NCBI GenBank assembly: GCA_025354645.1
Contig: JANXML010000116.1
Location: 1 to 60,549, forward strand
DNA length: 60,549 nt
Direction of reading: 5' to 3'
From: Arcicella sp.
Lineage (GTDB): Bacteria; Bacteroidota; Bacteroidia; Cytophagales; Spirosomataceae
Each line of letters starts with the position of its first letter. Within the stretch, counting starts at the first letter, position 1. The notes under the pieces were generated by a model. That model was not told the origin of the DNA, ran no database searches, and saw only the letters and a program-made list of their open reading frames with translations. The position numbers and the translations under genes were made by a program. Positions 1-60,549 of the stretch are shown piece after piece.

Positions 1-2771
1 GTTTGCGTGGGTTGCAGGTGAATATCATTGCCATAGACATAGTCCGTGGTGTTTTGGATGTTACTCAACGTGGTGCCAACTTTAAATTGTTCTTTTTGAA
101 TGCTCTGTTGGTTGAACTGAAATCCTGATAGGGTAACGTATTTATTGTACACGTAGATGTCGTCCGTAAAACCCAAAGGACTTGCTTCGGTATTATGAAT
201 GGCTTTACCCGTTTTTAACCCCAAGAACTTGAAGTATTCTAAACTTGATTTTTGGACATAAGCCGATTGATCATCCGAAACCCAATCTCCCGCTTCGTCA
301 TACTTTTTGCTTTTTGTGACAACGCCCCGCTGCCAATCATAAGAAACGGAGGTGTAGGGAAATGTACTTGAATTAAGGTCGGGAGCATCGTCTGGGTCGG
401 GGCTTTTATATTCTAAGACGGCTTTACCTTTATAGATTTTTTGGTTCAAGGCGTTCAATGCTGATTCTTTCACAATTACTGTTTTATAACCCACATAATG
501 CCCTAACGTAGTGGAAAGAGGCAATTGACTCGCTGAATTCAAAAACAAAGCACTTGTAATTACATCAGTCGTGGTGAAATAAGTAATGGGATAATAATAT
601 TTTCCATTGGTCACAATTCGTCCACTTGAATTAGCAGGATCTTCCAATGAAGTATAAGAATATTCCTTCGTTACACACGGTGAAGAAGTGTTGTTAGAGC
701 AGTCTTTAACTTCCTTAATTCGTAAACCGCCCGAGGTGCGAGTGACATAATTAGCGGGGGTAACAGAAATACCTTGGAGGGTGAGAGTTGCCGAACTGGC
801 ATTACTACCACTGGCATTTTCACCGCATAAATCCGCAATGAGCGTGTAAGTACCAGGGGCTAAAACTACGTATTGCGTTCCAATACTTGGCGTGGGATTT
901 CGACTATTAATTCCCGTTAAAGTTTTGGAAAATACGGACGTTCCACCACTATTGAGGATAGTAACGCTTCCATCAATAATATCCTGTCCTTGTGAGAAAA
1001 TAGTAATATTCCAATTAGCTTTCATGCAAGAAAAAGCCCCATCGGCAATGGTAAGAGTGGTAATCGTATTGGCACACTGGGAGGGGTTTGTTTTTGTTAC
1101 CGTCGCAACGTCCGTAAAAGTACCCGCACAAGGGTTGAACTCTTCGTTTTGATTGGAGAAATAACTATTGGCTTCATAAGTAAACTCGGTTGAACCTTTG
1201 GTGGGATACGTAATTTTTTTGAGTTGCCCAATCAAAGCCGAATTGAAATCTGGATTTCGATTTGTGGCAGTAAGATAATAAGCATTGTTGTTTAGCGAAG
1301 AAGGTACAGGATTTTCTTTGATTTTGGTTGAATCACTACTTTTAACTAATATTTTCAAACTATCCACGTATTTAGAAAATTGTTCTTTCGACAACGTATC
1401 ATTTTTACCAACTGAACTAACAATAACAGTCTGATAATCAGGCAATAATGTTCCCGTAGAGTTGGCATTATGATATCCCCAATTGTCCTCACGGCTAATT
1501 ACGTCACTTCCGCCCGTGGGTAAAGCGGGTATATCCGATTCAGCATAATACTCAAATTGATGCGGTTCGTTTGCCGTTGTGCCACCCGTTCCGTATTCGG
1601 TGACGGAACGCAACACTAAACGATTGGAGATTTCATCGGCATAATTAAACCCAAATTTACGAATGATGTTTCCATCCCCATCTTTCAAAACCACTTCTTT
1701 CAAACTCTTGGGTTTTGTACCACTGGCAGAGAAAGACCAATCGGAACGGTCGGTGGTATTTTCCACAAATTCAACTTTTCCCCAATCGCCGTTATTGATG
1801 AGAATTTCCTTCAAAACGGTTTCGGTGGTGGTGCTTTGCGATACGGTCTTATGAGGATTAAAATCCAGACTACTCGCATCAGCGGGAATCGTCAGATACA
1901 GATACCGATTTTCACTTTGGGCGTGCGGAAGGTCAATGGTTCTTTGAGTATAATTAAAAATTAAGGAGTTACCGTTGGGGGTAAGAATTTTTGTCAGATA
2001 CCATGTACTTACTATATTTTTACCAAATTGGTAATCATCATCGTCTAAAATTGCTCCTTCTCGTTTATCGAAGGTGTATTTTACGCCTTTTGGGTCAGTG
2101 AAAACAAATTTTTCGATAAGCCCCTGCTGATTGTTAGTATTGAATAATTGCCCCGTAGTATTGGGATTAAACGTAGCCGCAACAGACATGGCTTGTCTTG
2201 GAATAAATACGCCATTTTTGAGGGTGCTTCCTGTCTGAGTTTCATCGAAAATAAACTTACCGCCGTATCCTCCAAAACTAAAATTGAAAAGATCAGGTTC
2301 CCCATCGTAATTTGTTTTACCAACCTCGATTTTAAACTCATTTTCAGTGAGAGAACTATAAGGAGAAGTAGGGGAATACGTATGTTCATTAATAGATTTT
2401 ACCACGGAAGCCGTGGGAAGAAGTCCATTGAAACCATGGTTTTGTTCATCTGGCACTGAACGAACTTGGCGATTAATTACGCCCGTTCCTGAAAGCGACC
2501 AACCCATCCCCACGGACGAAGGCGTTTCGTGAACTTTTAAGCCTGAACTGGCATAATTCAAAGAAATGGGAAAAGAGAAATCGTTGAATTTGATGTTAAA
2601 AAGATTTACGGAGGGATTTATTTGCCCCGTATAAAGTGAAACATCAACGTCACCGTATTTACCCAAAGCTGCGGCAGTGGGAGATTGTGGAATAAGTGGG
2701 TGTTGTTTAAATTGGGAGAAAGTTCTTACCGTGAAACACACAGCAATCAATAATAAGTAGATTTTTTTCAT
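1..2771 (-). CDS. RHS-type secreted protein, N-terminal part (C-terminus beyond window edge)
   Basis: An open minus-strand frame runs from an ATG at 2771 to the left edge, about 923 codons without a stop. I translated several stretches (start, about 1140-1260, about 1-1000) and all gave sensible protein. The N-terminus is a signal peptide (MKKIYLLLIAV...TFSQ). It is followed by the motifs LNYASSGLKVHE and GMGWSLSGTGVINR, typical of the start of Bacteroidota RHS/SpvB-like proteins. Later come GGLRIKEV, KEYSYTS and VSYDWQRGVV, also usual in that group before the YD-repeat region. In the family, the missing C-terminal part would hold RHS core repeats and often a variable toxin-like tip; that cannot be seen here. 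The product is exported and probably surface-located. A large inverted repeat lies just upstream (2830-2942). Gene identity is fairly sure; function is inferred from family only. Confidence 0.8.
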   Translation of the reverse strand, partial: MKKIYLLLIAVCFTVRTFSQFKQHPLIPQSPTAAALGKYGDVDVSLYTGQINPSVNLFNIKFNDFSFPISLNYASSGLKVHETPSSVGMGWSLSGTGVINRQVRSVPDEQNHGFNGLLPTASVVKSINEHTYSPTSPYSSLTENEFKIEVGKTNYDGEPDLFNFSFGGYGGKFIFDETQTGSTLKNGVFIPRQAMSVAATFNPNTTGQLFNTNNQQGLIEKFVFTDPKGVKYTFDKREGAILDDDDYQFGKNIVSTWYLTKILTPNGNSLIFNYTQRTIDLPHAQSENRYLYLTIPADASSLDFNPHKTVSQSTTTETVLKEILINNGDWGKVEFVENTTDRSDWSFSASGTKPKSLKEVVLKDGDGNIIRKFGFNYADEISNRLVLRSVTEYGTGGTTANEPHQFEYYAESDIPALPTGGSDVISREDNWGYHNANSTGTLLPDYQTVIVSSVGKNDTLSKEQFSKYVDSLKILVKSSDSTKIKENPVPSSLNNNAYYLTATNRNPDFNSALIGQLKKITYPTKGSTEFTYEANSYFSNQNEEFNPCAGTFTDVATVTKTNPSQCANTITTLTIADGAFSCMKANWNITIFSQGQDIIDGSVTILNSGGTSVFSKTLTGINSRNPTPSIGTQYVVLAPGTYTLIADLCGENASGSNASSATLTLQGISVTPANYVTRTSGGLRIKEVKDCSNNTSSPCVTKEYSYTSLEDPANSSGRIVTNGKYYYPITYFTTTDVITSALFLNSASQLPLSTTLGHYVGYKTVIVKESALNALNQKIYKGKAVLEYKSPDPDDAPDLNSSTFPYTSVSYDWQRGVVTKSKKYDEAGDWVSDDQSAYVQKSSLEYFKFLGLKTGKAIHNTEASPLGFTDDIYVYNKYVTLSGFQFNQQSIQKEQFKVGTTLSNIQNTTDYVYGNDIHLQPTQ

Positions 2772-2829
2772 GGTGACGGTTTGTTTTTAAATTATGAGAC
2801 ATAGAAAAAGCGTGAACCATTACTCGCTT

Positions 2830-2942
2830 GTAATCTAAGGCTTTCGACGACCTGCAAGACAAAGCAAAGTAACGCCCACGCATCACGTGAGCGTCTGAAC
2901 TTTACTTCCCTGTCTTGCACTTTTGTCGAAATTTTAGATTAC
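2830..2942. repeat. Large imperfect inverted repeat upstream of the RHS-type gene
   Basis: The outer arms GTAATCTAA / TTAGATTAC match perfectly. Inside them come matched blocks TTCGAC/GTCGAA, GCAAGACA/TGTCTTGC and AAAGTAA/TTTACTT, separated by small bulges. The centre is a near-palindrome around TCACGTGA. The whole 113 bp can fold into one long hairpin. It lies 58 bp upstream of the RHS-type start on that gene's 5' side. It may be a foldback or REP-type element or a structured leader; I cannot tell which. Confidence 0.6.
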
Positions 2943-3102
2943 AGGAACTTTAAGCTAAACGCTAATAATATGTTTGATTTCTTTTTATTTATTCATATCA
3001 CAATGTTAAGGAAGAATTTTTGATTTGGTGTAAGCGTTCGTCATATAAATTTGGAATTTTACTAAGTGGTAAAAATGAATTTGGTGTTAAATTTTATATC
3101 CA

Positions 3103-3136
3103 TAAAAAAAATGCCCGTTGAAATCAACGAGCATTT
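3103..3136 (-). terminator. Intrinsic terminator of the RND efflux operon
   Basis: On the minus strand, a stem AAATGCTCGTTGA / TCAACGGGCATTT with a two-base loop and one mismatch is followed by a run of eight T. It starts about 40 nt after the stop of the RND pump gene at 3177, the right place for the end of this operon. Confidence 0.85.
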
Positions 3137-3176
3137 ATGTACTACCTAACCACTATATATACTTGATTTAAGTATA

Positions 3177-6100
3177 TCAATTTTCAATCAGCTCCATCTC
3201 CTCAACCCTTGCTGTCTTATTCTTTCTGAACCATTTGTCACGGATTCGCTCGTTGATGTAGTACATACATGGCACGATTACGAGGGTAAGAATGGTCGAG
3301 AACGTTAAACCGTAGATGATTGTCCACGCTAAAATGTTCCAGAATGCTGCACTATCTGACCCTGTGTGAATATGCGGATTTAATTCCGTAAATAAACTTA
3401 CAAAGTCAATACTCAAACCTATTCCCAAGGGAACAAGTCCTAAAACTGCCGCCGCTGCCGTTAAAATCACGGGCGTTAAGCGAGTACTTCCTGCCTCCAC
3501 AATGGCTTTTTTCAAGGGATAACCACGTCCAATTAACTCGTCGGTGAATTCAATTAAAAGAATACCATTTTTTACCACAATACCTGCCAAAGCAATAATT
3601 CCTACGCCCGACATGATGACTGAAAAACTCTTTCCGAATGCCATAAAACCTAAGAATACGCCAATGAACGATAACAGAATCGTTGCAAAGATAATAATTG
3701 GTTTTGAGATGGAGTTAAACTGCGTGGCTAAAACTAAGAAAATTAGCATAATTGCCGCAATTAAAGCCCCAAATAAGAAACTTCCTGTTTCAGCTTGCTC
3801 TTCTTGTTCACCTCCCATTCTAATAACATAACCACTTGGAACATCCAATTCATTTACTAAATCCTGAATTTGTGGTACTATTTCATTGGCGGTGTATCCC
3901 TGTGACACATTTGAACTCAAAGTTACGACACGTTCCTGATTTTTACGATTAATCTGACTAAAAGAAGTCGAATAGGATATATTTGCGATTGAATTCAAAG
4001 GAACTTCACGCAGCAAACCACCCATCACCATATCCCGATAAACGATTTTCATGCCCAATAATTTCTCAATCTGATTGCGGTCTTGTGCTTTAACTCTCAA
4101 CTGAATTGGATACTCATCTTTATCGTCACGGAATTTAGCAATTTCAGAACCAAAAAGGGCTGTACGCACTTCCATGGCAATTTGTGCGGATGAAATCCCT
4201 TCTCGCTGAGCCTTCGCTTTATCAACATCAATGATGATTTCGGGTTTATTGGTAATTAAATCTGACTTCAATTTTTCAATTCCCTTAATGCCCGATTTAT
4301 CAATTGCCGCTCGCATTTGCTTCTCTAATTTCGTCAAAACTTGAAAATCATCTCCCGCAATTTCAATAGAAATAGGAGCTCCCGTTGGCGGTCCATTGTT
4401 TTCTCTATCCACGGAAATTTCTGCTCCTGGGATGGGTAATGCCTTAATTTCTTTACGAAAAATCCCTAACATCTTTTCCGAAGAAATTCCACCACGATTA
4501 ATTCCTTTTACAAAAGCAATCGTAATTTTCGATTTTTGAGGCGTTGGAGCTCTATCTGGATTGAATGGGTCGCCCGCATTCTTACCCACGTTTGAAATCA
4601 CAGAATTAATGGCTCCTTCGGCTTTTTCACGTTTAATGATGTCAAAAACCTTCTTTTCCAACACCTTTGAAACTGAATCCGTAATTTTGGCATCCGTTCC
4701 GATGGGCAAATTATTGTAAACGTATATAAAGTCAGGCTCGCCACTTGGAAAGAAAATTACGTTTGGTTTCACTACGCCCAAAAGAAAAATCGTTACACCA
4801 AATAAAACAAACATTGACAAAACCGTCCAAACGGGACGATAACCCGTAATTAACCAAGAAATCAATTTTTGGTAATTATTCTTGAAAGCGGGTAACGTTT
4901 TTTCTTGGAACGGAATAATGATTTTTGGCGTAAGGATAAAGTGATTGAAAGCGTAAAGAATAATAATTAATAAGAAAAAATTACCCAATCCAACATTAAT
5001 GATATATCCTAAAACAGTAATCACAGCCAAAATAATCATGGGTTTTTTAATTGCCGCAAAGCTCGTATCAACCGTTCCGTGTTCATCGTGACGTTTCATA
5101 AAAGTCATGGCAAAAACGGGGTTCATCACATACGCCACAATCAAGGATGCAATCAAAGTACAAATCAACGTGATGGGCAAAAATTTCATAAATTCACCCA
5201 CAATTCCAGGCCAAAACAAAAGCGGAACGAAGGGCATGATGGTTGTAATTGTTCCCGATAAAACAGGCACAAAAACCTCTGATGCAGCCAATTTAACGGC
5301 TTCTATAATGGAAATGTGACGGTATTTATTAAAGATACGGTGTGAATTTTCAATTACCACAATGGCATCATCCACCACAATTCCGAGTCCCAACAAAAAG
5401 GCGAAAAGTACGATGGTATTCAACGTAAAACCTAAGAAATACAAAGGAATGAATGCTAAAAGAGCCGATAATGGAACGGAAAGCCCCACGAAAATGGCAT
5501 CTTGAACGCCCATAAAGAACATCAAAACCAACACTACAAAGATGAAACCTAAGACCACAGTATTAACTAAATCTTCAATTTCAGATTTTGTTCTTTCGGA
5601 TGAATCCGCCGTGATTTTTACATCCAATCCTGCTGGTAAATTTGTCTCTTTTGCTTTGGCAATAATCTCTTCAATCTTCTCAGAAGCCTCAATCAAGTTT
5701 GAACCACCTCGTTTGATAACGTTCAAGGTAACTACTTTTTTGTTATCCAAACGAGCAAAATCTTGTTGTTCTTCGCTACTGTCAATCACTTCGGCAACAT
5801 CGCCCAGACGCACCATTGCCCCAGTGGATGAACGCAAACGAATGTCCTCAATTTGAGCCATTGACTTGAATTCACCCTTCACTCGAAGCGTTCTTCTCAC
5901 GCCATCAACGTTCAATTCACCACCCGAAATATTGACGTTTTCACCTTGAATGGCATTTTGAATATCATAAAAAGCAAGCCCCGCCGACTGTGCTTTATAG
6001 AGGTCGAGATTAATTTGAATTTCACGGGTTAAAGCTCCAACGATGTCCACACGAGTAATTTGTGGCAAACCTTCAATGTCATCTTGAAGAATTTCGGCAA

Positions 6101-6626
6101 AATCTTTCAGCTTTTTCAACGGATAATTACCCGCTAAATTGATGTTCATAATCGGGAATTCCGAAAAGTTAACGTCTTGAACCACAGGTTTTTTCGTTAA
6201 ATCTTTCGGTAACTGAACAATATCTACTTTGTCTTTCACCTTACGGAGGGCATCTTCAACTTTCACATCAGGATTAAATTCTACGATAATTATAGAAAAA
6301 TCTTGCAATGAATTTGACTTCACCCTTTTCACGCCCGAAATCGTTTTTATTTGCTTTTCGATGGGTTTAGTAATGGTGTTTTCAATATCCGCTGGCGTTG
6401 TTCCTGCATAAATTGTCTGCACAATAATTTGCGGAACTTTGATGTCGGGAAATTGCTCACGGGGTAGGAGGTTATAGATCACAATACCCACAATCGTGAG
6501 GACGAATGTAAACAAATACACCGTTTTTTGATTGGTTCCCAACCAACCAATCATGTTATAAATGGCACCCGAACCATGCTTTTCGTTGGTCAGTGCTTCG
6601 TTATTTTCGAGGTTATTTTCTTTCAT
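3177..6626 (-). CDS. RND-family efflux transporter permease (AcrB/HAE1-like)
   Basis: A 1149-aa inner-membrane proton-driven pump, the energy-coupled part of a tripartite efflux complex. The length is typical for the family. The first membrane segment is near residues 37-57. A large periplasmic loop follows, starting with the usual LPREQFPDI...I.VQTIYAG segment. A group of membrane helices includes GLGIVVDDAIVVIENSHR, where the Asp pair (about residue 418) is the family's proton-relay position in TM4. A second periplasmic loop and a second helix bundle (GIVVKNGILLIEF) complete the fold. It is the last gene of the operon, 10 nt after the DUF1016 nuclease gene and next to its adaptor and channel, so it probably works with them. 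A TetR-type regulator heads the operon. The substrate cannot be read from the sequence. Confidence 0.95.
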   Translation of the reverse strand: MKENNLENNEALTNEKHGSGAIYNMIGWLGTNQKTVYLFTFVLTIVGIVIYNLLPREQFPDIKVPQIIVQTIYAGTTPADIENTITKPIEKQIKTISGVKRVKSNSLQDFSIIIVEFNPDVKVEDALRKVKDKVDIVQLPKDLTKKPVVQDVNFSEFPIMNINLAGNYPLKKLKDFAEILQDDIEGLPQITRVDIVGALTREIQINLDLYKAQSAGLAFYDIQNAIQGENVNISGGELNVDGVRRTLRVKGEFKSMAQIEDIRLRSSTGAMVRLGDVAEVIDSSEEQQDFARLDNKKVVTLNVIKRGGSNLIEASEKIEEIIAKAKETNLPAGLDVKITADSSERTKSEIEDLVNTVVLGFIFVVLVLMFFMGVQDAIFVGLSVPLSALLAFIPLYFLGFTLNTIVLFAFLLGLGIVVDDAIVVIENSHRIFNKYRHISIIEAVKLAASEVFVPVLSGTITTIMPFVPLLFWPGIVGEFMKFLPITLICTLIASLIVAYVMNPVFAMTFMKRHDEHGTVDTSFAAIKKPMIILAVITVLGYIINVGLGNFFLLIIILYAFNHFILTPKIIIPFQEKTLPAFKNNYQKLISWLITGYRPVWTVLSMFVLFGVTIFLLGVVKPNVIFFPSGEPDFIYVYNNLPIGTDAKITDSVSKVLEKKVFDIIKREKAEGAINSVISNVGKNAGDPFNPDRAPTPQKSKITIAFVKGINRGGISSEKMLGIFRKEIKALPIPGAEISVDRENNGPPTGAPISIEIAGDDFQVLTKLEKQMRAAIDKSGIKGIEKLKSDLITNKPEIIIDVDKAKAQREGISSAQIAMEVRTALFGSEIAKFRDDKDEYPIQLRVKAQDRNQIEKLLGMKIVYRDMVMGGLLREVPLNSIANISYSTSFSQINRKNQERVVTLSSNVSQGYTANEIVPQIQDLVNELDVPSGYVIRMGGEQEEQAETGSFLFGALIAAIMLIFLVLATQFNSISKPIIIFATILLSFIGVFLGFMAFGKSFSVIMSGVGIIALAGIVVKNGILLIEFTDELIGRGYPLKKAIVEAGSTRLTPVILTAAAAVLGLVPLGIGLSIDFVSLFTELNPHIHTGSDSAAFWNILAWTIIYGLTFSTILTLVIVPCMYYINERIRDKWFRKNKTARVEEMELIEN

Positions 6627-6636
6627 AAGATTATGA

Positions 6637-7662
6637 TTAAATAATATTTTCTAAATCTTGCAATCTCTGTGATATTTCTTCGGGAGATGGTAATAATCCT
6701 TTGAATTGCTCAGGTAGTAATGATGTTGTATTGTAGGTTGAAACTCCAATTGGATAAACAGCGTTTTTAAAAGAATATTCAACAATAGTTCTATCTTTTT
6801 CTTTACAAATTATAATTCCAATGGCTTCATTTTCTCCTTCTTCTTTATATTTATCATTCAAAATAGATAAATAAAATTCCATTTTGCCTTTGTATTCAGG
6901 CTTAAATTCATCAATTTTCAATTCGATTGCAACCAAACATTTTAGTTTACGATGAAATAATAATAAATCTATAAAGTATTCATTACCAGCTACTTTTACA
7001 CAAAATTGATTACCAACAAACGTAAAAGCACTTCCCATTTCAATCAAGAATTTACGGATATTCTTAACTAAGGCTTCTTCTAATTCTCTTTCTGAATATT
7101 CATCGGCTAAATCTAAAAAATCAAAACTGTAATGGTCTTTAACCGCTAAATGTGCTTGATGAGCATAATTTTCGGGTAATAATTGGTCAAAATTCGTCTG
7201 ATTAGTCAAATACATTTCAAACGCTTTTCTTTCAATTTGATGAATTAAAACGTTCTTTGTCCAGCCAAATTTTTTGGTATGAAGCATATAAAATTTACGC
7301 TCTTCGGCGGTTTTACACTTCCGTATGATGATGACATTATGAGTCCAACCAATTTCCCCAACCATTGGTTGGGATATTGTATCTCCTTGATATTCAAGGT
7401 AAAACAACTTCATATACTCCAAATTGCTTCTGCCAAAACCGTTCTGATTGGGAAATTCTGTTTGTAAATCCTTTGAAAGATTTTCAATAATAGATTTCCC
7501 CCAGCCGAATTGCGTTTGGCGTTCTACAATCATTTTACCCAACTCCCAATAAAGTTGAATTAACTCCTTATTGACGGCTTTTAAAGCCTTATATTGAGCT
7601 TCCCGAATTTTCGTTTTTACTTCCCCGAAAAAAGATTGGTAATCTGAATTTTGAATATCCAT
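6637..7662 (-). CDS. DUF1016/YhcG-type PD-(D/E)XK nuclease domain protein
   Basis: A 341-aa protein. Residues about 1-170 match the DUF1016 N-terminal domain (aligned cues: LYWELGKMIVERQ, GWGKSIIENLSKDL, FGRSNLEYMKLFY, MLHTKKFGWTKN). The C-terminal half is the PDDEXK-like domain: GNEYFIDLLLFHRKLKCLVAIELK supplies the Asp and the E-x-K of a PD-(D/E)XK nuclease core, followed by GKMEFYLSILND. The catalytic residues look intact. It starts 1 nt after the adaptor stop and ends 10 nt before the pump start, so it must share their transcript. That is odd: the family is usually met near restriction or mobile genes, not in efflux operons. The role is unknown; DNA or RNA cleavage is inferred from the fold. 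It may be a recent insertion into the operon. Confidence 0.88.
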   Translation of the reverse strand: MDIQNSDYQSFFGEVKTKIREAQYKALKAVNKELIQLYWELGKMIVERQTQFGWGKSIIENLSKDLQTEFPNQNGFGRSNLEYMKLFYLEYQGDTISQPMVGEIGWTHNVIIIRKCKTAEERKFYMLHTKKFGWTKNVLIHQIERKAFEMYLTNQTNFDQLLPENYAHQAHLAVKDHYSFDFLDLADEYSERELEEALVKNIRKFLIEMGSAFTFVGNQFCVKVAGNEYFIDLLLFHRKLKCLVAIELKIDEFKPEYKGKMEFYLSILNDKYKEEGENEAIGIIICKEKDRTIVEYSFKNAVYPIGVSTYNTTSLLPEQFKGLLPSPEEISQRLQDLENII

Positions 7663-7663
7663 T

Positions 7664-8773
7664 TTAATAATTTATCAAACTTCCATCAACCAAATCCTGA
7701 TACCCTTGTGTAATCACCATTTCGCCAGCCGTTAAACCTTCTAAAATTTCAACATTTCCGTTGTAAGAAATTCCTGTCTTTATTTTTTTTGCCTTTGCCA
7801 TTTTCTTTCCACCTTCCGTAACAGCTACATAAACCAAATCTCCTCCTTCGGTTTTTTGAACCACATTCTGACTGACTATCAATGAGTTACCTTTCGATAA
7901 ATCATTGATATTAATAATCGCTACCTGATTTGGTTTTAACGTACCGCCCAAATTTGGAATATTTGCTTCAATACCAAAGGTTCTTGAAGCAGGGTCAATT
8001 AAGGCATTTACCAATGAAATCCTCGAGGTAAATTCTTTATTAATATCTGGAAATTTAACGGTGATAGCATCGCCTTTTTTTACAGAACCTACGTAAGTAT
8101 CTCCGATTTTTGCCACAACTTTCAAGTCGCCAACGTTCACAATTTGAGCCATCGGAACGCCTGGCATTCCCATCTCACCCGATTTTTGGATAAGTTTTTC
8201 AACCGTTCCTGAAATAGGTGCATAAACCTTGCTCATTCCCAATTGTGTGTCCATCGTATTGATTCTTTTTTCCAAAGATTCTTTATTGGCTTTTGCTTGA
8301 AGATATTGAATCTCAGTACCAATTTGTTGATCCCACAATGCTTTTTGCTTATTAAAAACCGTACTGGCTAACTCTAATTGCGTTTTTATTTCAACCAAGG
8401 ATTCTTTCATGACAGAATTATCAATCGTTGCCACTAATTGTCCTTTCTTAACGGCTTGTCCTTCAGTAATGAAAATTCCAGTAATTGCTCCACCCATTTG
8501 TGGCGTAACTTGAACAATATTTTTGGAAGTTACTAAGCCCTGTGCTTCCACAAAGTGCTTGAAATTTTGTGGTTCAACTGCACTAACTGTTACGTTAATC
8601 GGTGTTGCTTCCACCTTTTTGCCTCCACCTAATTCTTTTTCAAGGGTTTTTATTTTAGTTTCAATCTCTTTCTGTTGAGATTTCAAATCGGCTAATTCGG
8701 TTTTTTTATCGGGCTTATTGCAAGCGGATAAAATAAAAAATGAGGCTAAGAATATGTATGTATTTGCTTTCAT
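7664..8773 (-). CDS. RND efflux periplasmic adaptor (HlyD/MFP family) lipoprotein
   Basis: A 369-aa adaptor that bridges the inner-membrane pump and the outer-membrane channel. The signal peptide ends in a lipobox (ILSAC at about residues 14-18), so it should be a lipoprotein. A short coiled coil (LKSQQKEIETKIKTLEKEL) follows. Next come the first half of the lipoyl/barrel-sandwich domain (GQAVKKGQLVATID), a hairpin of helices (about residues 125-180), the second lipoyl half (VYAPISGTVEKLI) and beta-barrel domains (VKFPDINKEF..., PNQVAIININD). It lies 76 bp after the TolC-like gene and 1 nt before the DUF1016 gene. Family and role are clear; substrate is unknown. Confidence 0.94.
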   Translation of the reverse strand: MKANTYIFLASFFILSACNKPDKKTELADLKSQQKEIETKIKTLEKELGGGKKVEATPINVTVSAVEPQNFKHFVEAQGLVTSKNIVQVTPQMGGAITGIFITEGQAVKKGQLVATIDNSVMKESLVEIKTQLELASTVFNKQKALWDQQIGTEIQYLQAKANKESLEKRINTMDTQLGMSKVYAPISGTVEKLIQKSGEMGMPGVPMAQIVNVGDLKVVAKIGDTYVGSVKKGDAITVKFPDINKEFTSRISLVNALIDPASRTFGIEANIPNLGGTLKPNQVAIININDLSKGNSLIVSQNVVQKTEGGDLVYVAVTEGGKKMAKAKKIKTGISYNGNVEILEGLTAGEMVITQGYQDLVDGSLINY

Positions 8774-8849
8774 CTGAATTTGTTAAAATGTTTTTATTTT
8801 CTACTTTAAAATTGTGCATTAAATATTGCACATTAAAAATTATTTCATT

Positions 8850-10199
8850 CTATTCCACATACAACTTTCCCAATGCCTTATCCAAGTCAACTTTGGCGAT
8901 TAAAGCATTATAAAAAGTAGTGAAATAGTTGGTTTGAGCCTCTTTGAATGATATTTCTGCATTGACAACCTCCAAATTTGAACCAACGCCTTGTTTGTAT
9001 TTTATCTTGGAAACCCTCACAATTTCTTGGGCTAAATCCATATTTGCTTTCTGTTCTTGAAGTGTTTCATAAGCATTTTTCAACGTAATTTGTCCTTGTT
9101 TTACCTGCAAATCAATCGAATTTTCCAAGAGTTCAAGGTTGTTTTTTACTTTCTGTAAACTATTCTGCGATTGATAAATCTTATTTTTGCGTTGAAAACC
9201 ATCAAAAATTGGAATTTGAACAACGAGACCGAGTGATGCAGCGTTGAACCAAGGTTGAGTAATTAAATCAAAAAACATTGGTCGTCCTGCTGAATAACCA
9301 TAATTGCCACTCAATACAACTCTTGGTAATTTGGCAACCTTCTGATTTTTCAAATCCAATTGTGCTAAGCGATCTTGAGTCTGTAAAATAGAATATTCAA
9401 TACGATTGGTGTATTTCAAATCAACTTCATTTTCGGGTAATAATTCATTCACATTTATATCAGTTAATTTATCCGTCAAAACTACAAGATCATTCACTCT
9501 TTTACCCATTTGAAATTTCAATAGATAGTAACTCAAATCCTGCAAGCGTTCCACATTTTGCGTTTCAATTTTTAAGTTATTTCGTTGAACTTCAAGGCGT
9601 TGCACATCAATTTTTTCCACAAATCCTTGCACATTCATTGCCTTTGTATCACGCAAAAGAGAATCTAAACGACCAATATTTAAACTCAACAACTTCAGAC
9701 GTTCTTCATTAACCAAAATTGAATAATATGCCTTTGTAACGTTTTCAGCTGATTGCTGTTTGGTTTGCACTAAGGCTTTTTTCGATAATTCCTTGTAAAC
9801 ATCAGCCGCTTTCAAGCCCAATAAATAGGAGCCATCAAACAAAATTTGGCTCAATCCAATCCCAGCTTGACCACTGTTTCTTACCCCAAATTCAGCCGCA
9901 ATAACATCACCTTCCGCTGCTTTTGGGTCGAACGTTTTTGCTGGAATAAAGACTTTTTGAATAATAAAGTTATTGGTATATCCAAAATTTCCATTGATTT
10001 GTGGCAAACCAATGCCCCTTATTTCATTCACTCTTGCCTCAGCATTCAGAATATCTAATTGGGCATTTTTAATATTAATATGGTTTTTAACGGCATATTC
10101 TACTGCTTCTCGGAGTGAGAAACTTTGTTGAGAAAATGAGAGGTTTGAGATAAGTAAGAAGCTCATAATCAGCCATTTACTTTGTATTTTTGTTTTCAT
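8850..10199 (-). CDS. TolC-family outer-membrane efflux channel
   Basis: A 449-aa outer-membrane factor. A signal peptide ends near SNLSFSQ (about residue 23). Two repeats of the outer-membrane efflux protein fold follow, with long helices rich in Gln, Asn and Ala (for example SLREAVEYAVKNHINIKNAQ near the start and NAEISFKEAQTNYFTTFYNALIAKVDLDKALGKLY at the end, a typical TolC ending). It is the first structural gene of the operon, downstream of the TetR regulator. It should form the exit duct for the pump and adaptor encoded next. Confidence 0.93.
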   Translation of the reverse strand: MKTKIQSKWLIMSFLLISNLSFSQQSFSLREAVEYAVKNHINIKNAQLDILNAEARVNEIRGIGLPQINGNFGYTNNFIIQKVFIPAKTFDPKAAEGDVIAAEFGVRNSGQAGIGLSQILFDGSYLLGLKAADVYKELSKKALVQTKQQSAENVTKAYYSILVNEERLKLLSLNIGRLDSLLRDTKAMNVQGFVEKIDVQRLEVQRNNLKIETQNVERLQDLSYYLLKFQMGKRVNDLVVLTDKLTDINVNELLPENEVDLKYTNRIEYSILQTQDRLAQLDLKNQKVAKLPRVVLSGNYGYSAGRPMFFDLITQPWFNAASLGLVVQIPIFDGFQRKNKIYQSQNSLQKVKNNLELLENSIDLQVKQGQITLKNAYETLQEQKANMDLAQEIVRVSKIKYKQGVGSNLEVVNAEISFKEAQTNYFTTFYNALIAKVDLDKALGKLYVE

Positions 10200-10327
10200 A
10201 TACTTGTTTGTTTTGTGATTCGAGTTTTCGGTTTAGTTTTAATGACTGTTAAGTCGCATAGACGCAATTCAAAAGTTGTTAATACTTAAAAAAATGATAG
10301 CTAATACTCTGTTAACTAAGTTTCTTT

Positions 10328-10360
10328 ACTTCCCGAAAGTTCCTTCTACTTTCGGGAAGT
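10328..10360. promoter_or_regulatory. Perfect 12-bp inverted repeat between regulator and efflux genes
   Basis: ACTTCCCGAAAG is followed after 9 bases by its exact complement CTTTCGGGAAGT. It lies 55 bp after the TetR gene stop and about 130 bp before the TolC-type gene start. There is no clear T-run on either side, so it may be a weak terminator, a transcript structure or a protein site. Confidence 0.5.
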
Positions 10361-10414
10361 TGTCAAGTAAATAATTTTTCAGATAAAAAAGAAAGCTATT
10401 TACTTAATAGTGTA

Positions 10415-11050
10415 CTAATAATTAATCGCTAATTGTTTATCATTCAAAGCCTTATACATAAATTCTTGGTAAACTTCTAAACCTTTTGGGGTTAAAATTC
10501 CCCTAATGTAATGGTCTAATAGAGCTAATTCAACTTCAATTACCGAGAATTTATTGGAAGGAAATAATTGTGGATCGAAGCCCATTTCAATCTGTTCCAT
10601 CCTCATAATTACTAAAATCTCTACTTTTATATCGGCTCTAAAAAAGCCTTGTTCAATGCCTTGTAAAAGTTCTTTACGAATAGAAGCCTTTATAAAATTT
10701 TGCTTATGTTCTTGAAAAATTTCCCATGTTTTCGGATGGTATTTCTTAATATCAAAAAAAGCAGAAGGATTTATTTCAGCAAATGCTTGTTTGATAATTT
10801 CCATTGATTTTACAATCTTTTCAATCACATTATTTGAACTCTGATCCAAGGCATCCCACTCACATTTATCTTGTGCCATTTCGCCAACCATCAACTGATA
10901 AACAATAGCATCTTTATCTTCAAAATGTTGATAAATTGTCTTTTTTGAGATGCCTAATTCCTTCGCAATGTCATCCATCGTTACGGATTTTATACCGTAT
11001 CGAAAAAACTGCTCACGTGCCTTAGCAATTATTCTTTCTTTAATTTCCAT
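10415..11050 (-). CDS. TetR/AcrR-family transcriptional regulator
   Basis: A 211-aa regulator. Residues about 5-50 hold the TetR helix-turn-helix: ITAKAREQFFRYGIKSVTMDDIA is the lead-in, and the recognition part is GISKKTIYQHFEDKD. The rest is a helical ligand-binding and dimer domain without recognisable specificity. It sits upstream of, and in the same direction as, the efflux genes, so it most likely represses the pump operon and itself. Inverted repeats in its own upstream region (11109-11150) are candidate operators. Confidence 0.9.
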   Translation of the reverse strand: MEIKERIIAKAREQFFRYGIKSVTMDDIAKELGISKKTIYQHFEDKDAIVYQLMVGEMAQDKCEWDALDQSSNNVIEKIVKSMEIIKQAFAEINPSAFFDIKKYHPKTWEIFQEHKQNFIKASIRKELLQGIEQGFFRADIKVEILVIMRMEQIEMGFDPQLFPSNKFSVIEVELALLDHYIRGILTPKGLEVYQEFMYKALNDKQLAINY

Positions 11051-11108
11051 TTCAAATTTTTAAAATATCATTGGGTTAGAATTAGATAAATATTTGGACG
11101 TAAACCAG

Positions 11109-11150
11109 TTAAACGTTTAAAGTTTCCGAATGCAAAACTATGGAAACTTT
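11109..11150. promoter_or_regulatory. Candidate operator region of the TetR regulator
   Basis: A perfect palindrome TTAAACGTTTAA (11109-11120) overlaps the left arm of a second inverted repeat, AAAGTTTCC (11119-11127) with GGAAACTTT (11142-11150). Both lie 59-100 bp upstream of the regulator's start, where autoregulatory TetR sites are expected. The rest of the gap up to 11390 is AT-rich and shows nothing else I can name. Confidence 0.4.
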
Positions 11151-11387
11151 TAATAAGTTCAAAGTTTTTATAACTATTTTTAGAAATTTAATCTTAATGT
11201 AATAATCAGTTTACCTAATAAATGTCATTAAATGAGTATTTTAAAGATAATAATTTTATTTTTTATTGGAATAATGATAAAAATAAATTTGTACTATTTA
11301 AAGAAGTATTTTTTGAAATGATAAATGGCAATATAGATATTTAAGTGGATATGCTTTAAATAATTTTTCCGCTTACCTATTTTATTC

Positions 11388-11417
11388 TTGTTTCTATGGG
11401 CATAATTTTTATCTTTG
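11388..11417 (+). promoter_or_regulatory. Bacteroidota-type promoter (-33/-7) of the alpha/beta hydrolase gene
   Basis: TTG at 11388-11390, a 19-nt spacer and TATCTTTG at 11410-11417 fit the TTTG-N19-TAnnTTTG consensus. The -7 box ends only 5 nt before the ATG at 11423, so the transcript would have almost no leader. This supports the ATG at 11423 over the earlier in-frame ATG at 11396, which lies inside the promoter. Confidence 0.65.
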
Positions 11418-11422
11418 CGAAC

Positions 11423-12235
11423 ATGAAAACCTTTCGCAAAGTGCTGATATACATCATTTTAATTTACATTTTACTCGTTGCCATAGCCATTCTATTTCAA
11501 GAAAAATTCCTTTTCAGAAATACAAAATTGGCAATGGATTATCAGTATGAATTTAAAGAAGATTTTGAGGAAATGTGGTTTACACCAGAAGCAAATGTTA
11601 GGATAAATGCTTTATATTTTAAAACAGATTCTACGAAAAGAAAGGGATTAATTGTATATTTTCACGGCAATGCCGACGACCTTAGAAGGTGGGGGAAATA
11701 CGCCATTGATTTCACGAAAAATGATTATGATATATTGATGATTGATTATCGTCAATTCGGAAAATCAACGGGAACATTATCTGAAAAAGCCTTGTATTCG
11801 GATGCAAGCTACGTATATGAATGGGCAAAACGACACTTTTCAGAAAGTCAAATTATCGTATATGGGCGTTCATTAGGGACAGGAATTGCGACTCGTTTAG
11901 CAGCAGAAAATAAGCCTAAAATGTTGTTGTTGGAAACGCCCTATTTCAATCTTTCACAGGTGGTGAATAGTTATTTTCCATTGATTCCGTACAGTTCTAT
12001 TTTGAAGTATCAATTTCGTACTGACCTCTTTATCAGACAAGTACAATGTCCAATGCACTTTTTTCATGGCACAAAAGATGCTGTTGTTCCTTATAAATCC
12101 AGTTTGAAATTGGCAGCATTATTAAACAAAAAACCGTCCGAAATCTTAACAACGATTCCAAACGGTGAACATAAAAACTTAGCAGAATTTGAAGCGTATC
12201 ATACGGCATTGGACAGCCTTCTGCGAAGGCTTTGA
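11423..12235 (+). CDS. Membrane-anchored alpha/beta hydrolase (BEM46-like)
   Basis: A 270-aa serine hydrolase from the start at 11423. Residues about 5-23 form one hydrophobic anchor (VLIYIILIYILLVAIAILF). The hydrolase motifs come in order: YFHGNADD (oxyanion region, about residue 80), GRSLGTG (nucleophile Ser, about 150), HGTKDAVVP (Asp, about 217) and GEHKNL (His, about 250). All three catalytic residues are present. The layout matches small BEM46/YqkD-type hydrolases; the natural substrate is unknown. The gene stands alone with its own promoter and ends just before a large inverted repeat shared with a convergent gene. An upstream in-frame ATG at 11396 would add nine residues. Confidence 0.87.
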   Translation: MKTFRKVLIYIILIYILLVAIAILFQEKFLFRNTKLAMDYQYEFKEDFEEMWFTPEANVRINALYFKTDSTKRKGLIVYFHGNADDLRRWGKYAIDFTKNDYDILMIDYRQFGKSTGTLSEKALYSDASYVYEWAKRHFSESQIIVYGRSLGTGIATRLAAENKPKMLLLETPYFNLSQVVNSYFPLIPYSSILKYQFRTDLFIRQVQCPMHFFHGTKDAVVPYKSSLKLAALLNKKPSEILTTIPNGEHKNLAEFEAYHTALDSLLRRL

Positions 12236-12249
12236 AGTTGGCACACAAT

Positions 12250-12473
12250 TGGCACGCAGATGAGACTCGCCGTCCGCCTTGATGCTTCGCAACGCAGATT
12301 TAAGAGGATTTTTTGTAAATTATTTCATACCATTGCTTTAATCAGATTTTACAAAAAGTTTAATTTACAAAATAGTTATTTTAATTATCTGAGATTTAAT
12401 AATAAAACTCACCCCTTAAAGAAAAAATCCTTTTAAATCTGCGTTGCGAAGCATCTGCATCATCTGCGTGCCA
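12250..12473. repeat. Intergenic inverted-repeat element between convergent genes
   Basis: The outer arms TGGCACGCAGATGA (12250-12263) and its complement (12460-12473) are perfect. The inner arms (12281-12315 and 12420-12455; core GATGCTTCGCAACGCAGATT) match over about 34 bp with one mismatch. The centre is AT-rich without a frame. Words such as CGCAGATTTAA-GGATTTTTT are common in intergenic repeats of Bacteroidota. It may be a MITE or REP-like element that also ends transcription from both sides. Confidence 0.65.
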
Positions 12474-12490
12474 CAAAACGGGTCGTAAAA

Positions 12491-13012
12491 TCATCGTCCG
12501 AAGTCATCTTGCAATCTCACAATATCATCTTCATCAGAAGGGTTTTCTGAATCAGTGTGTTGCCAAATTTCTGCCACAACCCCCCAATTATCCATGCCAA
12601 TTAAACGATGGCGTTCGCCTTTATCTAACTGAATGAAACTACCTGAATCTAAGGCAATCACTTCATTCGATTGCTCGTCGGTATCACTGATTTTCACCCC
12701 TACGTTTGTTCCTGCAATCACTTTCCATATTTCTGCACGGCGAAAATGATATTGCCATGAAAGGCGTTTATGAGGAGCTACTACCAAAATTTTAGGAGAT
12801 AATTTATGGGTAATTTGAATTTCTGACATCTCTAAATGGGAGAAATAAAGCTGAGCAAATGCTTTTGCTTGGCTTTCATCTAACACAAAAAAACCTCCCC
12901 ACGGACGAGTCTGATCTTGCTTTTCAATTTTGAACCCTATAGATGATAGTTCAGAGGCAATTTGACGGAAGACTTCACTTTTTTCAGTCGTTGCATTAAT
13001 TGATAAATTCAT
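12491..13012 (-). CDS. Cupin-domain protein (type II phosphomannose-isomerase-like)
   Basis: A 173-aa protein. The motifs RPWGGFFVLD, KILVVAPHKRLSWQYHFRRAEIWKVIAG and GERHRLIGMDNWGVVAEIW match the cupin at the C-terminal end of type II mannose-6-phosphate isomerases and their stand-alone relatives. His and Glu residues in HFRRAEIW and His in GERHRL are the likely metal ligands. The acidic end (SENPSDEDDIVRLQDDFGR) is typical of the same group. Sugar-phosphate binding or isomerisation is the likely role. No sugar nucleotide gene lies next to it, so the pathway is open. Confidence 0.8.
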   Translation of the reverse strand: MNLSINATTEKSEVFRQIASELSSIGFKIEKQDQTRPWGGFFVLDESQAKAFAQLYFSHLEMSEIQITHKLSPKILVVAPHKRLSWQYHFRRAEIWKVIAGTNVGVKISDTDEQSNEVIALDSGSFIQLDKGERHRLIGMDNWGVVAEIWQHTDSENPSDEDDIVRLQDDFGR

Positions 13013-13512
13013 AGAAATTAATTTTTGTAAATTGATTTACAAAATTAAATAAAATATGTGAGGGTAAAACAGTAGGTAGTTGTTAGTTTGCTGCAAATAG
13101 TGATAAAATAAAGGCATCACTACTTTACAATGACCGAGTAATACCTTTATTTCACGTATTAACTTTCGTCATATTTAGTTTTGATTACGTATTATTTTTT
13201 AGACACATACAACCTTTTCAACATTTCTAACGTCTAAAAGTAAAGAAATGATGATTCCATGAAATCAAAGCCTAAAATTAGTATCTTGAAATTAGCACCA
13301 AACAACTTAATCCTACATTAATCAATTTAATAACCGTTTAATAATTTTAATTGATAAGCAGTAATGAAATTATTGATTTAATCATTTAAAAAGTGTAGTT
13401 TTGTAGTTGAAATATAGGAATAGTACAAATTATATTCATTTATGCACATAAATTAAATGTACTTTATAAATATTTTTATCCTATCATTTTATTATTGTAG
13501 CAATTAAAACCT
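13013..13512 (+). promoter_or_regulatory. 500-bp AT-rich gap with one candidate promoter
   Basis: No coding frame stands out. TTG (13373-13375), a 20-nt spacer and TAGTTTTG (13396-13403) look like a -33/-7 promoter for the gene starting at 13513, which would give a leader of about 100 nt. The left half should also contain the promoter of the minus-strand cupin gene, but I see no clear box. Confidence 0.35.
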
Positions 13513-14058
13513 ATGAAAAATACGTTCAAAAATAACCCACTTGTGTTTGTTTGTGCTTTACTACTTTGCGTAGTAACGGTTATTGCATTTAGTAAAAATT
13601 TGGAGGTAGGTAAAAAAATGTCAAGGGGATTTTTTTCAGGAAAAATTAGTTTTGGCGATAGTACGAATCATAAGTTATACTCAGATAAGGTTCAAGTAAG
13701 AAGAAATTCAGAGAGAGGCGTTACGGTTTTGACGATTGTAGTTACTGATAATAATAGCCCAGAATCTGTTTTTGTGAAATTATATAATGTTACGGACAAA
13801 GGAACATTCTTTATTCCAGGAGAAGGCGATTTTCAGAACGTTGGAAACCTAATAAAAGATGTAAATTTATTTCGTGAAGAGACTAACTTTTATCAAACAA
13901 CTTTGGCAAATGACGAAGGGTTGAAGAATGGCGTTGGTCGTGTGAACATCATTAAATTAAGTGAGGATGAAATTGAGGGAGAATTAATTATTATTGCTAA
14001 TAATTCGGATGGCAAACAAGCCCAATTAGAGTCGGCAAGATTTAAAGCAAAATTTTAA
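13513..14058 (+). CDS. Exported protein of unknown function
   Basis: A 181-aa protein that I do not recognise. The N-terminus (MKNTFKNNPLVFVCALLLCVVTVIAFS) is a signal peptide or a single membrane anchor. The rest looks like mostly beta structure with alternating hydrophobic residues (GVTVLTIVVTD, VFVKLYNVTDKGTFFIPGEGDF, RVNIIKLSEDEIEGELIIIANNSDG). There is no cysteine-based lipobox and no T9SS C-terminal domain. It has its own likely promoter and its own terminator (14119-14151), so it forms a single-gene unit. It probably acts in the periplasm or at the outer membrane. Confidence 0.75.
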   Translation: MKNTFKNNPLVFVCALLLCVVTVIAFSKNLEVGKKMSRGFFSGKISFGDSTNHKLYSDKVQVRRNSERGVTVLTIVVTDNNSPESVFVKLYNVTDKGTFFIPGEGDFQNVGNLIKDVNLFREETNFYQTTLANDEGLKNGVGRVNIIKLSEDEIEGELIIIANNSDGKQAQLESARFKAKF

Positions 14059-14118
14059 AAACAAATGACAATATTAATTATCATTTGACAAGATTATATT
14101 TAGTGGTTAGGTGATACC

Positions 14119-14151
14119 AAAACGTTCGTTGCTCTGCTACGAGCGTTTTTT
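14119..14151 (+). terminator. Intrinsic terminator after the exported protein gene
   Basis: The stem AACGTTCGT / ACGAGCGTT with one mismatch and a 9-nt loop is followed by a T6 run on the plus strand. It lies 60 nt after the stop at 14058. An imperfect palindrome (CAAATGA ... TCATTTG, about 14063-14089) lies between. The rest of the gap to 14402 shows no gene. Confidence 0.75.
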
Positions 14152-14402
14152 GTTTACAATAAAGAAATAGCATCAAAATAAATTGCGTTAGAGTGATAAT
14201 TGGAAGTATTTTTTTCATTTTATTGATATATTGTCTGTCATTGAAATACGGATTTAAGAGATTAGAGACAGATTTAAAATTATAAAATAAAAGCACTTAT
14301 TTTGTAAGTTTAAGATTTTTTGAGTAAAACACTACACATTTGAAATCATAATTCTCTGAAATTAATAAAAATCTGTTTCCAATCCTTTCAATCCGTGTTC
14401 AA

Positions 14403-15389
14403 TCATCCTCGAAAAACTTTTTTTAAAAACGCATCCACATACTGCACAGTGGGCGTGAACCACGGCTCAAAAAGGCAAAAACTGTGGGGTGAATCTGGAA
14501 AATTATGGATTTCTGTATAAATTTTAAACGGAGCTAATTTTGTCAGATAATCTTCTCGTCCTGCGTGCATTCTATCAACTGAACTATTCAGAAATAGAGT
14601 AGGAGGAGAGTTCTTTCCTGCGTGAGTGAGGGCTGAACCTTTTTCCCAAAGTTGAGGATTTTCGGTTTTGGAATAGCCAAACCAATTGGTTGCTGCCGAA
14701 GTTTTTTTACTGTCATCGCCTTCCCCTGATTCTGGATGGATAAATGCCAAAATACCGTCAATATCAATCACGGCATTTACTTTACTGGAATAATTACGAT
14801 TGCCTTCCGACCCTTCAAAATCGCTCAAATGAGCCGTTGAGCCTAATAAAGCCGATAATTGTCCTCCTGCCGAAAAGCCCAAAGTGGCTATTTTATTCGA
14901 GTCGATTTGATACATTTTTGCATTGGCTCGCACCCAACGAATTGAGGCTTTGAGATCATGTAATGCCGCTGGGAAAAGGGCTTCGGTAGAGAGTCTGTAT
15001 TCGGGTAAAAAGCAAACATAACCCAAATTCGCCAAGCGTTGTGCCAAGGCAATATGTTGATTTTTATTGCCTGTTCGCCAACCTCCACCGTGAATAATGA
15101 TGACGGCGGGAGACAGGTTTTTATTTTTTTTCTTCGGATAAAAGGCATCTAAAATCAAGCTTCTTTTGCCAATTTTAGCATAAATAATATCCTTTTTGGC
15201 TTCAACGGTTTTAGGCATTATTTCCGAAACCATTTTAGCGTTTATATGAGTTTTTAATGTTCCCAAATAGGCACTTGTCATGGAATAGGAAGTGTCTCTT
15301 ACGCCTGTAAGTCCCTTGGTTGATTGGGCGAAGGATTGATTAACAAGCAGTATTATTGTTGGTATTAACAAATAAATCTTGGATTTCAT
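14403..15389 (-). CDS. Secreted alpha/beta hydrolase (esterase/lipase, HGGGW type)
   Basis: A 328-aa exported esterase. The signal peptide ends at ...QSFAQ (about residue 22). Motifs: VIIIHGGGWRTGNK (oxyanion hole, about residue 100), LGFSAGGQ (nucleophile Ser, about 170), a Ser-Val-Asp-Arg segment with the likely acid (about 270) and SPHSF (His, about 299). This is the hormone-sensitive-lipase/BD-FAE-like layout common in carbohydrate esterases. It is divergent from a GH105-type hydrolase gene 153 bp away, so a pectin-related deacetylase is a fair guess. That part is inference; the esterase family is well supported. Confidence 0.88.
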   Translation of the reverse strand: MKSKIYLLIPTIILLVNQSFAQSTKGLTGVRDTSYSMTSAYLGTLKTHINAKMVSEIMPKTVEAKKDIIYAKIGKRSLILDAFYPKKKNKNLSPAVIIIHGGGWRTGNKNQHIALAQRLANLGYVCFLPEYRLSTEALFPAALHDLKASIRWVRANAKMYQIDSNKIATLGFSAGGQLSALLGSTAHLSDFEGSEGNRNYSSKVNAVIDIDGILAFIHPESGEGDDSKKTSAATNWFGYSKTENPQLWEKGSALTHAGKNSPPTLFLNSSVDRMHAGREDYLTKLAPFKIYTEIHNFPDSPHSFCLFEPWFTPTVQYVDAFLKKVFRG

Positions 15390-15417
15390 GTGCTATTTGC
15401 GTTATTTTTAAACATAC

Positions 15418-15540
15418 AATTCTATTTTCAAATAAAGGCATTATAGCAATCATAATTACCCAAAACCAGGGAAAATTCATTAGATTATTAATGAAATTCG
15501 CTTTAATAAAATAGTAATCAAATATTTTCAAAATAGAATT
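15418..15540. promoter_or_regulatory. Divergent control region with mirrored AATTCTATTTT motifs
   Basis: AATTCTATTTTCAAATA (15418-15434) recurs in the opposite orientation at 15522-15540, as AATTCTATTTTGAAAATAT on the other strand. The copies flank the divergent gap of the esterase and GH105 genes. They may be binding sites for one regulator or mirrored promoter parts. No standard TAnnTTTG box is clear. Confidence 0.35.
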
Positions 15541-15542
15541 AG

Positions 15543-16898
15543 ATGAAAAAGCTAACCTTTATTTTATTATTTCTCTTTATCAACAAAGCATCATTTGCTC
15601 AACGAAACGTAACCAACGCCAACGACTCAAATACGCCCCTGCATCTCCTCGAACCAGATTATCCCATTCCTTATGGCATTCCAAAAGCAGAAGAAATAAA
15701 AGTAGTTTTGGATAAAATTCATAATTATCTCAATGAAGTTACGCCAACTGAATTTGTCAATACCAAAACGGGCGAAACGCTCACAGATTTATCTAAACTT
15801 GATGAAAATACTGCCTTAAAAAAGGGAGATTTCAGACTCGTAAGTTATGAATGGGGCGTTATTTATGGAGGAATGCTCTTAGCAAGTCAAGCCACGGGTG
15901 ATGTTCGTTTCAAGAATTATGCAGAAAAAAGGCTACAATTTATTGCCAATTCAGTTCCTTATTTTCAAAAAAACAATGAAGTACACGCTGATTGGGGAAC
16001 AAAAAGTCCACTGAAAGGATTAATTACCCCACACGCTTTGGACGACTGTGGTGCCATGTGTGCCGCCATGATAAAAGCCACTCGTGAGGGTATTAAAGCC
16101 AATTTACGTCCTTTGATTGATGTTCACATTGACTATATTTTGAACAAAGAACATCATCTGAAAGACGGTACTTTGGCAAGAAATCGACCGATGCCTAATT
16201 CGCTTTGGTTAGATGATTTGTTTATGGGAATTCCCGCTTTGGCTCAAATGGGGAAACTCACGGGCGAACAAAAATATTTCGATGAAGCCACTAAACAGGT
16301 TTTGTCATATTCAAAAAGGATGTTTAACAAAGACAAGGGCGTATATATGCACGGTTGGATTGAAGGCATGACCGAACATCCGCAGTTTCATTGGGCAAGG
16401 GCGAATGGTTGGGCGGTGATGACGGAGGTAGAATTGTTGGAAGTTTTACCCGAAAATCATCCTGACCGTCCTGAAATTTTGGCATTGTTGAAAGCCCACG
16501 TAAAAGGCTTAGCAAGTTATCAATCTGGCTCAGGATTTTGGCACCAATTATTGGATAAAGAGGATTCTTATTTAGAAACCTCTGCCACGGCAATTTATAC
16601 GTATTCCATCGCCAGAGCCATCAATCGTGGATGGGTAGATGGGCTTGCATACGCTCCAATGGCACTTTTAGGATGGAATGCTGTGGTTACAAAGGTTAAT
16701 GCAAAAGGTCAAGTTGAAGGTACTTGTGTGGGAACGGGTATGGGTTTTGATCCTGCGTTTTATTATCATCGACCCATCAGTCCGTTTGCCGCACATGGCT
16801 ATGGACCTGTGATTTTGGCGGGTTCGGAAGTGATTAATTTGTTAAGAAATTATAAATTTGAAATAAATGATAGTGCGGTTCAGTTGTTGAAAAAGTAA
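15543..16898 (+). CDS. GH105/GH88-type unsaturated rhamnogalacturonyl hydrolase, secreted
   Basis: A 451-aa exported glycoside hydrolase. Signal peptide MKKLTFILLFLFINKASFAQ. The body is an (alpha/alpha)6-barrel type of sequence with family marks HALDDCGAM, LWLDDLFMGIPALA (the Asp here, about residue 224, is the likely catalytic acid by analogy with YteR), FHWARANGWAVMTEVELLE, GSGFWHQLLD and LETSATAIYTYSIARA. Enzymes of this group remove the unsaturated uronic acid left by pectin or rhamnogalacturonan lyases. No SusC/SusD pair is in the window, so this is a small outlying pectin unit with the divergent esterase. Confidence 0.92.
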   Translation: MKKLTFILLFLFINKASFAQRNVTNANDSNTPLHLLEPDYPIPYGIPKAEEIKVVLDKIHNYLNEVTPTEFVNTKTGETLTDLSKLDENTALKKGDFRLVSYEWGVIYGGMLLASQATGDVRFKNYAEKRLQFIANSVPYFQKNNEVHADWGTKSPLKGLITPHALDDCGAMCAAMIKATREGIKANLRPLIDVHIDYILNKEHHLKDGTLARNRPMPNSLWLDDLFMGIPALAQMGKLTGEQKYFDEATKQVLSYSKRMFNKDKGVYMHGWIEGMTEHPQFHWARANGWAVMTEVELLEVLPENHPDRPEILALLKAHVKGLASYQSGSGFWHQLLDKEDSYLETSATAIYTYSIARAINRGWVDGLAYAPMALLGWNAVVTKVNAKGQVEGTCVGTGMGFDPAFYYHRPISPFAAHGYGPVILAGSEVINLLRNYKFEINDSAVQLLKK

Positions 16899-16907
16899 GC
16901 TAACCAG

Positions 16908-16937
16908 TTTTGTAAGAAAACCTTTATCGTATCTTTG
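16908..16937 (+). promoter_or_regulatory. Bacteroidota-type promoter of the pseudouridine synthase gene
   Basis: TTTTG (16908-16912), a 17-nt spacer and TATCTTTG (16930-16937). The ATG at 16947 follows after 9 nt, giving a nearly leaderless transcript. An upstream in-frame TTG at 16935 overlaps the -7 box and is therefore unlikely as the start. The box and its following CG match the one at 11410. Confidence 0.65.
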
Positions 16938-16946
16938 CGAGAAAAA

Positions 16947-17651
16947 ATGCTTGAAAATCCGCTTCAAATTCTCTACCAAGACGAACATATCGTTGCCATC
17001 AATAAACCTCACAATCTCTTAGTACATCGCTCGCCAATTGCGGCTGAGGAAACTATTTTTGCCCTTCAATTACTTCGTGACCAACTCAATTGTTGGGTTA
17101 ATCCTTGCCATAGAATTGATAGAAAAACGGGCGGCGTTTTGTTGTTTTCGCTATCAAAGGAAGCCGACAGAGCGATGCAAATGAAGTTTGAAAACCGTGA
17201 GATGGATAAGAAATACCTGGCTTTGGTCAGAGGATTTTTACCCGATGAAGGTACAACCGACCGACCCCTTGAAAATGCGAATGGTGTTTTGCAAAATGCT
17301 GTGACTCATTACCGTTGTTTACAACAAGTAGAATTGGATATTGAAGTAAGTCGTTACCCAAAATCAAGGTATTCTTTGGCGGAGATTATTCCTGAAACAG
17401 GGCGAACGCATCAAATTAGAAGGCATTTTGCTCAGATGCGGCATTATTTAATTGGGGATAAAACGCACGGAGATTGTAAGCATAATAAGATGTTTGAAGA
17501 ACGTTTTGAGTTAAATACAATGCTTCTTCATGCTCAAGAATTGGCTTTTGAACATCCTTTTACCAAAGAAAACATTACGATTACTGCTCCTTTACAAGTG
17601 GATTTCTCGATTATTTTAGAAAAGATTGGAGTGATTCTAAGGGAATTTTAA
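16947..17651 (+). CDS. RluA-family pseudouridine synthase, TruC-like
   Basis: A 234-aa cytoplasmic enzyme that converts uridine to pseudouridine in RNA. The order of motifs fits RluA/TruC: LYQDEHIVAINKPHNLLVHRS at the start, then HRIDRKTGGVLLFS with the catalytic Asp (about residue 58), KKYLALVRG, and PETGRTHQIRRHFAQMRHYLIGD near residue 150. There is no S4 domain in front, and the short length fits TruC (tRNA position 65) better than ribosomal RluD or RluC. The exact target cannot be proved from sequence. A near-leaderless start is supported by the promoter position. Confidence 0.9.
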   Translation: MLENPLQILYQDEHIVAINKPHNLLVHRSPIAAEETIFALQLLRDQLNCWVNPCHRIDRKTGGVLLFSLSKEADRAMQMKFENREMDKKYLALVRGFLPDEGTTDRPLENANGVLQNAVTHYRCLQQVELDIEVSRYPKSRYSLAEIIPETGRTHQIRRHFAQMRHYLIGDKTHGDCKHNKMFEERFELNTMLLHAQELAFEHPFTKENITITAPLQVDFSIILEKIGVILREF

Positions 17652-17719
17652 TGCTATAATTAGATAATTCTACGTATATTCATAAAAAAATAAAAACACT
17701 CTTTAATTATAAAATAACC

Positions 17720-17992
17720 ATGGAAGAAATTGCCACAAAATTGAGAAGAATACGTGAAATATTTGGGTATAGTCAAGATTATGTGGCAAATCGTATGAAT
17801 ATTTCTCAACCCGCTTATTGGCAAAAAGAAAGTGGGAAAAGGATGCCTTCGGAAGAACGTTTTGAGCAAATCGCTGAATTATATAATTTAACGGTTGAAG
17901 ACCTGAAATATGAAGAATTAAATACAATTTTAATAAAAGTTCACAAAATGCAGATTGAGATTTTGGAAAAGAAAGTACTTTTATCTATCTAA
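17720..17992 (+). CDS. Small XRE-type helix-turn-helix protein
   Basis: A 90-aa protein. Residues about 5-65 are a Cro/C1-type helix-turn-helix (LRRIREIFGYSQDYVANRMNISQPAYWQKESGKRMPSEE...IAELYNLTVEDL). The C-terminal 25 residues look helical. No toxin partner is adjacent, so it is more likely a stand-alone regulator than an antitoxin. Its 3' end overlaps the converging PorP/SprF gene by 8 bp (17985-17992). Confidence 0.85.
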   Translation: MEEIATKLRRIREIFGYSQDYVANRMNISQPAYWQKESGKRMPSEERFEQIAELYNLTVEDLKYEELNTILIKVHKMQIEILEKKVLLSI

Positions 17993-18959
17993 ACCTCGGG
18001 TCAACAACTTCACTCTCTTCTTCTTTTTTAAATTTATAAGAAATCAAAATCTCGTGCGAACCGCTATCGTATTGCCCTTTGGCGGTTGAAATATTATAGG
18101 CATACCCGAAGCGAATTTTTGGGGTTAATTGTACTTCAGTGTAAGCAATAAAGGCATCTCCTAATCTGGTTTGGCTACTGGCTTCGTTGAATTTATCGTT
18201 TGCCGTTCTCCAAGAACCGCCCAAGAGAAATTTATCCATAAAACTTGCCTTTAAGTTGAAATCAAAAGCAACAGGAGCATTTTCAATCACTTTTGCCAAC
18301 ACACTTGGCATTAATTTTATGGACTTATTTACGTTGAAATCATAGCCAAACATGCCAAACATAAACCGATTGGTAGCGGCATTATATTTTGAATTAGGAT
18401 TACTTAAAATACTTAAATCATTACGGATAATTTGTGGAACTGAAACGGACAAGTACCATTTATTATTCGTTAAATTTATGCCCGTTCCAACGCTTGGAAG
18501 GGCTTTATTGATATTTTGCCCGAAGTTTGGGTCTTTGGGGTCGATGAGTTGTACGCTTGTGAAGTTGGCTCTAAAATTAGTAACTCCTGCCTGCACGCCC
18601 ATCGTGAGGCTCAATTTATCATTAAATCGTATTTTGTAATTATAAATTCCGTAGCCTCCTGTTGATTTCAAAATCCCTGCCACATCGTTATAAATCTGAA
18701 ATCCTAAGCCCATTTTTTCATTCTTGAAAGGTAATTCTATAACCACCGTTTGGGTTTGTGGATCGCCCTCAAAATCTCCACCAATGAGTTTTTTACGATA
18801 AATTGCCTTGGCTATGCTTTCCCCTTTTTTAGAAGAAGTCATGGCTGGATTTATCGACATTGGATTGAAAAGATATTGGGAATACATGGCTTCTTGTTGA
18901 GCAAAAATGCTTGAAGAAGTAATCAGTAAAAGGAATATTGGGAGGAGATATTTTTTCAT
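17985..18959 (-). CDS. PorP/SprF-family type IX secretion outer-membrane protein
   Basis: A 324-aa outer-membrane beta-barrel-type protein. Signal peptide MKKYLLPIFLLLITSSSIFAQ. The mature start QEAMYSQYLFNPMSINPAMTSS is the hallmark of the PorP/SprF family; later marks are GLGFQIYNDVAGILKSTGGYGIYNYKI and GYAYNISTA...GSHEILISYKF. In Bacteroidota such proteins commonly lie beside genes for secreted proteins with a CHU_C (type B) sorting domain and help to export or attach them. That is the case here: the CHU_C protein is two genes upstream in the same direction. It is the last of the minus-strand series that begins near 57.6 kb. Confidence 0.93.
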   Translation of the reverse strand: MKKYLLPIFLLLITSSSIFAQQEAMYSQYLFNPMSINPAMTSSKKGESIAKAIYRKKLIGGDFEGDPQTQTVVIELPFKNEKMGLGFQIYNDVAGILKSTGGYGIYNYKIRFNDKLSLTMGVQAGVTNFRANFTSVQLIDPKDPNFGQNINKALPSVGTGINLTNNKWYLSVSVPQIIRNDLSILSNPNSKYNAATNRFMFGMFGYDFNVNKSIKLMPSVLAKVIENAPVAFDFNLKASFMDKFLLGGSWRTANDKFNEASSQTRLGDAFIAYTEVQLTPKIRFGYAYNISTAKGQYDSGSHEILISYKFKKEEESEVVDPRFR

Positions 18960-19073
18960 TTTTTCGTTTCGTTGTTCGGTTTTCGATGCGACCGTCGCTC
19001 GGTTTGATTTTCGGAATTTAATGCACGAAAACGAACATCAAGAACCGAACATCAAACATCGAAATACGAATAT

Positions 19074-20942
19074 CTACTTTTTCGCTGACTTTGTTTTAAC
19101 CACACTGTAAGGCACGCAAATAGCTGGTTTACAGCAATTTATACTGATAAATTCTGCTGGGCAACATCCACCTGCGGGACAAGTTCCTTCAAAAGTTGTG
19201 AAGGTGTATTTTCCTGGTGCTGATACTCTGTACGTCGCATTCGTTGCACCTGTAATCGCTACATCGTCTTTGTACCATTGAACTTGTGTGTAGCCCGATG
19301 GCACAGAAATGTCATACTGATCACCGCTTCCGTCGCAAATTTCTACTGGTACATAAAAACAAGTCGTTGCATTATCATCTTCCAATAAAGGGTTCGACGT
19401 TGAGGTGTTTGTAGTGAACGTATTGCCTGGTTTTGAGTCTGCGTCCGTTTCATTGCAAGTAAAAATTTCAGCACGATTAAAGAACGTTCCTTGATACTGT
19501 GCTTTAACGGAAATCAAAAGCGTAACTGATTGACCCATAGGCACATTACCAATTGTCCAGATGCCCGTTGCATTGTCGTAATTTCCAAAGGCTGTTGCAT
19601 TGGTTTGATACAAAACACCCGCTGGCATTAAGTCTTTTACACTTACGCCTGTTGCTAAGTTTGCTCCTTCATTTTTAACCGTAATTGTGTAAGTAATTAC
19701 GTCTCCAACAACTGATTTTTTCTGATTTACTGTTTTAGTTAATGATAAATCTACAATCGTATTCGGGTTTTGTGTATTCGTGATTGTGAAGACTGAGTAT
19801 GCTTGTGAACATTGATTTGCACCGTTGCAGGCTTCATACAAAATTGAATCTTTTCCTACGTAACCTGCCGTTGGTGTATAAGTGAATGCACCCGTTGTAC
19901 TCAACGTGATTCCACCGTGAAGTGGCGTGGGTAATGGTGATATTTTTACGGTTGATACGCCAATATCATTCGTAATTATATTTCCTGAAACGGGAGTACC
20001 AACGATTGTTGAATATGAATCACGAACAGCAAGTGGTGCTGGTCCTGTAATAGTAAAGACCGCATAAGCCGTTGCACAAACATTATTTACATTACAGGCT
20101 TGATATTGAATAGAGTCTTTTCCTATGTATCCCGCTTGTGGAGTGTAGGTAAAAGTTCCATTGGTTGAAAGCGTTAAACTTCCGTGTAAAGGCACTGGAA
20201 AAGGTGAAATTTTCACGGTTAAACCTCCCGTTGGCGTATCGTTTGTTAGGACATTTCCAGAAACAGACCCATTTGCACTTAGCGAATAAGCATCACGAAC
20301 GGGAACTGGGGCTGAACATAATGGAGCAATACATTGATTCAAATTCTCAAAAATGCCTCCTGCTTTCACAATGGGATTAGTATAATCGTAAGGGTCAGGA
20401 GTGGTTTCAACAATTTCATTCATTCCTGTTATTGGAAAATCAATCGTGGCATTGTCAGTATGCCAACGGAAATTTACGCAACCTGTTGGGTTGGCAATGT
20501 CAAATTGGAGACAGGCAACGGTTATATAATCCGTGCCAACCAATTTTGCTCCTGCATTACTACCTGAATATAATACATTTAACGAAACAATGCCCATCGT
20601 TCCATCAGGCGTTACTTTTGAACCTGTTAAAGTCTGAGCAACGTAATTCAAATCAGTTGCGGGGGCAGCATTCGAGAAGTTTTCTTGGAGAACATTCACT
20701 GGATTTTTGACCACATTTGGGTCATAATCAAAGCGAAAATTAGCATCGCCCATTTTGAACGTTGAGGTAGCATCATGGGCTTTTACCTGTACTTGTATCG
20801 TAATTTTATTGGTGACACAATCACTGCTTTTCAGTTTGATTCTGACATCATACTTTCCATTTTGTGCTTGTAAGTCAAAAGACGATACTATACCGAATAG
20901 TACCATCAGACAAGTCGTAGTGGCGGCTAAAACTTTTCTCAT
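19074..20942 (-). CDS. Secreted modular surface protein: MGDAN domain, two Ig-like repeats, DUF11
   Basis: A 622-aa exported protein from MRKVLAA at 20942, the Met of a clean signal peptide (...FDLQAQ); an in-frame ATG at 20969 would add nine unlikely residues. Layout: a domain (about 30-210) with KMGDANFRFDYDP, GIVSLNVLYSGSN and FPITGMNEI, shared with the next two upstream genes; two cadherin-like/Ig-like (Big_9 type) repeats (about 215-390) with G..SGN(V/I)(L/I)TND and YTP.AGY(I/V)GKDS; a DUF11-like domain (about 395-490); and a cysteine-rich end (CPAGGCC, INCCKPAICVP) finishing in SAKK. It has no CHU_C domain. It lies between PorP/SprF and the CHU_C protein and is probably part of the same surface structure. 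Confidence 0.9.
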   Translation of the reverse strand: MRKVLAATTTCLMVLFGIVSSFDLQAQNGKYDVRIKLKSSDCVTNKITIQVQVKAHDATSTFKMGDANFRFDYDPNVVKNPVNVLQENFSNAAPATDLNYVAQTLTGSKVTPDGTMGIVSLNVLYSGSNAGAKLVGTDYITVACLQFDIANPTGCVNFRWHTDNATIDFPITGMNEIVETTPDPYDYTNPIVKAGGIFENLNQCIAPLCSAPVPVRDAYSLSANGSVSGNVLTNDTPTGGLTVKISPFPVPLHGSLTLSTNGTFTYTPQAGYIGKDSIQYQACNVNNVCATAYAVFTITGPAPLAVRDSYSTIVGTPVSGNIITNDIGVSTVKISPLPTPLHGGITLSTTGAFTYTPTAGYVGKDSILYEACNGANQCSQAYSVFTITNTQNPNTIVDLSLTKTVNQKKSVVGDVITYTITVKNEGANLATGVSVKDLMPAGVLYQTNATAFGNYDNATGIWTIGNVPMGQSVTLLISVKAQYQGTFFNRAEIFTCNETDADSKPGNTFTTNTSTSNPLLEDDNATTCFYVPVEICDGSGDQYDISVPSGYTQVQWYKDDVAITGATNATYRVSAPGKYTFTTFEGTCPAGGCCPAEFISINCCKPAICVPYSVVKTKSAKK

Positions 20943-21112
20943 GTTGTTGTATTTGTTTTGCAACCACATAGAGGAAATAGATTACACAGAAAAACAGAAG
21001 GTTTAAAGTTCTTGTTTTGAATGTGTTATAATCCCTTTTGTGGTAATTATTGTAAATTTTTAATGATAATGCTGTTTACTTTTGGCGGTTTTTGAAAGCT
21101 AAAAGGTTTTAA

Positions 21113-21159
21113 ATTCATGGCATGAGATTAGGCATTTCCCTTCAAGTCATGCCATGAAT
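21113..21159. repeat. Palindromic repeat, copy 1 (ATTCATGGCATGA family)
   Basis: ATTCATGGCATGA and its exact complement TCATGCCATGAAT enclose a loop beginning GATTAGGCATTTCCCT. A second copy lies at 28235-28277 in the opposite orientation. Both are just after the stop codons of minus-strand genes (here 21170), so it may act as a terminator, but two orientations point to a REP-like element. Confidence 0.7.
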
Positions 21160-21169
21160 AATTTTAATA

Positions 21170-22084
21170 CTAATAATTCACGGTCATAAATCTGGTAAAA
21201 TCTTTTCCATCGGCACGTTTTACCACATAATAATACGTTCCTCTGGCGATTGGTTTTTCAGTATCTAAACCATCCTGATTTGGTTTTCCATCCCAATCAC
21301 CTTTGTAGTTTTCAGCCCGAAATACCAATTTTCCAAAACGGTCATAAATTTGAACATCCATGTTTATTCCTTCGGGATTTCTGATTTCAAATTTGTCATT
21401 TATCCCATCTCCATCGGGCGAAAATCCTTCTGGAATAAAGAATGACTCGTTAGTTGGAGATTTTGAATCCGCTGAACAAGCCTCTGCGAGGTTGATTTTG
21501 AAACTCTCAAAACTTCCCGTTGCTTTGGTGTTTAATAGTTGATAATCCTGCGTTCCATCGGCTAATTTTGATAGCACGACTTCATTCATACCCGTACTCG
21601 GAAAACTCTTGCCTTCGCCTTCGTTCCACTTCAATTCTAAGGTAGATTTTAGGTCGGCAATATCAAAAGTTAAGGTTGAAACCGTCATGTATTCTGTGCC
21701 GACTTGGGTAGCACCTTCACCCGAACCACCATAAAAAGTGTTCAGCGAAACAATGCCTTCTTTCATGCGGGCAACGCTACCGTTAAGATTGTGCGAGCCA
21801 TAATGACTGTCGGAAACCTCTCCTTTTGAAGAAAAAAAACCTTGCTTTTCGAGATGTGGATTGCTGATAATTGAAGGATTGTATGCAATGCGATAATTGG
21901 CATCCCCCATCATGAACTTAGATTTTTCATCATGAGCTTTGACTTGTACGTCCACACTCAATTTGCGGGAAGCACAATCCAATTGTTTGCTGGCGATTTT
22001 TACGTCAAATACGCCATTTTGGGCTTGTATGGCACTATTGCCAAGGAGCGTAAGCCCAAGTATATATAAGAAATTCTTATTCAT
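21170..22084 (-). CDS. Secreted protein with MGDAN domain and CHU_C type B T9SS sorting domain
   Basis: A 304-aa protein (start MNKNFLYILGL at 22084; an ATG two codons earlier, at 22090, is possible). The signal peptide ends at IQAQ. Residues about 25-200 form the MGDAN domain: QVQVKAHD, MMGDANYRIAYNP, EGIVSLNTFYGGSGEG, EYMTVSTLTFDI, FPSTGMNEV. A short linker leads to the C-terminal domain (about 220-304) with FIPEGFSPDGDGINDKFEI, YDRFGKLVFRAENYKGDWDGK and ARGTYYYVV, the gliding-motility-associated CHU_C domain used as a type B T9SS signal. It is the smallest member of the three and the only one in the window with a recognisable T9SS C-terminal signal. It may serve as the anchor or base unit. 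Confidence 0.92.
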   Translation of the reverse strand: MNKNFLYILGLTLLGNSAIQAQNGVFDVKIASKQLDCASRKLSVDVQVKAHDEKSKFMMGDANYRIAYNPSIISNPHLEKQGFFSSKGEVSDSHYGSHNLNGSVARMKEGIVSLNTFYGGSGEGATQVGTEYMTVSTLTFDIADLKSTLELKWNEGEGKSFPSTGMNEVVLSKLADGTQDYQLLNTKATGSFESFKINLAEACSADSKSPTNESFFIPEGFSPDGDGINDKFEIRNPEGINMDVQIYDRFGKLVFRAENYKGDWDGKPNQDGLDTEKPIARGTYYYVVKRADGKDFTRFMTVNY

Positions 22085-22385
22085 GACCATTAATTTTTTG
22101 TGCCAAATGGCGGTTTGTGAACAAAGTTTATGGTTGATATGTGTGTTGCAAATACCAAGCCAATTTTAAGGAGTAAGGGAGTTAGGAGACAGGAGGAATG
22201 TAATATTTGTTCAAAATCATTACGTTGAATTTTTGATTTTAGAATTAAGAACAAGGAATGAAGAATGTAGAAGGTAAAATATTACTTCTAAAATCTCCAT
22301 TCTTTATTCAAAATTCTGAATTAATTTAACATTACTTTGAAATTTTCCCCTGTCTTCCTTCTTTCTTTAATCCATTTCTCCTAAA
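22085..22385. other. Intergenic gap without a gene
   Basis: About 300 bp of AT-rich DNA between the 1767-aa and 304-aa protein genes. There are loose inverted words (AGAATTAAGAA / TTCTGAATTAA and GAATGAAGAATG / CATTCTTTATTC). No convincing terminator or promoter is visible. Confidence 0.4.
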
Positions 22386-25300
22386 TCAATGCTGTACTCC
22401 TGAGAATTTCCCTGAATTTGTTTTCCAAAGAGAATTATCACCGAAGTTTGTATCAGCATCCATGTTGAAATCTCCTAAAAGATATACATCAAATCCACCC
22501 GAAATTGTTCTCCATAACTGCGAGTCATTGAAGTTGATATCGAAGTTGTCATTAACATTTACCTTCTTGCCATCACCCGCAAACATGGCGAACTTAGTTC
22601 CGATTGCTCTTTGTCCAAACGATGGAGGGTTGGTCAATTGGAAACTTTGTTGCGTTGTAAAATCGAAGGAAATCTTGCCTGTCGTTATTGGAATTGCCGT
22701 TGGCGACATAATTCCCGTGTGATTACGATGTTCAATCAATATATAATAGGATCCATTTGGAATAATCATACATGAATTAACGAAAGTAATCGTACCATCA
22801 CTGTGTAATAAACCTGGCACGGTGAAGATTTTGCTCACCAAAGTCAAATTACTACGAAGCGATACCAAAACCCAGTCCACAATATCAGATGCGTAGGAAG
22901 TCACTTTTTCTGTCCCTGCATAACTGAATGGAAGCCCACTATAAGGATGACCCGTTACCGTTGGCAACGCATAGATTCCTACTGGCGTTTGTCCTGGCAA
23001 TAATCCACGCTGATTTAAGGTTGTATTCATCAAACCAGTCGTTTGATTGTATGGTCCTTGCAAGAATACCTTCAATTCAAGTGTTATACACGGTTTATCC
23101 AAAATAGTGATATAGGCTGTTGCATTAGCACATAAACTCGGACTGAAACTGTCACAAACTTTATACGTGAACGCATCCGTACCAACGAAATTGGCGTTTG
23201 GCGTGTAGGTATAAGTTCCGTCTGCATTGAATGTTATCGAACCGTTTGTTGGGTTTGTCAATTTCGTATATGAAAGTGTTTGTCCTGCATCAGGGTCTGA
23301 ATCATTCGCTGCTACTGTTGCACCAATTGTTGCCGTGTTTTTTGTTGTAATCTTCTGGTCGTCAATCGCAACAGGAGGATTATTAACGATTGCCGTTACT
23401 GAAGCCACTGGATTTTTTATGGTGATTGTCACCACCGCCGTATCGCATTTTGTTGGATTTGAAGCATCACAAATTTTATATTTGTAAGTATCAATTCCCA
23501 CGAAATTTGCCGTTGGTGTGTAAGTCATCGTTCCGTTGGCATTCGTAATCACTGAGCCATTTAAGGGCGTAGTGATTGCCGTTGGGTTTCCCAGAATTCC
23601 TGCTGTGTATGTATCATTTGCTTTTACAGGAATAACCACTGCAACACCTTTTGGCGTAGTTGAATTATCATCCAAAGCAATTGGTAATGTATTGGCTGGC
23701 TGCGTTACAGTTGGGTCAATAATCGTTAAATAAACAGTTGCATTTGAACACATTACTGGCGAACCGTTATCACAAACTTTATACGTAAACGAGTCACTAC
23801 CCACAAATCCAAGCATTGGTACGTAAGTAAAAGTGCCATTTGGATTGAACAATAAAGTACCATTTACAGGGCTTGACGTGTTTGAATAAGTCAATAATTG
23901 TCCTGCATTTGGATCGGTATCATTGGTTGCAACTGACGTTGTTAATATTCCATTTTTGTTCATTGTTTTCGCATCATCCGTTGGTACTGGCGGATCATTC
24001 GATGGAACATTTAACAATGGCAATACTGTAACCGTTACCGTTTGACTCGTACAAGCCACTGGCGAACCAGTATCACAAACCTGATACGTGAAAGTATCAT
24101 CACCCGTTACTCCTGGATTTGGGGTATAGGTAATCGTACCGTCAGGATTCACCACAACCGTTCCTTTTGTAGGAGGTGTCAAAATCGTTGGCTTATTTAA
24201 AGGTAAACCTTCTGGGTCACCGTCATTCGCTAATACGTTGATAATAAGAGGTTTATCTTTTGGAGTACTGGTAATATCAGGAGATGCAATAGGAGGAAGA
24301 TTTGTTCCATTTATTAATGTTACGGGTGTAATTGTGACTATTACAACAGCAGTATCACATAAACTCGGCGTTCCATTATCACAAACTTTATATTTAAAAG
24401 TATCCGTTCCCGTTGCCGTTGGATTTGGCGTGTACGTATATACCCCCGTTGGACTCATTACCACCGTTCCTTTGGTTGGTAATCCTCCTAAAAGTGGACC
24501 TGTTACCGTCAGTGGATTACCATCTGGATCAACATCGTTTGTTAAAACATTGCCAACTACTGGCATACCCTGAGGCGTATTAACGATATCATCTTTTGCA
24601 ATTGGGGCATCATTTACTGGCGTTACCACAAATGGAACTTTCACATCCGTACACACACCAGCCGCATCGCAAACTCGTACACAAACAGTATCTTTTCCAT
24701 TGAAATTAGGAAGAGGCGTGTAAGTGATACATACTTGATGTGGCGTTACAGCATTGTTCACAGTCAATGATGCCGTTCCTGTTTTGGGAGCTGCACACAT
24801 CGTTACTGAATGTAAATCATTTGCATCTGGGTCTGTTACTGGTAAACACACCGTTGTTATTCCATCTTCTGATAAAGTCGTTGCCACTGGCAAAACCACT
24901 GGTGGGTCATTGGTTGGTGTCACGGTTACAGGAATTTTCTTAACAACACAATTTCCGAAGTTATCACACACTTTTACACAGATGGAATCCGTACCGTTGA
25001 AGTTTGGATTTGGGGTGTAAGTGGCACAAACTTGGTGCGGCGAACTCAAATTATTTACTGAGTAAGTAACCGTTCCATTCAAGGCTCCACAGGGCGTAAC
25101 TGTATGAGTGTCAGTTGCATCTGGGTCAGTTATTGGCAAACAAACCGTTACTGAACCACCGTCTTCTGGTACGGTTGGCGTTGTTGCCAATGTGCCCAAA
25201 GTTGGAGGAGTATTTAAAGAAACCGTTATTGGAATGGTTACGTTAATACACTTTCCATAAGAATCACAAATGGTAATACATACAGAATCTTTACCCGCAA

Positions 25301-27689
25301 AATTTGCTGTTGGCTTATAGTTTAAACAAACTTCGTGCGTTACATTATTTACCGTTGGTGTTGCCGTACCATTTTTGGGAACTCCACAAATCGTTACCGT
25401 GTGCGTGTCACCAGCATCTGGGTCAATGATTGGTAAACACAAAGGCACGATTGGTGAATTTTGTCCAACTAATTGAGGCGTTCTCAAAACCACTGGAGCA
25501 TCGGGACGTTCCACGACTAAAATTGGAAATTTTACGTCGGTACACAATCCAAAAGAATCACATATTTTTAAACAAACGGTGTCTTTTCCAACATAATTTG
25601 CTTGTGGTTTATAAGAAACACAAACTGTATGTGCCACATTATCAGTATTATAACTAAAAGTTGAAGCGTGTAATGGTGCTCCACAAACCGTAATGCCTTG
25701 GATTATATCACCTGCATCTGGATCTATTACTGGATAACAGAATTTCACTGCAACGGTTGTATCCTCTGGCACCACAGAAACCAATGGATTCATCATTGGT
25801 GCATCAGCAACAGGCGTAACCGTAATTGGCACTTTAATTGTGGAACAAGCACCATTATTATCACAAACTTTCACGCAAACAGAATCCGTTCCTGAGAAAT
25901 TTGGATTGGGTTTGTAGGTAAAGCAAACTTGCTTTGGCGTTGAAGTCGTATTCTGACTTGCAATGGTTGCGGTTCCGTTCAATACGCCACAAATGGTTGG
26001 CGTGTGCGTATCATTAGCATCAGCATCAGAATAAGTCACACAAAAGGTAATTGGCGTGGTGGCATCTTCCAAAATCACGGGTGTGGTTGTTGGTGGCGAA
26101 AGCACAGGAGAATTATTTGGCAAAGCAGTTACGGTTAAATAAACCGTTGCCGTATCACATAAAACTGGCGTTCCATTATCACAAACTTTATACGTAAAAG
26201 CATCCGAACCTGTGTAGCCCGTTGTTGGTGTGTACGTATAACCACCCGTTGAAGTAATCGTTACGGTTCCATGTGCTGGGGCTAAAATTGGCGTGGTTGT
26301 ATAAGCCAAAATCTGCCCAGCATTTGGGTCAGAATCATTCGTGTTTAATGTTCCAGTAATGGCAACATTCTTTGGCGTTGTTCCTGCATCATCTCCTGCA
26401 TTCGGCTTATCATTTGCCGTTGCTGGGGTGTTTTTAGGCACAATATCCAAATAAACCGTTGCATTTGAACACAAAACTGGCGAACCATTATCACACACTT
26501 TATACGTAAAAGAATCCGCCCCAGAGAATCCTGGACTTGGCGTATAAGTGTACGTTCCATTGGCATTTAAAACGACGGTTCCATTCACGGGTGGAGTCAC
26601 TGGCGTGGTCGTAACCGTTAGCGTTTGTCCTGTATTTGGGTCGAAGTCATTACTCAAAACACTTCCCGAAACTGGAACTCCTACAAAGGTTTGCTTCGTA
26701 TCATTCTGAGCCACAGGAGGAGCATTTTGCCCCGTAATCACTGGCGGAATGATGGATATAGTTACCAAAGCGGTATCACATTTTTGAGGAGTAAGATTAT
26801 CGCATATTTTATATTTAAAAGAATCCGTACCTGAAAAACCAGTGGTTGGTGTGTAGGTATAAGTTCCATTTGCATTTAATACGACCGTTCCATTCGCAGG
26901 ATTTGCGATGGGTGTGGTCGTTACGACTAATCCAGAGCCAATATCGTTTGTTAAAACTTGACCCGATACCGCTGTATTTTGTAAGGTTATATTGATGTCA
27001 TTTACTGCCAAAATAGGAGAACAATACGTTCCTGCACATTGATTTACATTACCAAAATATCCACCTGCGGCTACGTTTTCTTGTTTGTAGTCGTAAGACG
27101 GATCAGTCACTAAATTATATACCTCATTCATTCCCGTTACTGGAAAATCATTGTTGGTATTCCACGTAAGATCGAAACATTCAGATGGTCCCGTTATCAC
27201 GCTAAATTTAATGCAAGCCACTGTTGTCCAAGTAGTTGTCACTAATTTACCTCCTTGATTTGAGCCTGAATAAAACGTATTCAGCGACACAATTCCTTCG
27301 GTTGGACCTTCGCCTGAACCATTCAAATTTTGAGTTCCATAATTGAAATCTCGATTTGGAGAGGATGCGGCACTCGAAAAATTCTCCTGACTTACCAAAC
27401 TTTGTGAGTAAGTCGGATTTGTACCCAAAAGGCGTAATTGGGTTGTTTTGAATCGAAAACGATAGTTGGCATCTCCCATCAGGAAGGTGTCAGCCATAGT
27501 TTTGGATTTTACCTGGACTGCAATGGTGAGCGTTTTGGGTGAGACAGAACAGTCAAGATTTTTGACCGTAAACCTCACATCAAATTTTCCTGCGGCAACA
27601 GGATGCGCACCACTCTGAGCCTGGGCGGAACCGATTATCCCCATAAAGAGGAACACGGCAAGGAACAGCATTGATAGCAGTTTTCTCAT
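22386..27689 (-). CDS. Giant secreted repeat protein (1767 aa): MGDAN domain, 8 Ig-like and 5 Cys-type repeats
   Basis: An exported surface protein. Signal peptide ...IGSAQAQ. The MGDAN domain (about 30-220) has FLMGDANYRFRF, EGIVSLNTFYSGSN and FPVTGMNEV. Then come three Big_9/cadherin-like repeats (about 225-525), each ending in (Y)K(V/I)CDN...C. Five repeats of another kind follow (about 525-1015), with CG(V/A)...G.., Y.P..NF.G.D(S/T)VC(V/L).(V/I)CD..G.C. Five more Big_9 repeats run to about 1528. The end (about 1528-1767) is a module with VDWVLVSLR, LLHSDGTITFV and HRNHTGIMS and two degenerate Asp-rich loops, finishing in KFSGVQH. The last module is shared with the 4562-aa protein. No T9SS CTD is seen. 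Probably an extended adhesin or fibre. Confidence 0.93.
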   Translation of the reverse strand: MRKLLSMLFLAVFLFMGIIGSAQAQSGAHPVAAGKFDVRFTVKNLDCSVSPKTLTIAVQVKSKTMADTFLMGDANYRFRFKTTQLRLLGTNPTYSQSLVSQENFSSAASSPNRDFNYGTQNLNGSGEGPTEGIVSLNTFYSGSNQGGKLVTTTWTTVACIKFSVITGPSECFDLTWNTNNDFPVTGMNEVYNLVTDPSYDYKQENVAAGGYFGNVNQCAGTYCSPILAVNDINITLQNTAVSGQVLTNDIGSGLVVTTTPIANPANGTVVLNANGTYTYTPTTGFSGTDSFKYKICDNLTPQKCDTALVTISIIPPVITGQNAPPVAQNDTKQTFVGVPVSGSVLSNDFDPNTGQTLTVTTTPVTPPVNGTVVLNANGTYTYTPSPGFSGADSFTYKVCDNGSPVLCSNATVYLDIVPKNTPATANDKPNAGDDAGTTPKNVAITGTLNTNDSDPNAGQILAYTTTPILAPAHGTVTITSTGGYTYTPTTGYTGSDAFTYKVCDNGTPVLCDTATVYLTVTALPNNSPVLSPPTTTPVILEDATTPITFCVTYSDADANDTHTPTICGVLNGTATIASQNTTSTPKQVCFTYKPNPNFSGTDSVCVKVCDNNGACSTIKVPITVTPVADAPMMNPLVSVVPEDTTVAVKFCYPVIDPDAGDIIQGITVCGAPLHASTFSYNTDNVAHTVCVSYKPQANYVGKDTVCLKICDSFGLCTDVKFPILVVERPDAPVVLRTPQLVGQNSPIVPLCLPIIDPDAGDTHTVTICGVPKNGTATPTVNNVTHEVCLNYKPTANFAGKDSVCITICDSYGKCINVTIPITVSLNTPPTLGTLATTPTVPEDGGSVTVCLPITDPDATDTHTVTPCGALNGTVTYSVNNLSSPHQVCATYTPNPNFNGTDSICVKVCDNFGNCVVKKIPVTVTPTNDPPVVLPVATTLSEDGITTVCLPVTDPDANDLHSVTMCAAPKTGTASLTVNNAVTPHQVCITYTPLPNFNGKDTVCVRVCDAAGVCTDVKVPFVVTPVNDAPIAKDDIVNTPQGMPVVGNVLTNDVDPDGNPLTVTGPLLGGLPTKGTVVMSPTGVYTYTPNPTATGTDTFKYKVCDNGTPSLCDTAVVIVTITPVTLINGTNLPPIASPDITSTPKDKPLIINVLANDGDPEGLPLNKPTILTPPTKGTVVVNPDGTITYTPNPGVTGDDTFTYQVCDTGSPVACTSQTVTVTVLPLLNVPSNDPPVPTDDAKTMNKNGILTTSVATNDTDPNAGQLLTYSNTSSPVNGTLLFNPNGTFTYVPMLGFVGSDSFTYKVCDNGSPVMCSNATVYLTIIDPTVTQPANTLPIALDDNSTTPKGVAVVIPVKANDTYTAGILGNPTAITTPLNGSVITNANGTMTYTPTANFVGIDTYKYKICDASNPTKCDTAVVTITIKNPVASVTAIVNNPPVAIDDQKITTKNTATIGATVAANDSDPDAGQTLSYTKLTNPTNGSITFNADGTYTYTPNANFVGTDAFTYKVCDSFSPSLCANATAYITILDKPCITLELKVFLQGPYNQTTGLMNTTLNQRGLLPGQTPVGIYALPTVTGHPYSGLPFSYAGTEKVTSYASDIVDWVLVSLRSNLTLVSKIFTVPGLLHSDGTITFVNSCMIIPNGSYYILIEHRNHTGIMSPTAIPITTGKISFDFTTQQSFQLTNPPSFGQRAIGTKFAMFAGDGKKVNVNDNFDINFNDSQLWRTISGGFDVYLLGDFNMDADTNFGDNSLWKTNSGKFSGVQH

Positions 27690-27840
27690 GTGAACGAATT
27701 TGTTTAGGTTGTTACTGATTTATTTATAAAATATCCGCTTCGTCTGGCAGGACGGAGTGGGGGATATGCGGTTCAATTAACAGTTAATAATCATTAATTA
27801 ACAGTTAATATTCGATGTCAAGTAAACCCGTAGATCTCTC

Positions 27841-27903
27841 CGCCGTTGTCTGTGTCTTCACAGACAACTTACTCGGTCGTCTGTGAAGACACAGACAACG
27901 GCG
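27841..27903. repeat. Nested inverted repeat (two hairpins in mirror arrangement)
   Basis: The 28-bp arms (27841-27868 and 27876-27903) are complementary with one mismatch around a 7-bp spacer. Each arm is itself a hairpin: the left one has the stem GTTGTCTGTG / CACAGACAAC around TCTT. The structure resembles paired REP elements. Confidence 0.8.
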
Positions 27904-27916
27904 TAGTAAACCCAAG

Positions 27917-28108
27917 GGCTTTAATATGAATAGCCGTATGTGAACTGGGCGGCACTCCGCATACGGAGATAAAAAATGGAGTAACAAAACTCTGAAAGGG
28001 TTAAATAGACAATACTGATTTATTCAACCCTTTAAGGTTTTGTCACTGTTAGTTCTTTTTCGTATGCGGAGTGCCGCCCAGTTCACATACGGTTATTCAC
28101 ATTAAAGC
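27917..28108. repeat. Foldback element with 49-bp arms
   Basis: The arms (about 27917-27965 and 28060-28108) match over 49 bp with two mismatches; a 32-bp core from CCGTATGTGAACTGGG to CCGCATACG is perfect. The interior (ACAAAAC...AAAGGGTT / AACCCTTT...TTTTGT) continues the symmetry almost to the centre. There is no frame inside. MITE-like or structured-RNA-like. Confidence 0.8.
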
Positions 28109-28234
28109 CTTTCAGGCTATTATTTGCTCAACATCGGCAAATTGATATTAAGCAAATAATAATTACTTGATAGAATGTTTTAGGAATACTTAGGAAGGGA
28201 ATGTTTTAATATTGGATACTTTAAATTGGATTAA

Positions 28235-28277
28235 TTCATGGCATGAATTAGGGAGATGCCCAATCTCATGCCATGAA
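28235..28277. repeat. Palindromic repeat, copy 2 (ATTCATGGCATGA family)
   Basis: Same 13-bp arms as at 21113-21159. The loop, read on the minus strand (GATTGGGCATCTCCCT), matches the plus-strand loop of copy 1, so the element sits in reverse orientation. It lies 40 bp after the stop of the 4562-aa protein gene. Confidence 0.7.
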
Positions 28278-28317
28278 TATTATGAACGTTTAACTGTTAA
28301 TTGTTCACTGTTAACTG

Positions 28318-31300
28318 TCAATGTACCACCCCAGAGAAACGTCCATTATTGACTTTCCAAAGAACATTATCGGCATTATTTACATCAGCATCGAAGTTAT
28401 AATCTCCGAATAAATATTTATCAAAAATACCCGATTGCCCTTTCCAGAAGTTTGAATCTGCGGCGTTAATGTCATAGTTATCATTCACCGTTGCTTTCTT
28501 ACAATCTCCCGTGTACATCACATATTTCGTACCTCTCAATTTCTGACCAAATGATGGCGGATTCGTTTGTACGTAAGATTCTCTCGCTGTAAAGTCATAC
28601 GTAATCGTTCCTGACGTAATATTGATTTTCTGATGACTCATGGCTCCCATGTGATTGCGATGTTCAACCAAAATATAATACGAACCATTCGCTACGGTGA
28701 AACATGGATTGACAAACGTAATCGTACCATCATCATGCAGTAAACCTGCCGCTCTGAATGCTGGAGTGGTCGTTAATGAATCGGTTCTCAACGATACCAA
28801 TACCCAATCCACCACAGTTGCTGGATATCCACCCGCAGGCATGACTTCCGTTCCGTTATAATTCCACGGAGCCGTTTTATAGGGTTGTCCGTTTGGCGTG
28901 GCTACTCCCGTGAAGCGGGTTGGTGTTTGCCCTGGCAATAATCCGCTGAAATTCAGGAAGTTAGACATCTTTCCAGTAATTGTGCTGTATGGTCCTTCCA
29001 AAATTGCTTTTAAGTTGAACGTAATACAAGACACTACTTTTGGTGTGGTTACGCTGATATAAATCGTGGCGGTATCGCACAATACTGGCGAACCATTATC
29101 ACAGATTTTATACAAGAATTTATCCGTTCCAACAAATGTTGCACTTGGGGCGTAACTGAAACTACCATCTGGATTCATCGTAACCGTACCGTTGGCAGGA
29201 ACAGAAATCGCTGCATAACTTAACAATTGTCCCACGTTAGGGTCATAATCATTCAAGGAAGCATTTCCATTAATTCCCACGCCCTTGCCCGTTGAATAAG
29301 CATCGTCATTGGCAATTGGTTTGATGTTTCCACCCGCACTATAATCAGGCGTTACCTTAATGGTCACGTTGGTTGAAGCACATTGAACGGGCGAACCATT
29401 ATCACAAGCCTTGTAAGTAAATATATCCGTACCCACAAAAGTTGCGTTTGGTATATAGGTATATGCCCCCGTTACGCCGTTGAAAATCACCGTTCCATTC
29501 GTTGGATTTGTCAGTTTTGTGTAACTCAAAATCTGCCCTGCATCTGGGTCTGAATCGTTATTTGCTACGGTTCCAATTACTGATTTATTCACCAATGTCT
29601 GGTTCACGTCTGGCATTGCAATCGGTGGATTGGTTGGCGTGGCATTTGGGGCATCATTTATAGTGATATACACCCACGCTTGGTCACATTCCGAAGGCGT
29701 TAGATTATTACAGATTTCGTAACGAATCGAATCTTTACCGACATAATTATTATTTGGTAAATACGTATAAGCTCCGTTTACTCCCAACGTAAATGTTCCA
29801 TTTTTTGCAGGTGCCACTATCGCAATCGTTACTGGCAAGCCTTTCTTATCATCATTTGTCAAAATATTACCCGTTACCAAAGTATTAATTGGCGTAATAT
29901 TAATGTCATTGATGGCAAGTGGAGCCGTGATAGTTGCTACTGGCGGAGGTAAAATCGTTACATAAACCGTGGCAGTATCACATAAACTTGGCGTTCCTGA
30001 ATCACAAACTTTATACTTAAATCTATCCGTTCCAACATAATTTGTGAAAGGCGTGTAAGTAAATGTTCCATTTGGATTCATCACCACCGTTCCGTTCGCA
30101 GGCGATGAAATTGAGGTAAATGCGAGCGTTTGACCTACATTTGGTTCAAAATCATTTGGACTTGCCGAGGCGGTGATGGCGATATTTTTCGTGGTACTAA
30201 AAGCATCATCATTGGCAAAAGGTGCGTCATTGGCTCCCGTTGGCGTTGTTTTCGGATTAACATTAATCACAACGCTGGCAGTATCGCACAAACTTGGCGA
30301 GCCATTATCACACACTTTATATTTGAATTTATCCGTTCCAACAAAACCAGGATTTGGTGTGTAAGTAAACGTTCCATCTGGATTGAATACTAAGGTTCCA
30401 TTCGTTGGATTGCTCAATAAAGTTGCCGTTAAAGGTTGCCCTTCTGGGTCGGTGTCGTTGTTAGTCACTTTTCCAGTTACTGGCACATTCACCAAAGTCT
30501 GAGCAATGTCTGGACTTGCCACTGGCTTGTCGTTCAACGTGGTTGGCAATGCCTGAACCGTGATGAATAACCATGCTTTGCTACATTCCACAGGCACAAG
30601 ATTATTACAGATTTGATACTGAATTGAATCTTTTCCTACGTAATTAGTATTTGGTAAATACGTATAAGTGCCGTTTGGATTCAGCGTAAATATGCCGTGT
30701 TTAACCGTTGTCAAGGCTGTTATCGTTACTGGCAAACCTTTCTTATCATCGTTCGTCAATAAGTCTCCACTCACCGAAGTATTTATTGGTGTTGTGATTA
30801 TGTCATTGATTGCCAATGGTTTAGTCGTTGATGGCGTAATGTTTAAATACACCGTTGCCGTATCGCACTTGCTTGGATTTCCATCATCGCAAACGGTATA
30901 AATTACTGTACTTCCTCCCACTGGCAAACCCGTAATTGGGTCGAGCGTTGGCGTGTAAGTCAATACACCCGTTGGTGAAATCGTTACGTTTGGATTTCCA
31001 CCAATTGCCGTGAATGTTAAGGTCTGTCCCACATCTGGGTCATTGTCATTCGTAGCAATATTAGCCGTTAATGGTTTTCCATCTTGTCCTAATACTACAT
31101 CATCATTCGCTACTGGCGATCTATTGTCACCCGTTGGCGTTACGCTCGAATTTACCGTAATCGTCACACTTGCTGTATCACACAAAACAGGCGTTCCGTT
31201 GTCACAAACCTTATATTTGAAGGTATCTTTTCCGAAGAAACCAACGGTTGGCGTGTACGTATATGAACCATCTGGACTCATCACTACTGTACCGTGTGAA

Positions 31301-34300
31301 GGATTCGTAATCTTCGTGAAAGCTAAGATTTGTCCTGCATCTTGGTCTTTATCATTGCCGCTTACATTACCCAAAACTGGGGTGTTCAAATCCGTTGCAT
31401 TCACATCATTTGAAGCAATTGGTTTGTTATTGTAGCCAATGAATGTCGTTGGCGTAACGTTGACAAATAACCAAGCCGAATCACATTCTGCGGGCAATTT
31501 ATTATTACAAATCTTATACTGAACCGAATCTTTTCCTACGTAATTAATTGTAGGTTCGTAAGTATAAAGCCCTGTCTGCGGGTCAATTACAATCGTTCCG
31601 TGCTTCGGTGGCGTAATTGGCTCAACTGATAATGGTAAGCCTTTTCCGTTATCATTCGCTAACAAATTACCCGTTGCTGGCTTGCCGACTGGCGTACTAT
31701 TAATATCATTTACCGCATCTGGTTTTGTGGTTGATGGACTTACGGTAATTATCACCGTTGCCGAGTCGCAAAGCGATGGCGTTCCACTATCACAAATTTT
31801 ATACTTGAACGAATCCGTACCTGTGAATGAAGGATTTGGTACATACACATACGTTCCATCTCCGAACATTGTCACCGTTCCGTTTGTGACATTACTGATG
31901 GTGGCAAAAGTTAAAACTTGTCCAAAATCTGGGTCGCTGTCGTTTGGTGCTGCCGATGCTAAAACTGATTTTCCTTGTTGCGTACTCACTAAATCATCCA
32001 AAGCCACTGGTTTTTTATTAGCCGTTGGCGAAACCGTTGGGTCGATTGGTAATACTTTTATCGTTACCAAAGCAGTATCACATTTCGTTGGCGTTCCGTT
32101 ATCACAAATGGTATAAACGAATTTATCAGTACCCGTGAAAGTTGGATTTGGCGTGTAAGTAAACGTGCCATCACCATTCATCGCAAGCGTTCCGTTCGTT
32201 GGATTTGCTACTGCAAAAGCCGTTAATGTTCCCCCGTCTGGGTCAGTATCATTACCAATAATTGTACTCACTACTGGTTTTCCTTTATCCGTTACAAACA
32301 TATCTGGCAAAGCAATTGGAGCATTATTCTCCGTTGCCGATGGGTAAGGAATCACCTTCAAATTAATCCAAGCCGTATCACATTCCACAGGAATTTGATT
32401 GTTGCAAATCTTGTATTGAACCGAATCCTTACCCACATATCCAGCGGCTGGTGTGTAAGTGTAATTTCCATTAGGTAACAACGTCAACGTTCCGTGTTTT
32501 GGAACTCCGTTCACACCCGCAATGAGCGTACTCGTAATTGGATTTCCATTTCCATCATCATTCGTTAATACATTTCCAGCAACTGGCGTACCAACAAAAG
32601 TGACATTTACATCATTGATTGCCAACGGTTTAGTGATTTTATCGTTTGGTAAAACCGTAATATTCACTGTTGCCGAATCACATAAATCAGGCGTTCCATT
32701 ATCACAAACTTTGTAGGTAAAGATGTCATTTCCAACAAAATCTGGCGTTGGTGTATAGGTATAACTTCCGTTAGCATTCAATACAACGGTTCCATTTGCA
32801 GGTGTTGAAACTGGCGAATACGTCAGGATTTGTCCTACATTTGGATCAGAATCATTCATGGCAACCGTTCCAGTTTTTGGTAAATTTACCTTTGTAATTG
32901 CCACGTCATTTTGAGCGTTTGGCGGTAAATTAGTCGTTGCTGGTGCTGAACTTGGTTTCACATCAATTTCAACCGTTGCGGTGTCGCACAATACTGGCGT
33001 TCCGTTATCACAAATTTTGTACTTGAAGGTATCAATTCCAGTAAACCCAAGATTTGGCGTATAAGTATAAACGCCCGTCGGACTCAACGTTATGGTTCCG
33101 TTGGTTGGATTACTGATAGTTGAAACCGTTAAAATATCCCCTAAATCTAAATCAAAATCATTACCCAAAACGGCAATCGTCACAGGCGTATTTTCAAGCG
33201 TTTGCTTCGTGTCATTGGTTGCCACAGGCTTGTCATTCTGTGGTGTTGGTGGGGAAATTACGTTGATATAAAGCATCGCTGAATCACATTTTGCTGGGAT
33301 TTCATTGTTGCAAGCCAAATATTTCACCGAATCTTTACCCACATATCCTAACGTTGGCGTATAAACATAACTTCCGTTTGGATTCAACACAATCGTTCCG
33401 TGAACTGGATTTCCAGAAGGCAATAAACTTGCCGTAATTGGCAATCCTTTGGCATTGTCATTCGATAAAACATTACCCGAAATAGGCGTATCTTTCATCG
33501 TGTTGGCAATGTCATTTATCGCATCAGGCGTGGTTAAACCAACCTGTGGCGTTGGGAAAACCGCTATGTAAATCGTGGCAGTATCACACAAACTTGGCGT
33601 GCCATTATCACAAGTTTTATACGTGAATTTATCTAACCCAATAAACGTTGGATTTGGGGTGTAAATAAACGTTCCGTTTGGCAGCATCACCGCCGTTCCA
33701 TTGGTTGGATTGCTTACTTGACTGAAAATCAGTGGATTATTATTTGGGTCGCTGTCATTCAAGGTTGGATTTCCGAAAACGGCTATGCCTTTATTAGTCG
33801 AGTAAACATCATCATTCGCAATCGGTTTATCGTTGGTTGCTCCACTTTTTGGTAATACTTTTATCGAAACCGTTGAAGTATCACATTTTACGGGCGAACC
33901 ATTATCACAAACTTTATACCTAAATATATCATTGCCAATAAAACCAGTGGTTGGCGTGTAAACGTAGGTTCCATCTGTATTAAACACGACCGTTCCGTTA
34001 ATTGGATTGGTAATCTTCGTGAAGGTCAATATCTGTCCCAAATCTGGTTCAATATCATTATTTCCAACCGACCCTGCCACTGGCACATTGATGTTCGTGA
34101 TTGATACATCTGGATTAGCCACTGGTTTATTATTCGCATCCGCCGAAGGAACTGGTGGCAAAATGCTGATGTAAACCCAAGCCGTATCACAATTTGTACC
34201 GTTGCAAAGCGTATATCTCAACGAATCCTTACCGACATAATTCGTGTTTGGCGTATAAGTATAAGTGCCACTCGCTGATAAAACAGCCGTTCCATTCTTA

Positions 34301-37300
34301 GGAACCGTAATCATCGTGGTTATTAATGGCGACAATCCGTTGGTATAATCATTAATCAACACACTTGCCGAGACGGCAGTATTTTTAAGCGTTACGTTGA
34401 TGTCATTCACCGCAATTGGTTTGATGGCAGGTGGTGTTATCAAGATATAAACCGTTGCCGTGTCGCACAAACTTGGCGAGCCATTATCACAAACTTTATA
34501 CGTAAATCTGTCGGGTCCCGTGTAACTCCCCGTTGGCGTGTAGGTATAAGCACCCGCTGCCGTGAGCGTAACCGTTCCGTGAACAGGAGGCGTTATTGGC
34601 GTGGTGGTATAAGTCAACGTTTGTCCAAGATTCGGGTCTGAATCGTTTGGTTTCATCGTTGCCGTTACTGGCACGCCTTGTTTGGTAATTGCTACATCGT
34701 CTTGTGCATTCGGTCTATCATTTGCCGTTCCGTTATAATCTGGATTAATTCTAATAACCACCGAAGCCGTATCACAAAGTCCTTGCGGGTCACAAGCGAT
34801 ATATTTGAAAACATCAATGCCTGTGAAATTCGGGTCAGGCGTGAAAGTGAATGTTCCGTTTGGATTCATTATCACCGTTCCGTTTTCAGGTTGTAATAAC
34901 ATGCTGACTGTCAGCGGGTTGCCGTCAGGGTCAATGTCATTAGCAAGTACACTTCCTGATACTGGCACATTCTTCAACGTCTGCAAAACATCGTCATTGG
35001 CAATTGGTTTGTTGTTGCCACCCGATGATAAAAGCGGAGGCATAACTTTCAACATCAACCAAGCCGTATCGCACATCATTATTGCATTGCAGATGTAATA
35101 TCTTACCGAATCTTTACCCACAAATCCAAGCGTTGGCGTGTAAACGTAATTTCCATTTGGTTGAATTACGATTGTACCATGTTTTGGAGCAATAACTGGC
35201 ATAGTTGTCAAAGTCATCGGTAATCCATTACCATTATCATTCGTTAAAATATTTCCTGCAACGGGCGTATTCATTGCCGTTACGTTTATGTCTAAATTAG
35301 CTTCTGGTACTTGTGGAGCCACTACGATATAAACCGTTGCCGTGTCGCATTTACTTGGCGAACCATTATCACAAACTCTGTACGTAAATTGGTCATTTCC
35401 GTAATAATTCGTGTTTGGTGTGTAAGTAAAAGTTCCATTAACATTTAACAATAAAGTTCCTTTCGTTACGGGTGAAATCGGCGTAGTTGTGTACGTCAAT
35501 GCGTTACCATTTGGATCAGAATCATTTAATTTGATATTCCCCACAATTGGTACGTTCAGATACGTAAAGAAACTGTCGTCCTGTGCATTGGGCTTATCAT
35601 TTACGGTAATTCCGTTTTCATCGGCAGTTACATAAATCGTTACTGTTGCCTTCGTACATTGGTTCAAATCATCACAAACTTGATACGTAAATTTATCAAT
35701 GCCCGTGAAACCTAACGTCGGCGTGTAAGTATATGAACCATTTGGATTTATCACTACTGTTCCATTTAGAGGCGGAATTTCAGGCGTAACAGAAGCCGTC
35801 AAAGGACCTTTTTCTGGGTCAAAATCATTGCTGAATAAATTGCCTGCAACTGCCTTATCTTTAAGCGTTTGAGCCACATCGTTTTGGGCAACTGGCGGTA
35901 AATTAAGGGTATTGCTTGGTTTTGTTACCGTCAAATACAACCATGCCGTTGAGCATACATTGGTGATGGTACATAGTTTATATTTTACGGAATCCCTACC
36001 CACAAAATTTGGATTTGGAAGGTAAGTATAACTGCCATTTGGATTGAAAACAATACTTCCGTTTAACGTATTTGTAACCAAAGCAAACGAATCCGTTACG
36101 TTCAATTTAGTATCATTCGTAGCCACGTTTCCAGAAATTGGGGTGTTCACCAAAGTCAAGTTAAAGTCATTGATGGCTAATGGTGCTGGCGAAACCGTTA
36201 CGGGTACTTTGATTTGTGTACAAATGCCCGAAAGTGGTTCACAAATTCTCACACAGATGGAATCAGTACCTACATAACCAGGTTTTGGTGCGTAAGTAAT
36301 ACACATTTGTCCACCCACATTAGTAACACTTGCCGTAGCACCTGATACTAACGGATAGCCCGAACAAATACTCACGGTACTGGTTGGCGTGGAGATATTA
36401 CTGATATTTTGACAAATAATTTTCGTACTGTCTTTGGGTGTAATAATTGGCGGAATGCAACTTGCTGGTCCAAATAATGCTGTGTTAATAACGTTTGAAA
36501 TACAAGGAACAACTACTTGAATATTGGTATATGACCCAGCGATTAAACCCGTGATGGTCACTTTTCCTGTAGCATCTGAAAGCCCGTTAAATACCTGGGC
36601 AGTTCCACCGTTATACTCATAATTAATGGTTTGTGCCACCGAAGGATTTAAGCCTGTAAGCGTAATTGAGCCATTATTGCCTCCACAAATGGTTGGATTT
36701 GTGAGTATCGAAGCCACAATTGGATTTGGGCATATCGTTGTTGGACAAGCAATGATATTTACTTGAATTGGCGTTCCCGTTGGACTAAAACAATTTTGTA
36801 GCGTATCTCTGAAAGCTGGATAATATAATCCCCCAATCACTGAATTGGCTGAACCTAATTGGTTGGCAGTCGTTGCGGGTGTGCCTGTATGCCACGTAAC
36901 AACCGTTCCCGCTGGTGGGGTTGTAGTGGTTACTTGCGTAGTCAAATCTACGGTGGTTGCTGGACAGATATTTTGTTTTACAATTGGTAAACAAGGATTA
37001 ATTACTACCTGAATTGGCGTTCCTGTTGGGCTATAACAATTATTAACGGCATCCTTATACGCAGGATAATAAATTCCTGCCGTTGCAGTGGCTCCGTAAG
37101 TAATTTCGTTTGCCGCCGTGGCTGGTGTGCCAGTATGCCAACTCAATGTTGCTCCAAAAGGAACGGTTGTGGTTGCTCCTACCTGCGTGAAAAGATTGAC
37201 CGTATTTAATGGACAAACATTGGTTTTCACAATTGGTGGAACGGTTGGGCAAGTAATAATTGAAACCGTGAAAGCTGTTGTTGCAGAACCACTTGGCGTG

Positions 37301-40300
37301 CCACTGTAACATCCATTAATTGCATCATAGATTGCCGCATAATATATGCCTGCTCCCAAAGTTGTAACGTTAGCAATTTTGTTTGCATCACTCGCAGGAG
37401 TGCCTCCGTGCCATGTTAGGATGGTATTTGCTGGTAAATTGCTGGCAGTAACAGTGCTTAAATCCACTGTGGTGGCAGGACAAAGATTTTGTTTTGTCGT
37501 GGCACTTAATAATGGAGCAATCGTTCCTGAATTGCAACAATTTACAATCGTAACTGTAACGCCCATATCCGTGATTCCATAGTAATTATTTGCTGCATCT
37601 TTGTACGCTGGGAAATAAGAACCCGTTAAAACTGCCGATGGATTACTCACTTCGTTAGCGGCAGTGGCTGGTGTGCCAGAGTGCCAAGAAACGGTTGTTC
37701 CTGCGGGTGGCGTTGAAAGAATGGGTACTTGCGTTAATAAATTGACGGATGTTGCAGGACAACTATTTTGTCTGGCAATCATCATAGCAGGAGGACAGTT
37801 ATTGATACTTACCTGAATGGGTGTGCCCGTTGGACTGAAACAATTGTTGGCTGCATCCTTATAAGCTGGATAATAAATTCCTGCTAAAACGGATGATGGA
37901 TTGCTGATTTGATTCGCATTCGTGGCGGGTGTGCTTGTATGCCAACTCACCGACGCACCTGCGGGGGCAGCGGGCGTAATGGTTACCTGCGTTAATAAAT
38001 TAAAGGTTGTGGCGGGACAAAGATTCTGTTTTTGAATCGGATTTGGCGTTGTACACGTTAAGATTGTAACCGTCAATGCCGTTGTTGCCGAGCCATTTGT
38101 TGCACCACTATAACAATTGTTTACTGCATCATAAATGGCTGCATAATATGTCCCTGCCGCTAATGAGGACACATTTGATAATTTATTGGCTGTTGTTGCA
38201 GGCGTACCTGAATGCCAAGTAAGACTGGTATTTAATGGTAAATTAAAAGCTGTTACTGAACTTAAATCCGCCGTAGTGGCAGGACAAAGATTTTGTTTTG
38301 ATGAGGTACTTAATATTGGTGAGATTGTTCCTGCTACGCAAGGTGTTGCACAAGACGTTACCATTACGACTAAACCCGTTGAAGTTCCTCCAAAACAGTT
38401 CCCCGCTAAATCTGCAAAACAAACATAATAAGTTCCCGATGTTCCCAAAGCCGTAGGATTAGCTACTTTGTTGGCAACAGTGGCGGGTGTTCCCGAATGC
38501 CACGAAACAAATGTACCAGCGGGTTTATTCGTACTATCCACATGAGCCATCAAATTGACCGTGGTCATTGGACAAGTATTTGAAAGCGTTGTAGGAGTAG
38601 GAATACAAGTATTTATCGTTACCGCTAAACCCGTTGAAGTTCCTCCAAAACAGTTCCCCGCTACATCTGCAAAACATACATAATAAGTTCCCGATGTACC
38701 CAAAGCCGTAGGATTAACTACTTTGTTGGCAGCAGTGGCGGGCGTTCCCGAATGCCACGAAACGAATGTATTTGCGGGTTTATTGGTACTATCCACATGA
38801 GCCATCAAATTGACTGTGGTCATTGGACAAGTATTTGAAAGCGTTGTTGGAGGAGTAGGAGTACAAGTATTTATTGTTACAGTTACTGAATCCGCAGGAC
38901 TGTAACAGCTGTTTACTTTATCAAAATATAAAGAGTAATATTTCCCTGCTGTACTTACGGTCGTCAAGTTCGTCAAAGTATCACCTGCTGAGGTTGGTAC
39001 TTTGTGCGTACTCCATACCAAAGTTGTACCTGCGGGTTTTGTGCCTGTATTGGCTAAACCTGCTAAACTTACTGTTGTCGTTGGACAAGTATTCGTGGCA
39101 GTTGTTGGCGTGATAGCTGGGGCGGTTGTTCCTGCCAAACAAGGTGTGGTACAAGCAATAATCGTTACCGACAAACCCGTTGAAGTTCCTCCAAAACAGT
39201 TCCCTGCTACATCTGCAAAACACACATAATACGTTCCCGAAGTACCCAAAGCCGTAGGATTAGCTACTTTGTTGGCAGCAGTAGCGGGTGTTCCCGAATG
39301 CCACGAAACAAATGTACCAGCGGGTTTATTCGTACTATCCACATGAGCCATCAAATTGACCGTGGTCATTGGACAAGTATTTGAAAGCGTTGTTGGAGGA
39401 GTAGGAGTACAAGTATTTATTGTTACAGTTATTGAATCGGCTGGACTGTAACAGCTGTTTACTTTATCAAAATATAAAGCATAATACTTCCCTGCTGTAC
39501 TTACGGTCGTCAAGTTCGTCAAAGTATCACCTGTTGAAGTAGGGACTTTATGCGTACTCCATACCAAAGTTGTACCTGCGGGTTTTGTGCCTGTATTGGC
39601 TAAACCTGCTAAACTTACTGTTGTCGTTGGACAAGTATTCGTGGCAGCTGTTGGCGTAATGGCTGGGGCAGTTGTTCCTGCCAAACAATTAACGGTTGCT
39701 GTTACATTACAAGTTGATGAACCTTGGGGGGAAGTAATTGTCAATACACGATTACCAACAGAACCCGCACCATTGTACGTTATCGGAATAGTAACCGTAG
39801 CTTGATTTGCCGTTAAGGTAGTTGATAATGTACCTGTAAAGCCTGTGGCAGCTAAATTGAAAGTGGCTAAACCTGCCGTGGCATTGCTCAAACCAATAGT
39901 AACTGTACCCGTTTGACCACTTACACCATTGGCTACAAAAGTACCTGTGAAGGTTGGTGAGCCACAATTAAAGACAAATGAGGCTGTATTATCCCGATAG
40001 TTTACTTCGGGCGTAGCGTTATTGTTTGGATAAGTAGTAGCTGGGCTTGTAATACCTGCATTAATTGGTCCGAAAGCTGCATCGTTGGTATCAACAGCAT
40101 TGTCTAAACCATCGCCATCACTATCCACACCTGCCAAAGTCAAACCAGCTTCTGCGGTATCATTGCCTTGTGCATTATCAGAATCTGTATCTAAATAATC
40201 TGGATTATCTGCTCCGTCAGTATTGACTGGGGTAAGCCCCGATGTACCATAAGCTGTCAAACGCCCTTGTGCATCTACTACCGTACCTGGTACAATATAG

Positions 40301-42006
40301 CCTGCGGTGGTTTGTGCTTCGATGTTATCTGGAATACCGTCATTGTCTGAATCAAGGTCTAAACGATTTGGAACACCATCATTATCAGTATCAATATCAG
40401 TGAGAACACAGTCAGTTAATGAATAAAATGTACCATCACTTGCTCCATTTGAAGTAGTGTATAATATTTTGACAGAGCTGTAAGAGCCTGGTTCTAAAAT
40501 AACTGAACCATGCCATTCTGTGCCAGTAACTGTGTTATTTGAAAAACTATTAGCTCCTGCACCAGCAAGACTAATTGTTTTTTGTACTTTAATTGGGTTT
40601 CCATTTCCATCAGTAAAAGTTAAGGTAACACTTTGTGTTGTACCACTTCCCAATGAAAGAATCATAAACGTTGGATTTGTTATGGCAGGGGCAAAGTTAA
40701 AAACTAAGGTACTTCCCGATGGTTGATTAGGACCACCATTTGCGTTAAATGCTTCCAAGTCCAAAAATTTAGTACATCCTCCCAGCTGTGTAAATGGAGA
40801 TATATTATCTATTTGAGAACCGCCTGGAAGCCCAGAAACAGTTATATTTGTGGTTACACTATTGATGGTAAATGCACCAGCTGATGGACTTGTCCAGTCC
40901 GTACAAACACAAGATACTCCTCCTAACTCTTCGGTATCTAAAAGACCGTCATTATCATCATCTAAATCTACACTATTAGCAATACCATCTCCATCAGTGT
41001 CTAATATAATACACGTTGTTAAGGTAACCACTACCGAATCGGCTGGGCTGTAACAGTTATTTATTTTATCAAAATATAAAGCGTAATATTTTCCTGCTGT
41101 GCTGACCGTTGTGAGGTTCGTCAAAGTATCACCTGTTGAAGTAGGGACTTTATCCGTACTCCAAATCAAAGTTGTTCCTGCGGGTTTTGTCCCTGTATTT
41201 GCTAAACCTGCTAAACTAACCGTTGTAGTTGGACAAGTATTAGTTGCCGTGGTTGGGGTAATAGCTGGGGCGGTTGTCCCTGCTACGCAAGTTGTGGTGC
41301 AAACTTTATAATGAATGGTATTAGAAACACCTACGCAATTAACATCATTCGTGGTTTTTTGATAAAGGGTATCACCTACAGCAAGCGTAAATGCTCCTGT
41401 ATAATAAACGCCTACTGCCGAGTAACTATCAATTGGAACGGCTGAAAAAGAAGCCGTGGCAGAAGTTTGAATGATTTTATTAGTGGCTTCATCCACCAAG
41501 GCATACATGGTACTTACGCCCGATGTTGAACTTGGGGTAGCGGTAAAAGCAATTGCCGCAGGGGCAGTATTATAGTCGCAAGTGGCAGTACATACCTTTA
41601 TACCCACAGCATCAGCATATTTCAAACATCCACCCGTTAATCCATCTACATAAACCTCTGAAATGAGTTTACCCACAACATCGTTATGAATAGCTGCTCC
41701 CGATGTATAATAAGCCGTGGTGGCATAATATAAACCTTGTGGAATATTGGTAAATGTGGGTGCAGAAGCATTAGTGGCTACAATAGCTCCTGAAACCATA
41801 TTTACCAACAGGTAATTCTTTGAGAATCCTGATGGTTCTGTACCCACAGTCAGTGTAATATTGGCTGGTGCGGTGGTATAATCACACGTTGCGGGAATGC
41901 TTGGTAACGTTGGCTTTTGAGCCATTACTTGAAAACAAGCAAGGAAAAGCAACAAGCCAATAATAACTTGTGTGAATTTTGATGGATGCTTTTGTAAAAA
42001 TTGCAT
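28318..42006 (-). CDS. Giant secreted repeat protein (4562 aa) with 24 cadherin-like/Ig-like repeats
   Basis: The largest gene of the window. The signal peptide ends near QVMAQ (about residue 29). From N to C: two Cys-bearing beta domains (30-235); an Ig-like unit (240-330); thrombospondin-3-like calcium loops ([38 protein letters not shown]) around an unnamed domain (330-670); the NCGS module (about 677-770); a long series of Ig-like units with NTCPTTTV/NLCPATTV starts and TWHSGTPAT (about 775-1830); one Cys-type repeat (about 1850-1935); and 24 Big_9-type repeats of about 99 aa (about 1940-4320) with ND.DP, G(T/S)..YTP...F.G.D.F.YK(V/I)CDNG.P..CDTA. The C-terminal module (4324-4562) is shared with the 1767-aa protein. 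The repeats fall into three alternating classes. Probably an extracellular adhesin or filament; no recognised T9SS CTD. Confidence 0.94.
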   Translation of the reverse strand: MQFLQKHPSKFTQVIIGLLLFLACFQVMAQKPTLPSIPATCDYTTAPANITLTVGTEPSGFSKNYLLVNMVSGAIVATNASAPTFTNIPQGLYYATTAYYTSGAAIHNDVVGKLISEVYVDGLTGGCLKYADAVGIKVCTATCDYNTAPAAIAFTATPSSTSGVSTMYALVDEATNKIIQTSATASFSAVPIDSYSAVGVYYTGAFTLAVGDTLYQKTTNDVNCVGVSNTIHYKVCTTTCVAGTTAPAITPTTATNTCPTTTVSLAGLANTGTKPAGTTLIWSTDKVPTSTGDTLTNLTTVSTAGKYYALYFDKINNCYSPADSVVVTLTTCIILDTDGDGIANSVDLDDDNDGLLDTEELGGVSCVCTDWTSPSAGAFTINSVTTNITVSGLPGGSQIDNISPFTQLGGCTKFLDLEAFNANGGPNQPSGSTLVFNFAPAITNPTFMILSLGSGTTQSVTLTFTDGNGNPIKVQKTISLAGAGANSFSNNTVTGTEWHGSVILEPGSYSSVKILYTTSNGASDGTFYSLTDCVLTDIDTDNDGVPNRLDLDSDNDGIPDNIEAQTTAGYIVPGTVVDAQGRLTAYGTSGLTPVNTDGADNPDYLDTDSDNAQGNDTAEAGLTLAGVDSDGDGLDNAVDTNDAAFGPINAGITSPATTYPNNNATPEVNYRDNTASFVFNCGSPTFTGTFVANGVSGQTGTVTIGLSNATAGLATFNLAATGFTGTLSTTLTANQATVTIPITYNGAGSVGNRVLTITSPQGSSTCNVTATVNCLAGTTAPAITPTAATNTCPTTTVSLAGLANTGTKPAGTTLVWSTHKVPTSTGDTLTNLTTVSTAGKYYALYFDKVNSCYSPADSITVTINTCTPTPPTTLSNTCPMTTVNLMAHVDSTNKPAGTFVSWHSGTPATAANKVANPTALGTSGTYYVCFADVAGNCFGGTSTGLSVTIIACTTPCLAGTTAPAITPTTATNTCPTTTVSLAGLANTGTKPAGTTLVWSTHKVPTSAGDTLTNLTTVSTAGKYYSLYFDKVNSCYSPADSVTVTINTCTPTPPTTLSNTCPMTTVNLMAHVDSTNKPANTFVSWHSGTPATAANKVVNPTALGTSGTYYVCFADVAGNCFGGTSTGLAVTINTCIPTPTTLSNTCPMTTVNLMAHVDSTNKPAGTFVSWHSGTPATVANKVANPTALGTSGTYYVCFADLAGNCFGGTSTGLVVMVTSCATPCVAGTISPILSTSSKQNLCPATTADLSSVTAFNLPLNTSLTWHSGTPATTANKLSNVSSLAAGTYYAAIYDAVNNCYSGATNGSATTALTVTILTCTTPNPIQKQNLCPATTFNLLTQVTITPAAPAGASVSWHTSTPATNANQISNPSSVLAGIYYPAYKDAANNCFSPTGTPIQVSINNCPPAMMIARQNSCPATSVNLLTQVPILSTPPAGTTVSWHSGTPATAANEVSNPSAVLTGSYFPAYKDAANNYYGITDMGVTVTIVNCCNSGTIAPLLSATTKQNLCPATTVDLSTVTASNLPANTILTWHGGTPASDANKIANVTTLGAGIYYAAIYDAINGCYSGTPSGSATTAFTVSIITCPTVPPIVKTNVCPLNTVNLFTQVGATTTVPFGATLSWHTGTPATAANEITYGATATAGIYYPAYKDAVNNCYSPTGTPIQVVINPCLPIVKQNICPATTVDLTTQVTTTTPPAGTVVTWHTGTPATTANQLGSANSVIGGLYYPAFRDTLQNCFSPTGTPIQVNIIACPTTICPNPIVASILTNPTICGGNNGSITLTGLNPSVAQTINYEYNGGTAQVFNGLSDATGKVTITGLIAGSYTNIQVVVPCISNVINTALFGPASCIPPIITPKDSTKIICQNISNISTPTSTVSICSGYPLVSGATASVTNVGGQMCITYAPKPGYVGTDSICVRICEPLSGICTQIKVPVTVSPAPLAINDFNLTLVNTPISGNVATNDTKLNVTDSFALVTNTLNGSIVFNPNGSYTYLPNPNFVGRDSVKYKLCTITNVCSTAWLYLTVTKPSNTLNLPPVAQNDVAQTLKDKAVAGNLFSNDFDPEKGPLTASVTPEIPPLNGTVVINPNGSYTYTPTLGFTGIDKFTYQVCDDLNQCTKATVTIYVTADENGITVNDKPNAQDDSFFTYLNVPIVGNIKLNDSDPNGNALTYTTTPISPVTKGTLLLNVNGTFTYTPNTNYYGNDQFTYRVCDNGSPSKCDTATVYIVVAPQVPEANLDINVTAMNTPVAGNILTNDNGNGLPMTLTTMPVIAPKHGTIVIQPNGNYVYTPTLGFVGKDSVRYYICNAIMMCDTAWLMLKVMPPLLSSGGNNKPIANDDVLQTLKNVPVSGSVLANDIDPDGNPLTVSMLLQPENGTVIMNPNGTFTFTPDPNFTGIDVFKYIACDPQGLCDTASVVIRINPDYNGTANDRPNAQDDVAITKQGVPVTATMKPNDSDPNLGQTLTYTTTPITPPVHGTVTLTAAGAYTYTPTGSYTGPDRFTYKVCDNGSPSLCDTATVYILITPPAIKPIAVNDINVTLKNTAVSASVLINDYTNGLSPLITTMITVPKNGTAVLSASGTYTYTPNTNYVGKDSLRYTLCNGTNCDTAWVYISILPPVPSADANNKPVANPDVSITNINVPVAGSVGNNDIEPDLGQILTFTKITNPINGTVVFNTDGTYVYTPTTGFIGNDIFRYKVCDNGSPVKCDTSTVSIKVLPKSGATNDKPIANDDVYSTNKGIAVFGNPTLNDSDPNNNPLIFSQVSNPTNGTAVMLPNGTFIYTPNPTFIGLDKFTYKTCDNGTPSLCDTATIYIAVFPTPQVGLTTPDAINDIANTMKDTPISGNVLSNDNAKGLPITASLLPSGNPVHGTIVLNPNGSYVYTPTLGYVGKDSVKYLACNNEIPAKCDSAMLYINVISPPTPQNDKPVATNDTKQTLENTPVTIAVLGNDFDLDLGDILTVSTISNPTNGTITLSPTGVYTYTPNLGFTGIDTFKYKICDNGTPVLCDTATVEIDVKPSSAPATTNLPPNAQNDVAITKVNLPKTGTVAMNDSDPNVGQILTYSPVSTPANGTVVLNANGSYTYTPTPDFVGNDIFTYKVCDNGTPDLCDSATVNITVLPNDKITKPLAINDVNVTFVGTPVAGNVLTNDDGNGNPITSTLIAGVNGVPKHGTLTLLPNGNYTYTPAAGYVGKDSVQYKICNNQIPVECDTAWINLKVIPYPSATENNAPIALPDMFVTDKGKPVVSTIIGNDTDPDGGTLTAFAVANPTNGTLAMNGDGTFTYTPNPTFTGTDKFVYTICDNGTPTKCDTALVTIKVLPIDPTVSPTANKKPVALDDLVSTQQGKSVLASAAPNDSDPDFGQVLTFATISNVTNGTVTMFGDGTYVYVPNPSFTGTDSFKYKICDSGTPSLCDSATVIITVSPSTTKPDAVNDINSTPVGKPATGNLLANDNGKGLPLSVEPITPPKHGTIVIDPQTGLYTYEPTINYVGKDSVQYKICNNKLPAECDSAWLFVNVTPTTFIGYNNKPIASNDVNATDLNTPVLGNVSGNDKDQDAGQILAFTKITNPSHGTVVMSPDGSYTYTPTVGFFGKDTFKYKVCDNGTPVLCDTASVTITVNSSVTPTGDNRSPVANDDVVLGQDGKPLTANIATNDNDPDVGQTLTFTAIGGNPNVTISPTGVLTYTPTLDPITGLPVGGSTVIYTVCDDGNPSKCDTATVYLNITPSTTKPLAINDIITTPINTSVSGDLLTNDDKKGLPVTITALTTVKHGIFTLNPNGTYTYLPNTNYVGKDSIQYQICNNLVPVECSKAWLFITVQALPTTLNDKPVASPDIAQTLVNVPVTGKVTNNDTDPEGQPLTATLLSNPTNGTLVFNPDGTFTYTPNPGFVGTDKFKYKVCDNGSPSLCDTASVVINVNPKTTPTGANDAPFANDDAFSTTKNIAITASASPNDFEPNVGQTLAFTSISSPANGTVVMNPNGTFTYTPFTNYVGTDRFKYKVCDSGTPSLCDTATVYVTILPPPVATITAPLAINDINITPINTLVTGNILTNDDKKGLPVTIAIVAPAKNGTFTLGVNGAYTYLPNNNYVGKDSIRYEICNNLTPSECDQAWVYITINDAPNATPTNPPIAMPDVNQTLVNKSVIGTVANNDSDPDAGQILSYTKLTNPTNGTVIFNGVTGAYTYIPNATFVGTDIFTYKACDNGSPVQCASTNVTIKVTPDYSAGGNIKPIANDDAYSTGKGVGINGNASLNDYDPNVGQLLSYAAISVPANGTVTMNPDGSFSYAPSATFVGTDKFLYKICDNGSPVLCDTATIYISVTTPKVVSCITFNLKAILEGPYSTITGKMSNFLNFSGLLPGQTPTRFTGVATPNGQPYKTAPWNYNGTEVMPAGGYPATVVDWVLVSLRTDSLTTTPAFRAAGLLHDDGTITFVNPCFTVANGSYYILVEHRNHMGAMSHQKINITSGTITYDFTARESYVQTNPPSFGQKLRGTKYVMYTGDCKKATVNDNYDINAADSNFWKGQSGIFDKYLFGDYNFDADVNNADNVLWKVNNGRFSGVVH
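29035..36190 (-). repeat. Coding repeat array: 8 copies of a three-domain, about 900-bp block
   Basis: Within the 4562-aa gene, 24 domain repeats follow the order A-B-C eight times. A: ...IND(I/V)N.T...KHGT...YVGKDS..Y.ICN...CD.AW. B: N.KPVA..D...PTNGT...FTGTD.FKYKVCDNG. C: N.(K/P)P.A.DD...ND.DPN.GQ.L. Anchors of the A class lie near 36180, 35310, 34410, 33515, 32615, 31705, 30810 and 29910, spaced about 870-910 bp. Block-wise duplication explains this better than growth by single domains. Confidence 0.8.
38340..39690 (-). repeat. Near-identical tandem duplication, period 546 bp, in the giant gene
   Basis: The sequence from ATTGGACAAGTATTTGAAAG at 38822 recurs at 39368, an offset of 546 bp (182 codons). 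Flanking text on both sides also matches closely: an Ig-like pair, LAGLANTGTKPAG...LYFDK followed by NLMAHVDSTNKPA...FADVAGNCFGG. Identity by eye is above 90 percent, so the copies are recent and could recombine. Outer limits are approximate. Confidence 0.7.
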
Positions 42007-42063
42007 ATTCTTATTAATTTATTACTCAAAACTGAAATTCCTTCTGGTAAAATAGGAGAAAAT

Positions 42064-42173
42064 GGGGCAACATAAAGAACGATTCTGAATCACATTGATT
42101 CATGGTTACGGAAGGCTTCATTGTTTTGAAATCTTCCGTTTTTAATAATTTTACTTCAAAGTTGGCACTGCCG
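42064..42173 (-). repeat. 110-bp 3'-end direct repeat, copy 1
   Basis: Identical at 109 of 110 positions to 45150-45259 (C/T difference in a codon near the stop). It covers the last seven codons or so of the 878-aa protein, the stop codon and about 87 bp downstream. On the minus strand the 3' part holds two hairpins: ACGGAAG...CTTCCGT and GAATCA-ATG-TGATTC. Confidence 0.85.
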
Positions 42174-44784
42174 TTCCTACTGAACAACTCGGTGGAGCTG
42201 TTACGGTTAATTTGTAAGTTTTAGTTACACAATTTGCCGTTGGCGTTGTAGTATCACAAACTTTTATACAGTAATAATGAGTACCCGCAGTAGTTGGTGC
42301 TGTATATGTATATATTCCTGATGTTGAGTTAGTTATCGTTAAATTACTGCCTGATGGCAATGCTGTTGCACCTGCTATGGGCGTACATGAGCCTGAATTA
42401 TCTGCTGAGTAAACATAATTGCCATCACCCCCTGCTGGAGTTAATTCAGTGGCGACATTACCCGTTTTGGCTTGGCTTGGTGTGGCAGTTTGTGCAGGTG
42501 GATTCACGGCGGTCAGCGGCGTTGGTGCTGCTGTTACGGTAAGTGTATAAGTTTTAGTTACACAACTTGGCGTTGGAGTAGCCGTATCGCACACTTTAAT
42601 ACAATAATAGTAAGTACCAGCTGCGGCAGGAGTAGTGAAAGTATAAGCACCTGTACTGGCGTTAGTTACCGTCAAGTTACTGCTTGCTGGCAAAGCCGTT
42701 GCACCGCTTACAGGCGTACACGAACCCGAATTATCCACTGAATAAGTATAAGTTCCGTTACCACCCACAGGCACTAATTCAGTAGTAGCATCGCCTGTTT
42801 TTGGGCTATTGGTAACTCCCGATTTTGGAGCAGGTGTATTAGCCGTAACAGGAGGGAAACAAGTTTTGATAGTGTTATCAATTGCTTTGGCGTAAGTAGA
42901 AGTATAGTTGATTGTTCCATTGTCCACTACTGTTTCAAGGCTATTCGCCAACCCATTAGTACCAACAGCCGTAGTAAATTTAAAATTAGTTGTAAGGCTG
43001 GTAGTTGCATTTGCTTCAAAAGCATCAGAGCAACCATCGTTATCAGAATCAAGGTCTAAATAATTTGGAATACCATCATTATCAGTATCAGCACAAACAC
43101 AACCTGCCAATAAGCCCGATGCAGTAGAACTAAAAGCAGTTGCAGGAATATTTACCCAACCTGCCCCATTAACATTCCATTGAAGCAATGCTCCGTAAAA
43201 ATCTGCACCATCTGAGATTGCATTACCAAACGCAATCCACTGACCACTTGAATTAGTATTGGTAAAAGTATATTCCGTACTATTGACAATAGTACCAGAG
43301 AAATTTACTTTTTGATATGATACTTCTTGCAAATTTGCGGTATTCGTTGTTGCATTTCCAGAAGCATCTAATGCCAAATGTAGTGTTGTAAAGTCTTCTC
43401 TCACTGCTCCAACCGAAGCAGGCGTACCACTTGCCAAAGTTCTAACCTGTAAAGTTGAATAACACGGTAATGCCAAAAAGCCTTCAATTTGGGCAAAACT
43501 ACCATTGTTGGGATTTGAACCTCCATTTGGAACATCCACCCAAGGTATTTGTCCAAAAACAACTGCTGTTGTTCCTGTAATTGTTGCAGCATTAGCTGTA
43601 AAGTTGGGAAAATCACCATACTTGATTGCTGATGTTGGATTATTTCGATGAAGCGTCGTGCTTGAATAGAAAGCATCTCCAGAAGAAAGTTCAGCTAAAT
43701 TCCAAACTTTATAATTTATTTGTCCATCTCCAGAACTTGATGTTTTTACACATTCTACTGAATCTAAAACTCCATCATTATCATCATCTATGTCAGTGCT
43801 ATCAGGTATGCCATCGCCATCTGTATCAATATCAATCAACACGCTTTTAGTACAAGCACCTGTGCCTTGTGTAGAGGTAATGGTAAGTGTTCTATTCCCT
43901 ACTGAACCCGTGCCATCATAAGTAATTGGTACAGTTACAGAGGTTTGTCCAGTTGTTAATGTTGTTGTTAAAGTTCCTGTGAAACCAGTGCCAGCAACAG
44001 TTAAAGTTACAGGACCTGCCACTGCACCTGTGATAGGTATAACTAATGTACCAGCTTGTCCTGCTGTGCTATTTGCTAAGAAAATACCTGTTGAAGTAGC
44101 ACTACCACAATTAAAGGTAAAGCCACCTGGGGGGCAACTACCTTGATTACTTATATTAGCAATACCAAAATCATCACCTCCTTGACCATTGCCTGGTGCT
44201 GAAAAGGTGGCAACCCCACCCGAAGTAGTGTAAGGTGCTGTAAATCTGAATGTTAATACTGCACTATTGGGGCTACCGCTTGGCCAAGGAATCGTTAAAG
44301 AAATACCTGTATCAGTAAATGCGTTACCCGTTGTACCTCCTGGGAAAGAAGTATTATCAAAACCAGCCAGACTTGCCGAACCAGAAGTTGTAGCCGTTAC
44401 TTTTCCAGTAGCAGATCCAGTAGCAGAAGGGTTATCGAAAGTAACATATACTGTACCATTTAATAACACTTCCAACTTAGCCTGCGTAACAGCGGTACTG
44501 TTTTGCCCTGCTTGTTGGCAAAATAAATCAAAATTTATAGTTACTTGATTGGCAATAGGTCCACCATTTAAACCTATAAGTGTTTGACTTAAAGTTTGAC
44601 CATTAGCACCATCAGTTGAGTTCACTGCTCTTGGGGTAGTTTGAAATGCCCAACCACCAGAACTCGTCCAACCTGTGCCACTACCCCCTGCAAAAGTGCC
44701 GTTTGAAACAATGTTACAAGTTTGTGCAAAGGTTTGTTGCCCAAAGAGCAACATTGCCAACAGCAACATATTTTTTGCTTTCAT
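42151..44784 (-). CDS. Secreted modular protein with NCGS module and calcium-binding repeats
   Basis: An exported protein of about 877 aa from [21 protein letters not shown] at 44784, a clean signal peptide. The frame is open further up to ATGs at 44907 ([11 protein letters not shown]..., a start conserved at two other sites) and 44934, so an N-terminal extension of 41 residues is possible. Layout: a jelly-roll-like domain (about 22-215, [12 protein letters not shown]...); NCGS module (about 223-315); thrombospondin-3-like loops ([19 protein letters not shown]); an unnamed domain; a second calcium segment ([26 protein letters not shown], about 558); and two Ig-like repeats with [11 protein letters not shown] and YYCIKVCDT (about 640-860). 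It ends [11 protein letters not shown]. Surface or extracellular role inferred. Confidence 0.88.
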
Positions 44785-44789
44785 TCGTG

Positions 44790-44828
44790 TTTTCACCAAC
44801 AAATTTGTTAATAACTTATTGGTGAAAA
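44790..44828 (-). promoter_or_regulatory. Hairpin directly in front of the MKAKN start codon
   Basis: TTTTCACCAA and its exact complement TTGGTGAAAA enclose 19 nt and end 6 nt before the ATG at 44784. In an mRNA this would cover the start region. The 19-nt word AATTTGTTGGTGAAAACAC in it recurs at 48282-48300. Confidence 0.5.
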
Positions 44829-44922
44829 TATCAACAAAGACGAAACCATAAAGACAAAATGCGTCAATATTCGATAAGGGAAAAAGTAACGGCTTTTTCA
44901 TATTCATAATTTTTGATAAAGT

Positions 44923-44974
44923 CCTCTTCCCCAAGACGGACTAAGTTCGACATATATTCCTTTTGGGGAAAAGG
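44923..44974 (-). promoter_or_regulatory. Conserved leader stem-loop, copy A
   Basis: On the minus strand CCTTTTCCCCAA, a 28-nt loop, then TTGGGGAAGAGG: a 12-bp stem with one G-U pair. It ends 15 nt before the ATG at 44907 ([11 protein letters not shown]). The loop is nearly the same as in copy B at 55251-55302. Confidence 0.7.
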
Positions 44975-45149
44975 GTATTTTTTTAGTTAAAAGAACGTTT
45001 TGGGTCATCAAAACCCTTGGTAGAAATTAGCTTGTTTACAGTCTATGCCATTACATCAAGCTAAAATCTTTTTATTGTTTACCTTCATTTTGTCAATAGA
45101 GTAAAGGCTTCTCTTCAAATAATGGCTCTTCTCACAAACTGACAAGAAA

Positions 45150-45259
45150 GGGGCAACATAAAGAACGATTCTGAATCACATTGATTCATGGTTACGGAAG
45201 GCTTCATTGTTTTGAAATCTTCCGTTTTTAATAATTTTACTTTAAAGTTGGCACTGCCG
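45150..45259 (-). repeat. 110-bp 3'-end direct repeat, copy 2
   Basis: Matches 42064-42173 at 109 of 110 positions. It covers the last codons of the 287-aa protein gene, its stop at 45237 and about 87 bp downstream with the same two hairpins. The remaining gap up to the leader hairpin at 44974 has no gene that I can support. Confidence 0.85.
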
Positions 45260-46100
45260 AACCCACAACAGCACAAGAAACTGTAATCTTGTAAGTAGCA
45301 TAAGCACAAACAGCCGTCGGCATGGTATTATCACAAACCTTCACACAGAAATAGTAAGTCCCTGGTGCTGTGGGGGCTGTGTAAGTGTAACTGCCTGTTG
45401 CTGTGATACTTACGCCAGGCAATGCCGTTGCACCCATTGGAACAACACAAGCGGGATCTGTTGAACCATCTGAATAATTATACGGTCCCGTTCCACCAGT
45501 TGGCATTAATTCCGCTGCGGCATCACCCGTTTTGTTTTGATTGGGTGTTGCGGTTTGTGCAGGTGGCGTATTGAGTGTTATATCAGTACAAGACTTACTC
45601 ACCACCACAATAGGGCTTGCATTGGTAAAACAAAGCCCCGTAGTGTTATAATATGCCGCAAAATAAGTCCCGACCGCTGCCATACTGACGGCAGTTCCAC
45701 TGATTATGTTGGCACTCGTTGCGGGCGAACCCGAATGATAGCTCACGACCGTTCCCGCAGGTTTTGCGGTTGAATCGACCAAGGTTTTTAAATCAACCGT
45801 GGTGGTTGGGCAAGTGTTAGTGGCAATCCTCAAAACCGAAGGACTACTATAACACGTACTGAAATTATAGACTCCATAATAAAGCCCAGGGGCGGCAGCC
45901 GCCACTTGTGAAGGAGTCATCAAATTACCAACCCCAATCGGTAAGGCATTGTGCCACTCAAAAGTACCACCAGAGGGTGCGGCGACTGTTGGCTGATGAG
46001 TTACAAGGTCGGTGGGTGTTTGGGCTAATGTTGTGGTGGAAATTCCTATCAACATCAGTAATAAAATCACCCAATTTCGATTTATCTTATTTGTTTTCAC
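45237..46100 (-). CDS. Small secreted Ig-like repeat protein
   Basis: A 287-aa exported protein. The signal peptide ends at TTTLAQ (about residue 26). Three short beta modules follow: GGTFEWHNALPIG...CYSSPS; TNTCPTTTVDLKTLVDSTAKPAGTVVSYHSGSPAT...LCF (about 93-170), close to units in the 4562-aa protein; and ELMPTGGTGPYNYSDGS...YYFCVKVCDNTMP (about 190-275), close to units in the 878-, 2309- and 643-aa proteins. It ends CAVVGSAVPTLK. It lies only 29 bp after the beta-helix protein gene, so the two form an operon. Function is unknown beyond a surface or extracellular role. Confidence 0.86.
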   Translation of the reverse strand: MKTNKINRNWVILLLMLIGISTTTLAQTPTDLVTHQPTVAAPSGGTFEWHNALPIGVGNLMTPSQVAAAAPGLYYGVYNFSTCYSSPSVLRIATNTCPTTTVDLKTLVDSTAKPAGTVVSYHSGSPATSANIISGTAVSMAAVGTYFAAYYNTTGLCFTNASPIVVVSKSCTDITLNTPPAQTATPNQNKTGDAAAELMPTGGTGPYNYSDGSTDPACVVPMGATALPGVSITATGSYTYTAPTAPGTYYFCVKVCDNTMPTAVCAYATYKITVSCAVVGSAVPTLK

Positions 46101-46129
46101 GATAAAATTATTTTAAAAATGAGTGATAA

Positions 46130-48007
46130 TTATTTCAATTTAGGTCCTTCCTGAACGGCACTGCAATTATCCAAAGTCCATACAGTTGTGATGACTGATT
46201 TAGCGGTTAAAGCAAGATTTGCGGTACAAGCCGTTAAAGTACCCACTTGAAAATTGAGTGTACCCAAAGCCGTTCCGTCATATTTTACTGGAATATGAAA
46301 TTGCTGAATACCCGTTGTGGTGGTAGTAATTGAATTTACACCATTTGCCAACGACATTCCCGAACCGCTCACGGTGATTGGTGTGAATGTTCCAGCCGTT
46401 GTTACGTTGATGGTTACAATTAAATCTCCTTGTGAAGCTGTGCCTGCCACTGGTGCTGGACTGATTTGTGTTTTGGCACAATCAATTGTTCCTACGCCCG
46501 TGTTTGTGGGGGCTGGTGTTGAAGTAAAGTTTAAAACATTTACTGGACAAGCAACAGTCGTTAAAGTGGCAGCACCACCATCAGCCGTTGTATTGTTGAA
46601 AGTATTGCCCGTTCCGAAAGTATAACCACCCGTTGGCGTACCAGCCTGATTTAGATATGCAGTGGCACTTGCCAACTGAACCTTTGAATTTAAGATAGAT
46701 TGAAAACGGTTTGTACCATCATAACTAATAAAATCTGCTCCTTTGATGGTTGTACTAACCCCAATTCTATTCTCCATGAAAATAGTATTATTCATAGAAG
46801 TACAAGTTGCCGCACCCGAAGCGAGGATTGCTCCACCAAAAGTATTGCCAGGTACTGAGTTTCTGTAAAATACTGAATTATCAACCGTGAAATTTACATT
46901 CGAACCTTCAAGGTGTAATGCTCCGCCACCATCAGCAGAACCTGTTGATTTTTGCTGATCCATGTTGTAGTTATAGGCAAACTTGCAGTTATCAAAATGC
47001 GTTGCCAATGCAGACTGAGCGGTGGTTTGATAAATAGCTCCACCTAAATCTGAATGATTACCATAAAAAGTTGAACCCGTACAGTTTATTGATGAAGTTG
47101 TGGCAAAAATAGCCCCACCCCAATAGTCCATTTTGGTAGAGTTATTCGTGAAACTGCACGTAGTGATTTCGATGGGAGCAGTAGTTGTGTAAATCGCTCC
47201 GCCGTATAAAGAAGAATGATTATTACAGAAAGAACTGTTTTTTACTTTCATGTTATAACCAGTAGGTCCCGTTGTGTTGAAAATTGCTCCGCCATTTTCA
47301 GCATTACAATTACTGAACGCACAACCATCAATAGTAAACTTTGAGCTTGGAGCCGTAGTGATATGGATTGCCCCACCATTATAAGCATTACAACCGTCAA
47401 AAATACAATTTTTGAAATCGACCGTAGGACCATTCACGGTTGTAAAGAAAAACGCTCCGTTGTCTGCCCAGTTATTGATACACTTCAAGTCTTCAAATAA
47501 ATAAGTACAAGCGGCGGCAGTGCTTGATGCGGCATAAAATATTGAACCACTCGTTGCCACACCTTCTGTGAGCGTAAACCCTTTAATAATCAGTTTATTG
47601 GAATACCCAGACCCAGAAACTCCCGCCAAAAACATTCCAAAACCATTACCATTTATTGTGGTAACATTGGTTGTCGGATTATAACCCGATACATTCGTAC
47701 CAGTTGCCGAACTTGGAAAACCTCCTTGAATATTTACATTCACGTTTGGTATCGTCATTTGGGCAGATAATGGATATAAACCTGCGGCTACATAAACATT
47801 ATTTGTGGCAGGAGAAACAGCGTTAGCGGCTGTTATGGCTGCTCCGATACTTCCCATGGCATCGTCCCAGGTTGCTCCTGTGCCTGTGCCACCCGCTTTC
47901 ACATATTTATCAGTTGCAAATACTGAAAGACCCGTTGAAATCACCAAGCCCAGCACGAATGCTGTGCGAAGTAAAAATAACTTGTTGAAATTGAATAAAT
48001 TTTTCAT
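46130..48007 (-). CDS. Secreted beta-helix protein with PMP-like GGAI repeats
   Basis: A 625-aa exported protein. Signal peptide ...STGLSVFA (about residue 31). Residues about 32-430 look like a right-handed parallel beta-helix: DKYVKAGGTGTGATWDDA at the start, then repeated N(G)GAI/F and F.NC/N turns (GGAIHITT, GGAIFNTTG, GGAIYTTTAP, GGAIFATTS, GGAIYQTTA), as in polymorphic-membrane-protein repeats. A linker follows, then a C-terminal domain (about 500-625) starting TIDCAKTQISPAPVAGTAS that is shared with the 2309-aa protein. It ends CSAVQEGPKLK. First gene of a two-gene operon with the 287-aa protein, with a leader stem-loop 18 nt before its ATG. Adhesion or carbohydrate contact is inferred. 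Confidence 0.88.
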   Translation of the reverse strand: MKNLFNFNKLFLLRTAFVLGLVISTGLSVFATDKYVKAGGTGTGATWDDAMGSIGAAITAANAVSPATNNVYVAAGLYPLSAQMTIPNVNVNIQGGFPSSATGTNVSGYNPTTNVTTINGNGFGMFLAGVSGSGYSNKLIIKGFTLTEGVATSGSIFYAASSTAAACTYLFEDLKCINNWADNGAFFFTTVNGPTVDFKNCIFDGCNAYNGGAIHITTAPSSKFTIDGCAFSNCNAENGGAIFNTTGPTGYNMKVKNSSFCNNHSSLYGGAIYTTTAPIEITTCSFTNNSTKMDYWGGAIFATTSSINCTGSTFYGNHSDLGGAIYQTTAQSALATHFDNCKFAYNYNMDQQKSTGSADGGGALHLEGSNVNFTVDNSVFYRNSVPGNTFGGAILASGAATCTSMNNTIFMENRIGVSTTIKGADFISYDGTNRFQSILNSKVQLASATAYLNQAGTPTGGYTFGTGNTFNNTTADGGAATLTTVACPVNVLNFTSTPAPTNTGVGTIDCAKTQISPAPVAGTASQGDLIVTINVTTAGTFTPITVSGSGMSLANGVNSITTTTTGIQQFHIPVKYDGTALGTLNFQVGTLTACTANLALTAKSVITTVWTLDNCSAVQEGPKLK

Positions 48008-48025
48008 GAACTTATTGTTGTTAAG

Positions 48026-48083
48026 CCTCTACCCAAAGGAGGCAATTTGAGAAATTATTTAATTATTTGCCTTTGGGTAAAGG
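48026..48083 (-). promoter_or_regulatory. Conserved leader stem-loop, copy D
   Basis: On the minus strand CCTTTACCCAAAGG, a 30-nt loop, then CCTTTGGGTAGAGG: a 14-bp stem with one G-U pair in the same place as in copies A and B. It ends 18 nt before the ATG at 48007. The CCCC/GGGG pairs of A and B are changed to ACCC/GGGT on both sides, so pairing is kept. Confidence 0.65.
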
Positions 48084-48189
48084 ACTGTTGTAATGGTCTT
48101 TCGACTATTTTTCGCTTTTATCCGATTTGTTGGTTTAGGCAACCCCGTTCAACACTGACAAAAGCAGAATAGTAAATGTCTGATAATCA

Positions 48190-48220
48190 GACCTTATAGG
48201 TTTCAAAAACCTATAAGGTC
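48190..48220. repeat. Palindromic repeat GACCTTATAGG
   Basis: A perfect 11-bp inverted repeat (GACCTTATAGG / CCTATAAGGTC) around a 9-nt A/T-rich loop. A word of this kind is a frequent intergenic palindrome in Bacteroidota. It lies between the 2309-aa and 625-aa protein genes. Confidence 0.65.
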
Positions 48221-48274
48221 TATCCAAATTAATTGTGCCTTAGCATTTATAACTTACGAAGATATTTTTTCGCC

Positions 48275-48298
48275 TTTGTTGGTGTTTTCACCAACAAA
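48275..48298 (-). terminator. Perfect hairpin after the 2309-aa protein gene
   Basis: TTTGTTGGTG, loop of four, CACCAACAAA: a 10-bp perfect stem starting 8 nt after the stop at 48306. There is no T-run after it on the minus strand, so a role as terminator or 3' stabiliser is only likely by position. Confidence 0.5.
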
Positions 48299-48305
48299 TT
48301 CCCGC

Positions 48306-51300
48306 TTACTTCGTCAAAACCCCTGGAATAATCGCCGTACAGCCATCTAATGAATAAACATTCTTAGAAACTACCTTCGGTGCTTTGGTCATATCTGCCG
48401 TACAAGAACCTGCACTGCCAACTGTAAATTGTAAGCTGTTGGTGAGTGCCGTTCCATCATAATGTACTGGAATAATGAAAGTCTGTAATCCTGTTGCGGT
48501 GGCTGTTACGCTGTATGGTGAAAGACTCAACGTAAACCCTGAACCTGTCACTGTTACAGGCGAGAAGGCACCAGTTGTTGTTACATTCACGGTAACGTAC
48601 AAAGCATGATTTGAAGCCGTACCCGCTACTGGTGCAGGTATCATTTGGGTTTTTGAACAATCTATTGTACCCGTTGCTACTGTCCCCGAAACTGTTATCG
48701 TATAAACTGCCACATCACAAAGCGGTGGTAATCCACTATCGCATACCTTTATGCAGTAATAATAAATGCCTGGCGTAGTAGGTGCAGTGTAAGTATAATT
48801 ACCATTTGAGTTCACTACTAAATTTGAACTTCCAGGCAGAGGCGATGCCCCAGCGGGTGCTACACATTTAGGGTCAGTAGCACCATTGCTGTATGTATAT
48901 GGTCCTGTGCCTCCTTGTGGAGCTAAGTCTATGGCTGCATCACCGCTTTTATTACTACCCGCAGCAACTGATTGGCTTTGAGCATTGTTTATCACGAATG
49001 ATTGTATTTTGGTGATGACTTGGTTAGACTTAAATTCTTTGTAAGTATAATTCTGAGCATCTGCACCAATACCCGTTCTTACGGTAAACGTATTTTTGAG
49101 CGTATCACCAACTACTGGATTTGAAACTGTGATGGCTTTGATTTTAATAATCAAAGTTTGTCCACCATTGATTGTCAAATCTCTAATATCAAATGTACCA
49201 GTGCCAGCATAAGCATTCGTCAAAGGTGTTCCCGAAGGTGTTGGCAAATACGTAAGCGTGCTTGTTACATATTTTGCATTGCCCTGTAATATATCTGTTA
49301 GTTGCGTAGTAGTGGCGGCTATACCATTGTTTTTGATTGTATAAGTATATTCTACTGTTCCTCCTTGTGGCATGGCTGCTTTATCTACTGCTTTTGTCAG
49401 AGTCAAATTAGCCGTTGCTGGTGGAGCCGTAATCGTGATTGGTGTTGGATTGGTTGCTCCTGCGATATTTGGCTCATCTGACTGATACGTGTTTCCATTC
49501 ACCGTAAATGATGCTTGATTGTTCAACGTACCCGTTTGTGAAGCAACTGCCTCTACATAGATATATGAAGTTCCAGTTGGAAGCGAAATATTGCCTAATG
49601 TCAATGTTTTTGTACTTCCGTAACTGTTTTGTGAACCAATCGCTAAGGTTGTAGCCAAGGTGCTATCTTTCCATGTAATACCCGTTGGTAATACGTCATT
49701 CAAATTGACAGTCTGAGGATTACAATTAAAGTTCTGGAATTTGAACTTGTACGTAAATGTTTCTCCCTGACGGCTCGAATTTGGCGAAACCGTTTTGAAT
49801 AAATACACATTATCAGGTGTAACTACCTCTGGAACAACCTCTTTACAAGTAATATCTATTGCACCAATGGCAATATCGTTGAACTTATCAATGCCTGGAT
49901 ACAGTGCATCTTCTTTGGTATGTTCCACAAAAATCTCATCAATTGGCGACTCGAAGTTTACGTACATATCACCTAACACCGTCCAGTCCCAAGGATAAAT
50001 TGACCCCGTGCCTGTGTTACCACTGATGGTTACGTTGGTATATAATTTATTGGTAGAGAGAATTGGATTAACCACTGCTCCGCCCAATTTACCATAGACT
50101 TTCACAACGTCTTTACCCCACCACCAACCATCGATGTCTTTGATTTTGAATGAAACCTTAGACGCTGGTTGTGCTGTACTTACTGCACCCGTATTATGCA
50201 AAGCTATTTTGGTTGTAACTACCGTTGTTGGCGTATTGTCATAACGTGGAATATACAAGTAATTATAATAACTTACAGGATACCAATCCAGTGTTGGTTG
50301 ATACAATATTGGAGCGGCATTATTGATTGAAGTTGCACCCGAGCGAACCGTTACCGTAGCTGACTGACCTCCACCCAAATTATAGGTTTTGTCACTCGTA
50401 CCCCACGACCACCAATCAAATGAAGGCGTGAACGACAACCAATTTAAGGTTTTGTCGCCACCTGTACACAAGTTGGCAGGTGGGTTTGTGCTACCCACGT
50501 AGCGTACATATTGCGTTCCCGTGAAATTATATCCTGATTCAAATTCTCCTGACGTTCCATTATAATTTGCTGGAACATTAGCCACAATATTTGTGAAAGC
50601 TGCATCAGATGCAATTTGCATAAATACGGTGCTGGTAGGTCCGAAACCAAAGGCTGTCAAATTGGTTGAAACTCTGGTCATTTCTACTGAACCTGTCTCT
50701 ACGAATTGCCATATACGTTGCGTTGCTTTATCTGTGCCTTCTGGTTTGCAAGGAGCGGCTGGCGAAAGTGTAGTTAAAGTAACTGCACCATTATTATCAC
50801 CCGCCAACAAGAACGAAGCGTTGGTATCGAATGCTCCCGTATTGGTGGAGTTGGTAGTATTAATTTGATTATCAATACCAATCGTCATCAAAGAACCTGT
50901 ATTAACCGATTTTGATTGCTTTTGATTTAAGGCTTGACAATCATCACGACCAATACCGAATACGTTATTGTGAAAAGCTGAGTTGGCTGTTTTATCCCAT
51001 ATTTTGGTTGTGCCATTACCCGCTATGTAGTCACCTTCTGTTATTAAGGCACTATTATCTGCAACATCTAAGGTAATACCATATTTAATGGCTAAATAGG
51101 TTTGTACTCGTTGGCGTTCTTGAATCGTTAATTCTCTTGAAAAATGGATAATTTCCTGAGTTTTATTATTATTCATACCAAAAGAATTACCACCACCTAC
51201 GGTAAGGAAGTTGTAAGGCACAAACGTCCCCCCACCTGATTTTCCCGTTGCTGACACTTCATTACCGTTATTACCTACCGAAGTTGCACCCGTTGTGCTA

Positions 51301-54300
51301 TTGAGTGATGCACTCATAATCGTAGGCGTATTCAAAGTAAATAACTTAGTACCATTCAAACGATTATAAACATTACCTGGTGCTACACCCGCAAAAGGGG
51401 CTGAAATATAGTGTAATGAAACTTTATCTTCGGCTATATCAGAAGTACCCAAACCCCAATTGTGTAAACCAGCATCACTATTATCAGTATCCGTAAAACG
51501 AATAAAGTTATTATAACTTCCTTTTGCTGCGTATTTATTAACCACACCAAAAGTAGTCGTATTGATAGCATAATTTGAACCCGTTACAGTTGTGTTTAGT
51601 CTTTGATTACCAGTAAAATTAATGTAAGGATTATAGTTACTCAAAGCATCTCCATCTGAGAAAGAAGGTTGTAAAGTAGTTGTCGCTTGTGTAAGAGCAG
51701 GATTATTTCCACTGGGATCAGTATCTGCCCAACCCGTTACTACTGTTCCTGTCTTTGTAACATTTTTTGCAGGGTCAAACCAAAAATCAAGTCCAGATAC
51801 ACAACCAGGAGAAAAGATTTCACTACCAAACGTAAAATATTGACCATCGGTAAAATCATAGTTTACTGAACCGCTTACGAGAGGTATTTCCGTTACACCC
51901 GTAGCAAAAGTTGGGTCAGTACTCACTAATAAGTGCTTTCCACCTGCTGAGTTATTGATTGAAACACTACCCACCGTACCTGTTTCTTGGACTTTCCAAA
52001 CACGATTCATGCGGAAATATCCACCCGCTGGCGTGTATGAACTGATAGCGTAAGCCACTCCGTAAGAAGCCGCAAGACCATTGTCTCCAATGATTTCAAA
52101 ACTCTTATCGGCTGTGAAATTATTGGTGTTAGCAGCATTTGTGGCTACAATGACATTATTATTACCAATCGTTACAATAGAACCTGCATTAGTTGATTTT
52201 GATTGTTTTTGGTTTAAGCCCTGGCAATCATCACGACCGATACCGAAGACACCGTTGTGGTAAGCTGAGTTGGCAGTCTTATCCCAAATTTTCACACTTG
52301 AACCAGATAAATAATCATGATCAAGTGTTAAACCATATTTAATACCGAAATAAGTATCTACACGATTTCTTTCATTATCGGTAAGTACGGAATTATAATA
52401 AGCTACTTCTGGCACACGCCCTTGCATACCGTAGGTGCTACCACCGATTTGCATATTGGCACTCAAATCGCCAGTAATATTGTCGCTGTAAATTGTGGTG
52501 TTACCGTTCCAACTTACTTCCTTATTGTTAGTACCCGTGATAGCATTGATACGCCCACCGTACAAACCTATCGTTCCGAAGGTAATATTGGCAGTAGTAT
52601 TCCATCTATTAACAGTACCTCCTTTTGATAACCAGTGGTGAACAGGATTGTGGTTTGCACCATTAAGTGCTGTTCCAAGGGCAAAATCGTGAAGTACCGC
52701 ACCACCTGCACCGCTACCGAAACGGAAAGCATGGTTGTAGGTAGGATCAATGTTAGCATCTTTTTGAGCTACCAAGAAAGTAGTATGCAATCTGCCCAAA
52801 GCCGTAGGATCAACTACGCCCGTGATATGAGCATTAGCTGGGAACAATACGTAAGGATTAAAATTACTTTGAGCATCTCCTGGTGATAAACTGATTGTAG
52901 CTGTTGTTCCCGAAGCGGCTTTTGTCAATGACAAATCATTGTTTCTATCCGCCCAAGCCGTTACGCTTGTTGTGCCTGTTACTGCCTGACTTGCATCATA
53001 CCAGTATTGTAAGCCAATTGATACACAACCTGGGGATTTCAGATTACATCTATCTTTTATATTATTATTTGCCCATGAAGCATAGCCAGATATATAATTA
53101 AGAATACCATTATCAGCCACCGTTTCAACTGCATCCGCCAAGCCATTTGTTCCAACTGCACCCGTAAATTTGAAATTAGCGGTTTTATCAGAGGTTGCAC
53201 CCGCTTCGTAAGCATCTGAACAACCGTCACCATCAGAATCTAAATCAAAACGATTAACGATTCCGTCATTATCTGTATCTGCATTTGGACAATCGGTTGA
53301 ACCCACCGTGACACCCGTCCAATTTTCAAGGGTTGAAGAAGTGTAAGAAATACTTGAATATGTACCAATTAACTGAATAGTACCATTAGACTCTGCAAAT
53401 GGACCAACAAGTGTATTACCAGATTTAGTAACACCACCTTTCTGACCAAGTAATATAAAGTCATTGGCAAAAGTAAAGCTACTATTATTCATGCTCCAAA
53501 AGACTAAAATTGGGTCTTTTACTGGTTGGCTAAATGTGTAAGTATGAGTCAAACCTACACCGTGAAATGCCTGCAAGCCTTCTACGCCTGAAACTGGCAT
53601 CACACCATTATAAGCATCTCCTAAATTAAAATAACCTGGTGTTTGAATTGTTTGTACCTGAGGAGAAGTATAAGTAACCGTTACATTTCCTGCGGTTAAT
53701 GGTAAAGTACCTGTCGCTGAACTTCCTGCTGTAACGGCAGTCCAATCCGTCCATTTTGCGAAAGGTGGACACTGATTTTCAACACTGTCTAAGACACCAT
53801 CGTTATCATCATCTAAATCAAGACTATCGGCAATACCGTCATTATCGTTATCGGGTATATTTCCGCCAAATGTATAATAATCACCATCGGCAAAATCTAT
53901 TGTTGCCGTGTAATAATCTACGCCACCAATAGTTTCAACATTCATTACAACCTGCGTATCAGTACCATCAAACGTAGCATTTCCATTACTGCGGAGTAAC
54001 GTTACGCTCGTTAAATCACTTGTGAAAGATTTAAGAATAGCTACCTTCACACTGCCAACCGTACCCGTTTCTTGGATTTTCCAAACACGAGTAATACGAT
54101 GTGTCATACTACCGAAGACAAAAGGAGTCGCAAAATTTGTTGCTCCTGCATCAGAACCCGACATTTCAAATGATTTATCTACGGTGAAACCCGCTGAATT
54201 AGTAGCATTCGTAGTGGCAAAACCAGTCGTAGAAATGATTGGCTGAAAACCATTATTACCTGACATTGATTGTTTTTGGCTTAAACCTTGACAATCATCA

Positions 54301-55235
54301 CGACCGATACCGAATGTATTATTAGTATGCGTTGAATTGGCTACTCTGTCCCAAATAACGGTATTATCACCCGCCAAATAATTATGACCTAATGATGTGC
54401 CATATTTAACGCCGAGATAAGTGTTTACTCGTTGGCGTTCTTGGGTTGTTAATTTTCTATTGTATAAAACAATTTCAGAAATATCCCCATTGAAGATTGC
54501 TCCTGTGATTGCTCCAATATGATTACCTCCCAAGTTGGTAGAAAAATTTACGGTATTGGATGTTGTCGAATATTCTGTTGTTCCATTGAATGCAGCCTGC
54601 CAATCGTTCGTGGCAGAATACATATTGAATAGATTAAAGTTTGTGAGATCTATGGCAGAACCACTTGTTGTACCACCACCTTCTACAACAACTTTCGTTA
54701 TTGGATTCCATGCTTTTCGTACACTCGTTCCAAAATCTTGGTATAAAAAACCATTGCTTAATGGATAATAGGCATCCGAAGCACCGCCAAAATCAAATGG
54801 ACCTCCAAGGCTTGTGTTGTTATTCTTGGCACGAACCATTGAAAATACTTCTCCAGCCGTAAAAGTTGAAGTAAAGTTATTGGTACTACCCAAACCTACA
54901 TCGGTTCTGAAATAATCATCTCCGTCAAAATTTACGGTAGGATTAAAATTAACGACGTTAGACACTAATCGAGGGTCAGAATTAACGTAGTTTAACGTTC
55001 TACTTAAACCACTTTTATCCGTCCAGTTGGTTAAGTTACCTGGTGCTGAAGGCACAGTACCATCATCGGCTTTGAGCCAATATTGTAAACCAGCAGGCAC
55101 ACAACCAGGTGTTTGGGCAAAACTTTGACTTATAACTCCCAACATCAAGATAGGAATAATGACCAACTGTTGAAAAATACGTTCAACAAATTGAGTTCTA
55201 AACAATGGAAAAAGTAGCGGCTTTTTCATATTCAT
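48306..55235 (-). CDS. Giant secreted protein (2309 aa) with three LamG-like/DUF8202-like blocks
   Basis: An exported protein with a long signal peptide ([11 protein letters not shown]...GVISQSFAQ, about 41 aa). Three related blocks start GLQYWLKADD (about 45), GLQYWYDAS (about 733) and GLDFWFDPAK (about 1143). Each is a concanavalin/LamG-like domain followed by L..(Q/N)ER.RV.TY.(G/A)(V/I)KYG.(S/T)L and FGIGRDDCQ(G/A)L.QKQS, a pattern I associate with DUF8202 of Bacteroidota surface proteins. Between blocks 1 and 2 lie thrombospondin-3-like calcium loops (about 455-485 and 655-690). After block 3 come a Trp-rich domain, two DUF11-like domains (about 1808-1910 and 1935-2075), one Ig-like unit and the TIDCSKTQ domain shared with the 625-aa protein. 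It ends CTAIIPGVLTK. Likely a carbohydrate- or surface-binding adhesin. Confidence 0.92.
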   Translation of the reverse strand: MNMKKPLLFPLFRTQFVERIFQQLVIIPILMLGVISQSFAQTPGCVPAGLQYWLKADDGTVPSAPGNLTNWTDKSGLSRTLNYVNSDPRLVSNVVNFNPTVNFDGDDYFRTDVGLGSTNNFTSTFTAGEVFSMVRAKNNNTSLGGPFDFGGASDAYYPLSNGFLYQDFGTSVRKAWNPITKVVVEGGGTTSGSAIDLTNFNLFNMYSATNDWQAAFNGTTEYSTTSNTVNFSTNLGGNHIGAITGAIFNGDISEIVLYNRKLTTQERQRVNTYLGVKYGTSLGHNYLAGDNTVIWDRVANSTHTNNTFGIGRDDCQGLSQKQSMSGNNGFQPIISTTGFATTNATNSAGFTVDKSFEMSGSDAGATNFATPFVFGSMTHRITRVWKIQETGTVGSVKVAILKSFTSDLTSVTLLRSNGNATFDGTDTQVVMNVETIGGVDYYTATIDFADGDYYTFGGNIPDNDNDGIADSLDLDDDNDGVLDSVENQCPPFAKWTDWTAVTAGSSATGTLPLTAGNVTVTYTSPQVQTIQTPGYFNLGDAYNGVMPVSGVEGLQAFHGVGLTHTYTFSQPVKDPILVFWSMNNSSFTFANDFILLGQKGGVTKSGNTLVGPFAESNGTIQLIGTYSSISYTSSTLENWTGVTVGSTDCPNADTDNDGIVNRFDLDSDGDGCSDAYEAGATSDKTANFKFTGAVGTNGLADAVETVADNGILNYISGYASWANNNIKDRCNLKSPGCVSIGLQYWYDASQAVTGTTSVTAWADRNNDLSLTKAASGTTATISLSPGDAQSNFNPYVLFPANAHITGVVDPTALGRLHTTFLVAQKDANIDPTYNHAFRFGSGAGGAVLHDFALGTALNGANHNPVHHWLSKGGTVNRWNTTANITFGTIGLYGGRINAITGTNNKEVSWNGNTTIYSDNITGDLSANMQIGGSTYGMQGRVPEVAYYNSVLTDNERNRVDTYFGIKYGLTLDHDYLSGSSVKIWDKTANSAYHNGVFGIGRDDCQGLNQKQSKSTNAGSIVTIGNNNVIVATNAANTNNFTADKSFEIIGDNGLAASYGVAYAISSYTPAGGYFRMNRVWKVQETGTVGSVSINNSAGGKHLLVSTDPTFATGVTEIPLVSGSVNYDFTDGQYFTFGSEIFSPGCVSGLDFWFDPAKNVTKTGTVVTGWADTDPSGNNPALTQATTTLQPSFSDGDALSNYNPYINFTGNQRLNTTVTGSNYAINTTTFGVVNKYAAKGSYNNFIRFTDTDNSDAGLHNWGLGTSDIAEDKVSLHYISAPFAGVAPGNVYNRLNGTKLFTLNTPTIMSASLNSTTGATSVGNNGNEVSATGKSGGGTFVPYNFLTVGGGNSFGMNNNKTQEIIHFSRELTIQERQRVQTYLAIKYGITLDVADNSALITEGDYIAGNGTTKIWDKTANSAFHNNVFGIGRDDCQALNQKQSKSVNTGSLMTIGIDNQINTTNSTNTGAFDTNASFLLAGDNNGAVTLTTLSPAAPCKPEGTDKATQRIWQFVETGSVEMTRVSTNLTAFGFGPTSTVFMQIASDAAFTNIVANVPANYNGTSGEFESGYNFTGTQYVRYVGSTNPPANLCTGGDKTLNWLSFTPSFDWWSWGTSDKTYNLGGGQSATVTVRSGATSINNAAPILYQPTLDWYPVSYYNYLYIPRYDNTPTTVVTTKIALHNTGAVSTAQPASKVSFKIKDIDGWWWGKDVVKVYGKLGGAVVNPILSTNKLYTNVTISGNTGTGSIYPWDWTVLGDMYVNFESPIDEIFVEHTKEDALYPGIDKFNDIAIGAIDITCKEVVPEVVTPDNVYLFKTVSPNSSRQGETFTYKFKFQNFNCNPQTVNLNDVLPTGITWKDSTLATTLAIGSQNSYGSTKTLTLGNISLPTGTSYIYVEAVASQTGTLNNQASFTVNGNTYQSDEPNIAGATNPTPITITAPPATANLTLTKAVDKAAMPQGGTVEYTYTIKNNGIAATTTQLTDILQGNAKYVTSTLTYLPTPSGTPLTNAYAGTGTFDIRDLTINGGQTLIIKIKAITVSNPVVGDTLKNTFTVRTGIGADAQNYTYKEFKSNQVITKIQSFVINNAQSQSVAAGSNKSGDAAIDLAPQGGTGPYTYSNGATDPKCVAPAGASPLPGSSNLVVNSNGNYTYTAPTTPGIYYYCIKVCDSGLPPLCDVAVYTITVSGTVATGTIDCSKTQMIPAPVAGTASNHALYVTVNVTTTGAFSPVTVTGSGFTLSLSPYSVTATATGLQTFIIPVHYDGTALTNSLQFTVGSAGSCTADMTKAPKVVSKNVYSLDGCTAIIPGVLTK

Positions 55236-55250
55236 AATATTTGATTATGT

Positions 55251-55302
55251 CCTCTTCCCCAAGATGGACTACGTTCAACATATATCCCTTTTGGGGAAAA
55301 GG
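55251..55302 (-). promoter_or_regulatory. Conserved leader stem-loop, copy B
   Basis: On the minus strand CCTTTTCCCCAA, a 28-nt loop, then TTGGGGAAGAGG, ending 15 nt before the ATG at 55235. Stem and spacing are the same as in copy A (44923-44974), and the loops differ at only about five positions. Confidence 0.75.
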
Positions 55303-55392
55303 CGTTTTGAATTTACTTTTTTACTGAAAAATATTTTTGGTATAAAACACAAAACATACGATTTGAGGGAGTTAGATAGTTAGTCAAATCCC

Positions 55393-55440
55393 TCAAATGA
55401 TACTCTGTGATCGTAAAGGAAAAAGTAGCGGCTTTTTCAT
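55393..55440 (-). other. 15-codon mini-frame MKKPLLFPL... (leader peptide or gene relic)
   Basis: ATG at 55440 opens a 15-codon frame ([15 protein letters not shown]) closed by TGA at 55393-55395. Its first nine residues equal the start of the 2309-aa protein and the extended start of the 878-aa protein, and it too is preceded by a stem-loop at the same distance. It may be a duplicated gene start whose body was lost, or a translated leader peptide. Confidence 0.45.
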
Positions 55441-55454
55441 AAATATTTATTAAG

Positions 55455-55510
55455 CTCTCTTCCCCAAGAAAAGCAATGTTGTGATGACACTCCTTTGGGG
55501 GAAAGAAAGG
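55455..55510 (-). promoter_or_regulatory. Conserved leader stem-loop, copy C (weaker)
   Basis: On the minus strand a 5' arm with TTTCCCCCAAAG pairs with TTGGGGAAGAGAG after about 27 nt, with small mismatches. It ends 14 nt before the mini-frame ATG at 55440. It lies upstream of copy B in the same gap. The rest of the gap to 55706 shows no gene. Confidence 0.55.
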
Positions 55511-55706
55511 AATTTATGGAATAAGTTGGTAAAGAAAGCATGAGATTTCGACTCCAACTGAAAGAACGTTTTTGGATAATATCCATTCGAGTTACCCAAT
55601 AAAATTGAGTAACATATTTTTTACAATAAACTGATAATCAAATAGTTATGTATTAAAATCAGGAACTAATAAAGACGTATTGAAATTATCTCCTAATCCC
55701 TAATCC

Positions 55707-57638
55707 TTAGTTCACCCCAGGAGGATTTGTTCCTGCATTACAGGGTGGTGCCGTTACGACAACTTTATAAACCGCAATGCTACAAAAAGGCGTTGGCGAT
55801 GAGCTATCGCAAACTTTTACACAGAAATAATACGTTCCAACTGCATTTGGTCTGGTGTATGAATACGCACCTGTAACCGCATTTATCGTCAAAGCACTAC
55901 TCAAAGGCAAAGGCGTTGCACCCACGGGAGCCACACACCCAGGGTCTGAGCTTCCGTTTGTGTAAGCATAAGCTCCGATGCCACCCGTAGGCAAAAGTTC
56001 AGTTGCCGCATTGCCAGATTTTGTTGTATTGATTATACCCGTTTGAGTAACGGTTGGTAATAAGATTGGATTTGAACCACAAGCATTAATCGTAACTGTT
56101 ACGCCTGGCGATGATACTGGACTGTAACAATTTACTGTCGCATCATAACAAGTAGGATAATAGGTTCCACCAAGTACCGAAGCTGGATTCGCCACTTTAT
56201 TAGCAGCACTCAATCCTGAATTTGCTGTATGCCATTCCAAGGTTGAACCAACGGGGCAAGTGCTTGTTACTAAGCCAATTAAAGTTGCCGAAGTGGCTGG
56301 ACAAATATTTGATTTTGTGTTTGCACTTAACGTTGGAGCCGTGGTTCCAGCACTACATTCCACAATATTTGTAACGGTGATAGCAACGTCTTTGATAGCA
56401 CAAAGCACGGGCGTTCCGTTGTCACAAACTTTTACTTTAATGTCATAAATATTATTTCCACCTGCATCCGTTGGCAATTCAAAATCTGGCGAGGCAATAA
56501 AAGATACTGCACCCGTAGTTGCGTTAATCGTAAATTTTGCATTGTCAACGCCACCCGTTTCCAACGAATACGTTTTGGTTTGACCTGCATCAATATCCGT
56601 TGCCGTCGTTGTGTAGGCAATTCCAGCTCCATTCTCGGCAAAATTTACTGCCGCTGCCGAGGTAATCACGGGAGCAGTGTTTCCAGTAACCGTTACAATT
56701 TTTGAACAACTTCCACCCGCTTGTGGCGAATTTACCGTTAGGGTTCTCGAACCTAATGAACCAGAACCATCAAAAGAAATTGGAATCGTAACGAATAATT
56801 GTCCTGCCGTTAAAGTAGTTGAAAGTGTACCTGTGAAACCTGGTCCCGATACATTAAAAGTGGCTGCACCAGCGGCTGTACCCGTAATTGGAACGGTCAT
56901 AGTTCCTGTGTGCGTTGCACCATCTGCAACGAAAGATCCCGTTGTTGAAGCAGAACCACAATTGAAAGTGAACTGTGGAGCAACACCACCATAATATTTA
57001 ACTACTGATGTTTGGTATTGTGTACAAGTGCTATTTACGGTTGTTGTGAAAGTTAATATATAGTTTGTATTAGGTAATAATCCAACGTATTCATTATTAA
57101 AAGAACTACTATTTGTTCCTTTTCTAACCGCTAAAATTTCAGCACCCGCACACGCACCTGCACTAATGGCATACAAACTACCTTTACAAGTGAAAGCGGT
57201 GTTGTTAGTACAAATTGTGTTGCCAAGAGGTTGCGTAGTAAAAATTTGATTAATAATACCCACCGTTCCATTTATGTCAGTTTTTACAGTTGCACATTGC
57301 TTGAAAGTGGTATTTGGAGCCAAATTATAAGTTGTAGCAATTGCTCCCGTACCTGCAACAGCTGCGGCAGCGGATGTGTAACCATAAGAATTGGTGGTTG
57401 TACAGCCCGCACAAGGAATATTATTATTATTGAGTTGCGGGACTGTTTGTGAGAATGATTGCTCCAACGAAAAAAGGAATAGAACAACACAGAAATATCT
57501 CAAAGAATTTTGAGAAACCAACTTCAAATCCTTTGTGGCTTTGAAGAATGAATTTTGAGTGAATTTCAAAATCGAATTCACAAAGGTATTTTGGTAAACC
57601 CTGTTCATGGCGGTATTGAATTTAGGTACTAAAAACAT
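55707..57638 (-). CDS. Secreted modular protein with NCGS module and cadherin-like domain
   Basis: A 643-aa exported protein. The start at 57638 (MFLVPKF...) or 57608 (MNRVYQN...) gives a long N-region before the hydrophobic core YFCVVLFLFSLEQSFSQ (about 48-64). Layout: a first beta domain (about 65-220); NCGS module (about 226-316, FNCGSASTTGSFVADG...IPISFDGSGSLGSRTL); a cadherin-like domain (about 320-426, NFAENGAGIAYTTTATDIDAGQ...YDIKVKVCDNGTPVLC); an Ig-like unit with SNICPATSATLIGL...LEWHT; and a last unit ELLPTGGIGAYAYTNGSSDPGC...YYFCVKVCDSS. It ends CNAGTNPPGVN. It heads the minus-strand surface cluster and has its own upstream hairpin. Surface role inferred. Confidence 0.88.
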   Translation of the reverse strand: MFLVPKFNTAMNRVYQNTFVNSILKFTQNSFFKATKDLKLVSQNSLRYFCVVLFLFSLEQSFSQTVPQLNNNNIPCAGCTTTNSYGYTSAAAAVAGTGAIATTYNLAPNTTFKQCATVKTDINGTVGIINQIFTTQPLGNTICTNNTAFTCKGSLYAISAGACAGAEILAVRKGTNSSSFNNEYVGLLPNTNYILTFTTTVNSTCTQYQTSVVKYYGGVAPQFTFNCGSASTTGSFVADGATHTGTMTVPITGTAAGAATFNVSGPGFTGTLSTTLTAGQLFVTIPISFDGSGSLGSRTLTVNSPQAGGSCSKIVTVTGNTAPVITSAAAVNFAENGAGIAYTTTATDIDAGQTKTYSLETGGVDNAKFTINATTGAVSFIASPDFELPTDAGGNNIYDIKVKVCDNGTPVLCAIKDVAITVTNIVECSAGTTAPTLSANTKSNICPATSATLIGLVTSTCPVGSTLEWHTANSGLSAANKVANPASVLGGTYYPTCYDATVNCYSPVSSPGVTVTINACGSNPILLPTVTQTGIINTTKSGNAATELLPTGGIGAYAYTNGSSDPGCVAPVGATPLPLSSALTINAVTGAYSYTRPNAVGTYYFCVKVCDSSSPTPFCSIAVYKVVVTAPPCNAGTNPPGVN

Positions 57639-58468
57639 TAATATTTATATTGTTAAAATCCGATAATTAAAAATTCGGCAAAAAAATACACGGGTAAAAT
57701 AGTCCAACTTTTAGCCAGACCACTCTACTCGTGTATTTCGATAAAATTCTTCTTTTGAAAGTATCTGCGAATACTTCAATTCAAAAGCAAAATGGCGGTT
57801 TTGTTTTTGCATTTTTATTAATCTTTAAAATCCTTTCAGAATTGGGAATAGAATATCATTAAGCCCTAAAAAGAGCTTTTAAAATCTCAGTCGTATGATT
57901 TTTACTTAGGAAATGACTTTTCGGAAACAATTAGTGGTTATATCCGAAATTATAAATTTGAAGATACTTGGGCTGGGGCTGTTCAATTGGCAGTTAATAA
58001 TTAACAGTTAACAGTATAAATAAAAATTTACTTTCTAAAATAAGTTTTAAAACAATTTTACCTATCTTCTTTAAATGGTTGCAAAAATGCTCTAAAACTA
58101 TGTAGCCTATTTTCTCTATGTGGTTGTAATGTAGTCATAAAAAAATCCTCATAAAATCAAGGCAGAATTTGTAGTAAATTCAATTGCCATTAGATTTTTG
58201 AGGAAGCGAATAACAGGATTTTATAAACCCTAATCTATCTCAATGTTATTAGTCCTAAGACTTTAATCTTCTGGCGGAAAGATGGTATATTACTGATTTG
58301 ATAATTAACAAAATACGTGCCGAATAAGTATTTATTCTTAAAAGACTCGATTATCTTGGTCTAATTACATTGTTTCCGTCGTTAAATTTAGAATAAAAAC
58401 TTTAATAAATGGGAATTATGATTTTAACAAAAACCGTACCATTTGAAGTATAATAAATTTATCCTCCA
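57639..58468 (-). promoter_or_regulatory. 830-bp gap with a terminator-like hairpin in the leader of the 643-aa gene
   Basis: On the minus strand AAATACACGAGTA (57726-57738), a 29-nt loop and TACCCGTGTATTT (57684-57696) form a 13-bp stem with one G-U pair, directly followed by a run of T. It lies about 45 nt upstream of the ATG at 57638. This has the shape of an intrinsic terminator and could be an attenuator. TTAACAGTTAA-type words lie at about 57990-58015. No gene is supported in the rest. Confidence 0.5.
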
Positions 58469-59038
58469 TCAATGGTTAATAAATTTTACAGTCCAAAATC
58501 CATTTTTATATACTATTTTAGAAATTGAACCGTAATCTATATCCATTCTGAAAGCATTTTTCAAATCCAAATCTAAGGCTCTACAAAGAAGCGTTCTGAT
58601 GGTTGCCGAATGATTTACCAACACAACTTGTTTGAAATCTTGGGTAATAATCTCATCCAAAAACTGGTTTGCACGGTTTGATAATTCCAAGAAACTCTCC
58701 CCGTTTGGGGTGTTGATGTTCACAAAATCTGCCATCCACGGGTCTGATTCTTCTCGCTTGATTTCTGCCCAAGATTGCATTTCCCAATCGCCAAAATTCA
58801 TTTCCCAAAGACGTTCTTCGGTTTGAAAATTATCGGTAATATGTTGGGCTAATTGAACGCACCGACTGGCAGGACTGCTCCAAATTTTTGCCTCATCAAC
58901 GTTACAATGTTTGAGTAATCTTTGCGTAGTATTTTCGATTTCTTCAACGGCAGTATGATTCAATGCTACGTCAGATTTTCCGTAGCAAATGCCTTTCTGT
59001 ACACCCACAGAGGTATGTCTGATTAAAAATATTTCCAT
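58469..59038 (-). CDS. cobC: Histidine phosphatase, probable alpha-ribazole phosphatase
   Basis: A 189-aa cytoplasmic phosphatase of the phosphoglycerate-mutase superfamily. MEIFLIRHTSVGVQKGICYGKSDVALN contains the RH catalytic motif (His at residue 8). WSSPASRCVQLAQ and LWEMNFGDWE are the next marks (Glu in the active site), and VLVNHSATIRTLL holds the second catalytic His. The sequence resembles CobC/alpha-ribazole phosphatase, which removes a phosphate in cobalamin nucleotide-loop assembly. The cobS gene 126 bp upstream and cobT beyond it support this role; by sequence alone the superfamily would be too broad. Confidence 0.85.
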   Translation of the reverse strand: MEIFLIRHTSVGVQKGICYGKSDVALNHTAVEEIENTTQRLLKHCNVDEAKIWSSPASRCVQLAQHITDNFQTEERLWEMNFGDWEMQSWAEIKREESDPWMADFVNINTPNGESFLELSNRANQFLDEIITQDFKQVVLVNHSATIRTLLCRALDLDLKNAFRMDIDYGSISKIVYKNGFWTVKFINH

Positions 59039-59052
59039 TTTGAGTTCGCATT

Positions 59053-59145
59053 GCTACGAATGCACGAATATTGAATTTCAGATATGATAATTAATTCAAT
59101 TATTTAATACAGTTCATTCCGTAATTTTATTCGTGCATTAGTGGC
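59053..59145. repeat. Inverted repeat between cobC and cobS
   Basis: GCTACGAATGCACGAATA (59053-59070) faces TATTCGTGCATTAGTGGC (59128-59145); 16 of 18 positions pair. The word ATTCGTGCATTCGTGGC and its complement are familiar as intergenic repeats in this phylum. A REP-like element is likely; it would also interrupt the cob transcript. Confidence 0.55.
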
Positions 59146-59163
59146 TAAATATCTAACTTATCT

Positions 59164-59958
59164 TTAAATATCCTGCGAAACCGCCACAACTACCAAATAA
59201 ATAATCACTTCCGCCACTTGTTGCGTTGCCCCCAGACAATCGCCCGTGTAACCCCCAATCCACTTTTTGAAGTAATATCCCAAATATAAATGGATTAAAA
59301 CTAGAGGAGGAATCATTAAAAGTAAGAAGAAGTTTTTGGTAATAATAATGTATAAAAACAAAGGCAAAATAGCCAAAATTAGGGCAACTAATAAGTCATT
59401 TAAAGACATTTTTTTTGCGATTGGTTTTGCCTTACTTAAAGCATCTTCACGCACATAGTCAAGCGTGAAAATAAAGCTTAATGCCACAAATCTACTTAAC
59501 GAATGAGCCACGATTAATGTACAAATAAGTGTTTGATTATCAAGTACTTCAAGACTAAAAAACTTCAAGCCAAATATCAAAATCAATCCCACTGAGCCAT
59601 ACGTGCCGACCCGTGAATCCTTCATAATTTCAAGAATTTTTTCCTTCGTACAACCACCCCCAAAACCATCACAAACATCGGCAAAACCATCTTCGTGGAA
59701 TGCACCCGTTGTTAGGATTCCTGCTACCATACTTAACAGAATCGAAATCTCTGGATTATTGGTAAATATTAAGGAAGACACATAAAAAACGAAGGCACAA
59801 ATGCCCCCCACAATCCAACCAATGACGGGGAAATAAATCGTGGCTTTATTCAACATTTCATCATTATAAGGAACATCACCTAATTTTATCCATTTTGGAA
59901 TGGAAATTCGGGTATAGAACATCAAAGCATTTAGGAAAATGTGTAATTGTTTTTGCAT
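59164..59958 (-). CDS. cobS: Adenosylcobinamide-GDP ribazoletransferase (cobalamin synthase)
   Basis: A 264-aa inner-membrane enzyme that joins adenosylcobinamide-GDP with alpha-ribazole (or its phosphate) at the last steps of cobalamin assembly. Typical marks: LNALMFYTRISIPKW at the N-terminus, YFPVIGWIVGGI, the conserved acidic motif FHEDGFADVCDGFGGG (about residues 88-103), DSRVGTYGSVGLIL and GYTGDCLGATQQVAEV near the C-terminus. About six hydrophobic membrane segments. Neighbours are the CobC-like phosphatase and CobT, the usual set. Confidence 0.96.
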   Translation of the reverse strand: MQKQLHIFLNALMFYTRISIPKWIKLGDVPYNDEMLNKATIYFPVIGWIVGGICAFVFYVSSLIFTNNPEISILLSMVAGILTTGAFHEDGFADVCDGFGGGCTKEKILEIMKDSRVGTYGSVGLILIFGLKFFSLEVLDNQTLICTLIVAHSLSRFVALSFIFTLDYVREDALSKAKPIAKKMSLNDLLVALILAILPLFLYIIITKNFFLLLMIPPLVLIHLYLGYYFKKWIGGYTGDCLGATQQVAEVIIYLVVVAVSQDI

Positions 59959-60010
59959 AAATTATTTAGATTATTTTTACTAAATTGCAGAACATCAAAC
60001 GTAGTATAAA

Positions 60011-60181
60011 ATGGATATTTTAATAAGTATAAAGAATCAGAATTCTCAAAAAATTTTAGCTTTTTTGGAGCTTTTAAAATCATTCGATATGATTGACAAT
60101 TTTATGATTGTTGAAAATAACGCTTCCAAATTAGACCTTGCAAAATCTGAATCTGATTTATTCTTTGCTAAAAAAGAATAG
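60011..60181 (+). CDS. Small protein of unknown function (56 aa)
   Basis: A 56-codon frame (MDILISIKNQNSQKILAFLE...LFFAKKE) on the plus strand between cobS and cobT, which are on the minus strand. The ATG at 60011 follows an AT-rich upstream stretch. The segment FLELLKSFDMIDN recalls small antitoxin-like proteins of Bacteroidota (FxELLKSLxF), but no toxin gene is next to it: downstream lies the cobT 3' end, 5 nt away. It could be a solitary antitoxin-like protein or a chance frame. Amphipathic residues and the clean start and stop favour a real gene, with moderate certainty. Confidence 0.5.
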   Translation: MDILISIKNQNSQKILAFLELLKSFDMIDNFMIVENNASKLDLAKSESDLFFAKKE

Positions 60182-60186
60182 CATTT

Positions 60187-60549
<363 letters not shown>

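Follow-up and report, generated by a model that had tools for sequence, protein, structure and literature searches.

The window, by which we mean the whole analysed stretch of 60,549 nucleotides from Arcicella sp. (contig C291), carries four inverted repeats, all on the minus strand and at the positions given by an earlier sequence-only reading: s44 (44923..44974), s48 (48026..48083), s55a (55251..55302) and s55b (55455..55510). The genes behind these leaders are clustered close to genes for type IX secretion and encode large proteins that look secreted. The gene behind s44 (42151..44907, minus strand) encodes a secreted-looking repeat protein of 916-918 aa, the one behind s48 (46130..48007, minus strand) has a MKNLFNF start and Chlam_PMP/POMP repeats, and the one behind s55a (48306..55235, minus strand) encodes 2309 aa with DUF11-type repeats. 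As had been noticed before, s55b stands in front of a mini-frame of 15 codons (55393..55440, minus strand), the stop of which, by direct reading, falls within the 5' arm of the next hairpin. The 3' end of the s44 gene and the DNA downstream of it (42061..42180, minus strand) are 96% identical over 120 nt to 45147..45266 on the same strand, at the end of the 45237-46100 gene, a likeness that indicates a recent exchange at gene ends.

Sense RNA of the four sites folded at -22.8 to -33.7 kcal/mol with z values of -2.85 to -4.96; these folds took in the flanks and, in three of the four, the start segment. Of 200 shuffles for each site, none folded equally well for s44, s48 and s55a, and one did for s55b. 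The proximity to start codons was confirmed: the nearest ATG lies 15 nt from the stem end in s44, s55a and s55b and 18 nt in s48, and the distances to the ATG used are 21, 21, 15 and 18 nt for s44, s55a, s55b and s48, respectively, s44 and s55a having an additional in-frame ATG 6 nt earlier (MNMKKP). The pattern of the stem, in degenerate form, was found only at these four sites in 5,360,187 bases of the genome, and the reversed pattern, used as control, at none.

Further copies were sought with models. Model R1, built from the three window copies other than s48 and not including the ATG, returned its source copies from the whole genome, followed by four weak or antisense matches (E 0.2 to 7); s48 was not among its matches. 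A window scan with the full model placed s48 at E 0.033, under two antisense echoes, and its match to model R3 (E 1.1e-8) is there by construction. Additional copies were thus not convincingly present in the 5.36 Mb of the own genome, but the same search gave four in relatives, two in each of two further Cytophagales genomes that belong to the same genus and to a different one (G005-A and -B, G035-A and -B), all in sense and all before MKKP(L/S)L starts. At E<=1 the R1 matches in relatives comprised 23 rows in 14 of 59 genomes, judged by inspection at 15 loci, one of these from a later search of the own genome, and by score for the rest. All eight stem copies of the three genomes lie in sense, 15-25 nt 5' of an ATG. 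The real element occurs in only three of 222 family genomes, and six of the eight genus genomes are without it by model R2; the R2 match in G003 was discarded as a generic palindrome.

The copies sort into two types. Type A comprises s44 (stem 12 bp, loop 28 nt), s55a and s55b as well as the two A copies of the relatives; s48 is of type B by its 3' part, and over 150 nt it is 54-55% identical to the other B leaders, no closer than to the A leaders. A paired change in the arms of s48 had been read as selection for pairing. The pairing is kept, but s48 is a different subtype, and therefore its altered arms represent a paralogue difference. In type A a 13-nt core, TCTTGGGGAAGAG, is unchanged in all five copies and the loop varies. 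An alternative local 3' hairpin (GTCC-g-TCTT-GGGG-AAGA-GGAC in s44, 44921..44941, minus strand) recurs in s55a (55249-55269) and s55b (55454-55474). Upstream of s44 stands the box CCAAAACGTTCTTT (44990..45003, minus strand), which is also found 5' of the type A leaders of G005 and G035 and, with one mismatch, upstream of s55b (55561..55574, minus strand); this AAAACGT-type box was not seen in all copies.

Three of the four stems are followed by the MKKPLLFPL-type start, as claimed earlier, and at the DNA level ATGAAAAAGCCG(C/T)TACTTTTTCC, searched with as many as three mismatches allowed, gave three matches in the window, against a mean of 0.00 in shuffles. The segment reads ATGAAAAAG-CCGTTA-CTTTTTCC in the s44 gene (44879..44901), where it can form a start-codon hairpin, and ATGAAAAAG-CCGCTA-CTTTTTCC in the s55a gene (55207..55229); the mini-frame holds it at 55418..55440, all on the minus strand. 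In the eight K-P-x-L starts, a count that leaves out s48 with its different start, the codons were AAG in 8/8, CCG in 8/8, CTT in 8/8 and CTA in 6/8, and in 20 window ORFs CCG makes up 7% of the Pro codons and CTA 3% of the Leu codons. The start is thus kept as DNA, beyond the peptide. Synonymous recodings equalled the fold of the start-codon hairpin in 25 to 176 of 2000 cases, depending on the gene; its six pairs are constant within type A, and in locus L124 one pair is altered on both sides in a comparison by eye. Stem and start are separable: s48 has a stem but no start segment, and in L124 the start segment is present and the stem missing. Two Flavobacterium matches to the start-segment DNA (L083, L084) lie inside a coding region with the leader absent and were set aside as chance. 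A masking switch, in which the 3' arm GGGGAAGAG would pair with the coding CTTTTTCC, fits s44, s55a, s55b and G005-A by eye; by the same reading it does not fit G035-A, G005-B and G035-B, and such a switch is therefore not general.

Behind these conserved leaders the genes differ. Between G005-A and G035-A the leaders are 75% identical and the coding positions 31-300 50%, between G005-B and G035-B the values are 87% and 47%, and both coding values are at background level. The proteins of G005-B and G035-A are 89.7% identical over 756 aa, with leaders of different type (B versus A), and the join of this leader/body reassortment falls inside ATGAAAAAGCCG. Judged by this one reassortment, gene bodies are not bound to particular leaders.

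The eight copies available for covariation amount to six distinct arm rows, and hence to few independent events. In the long stem both sides changed in 3 of 12 pairs, a count reached by 31 of 500 shuffles, and a version slid by +2 nearly equalled the covariation score (0.180 vs 0.183); within type A there was one such pair, and 104 of 500 shuffles were equally good. The local 3' hairpin with the GGGG loop gave 2 of 8 pairs in type A, with 69 of 500 shuffles reaching the count and 10 of 500 the covariation score; the number of further pair types was reached by all 500. Within type A this local hairpin covaries better than the long stem proposed earlier. The 5' local hairpin taken alone was not supported by covariation, slid versions scoring higher. 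Some pairs thus do change on both sides in relatives, although the signal is modest overall and weak within the long stem of type A. Among 96 stem cells of the sense strand there were 12 G-U pairs versus 4 A-C mismatches, and the sense fold beats the antisense fold in seven of eight copies, G035-A being the exception.

Rfam (release 15) gave no match in the window at the gathering score, and for window 55180-55600 and L051 7600-8300 only matches far under it, by which a known RNA family was ruled out. The Bacteroidota promoter pattern TAnnTTTG was absent from the 260 nt upstream of the eight ATGs. No description of the element was found in the small part of the literature covered, judged by titles, and none of those titles concerned the palindrome as an intergenic repeat of bacteria or such a repeat in Bacteroidetes or Cytophagales. 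The earlier remark that no named element is like this is only half right, because a dispersed palindrome of the REPIN-like kind is similar to the stem.

REP and REPIN elements are palindromic repeats mobilised by RAYT (Y1) transposases. Like them, the present element consists of two inverted units, each of which can form a hairpin, and which pair along the whole length; this was seen on folding wholes and halves of the eight copies, the complete 3' hairpins of G035-A, G035-B and G005-B being folded separately. Several of the next-best model matches are such palindromes (with R1 in G003 and G032, with R2 in G003, G097 and G341). The dispersed repeat itself has 76, 42, 31, 16, 10 and 1 matches in six family genomes with at most one mismatch (controls 0 in five genomes and 4 in G062) and is found at gene starts as well as at gene ends; in G341 there are four strict elements in 601,254 bases, a number that does not suffice to judge a start bias. 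Against a consensus written by hand after the B units were known, the 3' units of G005-B, G035-B and s48 were equalled by 0, 0 and 1 of 5000 mononucleotide shuffles, and those of type A, a weak likeness, by 1 to 261. Among 35,378 35-mers (window, L051 and L052, both strands, step of 5 bases) only the two relatives' B leaders scored at least 13; s48 scored 10, lower than a place at 58680 inside a gene (score 12). The likeness between the relatives' type B leaders and REPIN-like palindromes dispersed in other family members is strong, and the stem is therefore probably derived from such a repeat. Unlike REP and REPIN elements with their typical high-copy dispersal, the four copies sit at a single locus of 5.36 Mb, each oriented in sense and followed by a start codon, and with sense G-U pairs. 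The RAYT family PF01797 was present in all 12 genomes scanned, whether or not they carry the element, and does not discriminate; contigs C291, G005:C11 and G035:C124 have no match to it.

If that origin is accepted, the hairpins might be passive relics, a palindrome upstream of an ancestral surface gene that was duplicated with the gene starts and has no function in the leaders. The B-unit scores, the palindromes among the model matches and the occurrence of the dispersed repeat at both gene starts and gene ends all suit this possibility, which we consider a serious but lesser one. Against it, the two genera share the arms, the GGGG and the start with its rare codons but not the bodies, neither the pattern nor R1 finds dispersed copies in the own genome, and the G-U excess lies on the sense strand; moreover, the likeness depends on a hand-set consensus on which s48 is outscored within a gene and type A is weak. 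Reading the stem as an intrinsic terminator or attenuator is very improbable: the mini-frame does have a hairpin after it, and in G005 and G035 a hairpin with T-rich DNA after it precedes the B leader, the two genomes differing there by a paired A-T/T-A change, but a sense-strand U run follows none of the four window stems.

The start segment, with inverted arms of about 9 bp and a centre of 6 bp, could also be a DNA recombination joint that brings different surface-gene bodies behind leaders that stay in place, in the manner of phase-variable systems. In the Vpma locus of Mycoplasma agalactiae, according to passages of PMC2268961, neighbouring surface-lipoprotein genes have a near-identical segment before the start codon and differing bodies, and rearrangement joins fall in that segment. 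The present locus is alike in its common segment at the starts with the join of one reassortment inside it; the orphan leader and start of s55b and the exchanged gene 3' ends agree with such a joint, and a DNA site would explain the conservation of rare codons. Unlike Vpma as described in those passages, no recombinase was found by the locus, with Pfam scans negative for 23 window ORFs (a 4562-aa ORF left out) and for 10 of the 15 other ORFs beside the relatives' leaders, and the window copies are diverged and all direct, none inverted. A single homologous-recombination event between direct repeats accounts for the reassortment, and we regard a dedicated joint as unlikely. Slightly less likely still is a fixed expression head in which bodies are exchanged at a joint in the first codons (inverted arms round CCGCTA). 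The coding letters would then be preserved for the sake of recombination instead of the peptide, and any body placed there would come under the control of a bistable CCCC/GGGG leader RNA.

We favour, with a probability of about one half, a composite and co-opted 5' leader that affects, in cis, how the mRNAs of a cluster of surface-protein genes are translated or how stable they are, the gene bodies behind it being exchangeable. Hairpin and fixed coding start would together make up a small control module of limited spread, probably a translational one, in the order AAAACGT-type box, CCCC...GGGG stem-loop, AT-rich gap of 15-25 nt to the start used and start-codon hairpin, the last written in rare codons (AAG CCG CTA CTT). 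We infer that the stem-loop most likely came from a REPIN-like palindrome and was retained for a cis effect within the mRNA. A strong stem that reaches down to the 5' border of the initiation region may shield the 5' end from decay; alternatively, the RNA might switch from the long stem to the local hairpin with its GGGG loop and back, and so alter access to the weakly paired start codon. Bodies would be swapped, gained or lost behind the module via recombination in the common start segment. The leader of ompA is a 5'-UTR stem-loop of a surface-protein gene with a stabilising or translational role. The strong stem-loop in the leader of surface-protein genes is alike here; the difference is that the module is common to genes with unrelated N-termini, includes a fixed coding start, and has an effect that we infer. 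Translational control by the leader fold is plausible, and in Flavobacterium johnsoniae, a Bacteroidota model, passages of PMC6847099 describe how, with no SD sequences involved, the structure of the mRNA around the start tunes initiation. The sequence-only interpretation is in this way partly upheld, by the relatives' copies, the paired changes, the G-U excess and the conserved start. The lack of convincing extra copies in the own genome, the narrow spread, the weak covariation of the long stem within type A, the likeness to a REPIN-like repeat and the separability of stem and start count against it or amend it.

The reach of the element is small, as it is known from three genomes. With eight copies, two subtypes and one leader/body reassortment, it would be a clean test case for structure-based control of translation in Bacteroidota. 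If the favoured reading is true, a nucleotide-conserved start lets secreted-protein genes swap bodies under one control head, and in a phylum with scarcely any use of Shine-Dalgarno pairing a dispersed palindrome has been turned into a leader.

The four inverted repeats described in the sequence-only reading are all present on the minus strand, at 44923-44974 (s44), 48026-48083 (s48), 55251-55302 (s55a) and 55455-55510 (s55b). As sense RNA with flanks they folded at -22.8 to -33.7 kcal/mol, and shuffles folded as well in 0 of 200 cases for s44, s48 and s55a and in 1 of 200 for s55b. Minus-strand ORFs of 2309, 625 and 916-918 aa lie behind s55a, s48 and s44, respectively; their N-termini look signal-like on inspection, and their matches to repeat proteins range in strength. 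Behind s55b is a minus-strand frame of 15 codons. The stop codon of this mini-frame falls within the 5' arm of the TTTGAGGGA/TCCCTCAAA hairpin (55362-55399, minus strand), which may reflect attenuation by a leader peptide or a gene end left when a body was lost. The PorP/SprF gene, CHU_C-domain gene and giant Ig/cadherin-repeat gene on the same contig, the last with a longer relative there, indicate a type IX secretion setting. A 28-bp inverted repeat (one G-U, 7-nt loop) was observed between two giant adhesin-like genes at 27841-27903. The clustered proteins have similar C-terminal tags (3' ends at 42151, 45237, 46130, 48306 and 55707 in the window, at 4842 in locus L051 and 2631 in L052), five of seven following the pattern C, 2-3 residues, G, P three residues on, and final K/N. 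The usual type IX C-terminal domain differs from these short tags, which are possibly sorting or repeat-boundary tags.

The spread of the leader element is narrow. A degenerate pattern found four sites in 5,360,187 bases of the own genome, all within the window, and none in the reversed control. The model R1, built from three window copies without the ATG, recovered its source copies from the own genome and otherwise weak or antisense matches; s48 was not among the matches of that search, and in a full-model window scan it reached 20.1 bits (E 0.033), ranked under two antisense echoes. Among 59 relatives, 14 genomes had an R1 match at E≤1, and inspection of 15 loci gave two more carriers with two copies apiece, G005 of the same genus (JAAFJP010000019.1) and G035 of another genus (JAAFJL010000021.1). 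The copies were assigned to type A (s44, s55a, s55b, G005-A, G035-A) and type B (G005-B and G035-B, together with s48 on the basis of its 3' part). R2, built from the five type A copies with start hairpin and ATG, matched five of 222 family genomes at E≤0.1, namely the three carriers plus G003 and G097, which were rejected as generic palindromes. Of 390 order genomes R2 matched two at E≤0.01 among the rows listed, which do not cover G005 and G035: the own genome was one, G341 the other. The three G341 matches were likewise rejected as generic palindromes, each directly before the ATG of an unrelated ORF, a position that the search favours since ATG is part of R2. The proposed model search thus yielded copies in relatives, but none convincing elsewhere in the own genome.

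The 3' part placing s48 in type B is TCAAATTGC.TCCTTTGGG...GAGGCTTAA; over the upstream 150 nt s48 is 54-55% alike to other B leaders and 48-54% to A leaders, so that its placement rests on about 40 nt. The claimed tie between stem and MKKPLLFPL start held at seven of nine places, where both parts occur, but s48 has a stem and no start segment, and at L124 in G005 (MGKPLLYS) the start segment is present and the stem missing. Eight starts share the form ATG-(AAA/GGA)-AAG-CCG-(CTA/TTA/TCA)-CTT, and in 20 window ORFs AAG makes up 21% of Lys, CCG 7% of Pro, and CTA 3% and CTT 14% of Leu codons, with similar values from six ORFs. The s55a protein and its G005 counterpart are 48% identical over 1101 aa; the first 25 bases of their genes are identical, whereas coding positions 31-300 are only 51% alike. 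Synonymous recodings equalled the strength of the start hairpin in 25 to 176 of 2000 cases, depending on the gene. Among 20 window ORF starts, the most structured were both full-length MKKPLL ones (-4.6 versus -2.6 for the next). Compared by eye, the L124 start hairpin has G-C in place of A-U, changed on both sides.

With hand-set arms, 90.3% of 72 cells of the long stem were paired across eight copies (six distinct rows). Both sides had changed in 3 of 12 pairs (31 of 500 shuffles as high), and the covariation score was 0.183 (22 of 500); among slid arms one version (+2) scored 0.180 with 58% of cells paired. Type A alone (MAFFT alignment, long stem plus start hairpin) gave one double-changed pair (104 of 500 shuffles), the six start hairpin pairs showing no variation within this type. 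A local 3' hairpin with a GGGG loop had 97.5% of 40 cells paired and two of eight pairs changed on both sides; shuffles matched its covariation score in 10, its pair count in 69 and its further pair types in 500 of 500 cases. No covariation was seen in the 5' local hairpin, where slid versions scored higher. By predicted energy the long form beat two halves in all eight stretches, those of G035-A, G035-B and G005-B being incomplete. A fixed 12-bp register of 96 cells held 77 Watson-Crick pairs, 12 G-U, 4 A-C and 3 other mismatches, and the sense fold was stabler than the antisense in seven of eight copies, G035-A being the exception. The pairing data lean towards RNA action in the sense strand, although the copies are related and the events few.

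The stem also resembles a dispersed palindrome, CCCTTTNGGGGTTNGGGG, matched with at most one mismatch 76 times in G118, 42 in G062, 31 in G013, 16 in G110, 10 in G032 and once in G003 (reversed controls 0 in five genomes, 4 in G062), several matches forming close inverted pairs. Of 30 inspected among the 176 matches, six had an ORF that began no more than 25 nt away on the unit's 3' side, 15 faced an opposite-strand ORF end within 30 nt, and nine were farther off, inside ORFs or without neighbour. A stricter pattern gave 28 loci from 15 of 101 genomes, with ATG in seven and GTG in one within 20 nt (ORF at least 60 aa). With such mixed neighbours, this palindrome is an intergenic repeat rather than an element specific to starts. 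Likeness to the palindrome, scored with a consensus fixed after the B units were seen, was equalled by 0 of 5000 shuffles for G005-B and G035-B and by 1 for s48; for type A it was weak (1 to 261 of 5000). We infer that the leader stem was probably recruited from such a repeat. R3, the model from three B copies, refound its own sources by construction (E 2.6e-14, 3.4e-14 and 1.1e-8), and the remaining matches were weaker, the best (E 0.038) standing before a transaldolase-like ORF in G007. This transaldolase-like gene has a palindrome unit in front of it in G007 (L130) as well as in G118 (L096), which belong to different genera; some of the dispersed copies may therefore be retained where genes begin.

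Leaders and bodies have reassorted. The protein behind G005-B is also the one behind G035-A (89.7% identity over 756 aa), yet the upstream 150 nt of the two are no more than 60% alike, within the 48-60% of A-versus-B pairs. G005-B and G035-B are 81% alike at -400 to -151 and 87% at -150 to -1, and past the start 47%, with nothing shared. The join lies within ATGAAAAAGCCG, and the simplest account is a single event between direct repeats, by which one gene and one leader were gained or lost. Two window genes share a 120-nt stretch at their 3' ends with 96% identity, so recombination has also involved gene ends. Upstream of the G005 and G035 B leaders, where the next listed ORF is divergent, a hairpin with T-rich DNA after it is conserved (L051 7770-7830 and its L052 counterpart) and shows a paired A-T/T-A difference between the two genomes; it is a possible attenuator. 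Read as recombination, the locus resembles Vpma, whose proposed recombination sites cover -1 to -72 before start codons (PMC2268961), but no recombinase was found here in the ORFs scanned. A Bacteroides S-layer gene with invertible promoter and nutrient-receptor shufflons are described in PMC12548429.

In F. johnsoniae, mRNA structure near the start tunes initiation without SD sequences (PMC6847099). The strong leader stem ends 15-25 nt upstream of the ATG, at the upstream edge of the initiation region, and by this analogy its most likely target is initiation or decay; the weak start hairpin would be a second element. That the RNA alternates between long and local folds is a hypothesis for which the paired changes are the sole support. 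The interpretation first proposed is partly supported, translational control by these leaders being plausible, and we infer a function of the leader element that would most likely be exerted at initiation or decay.
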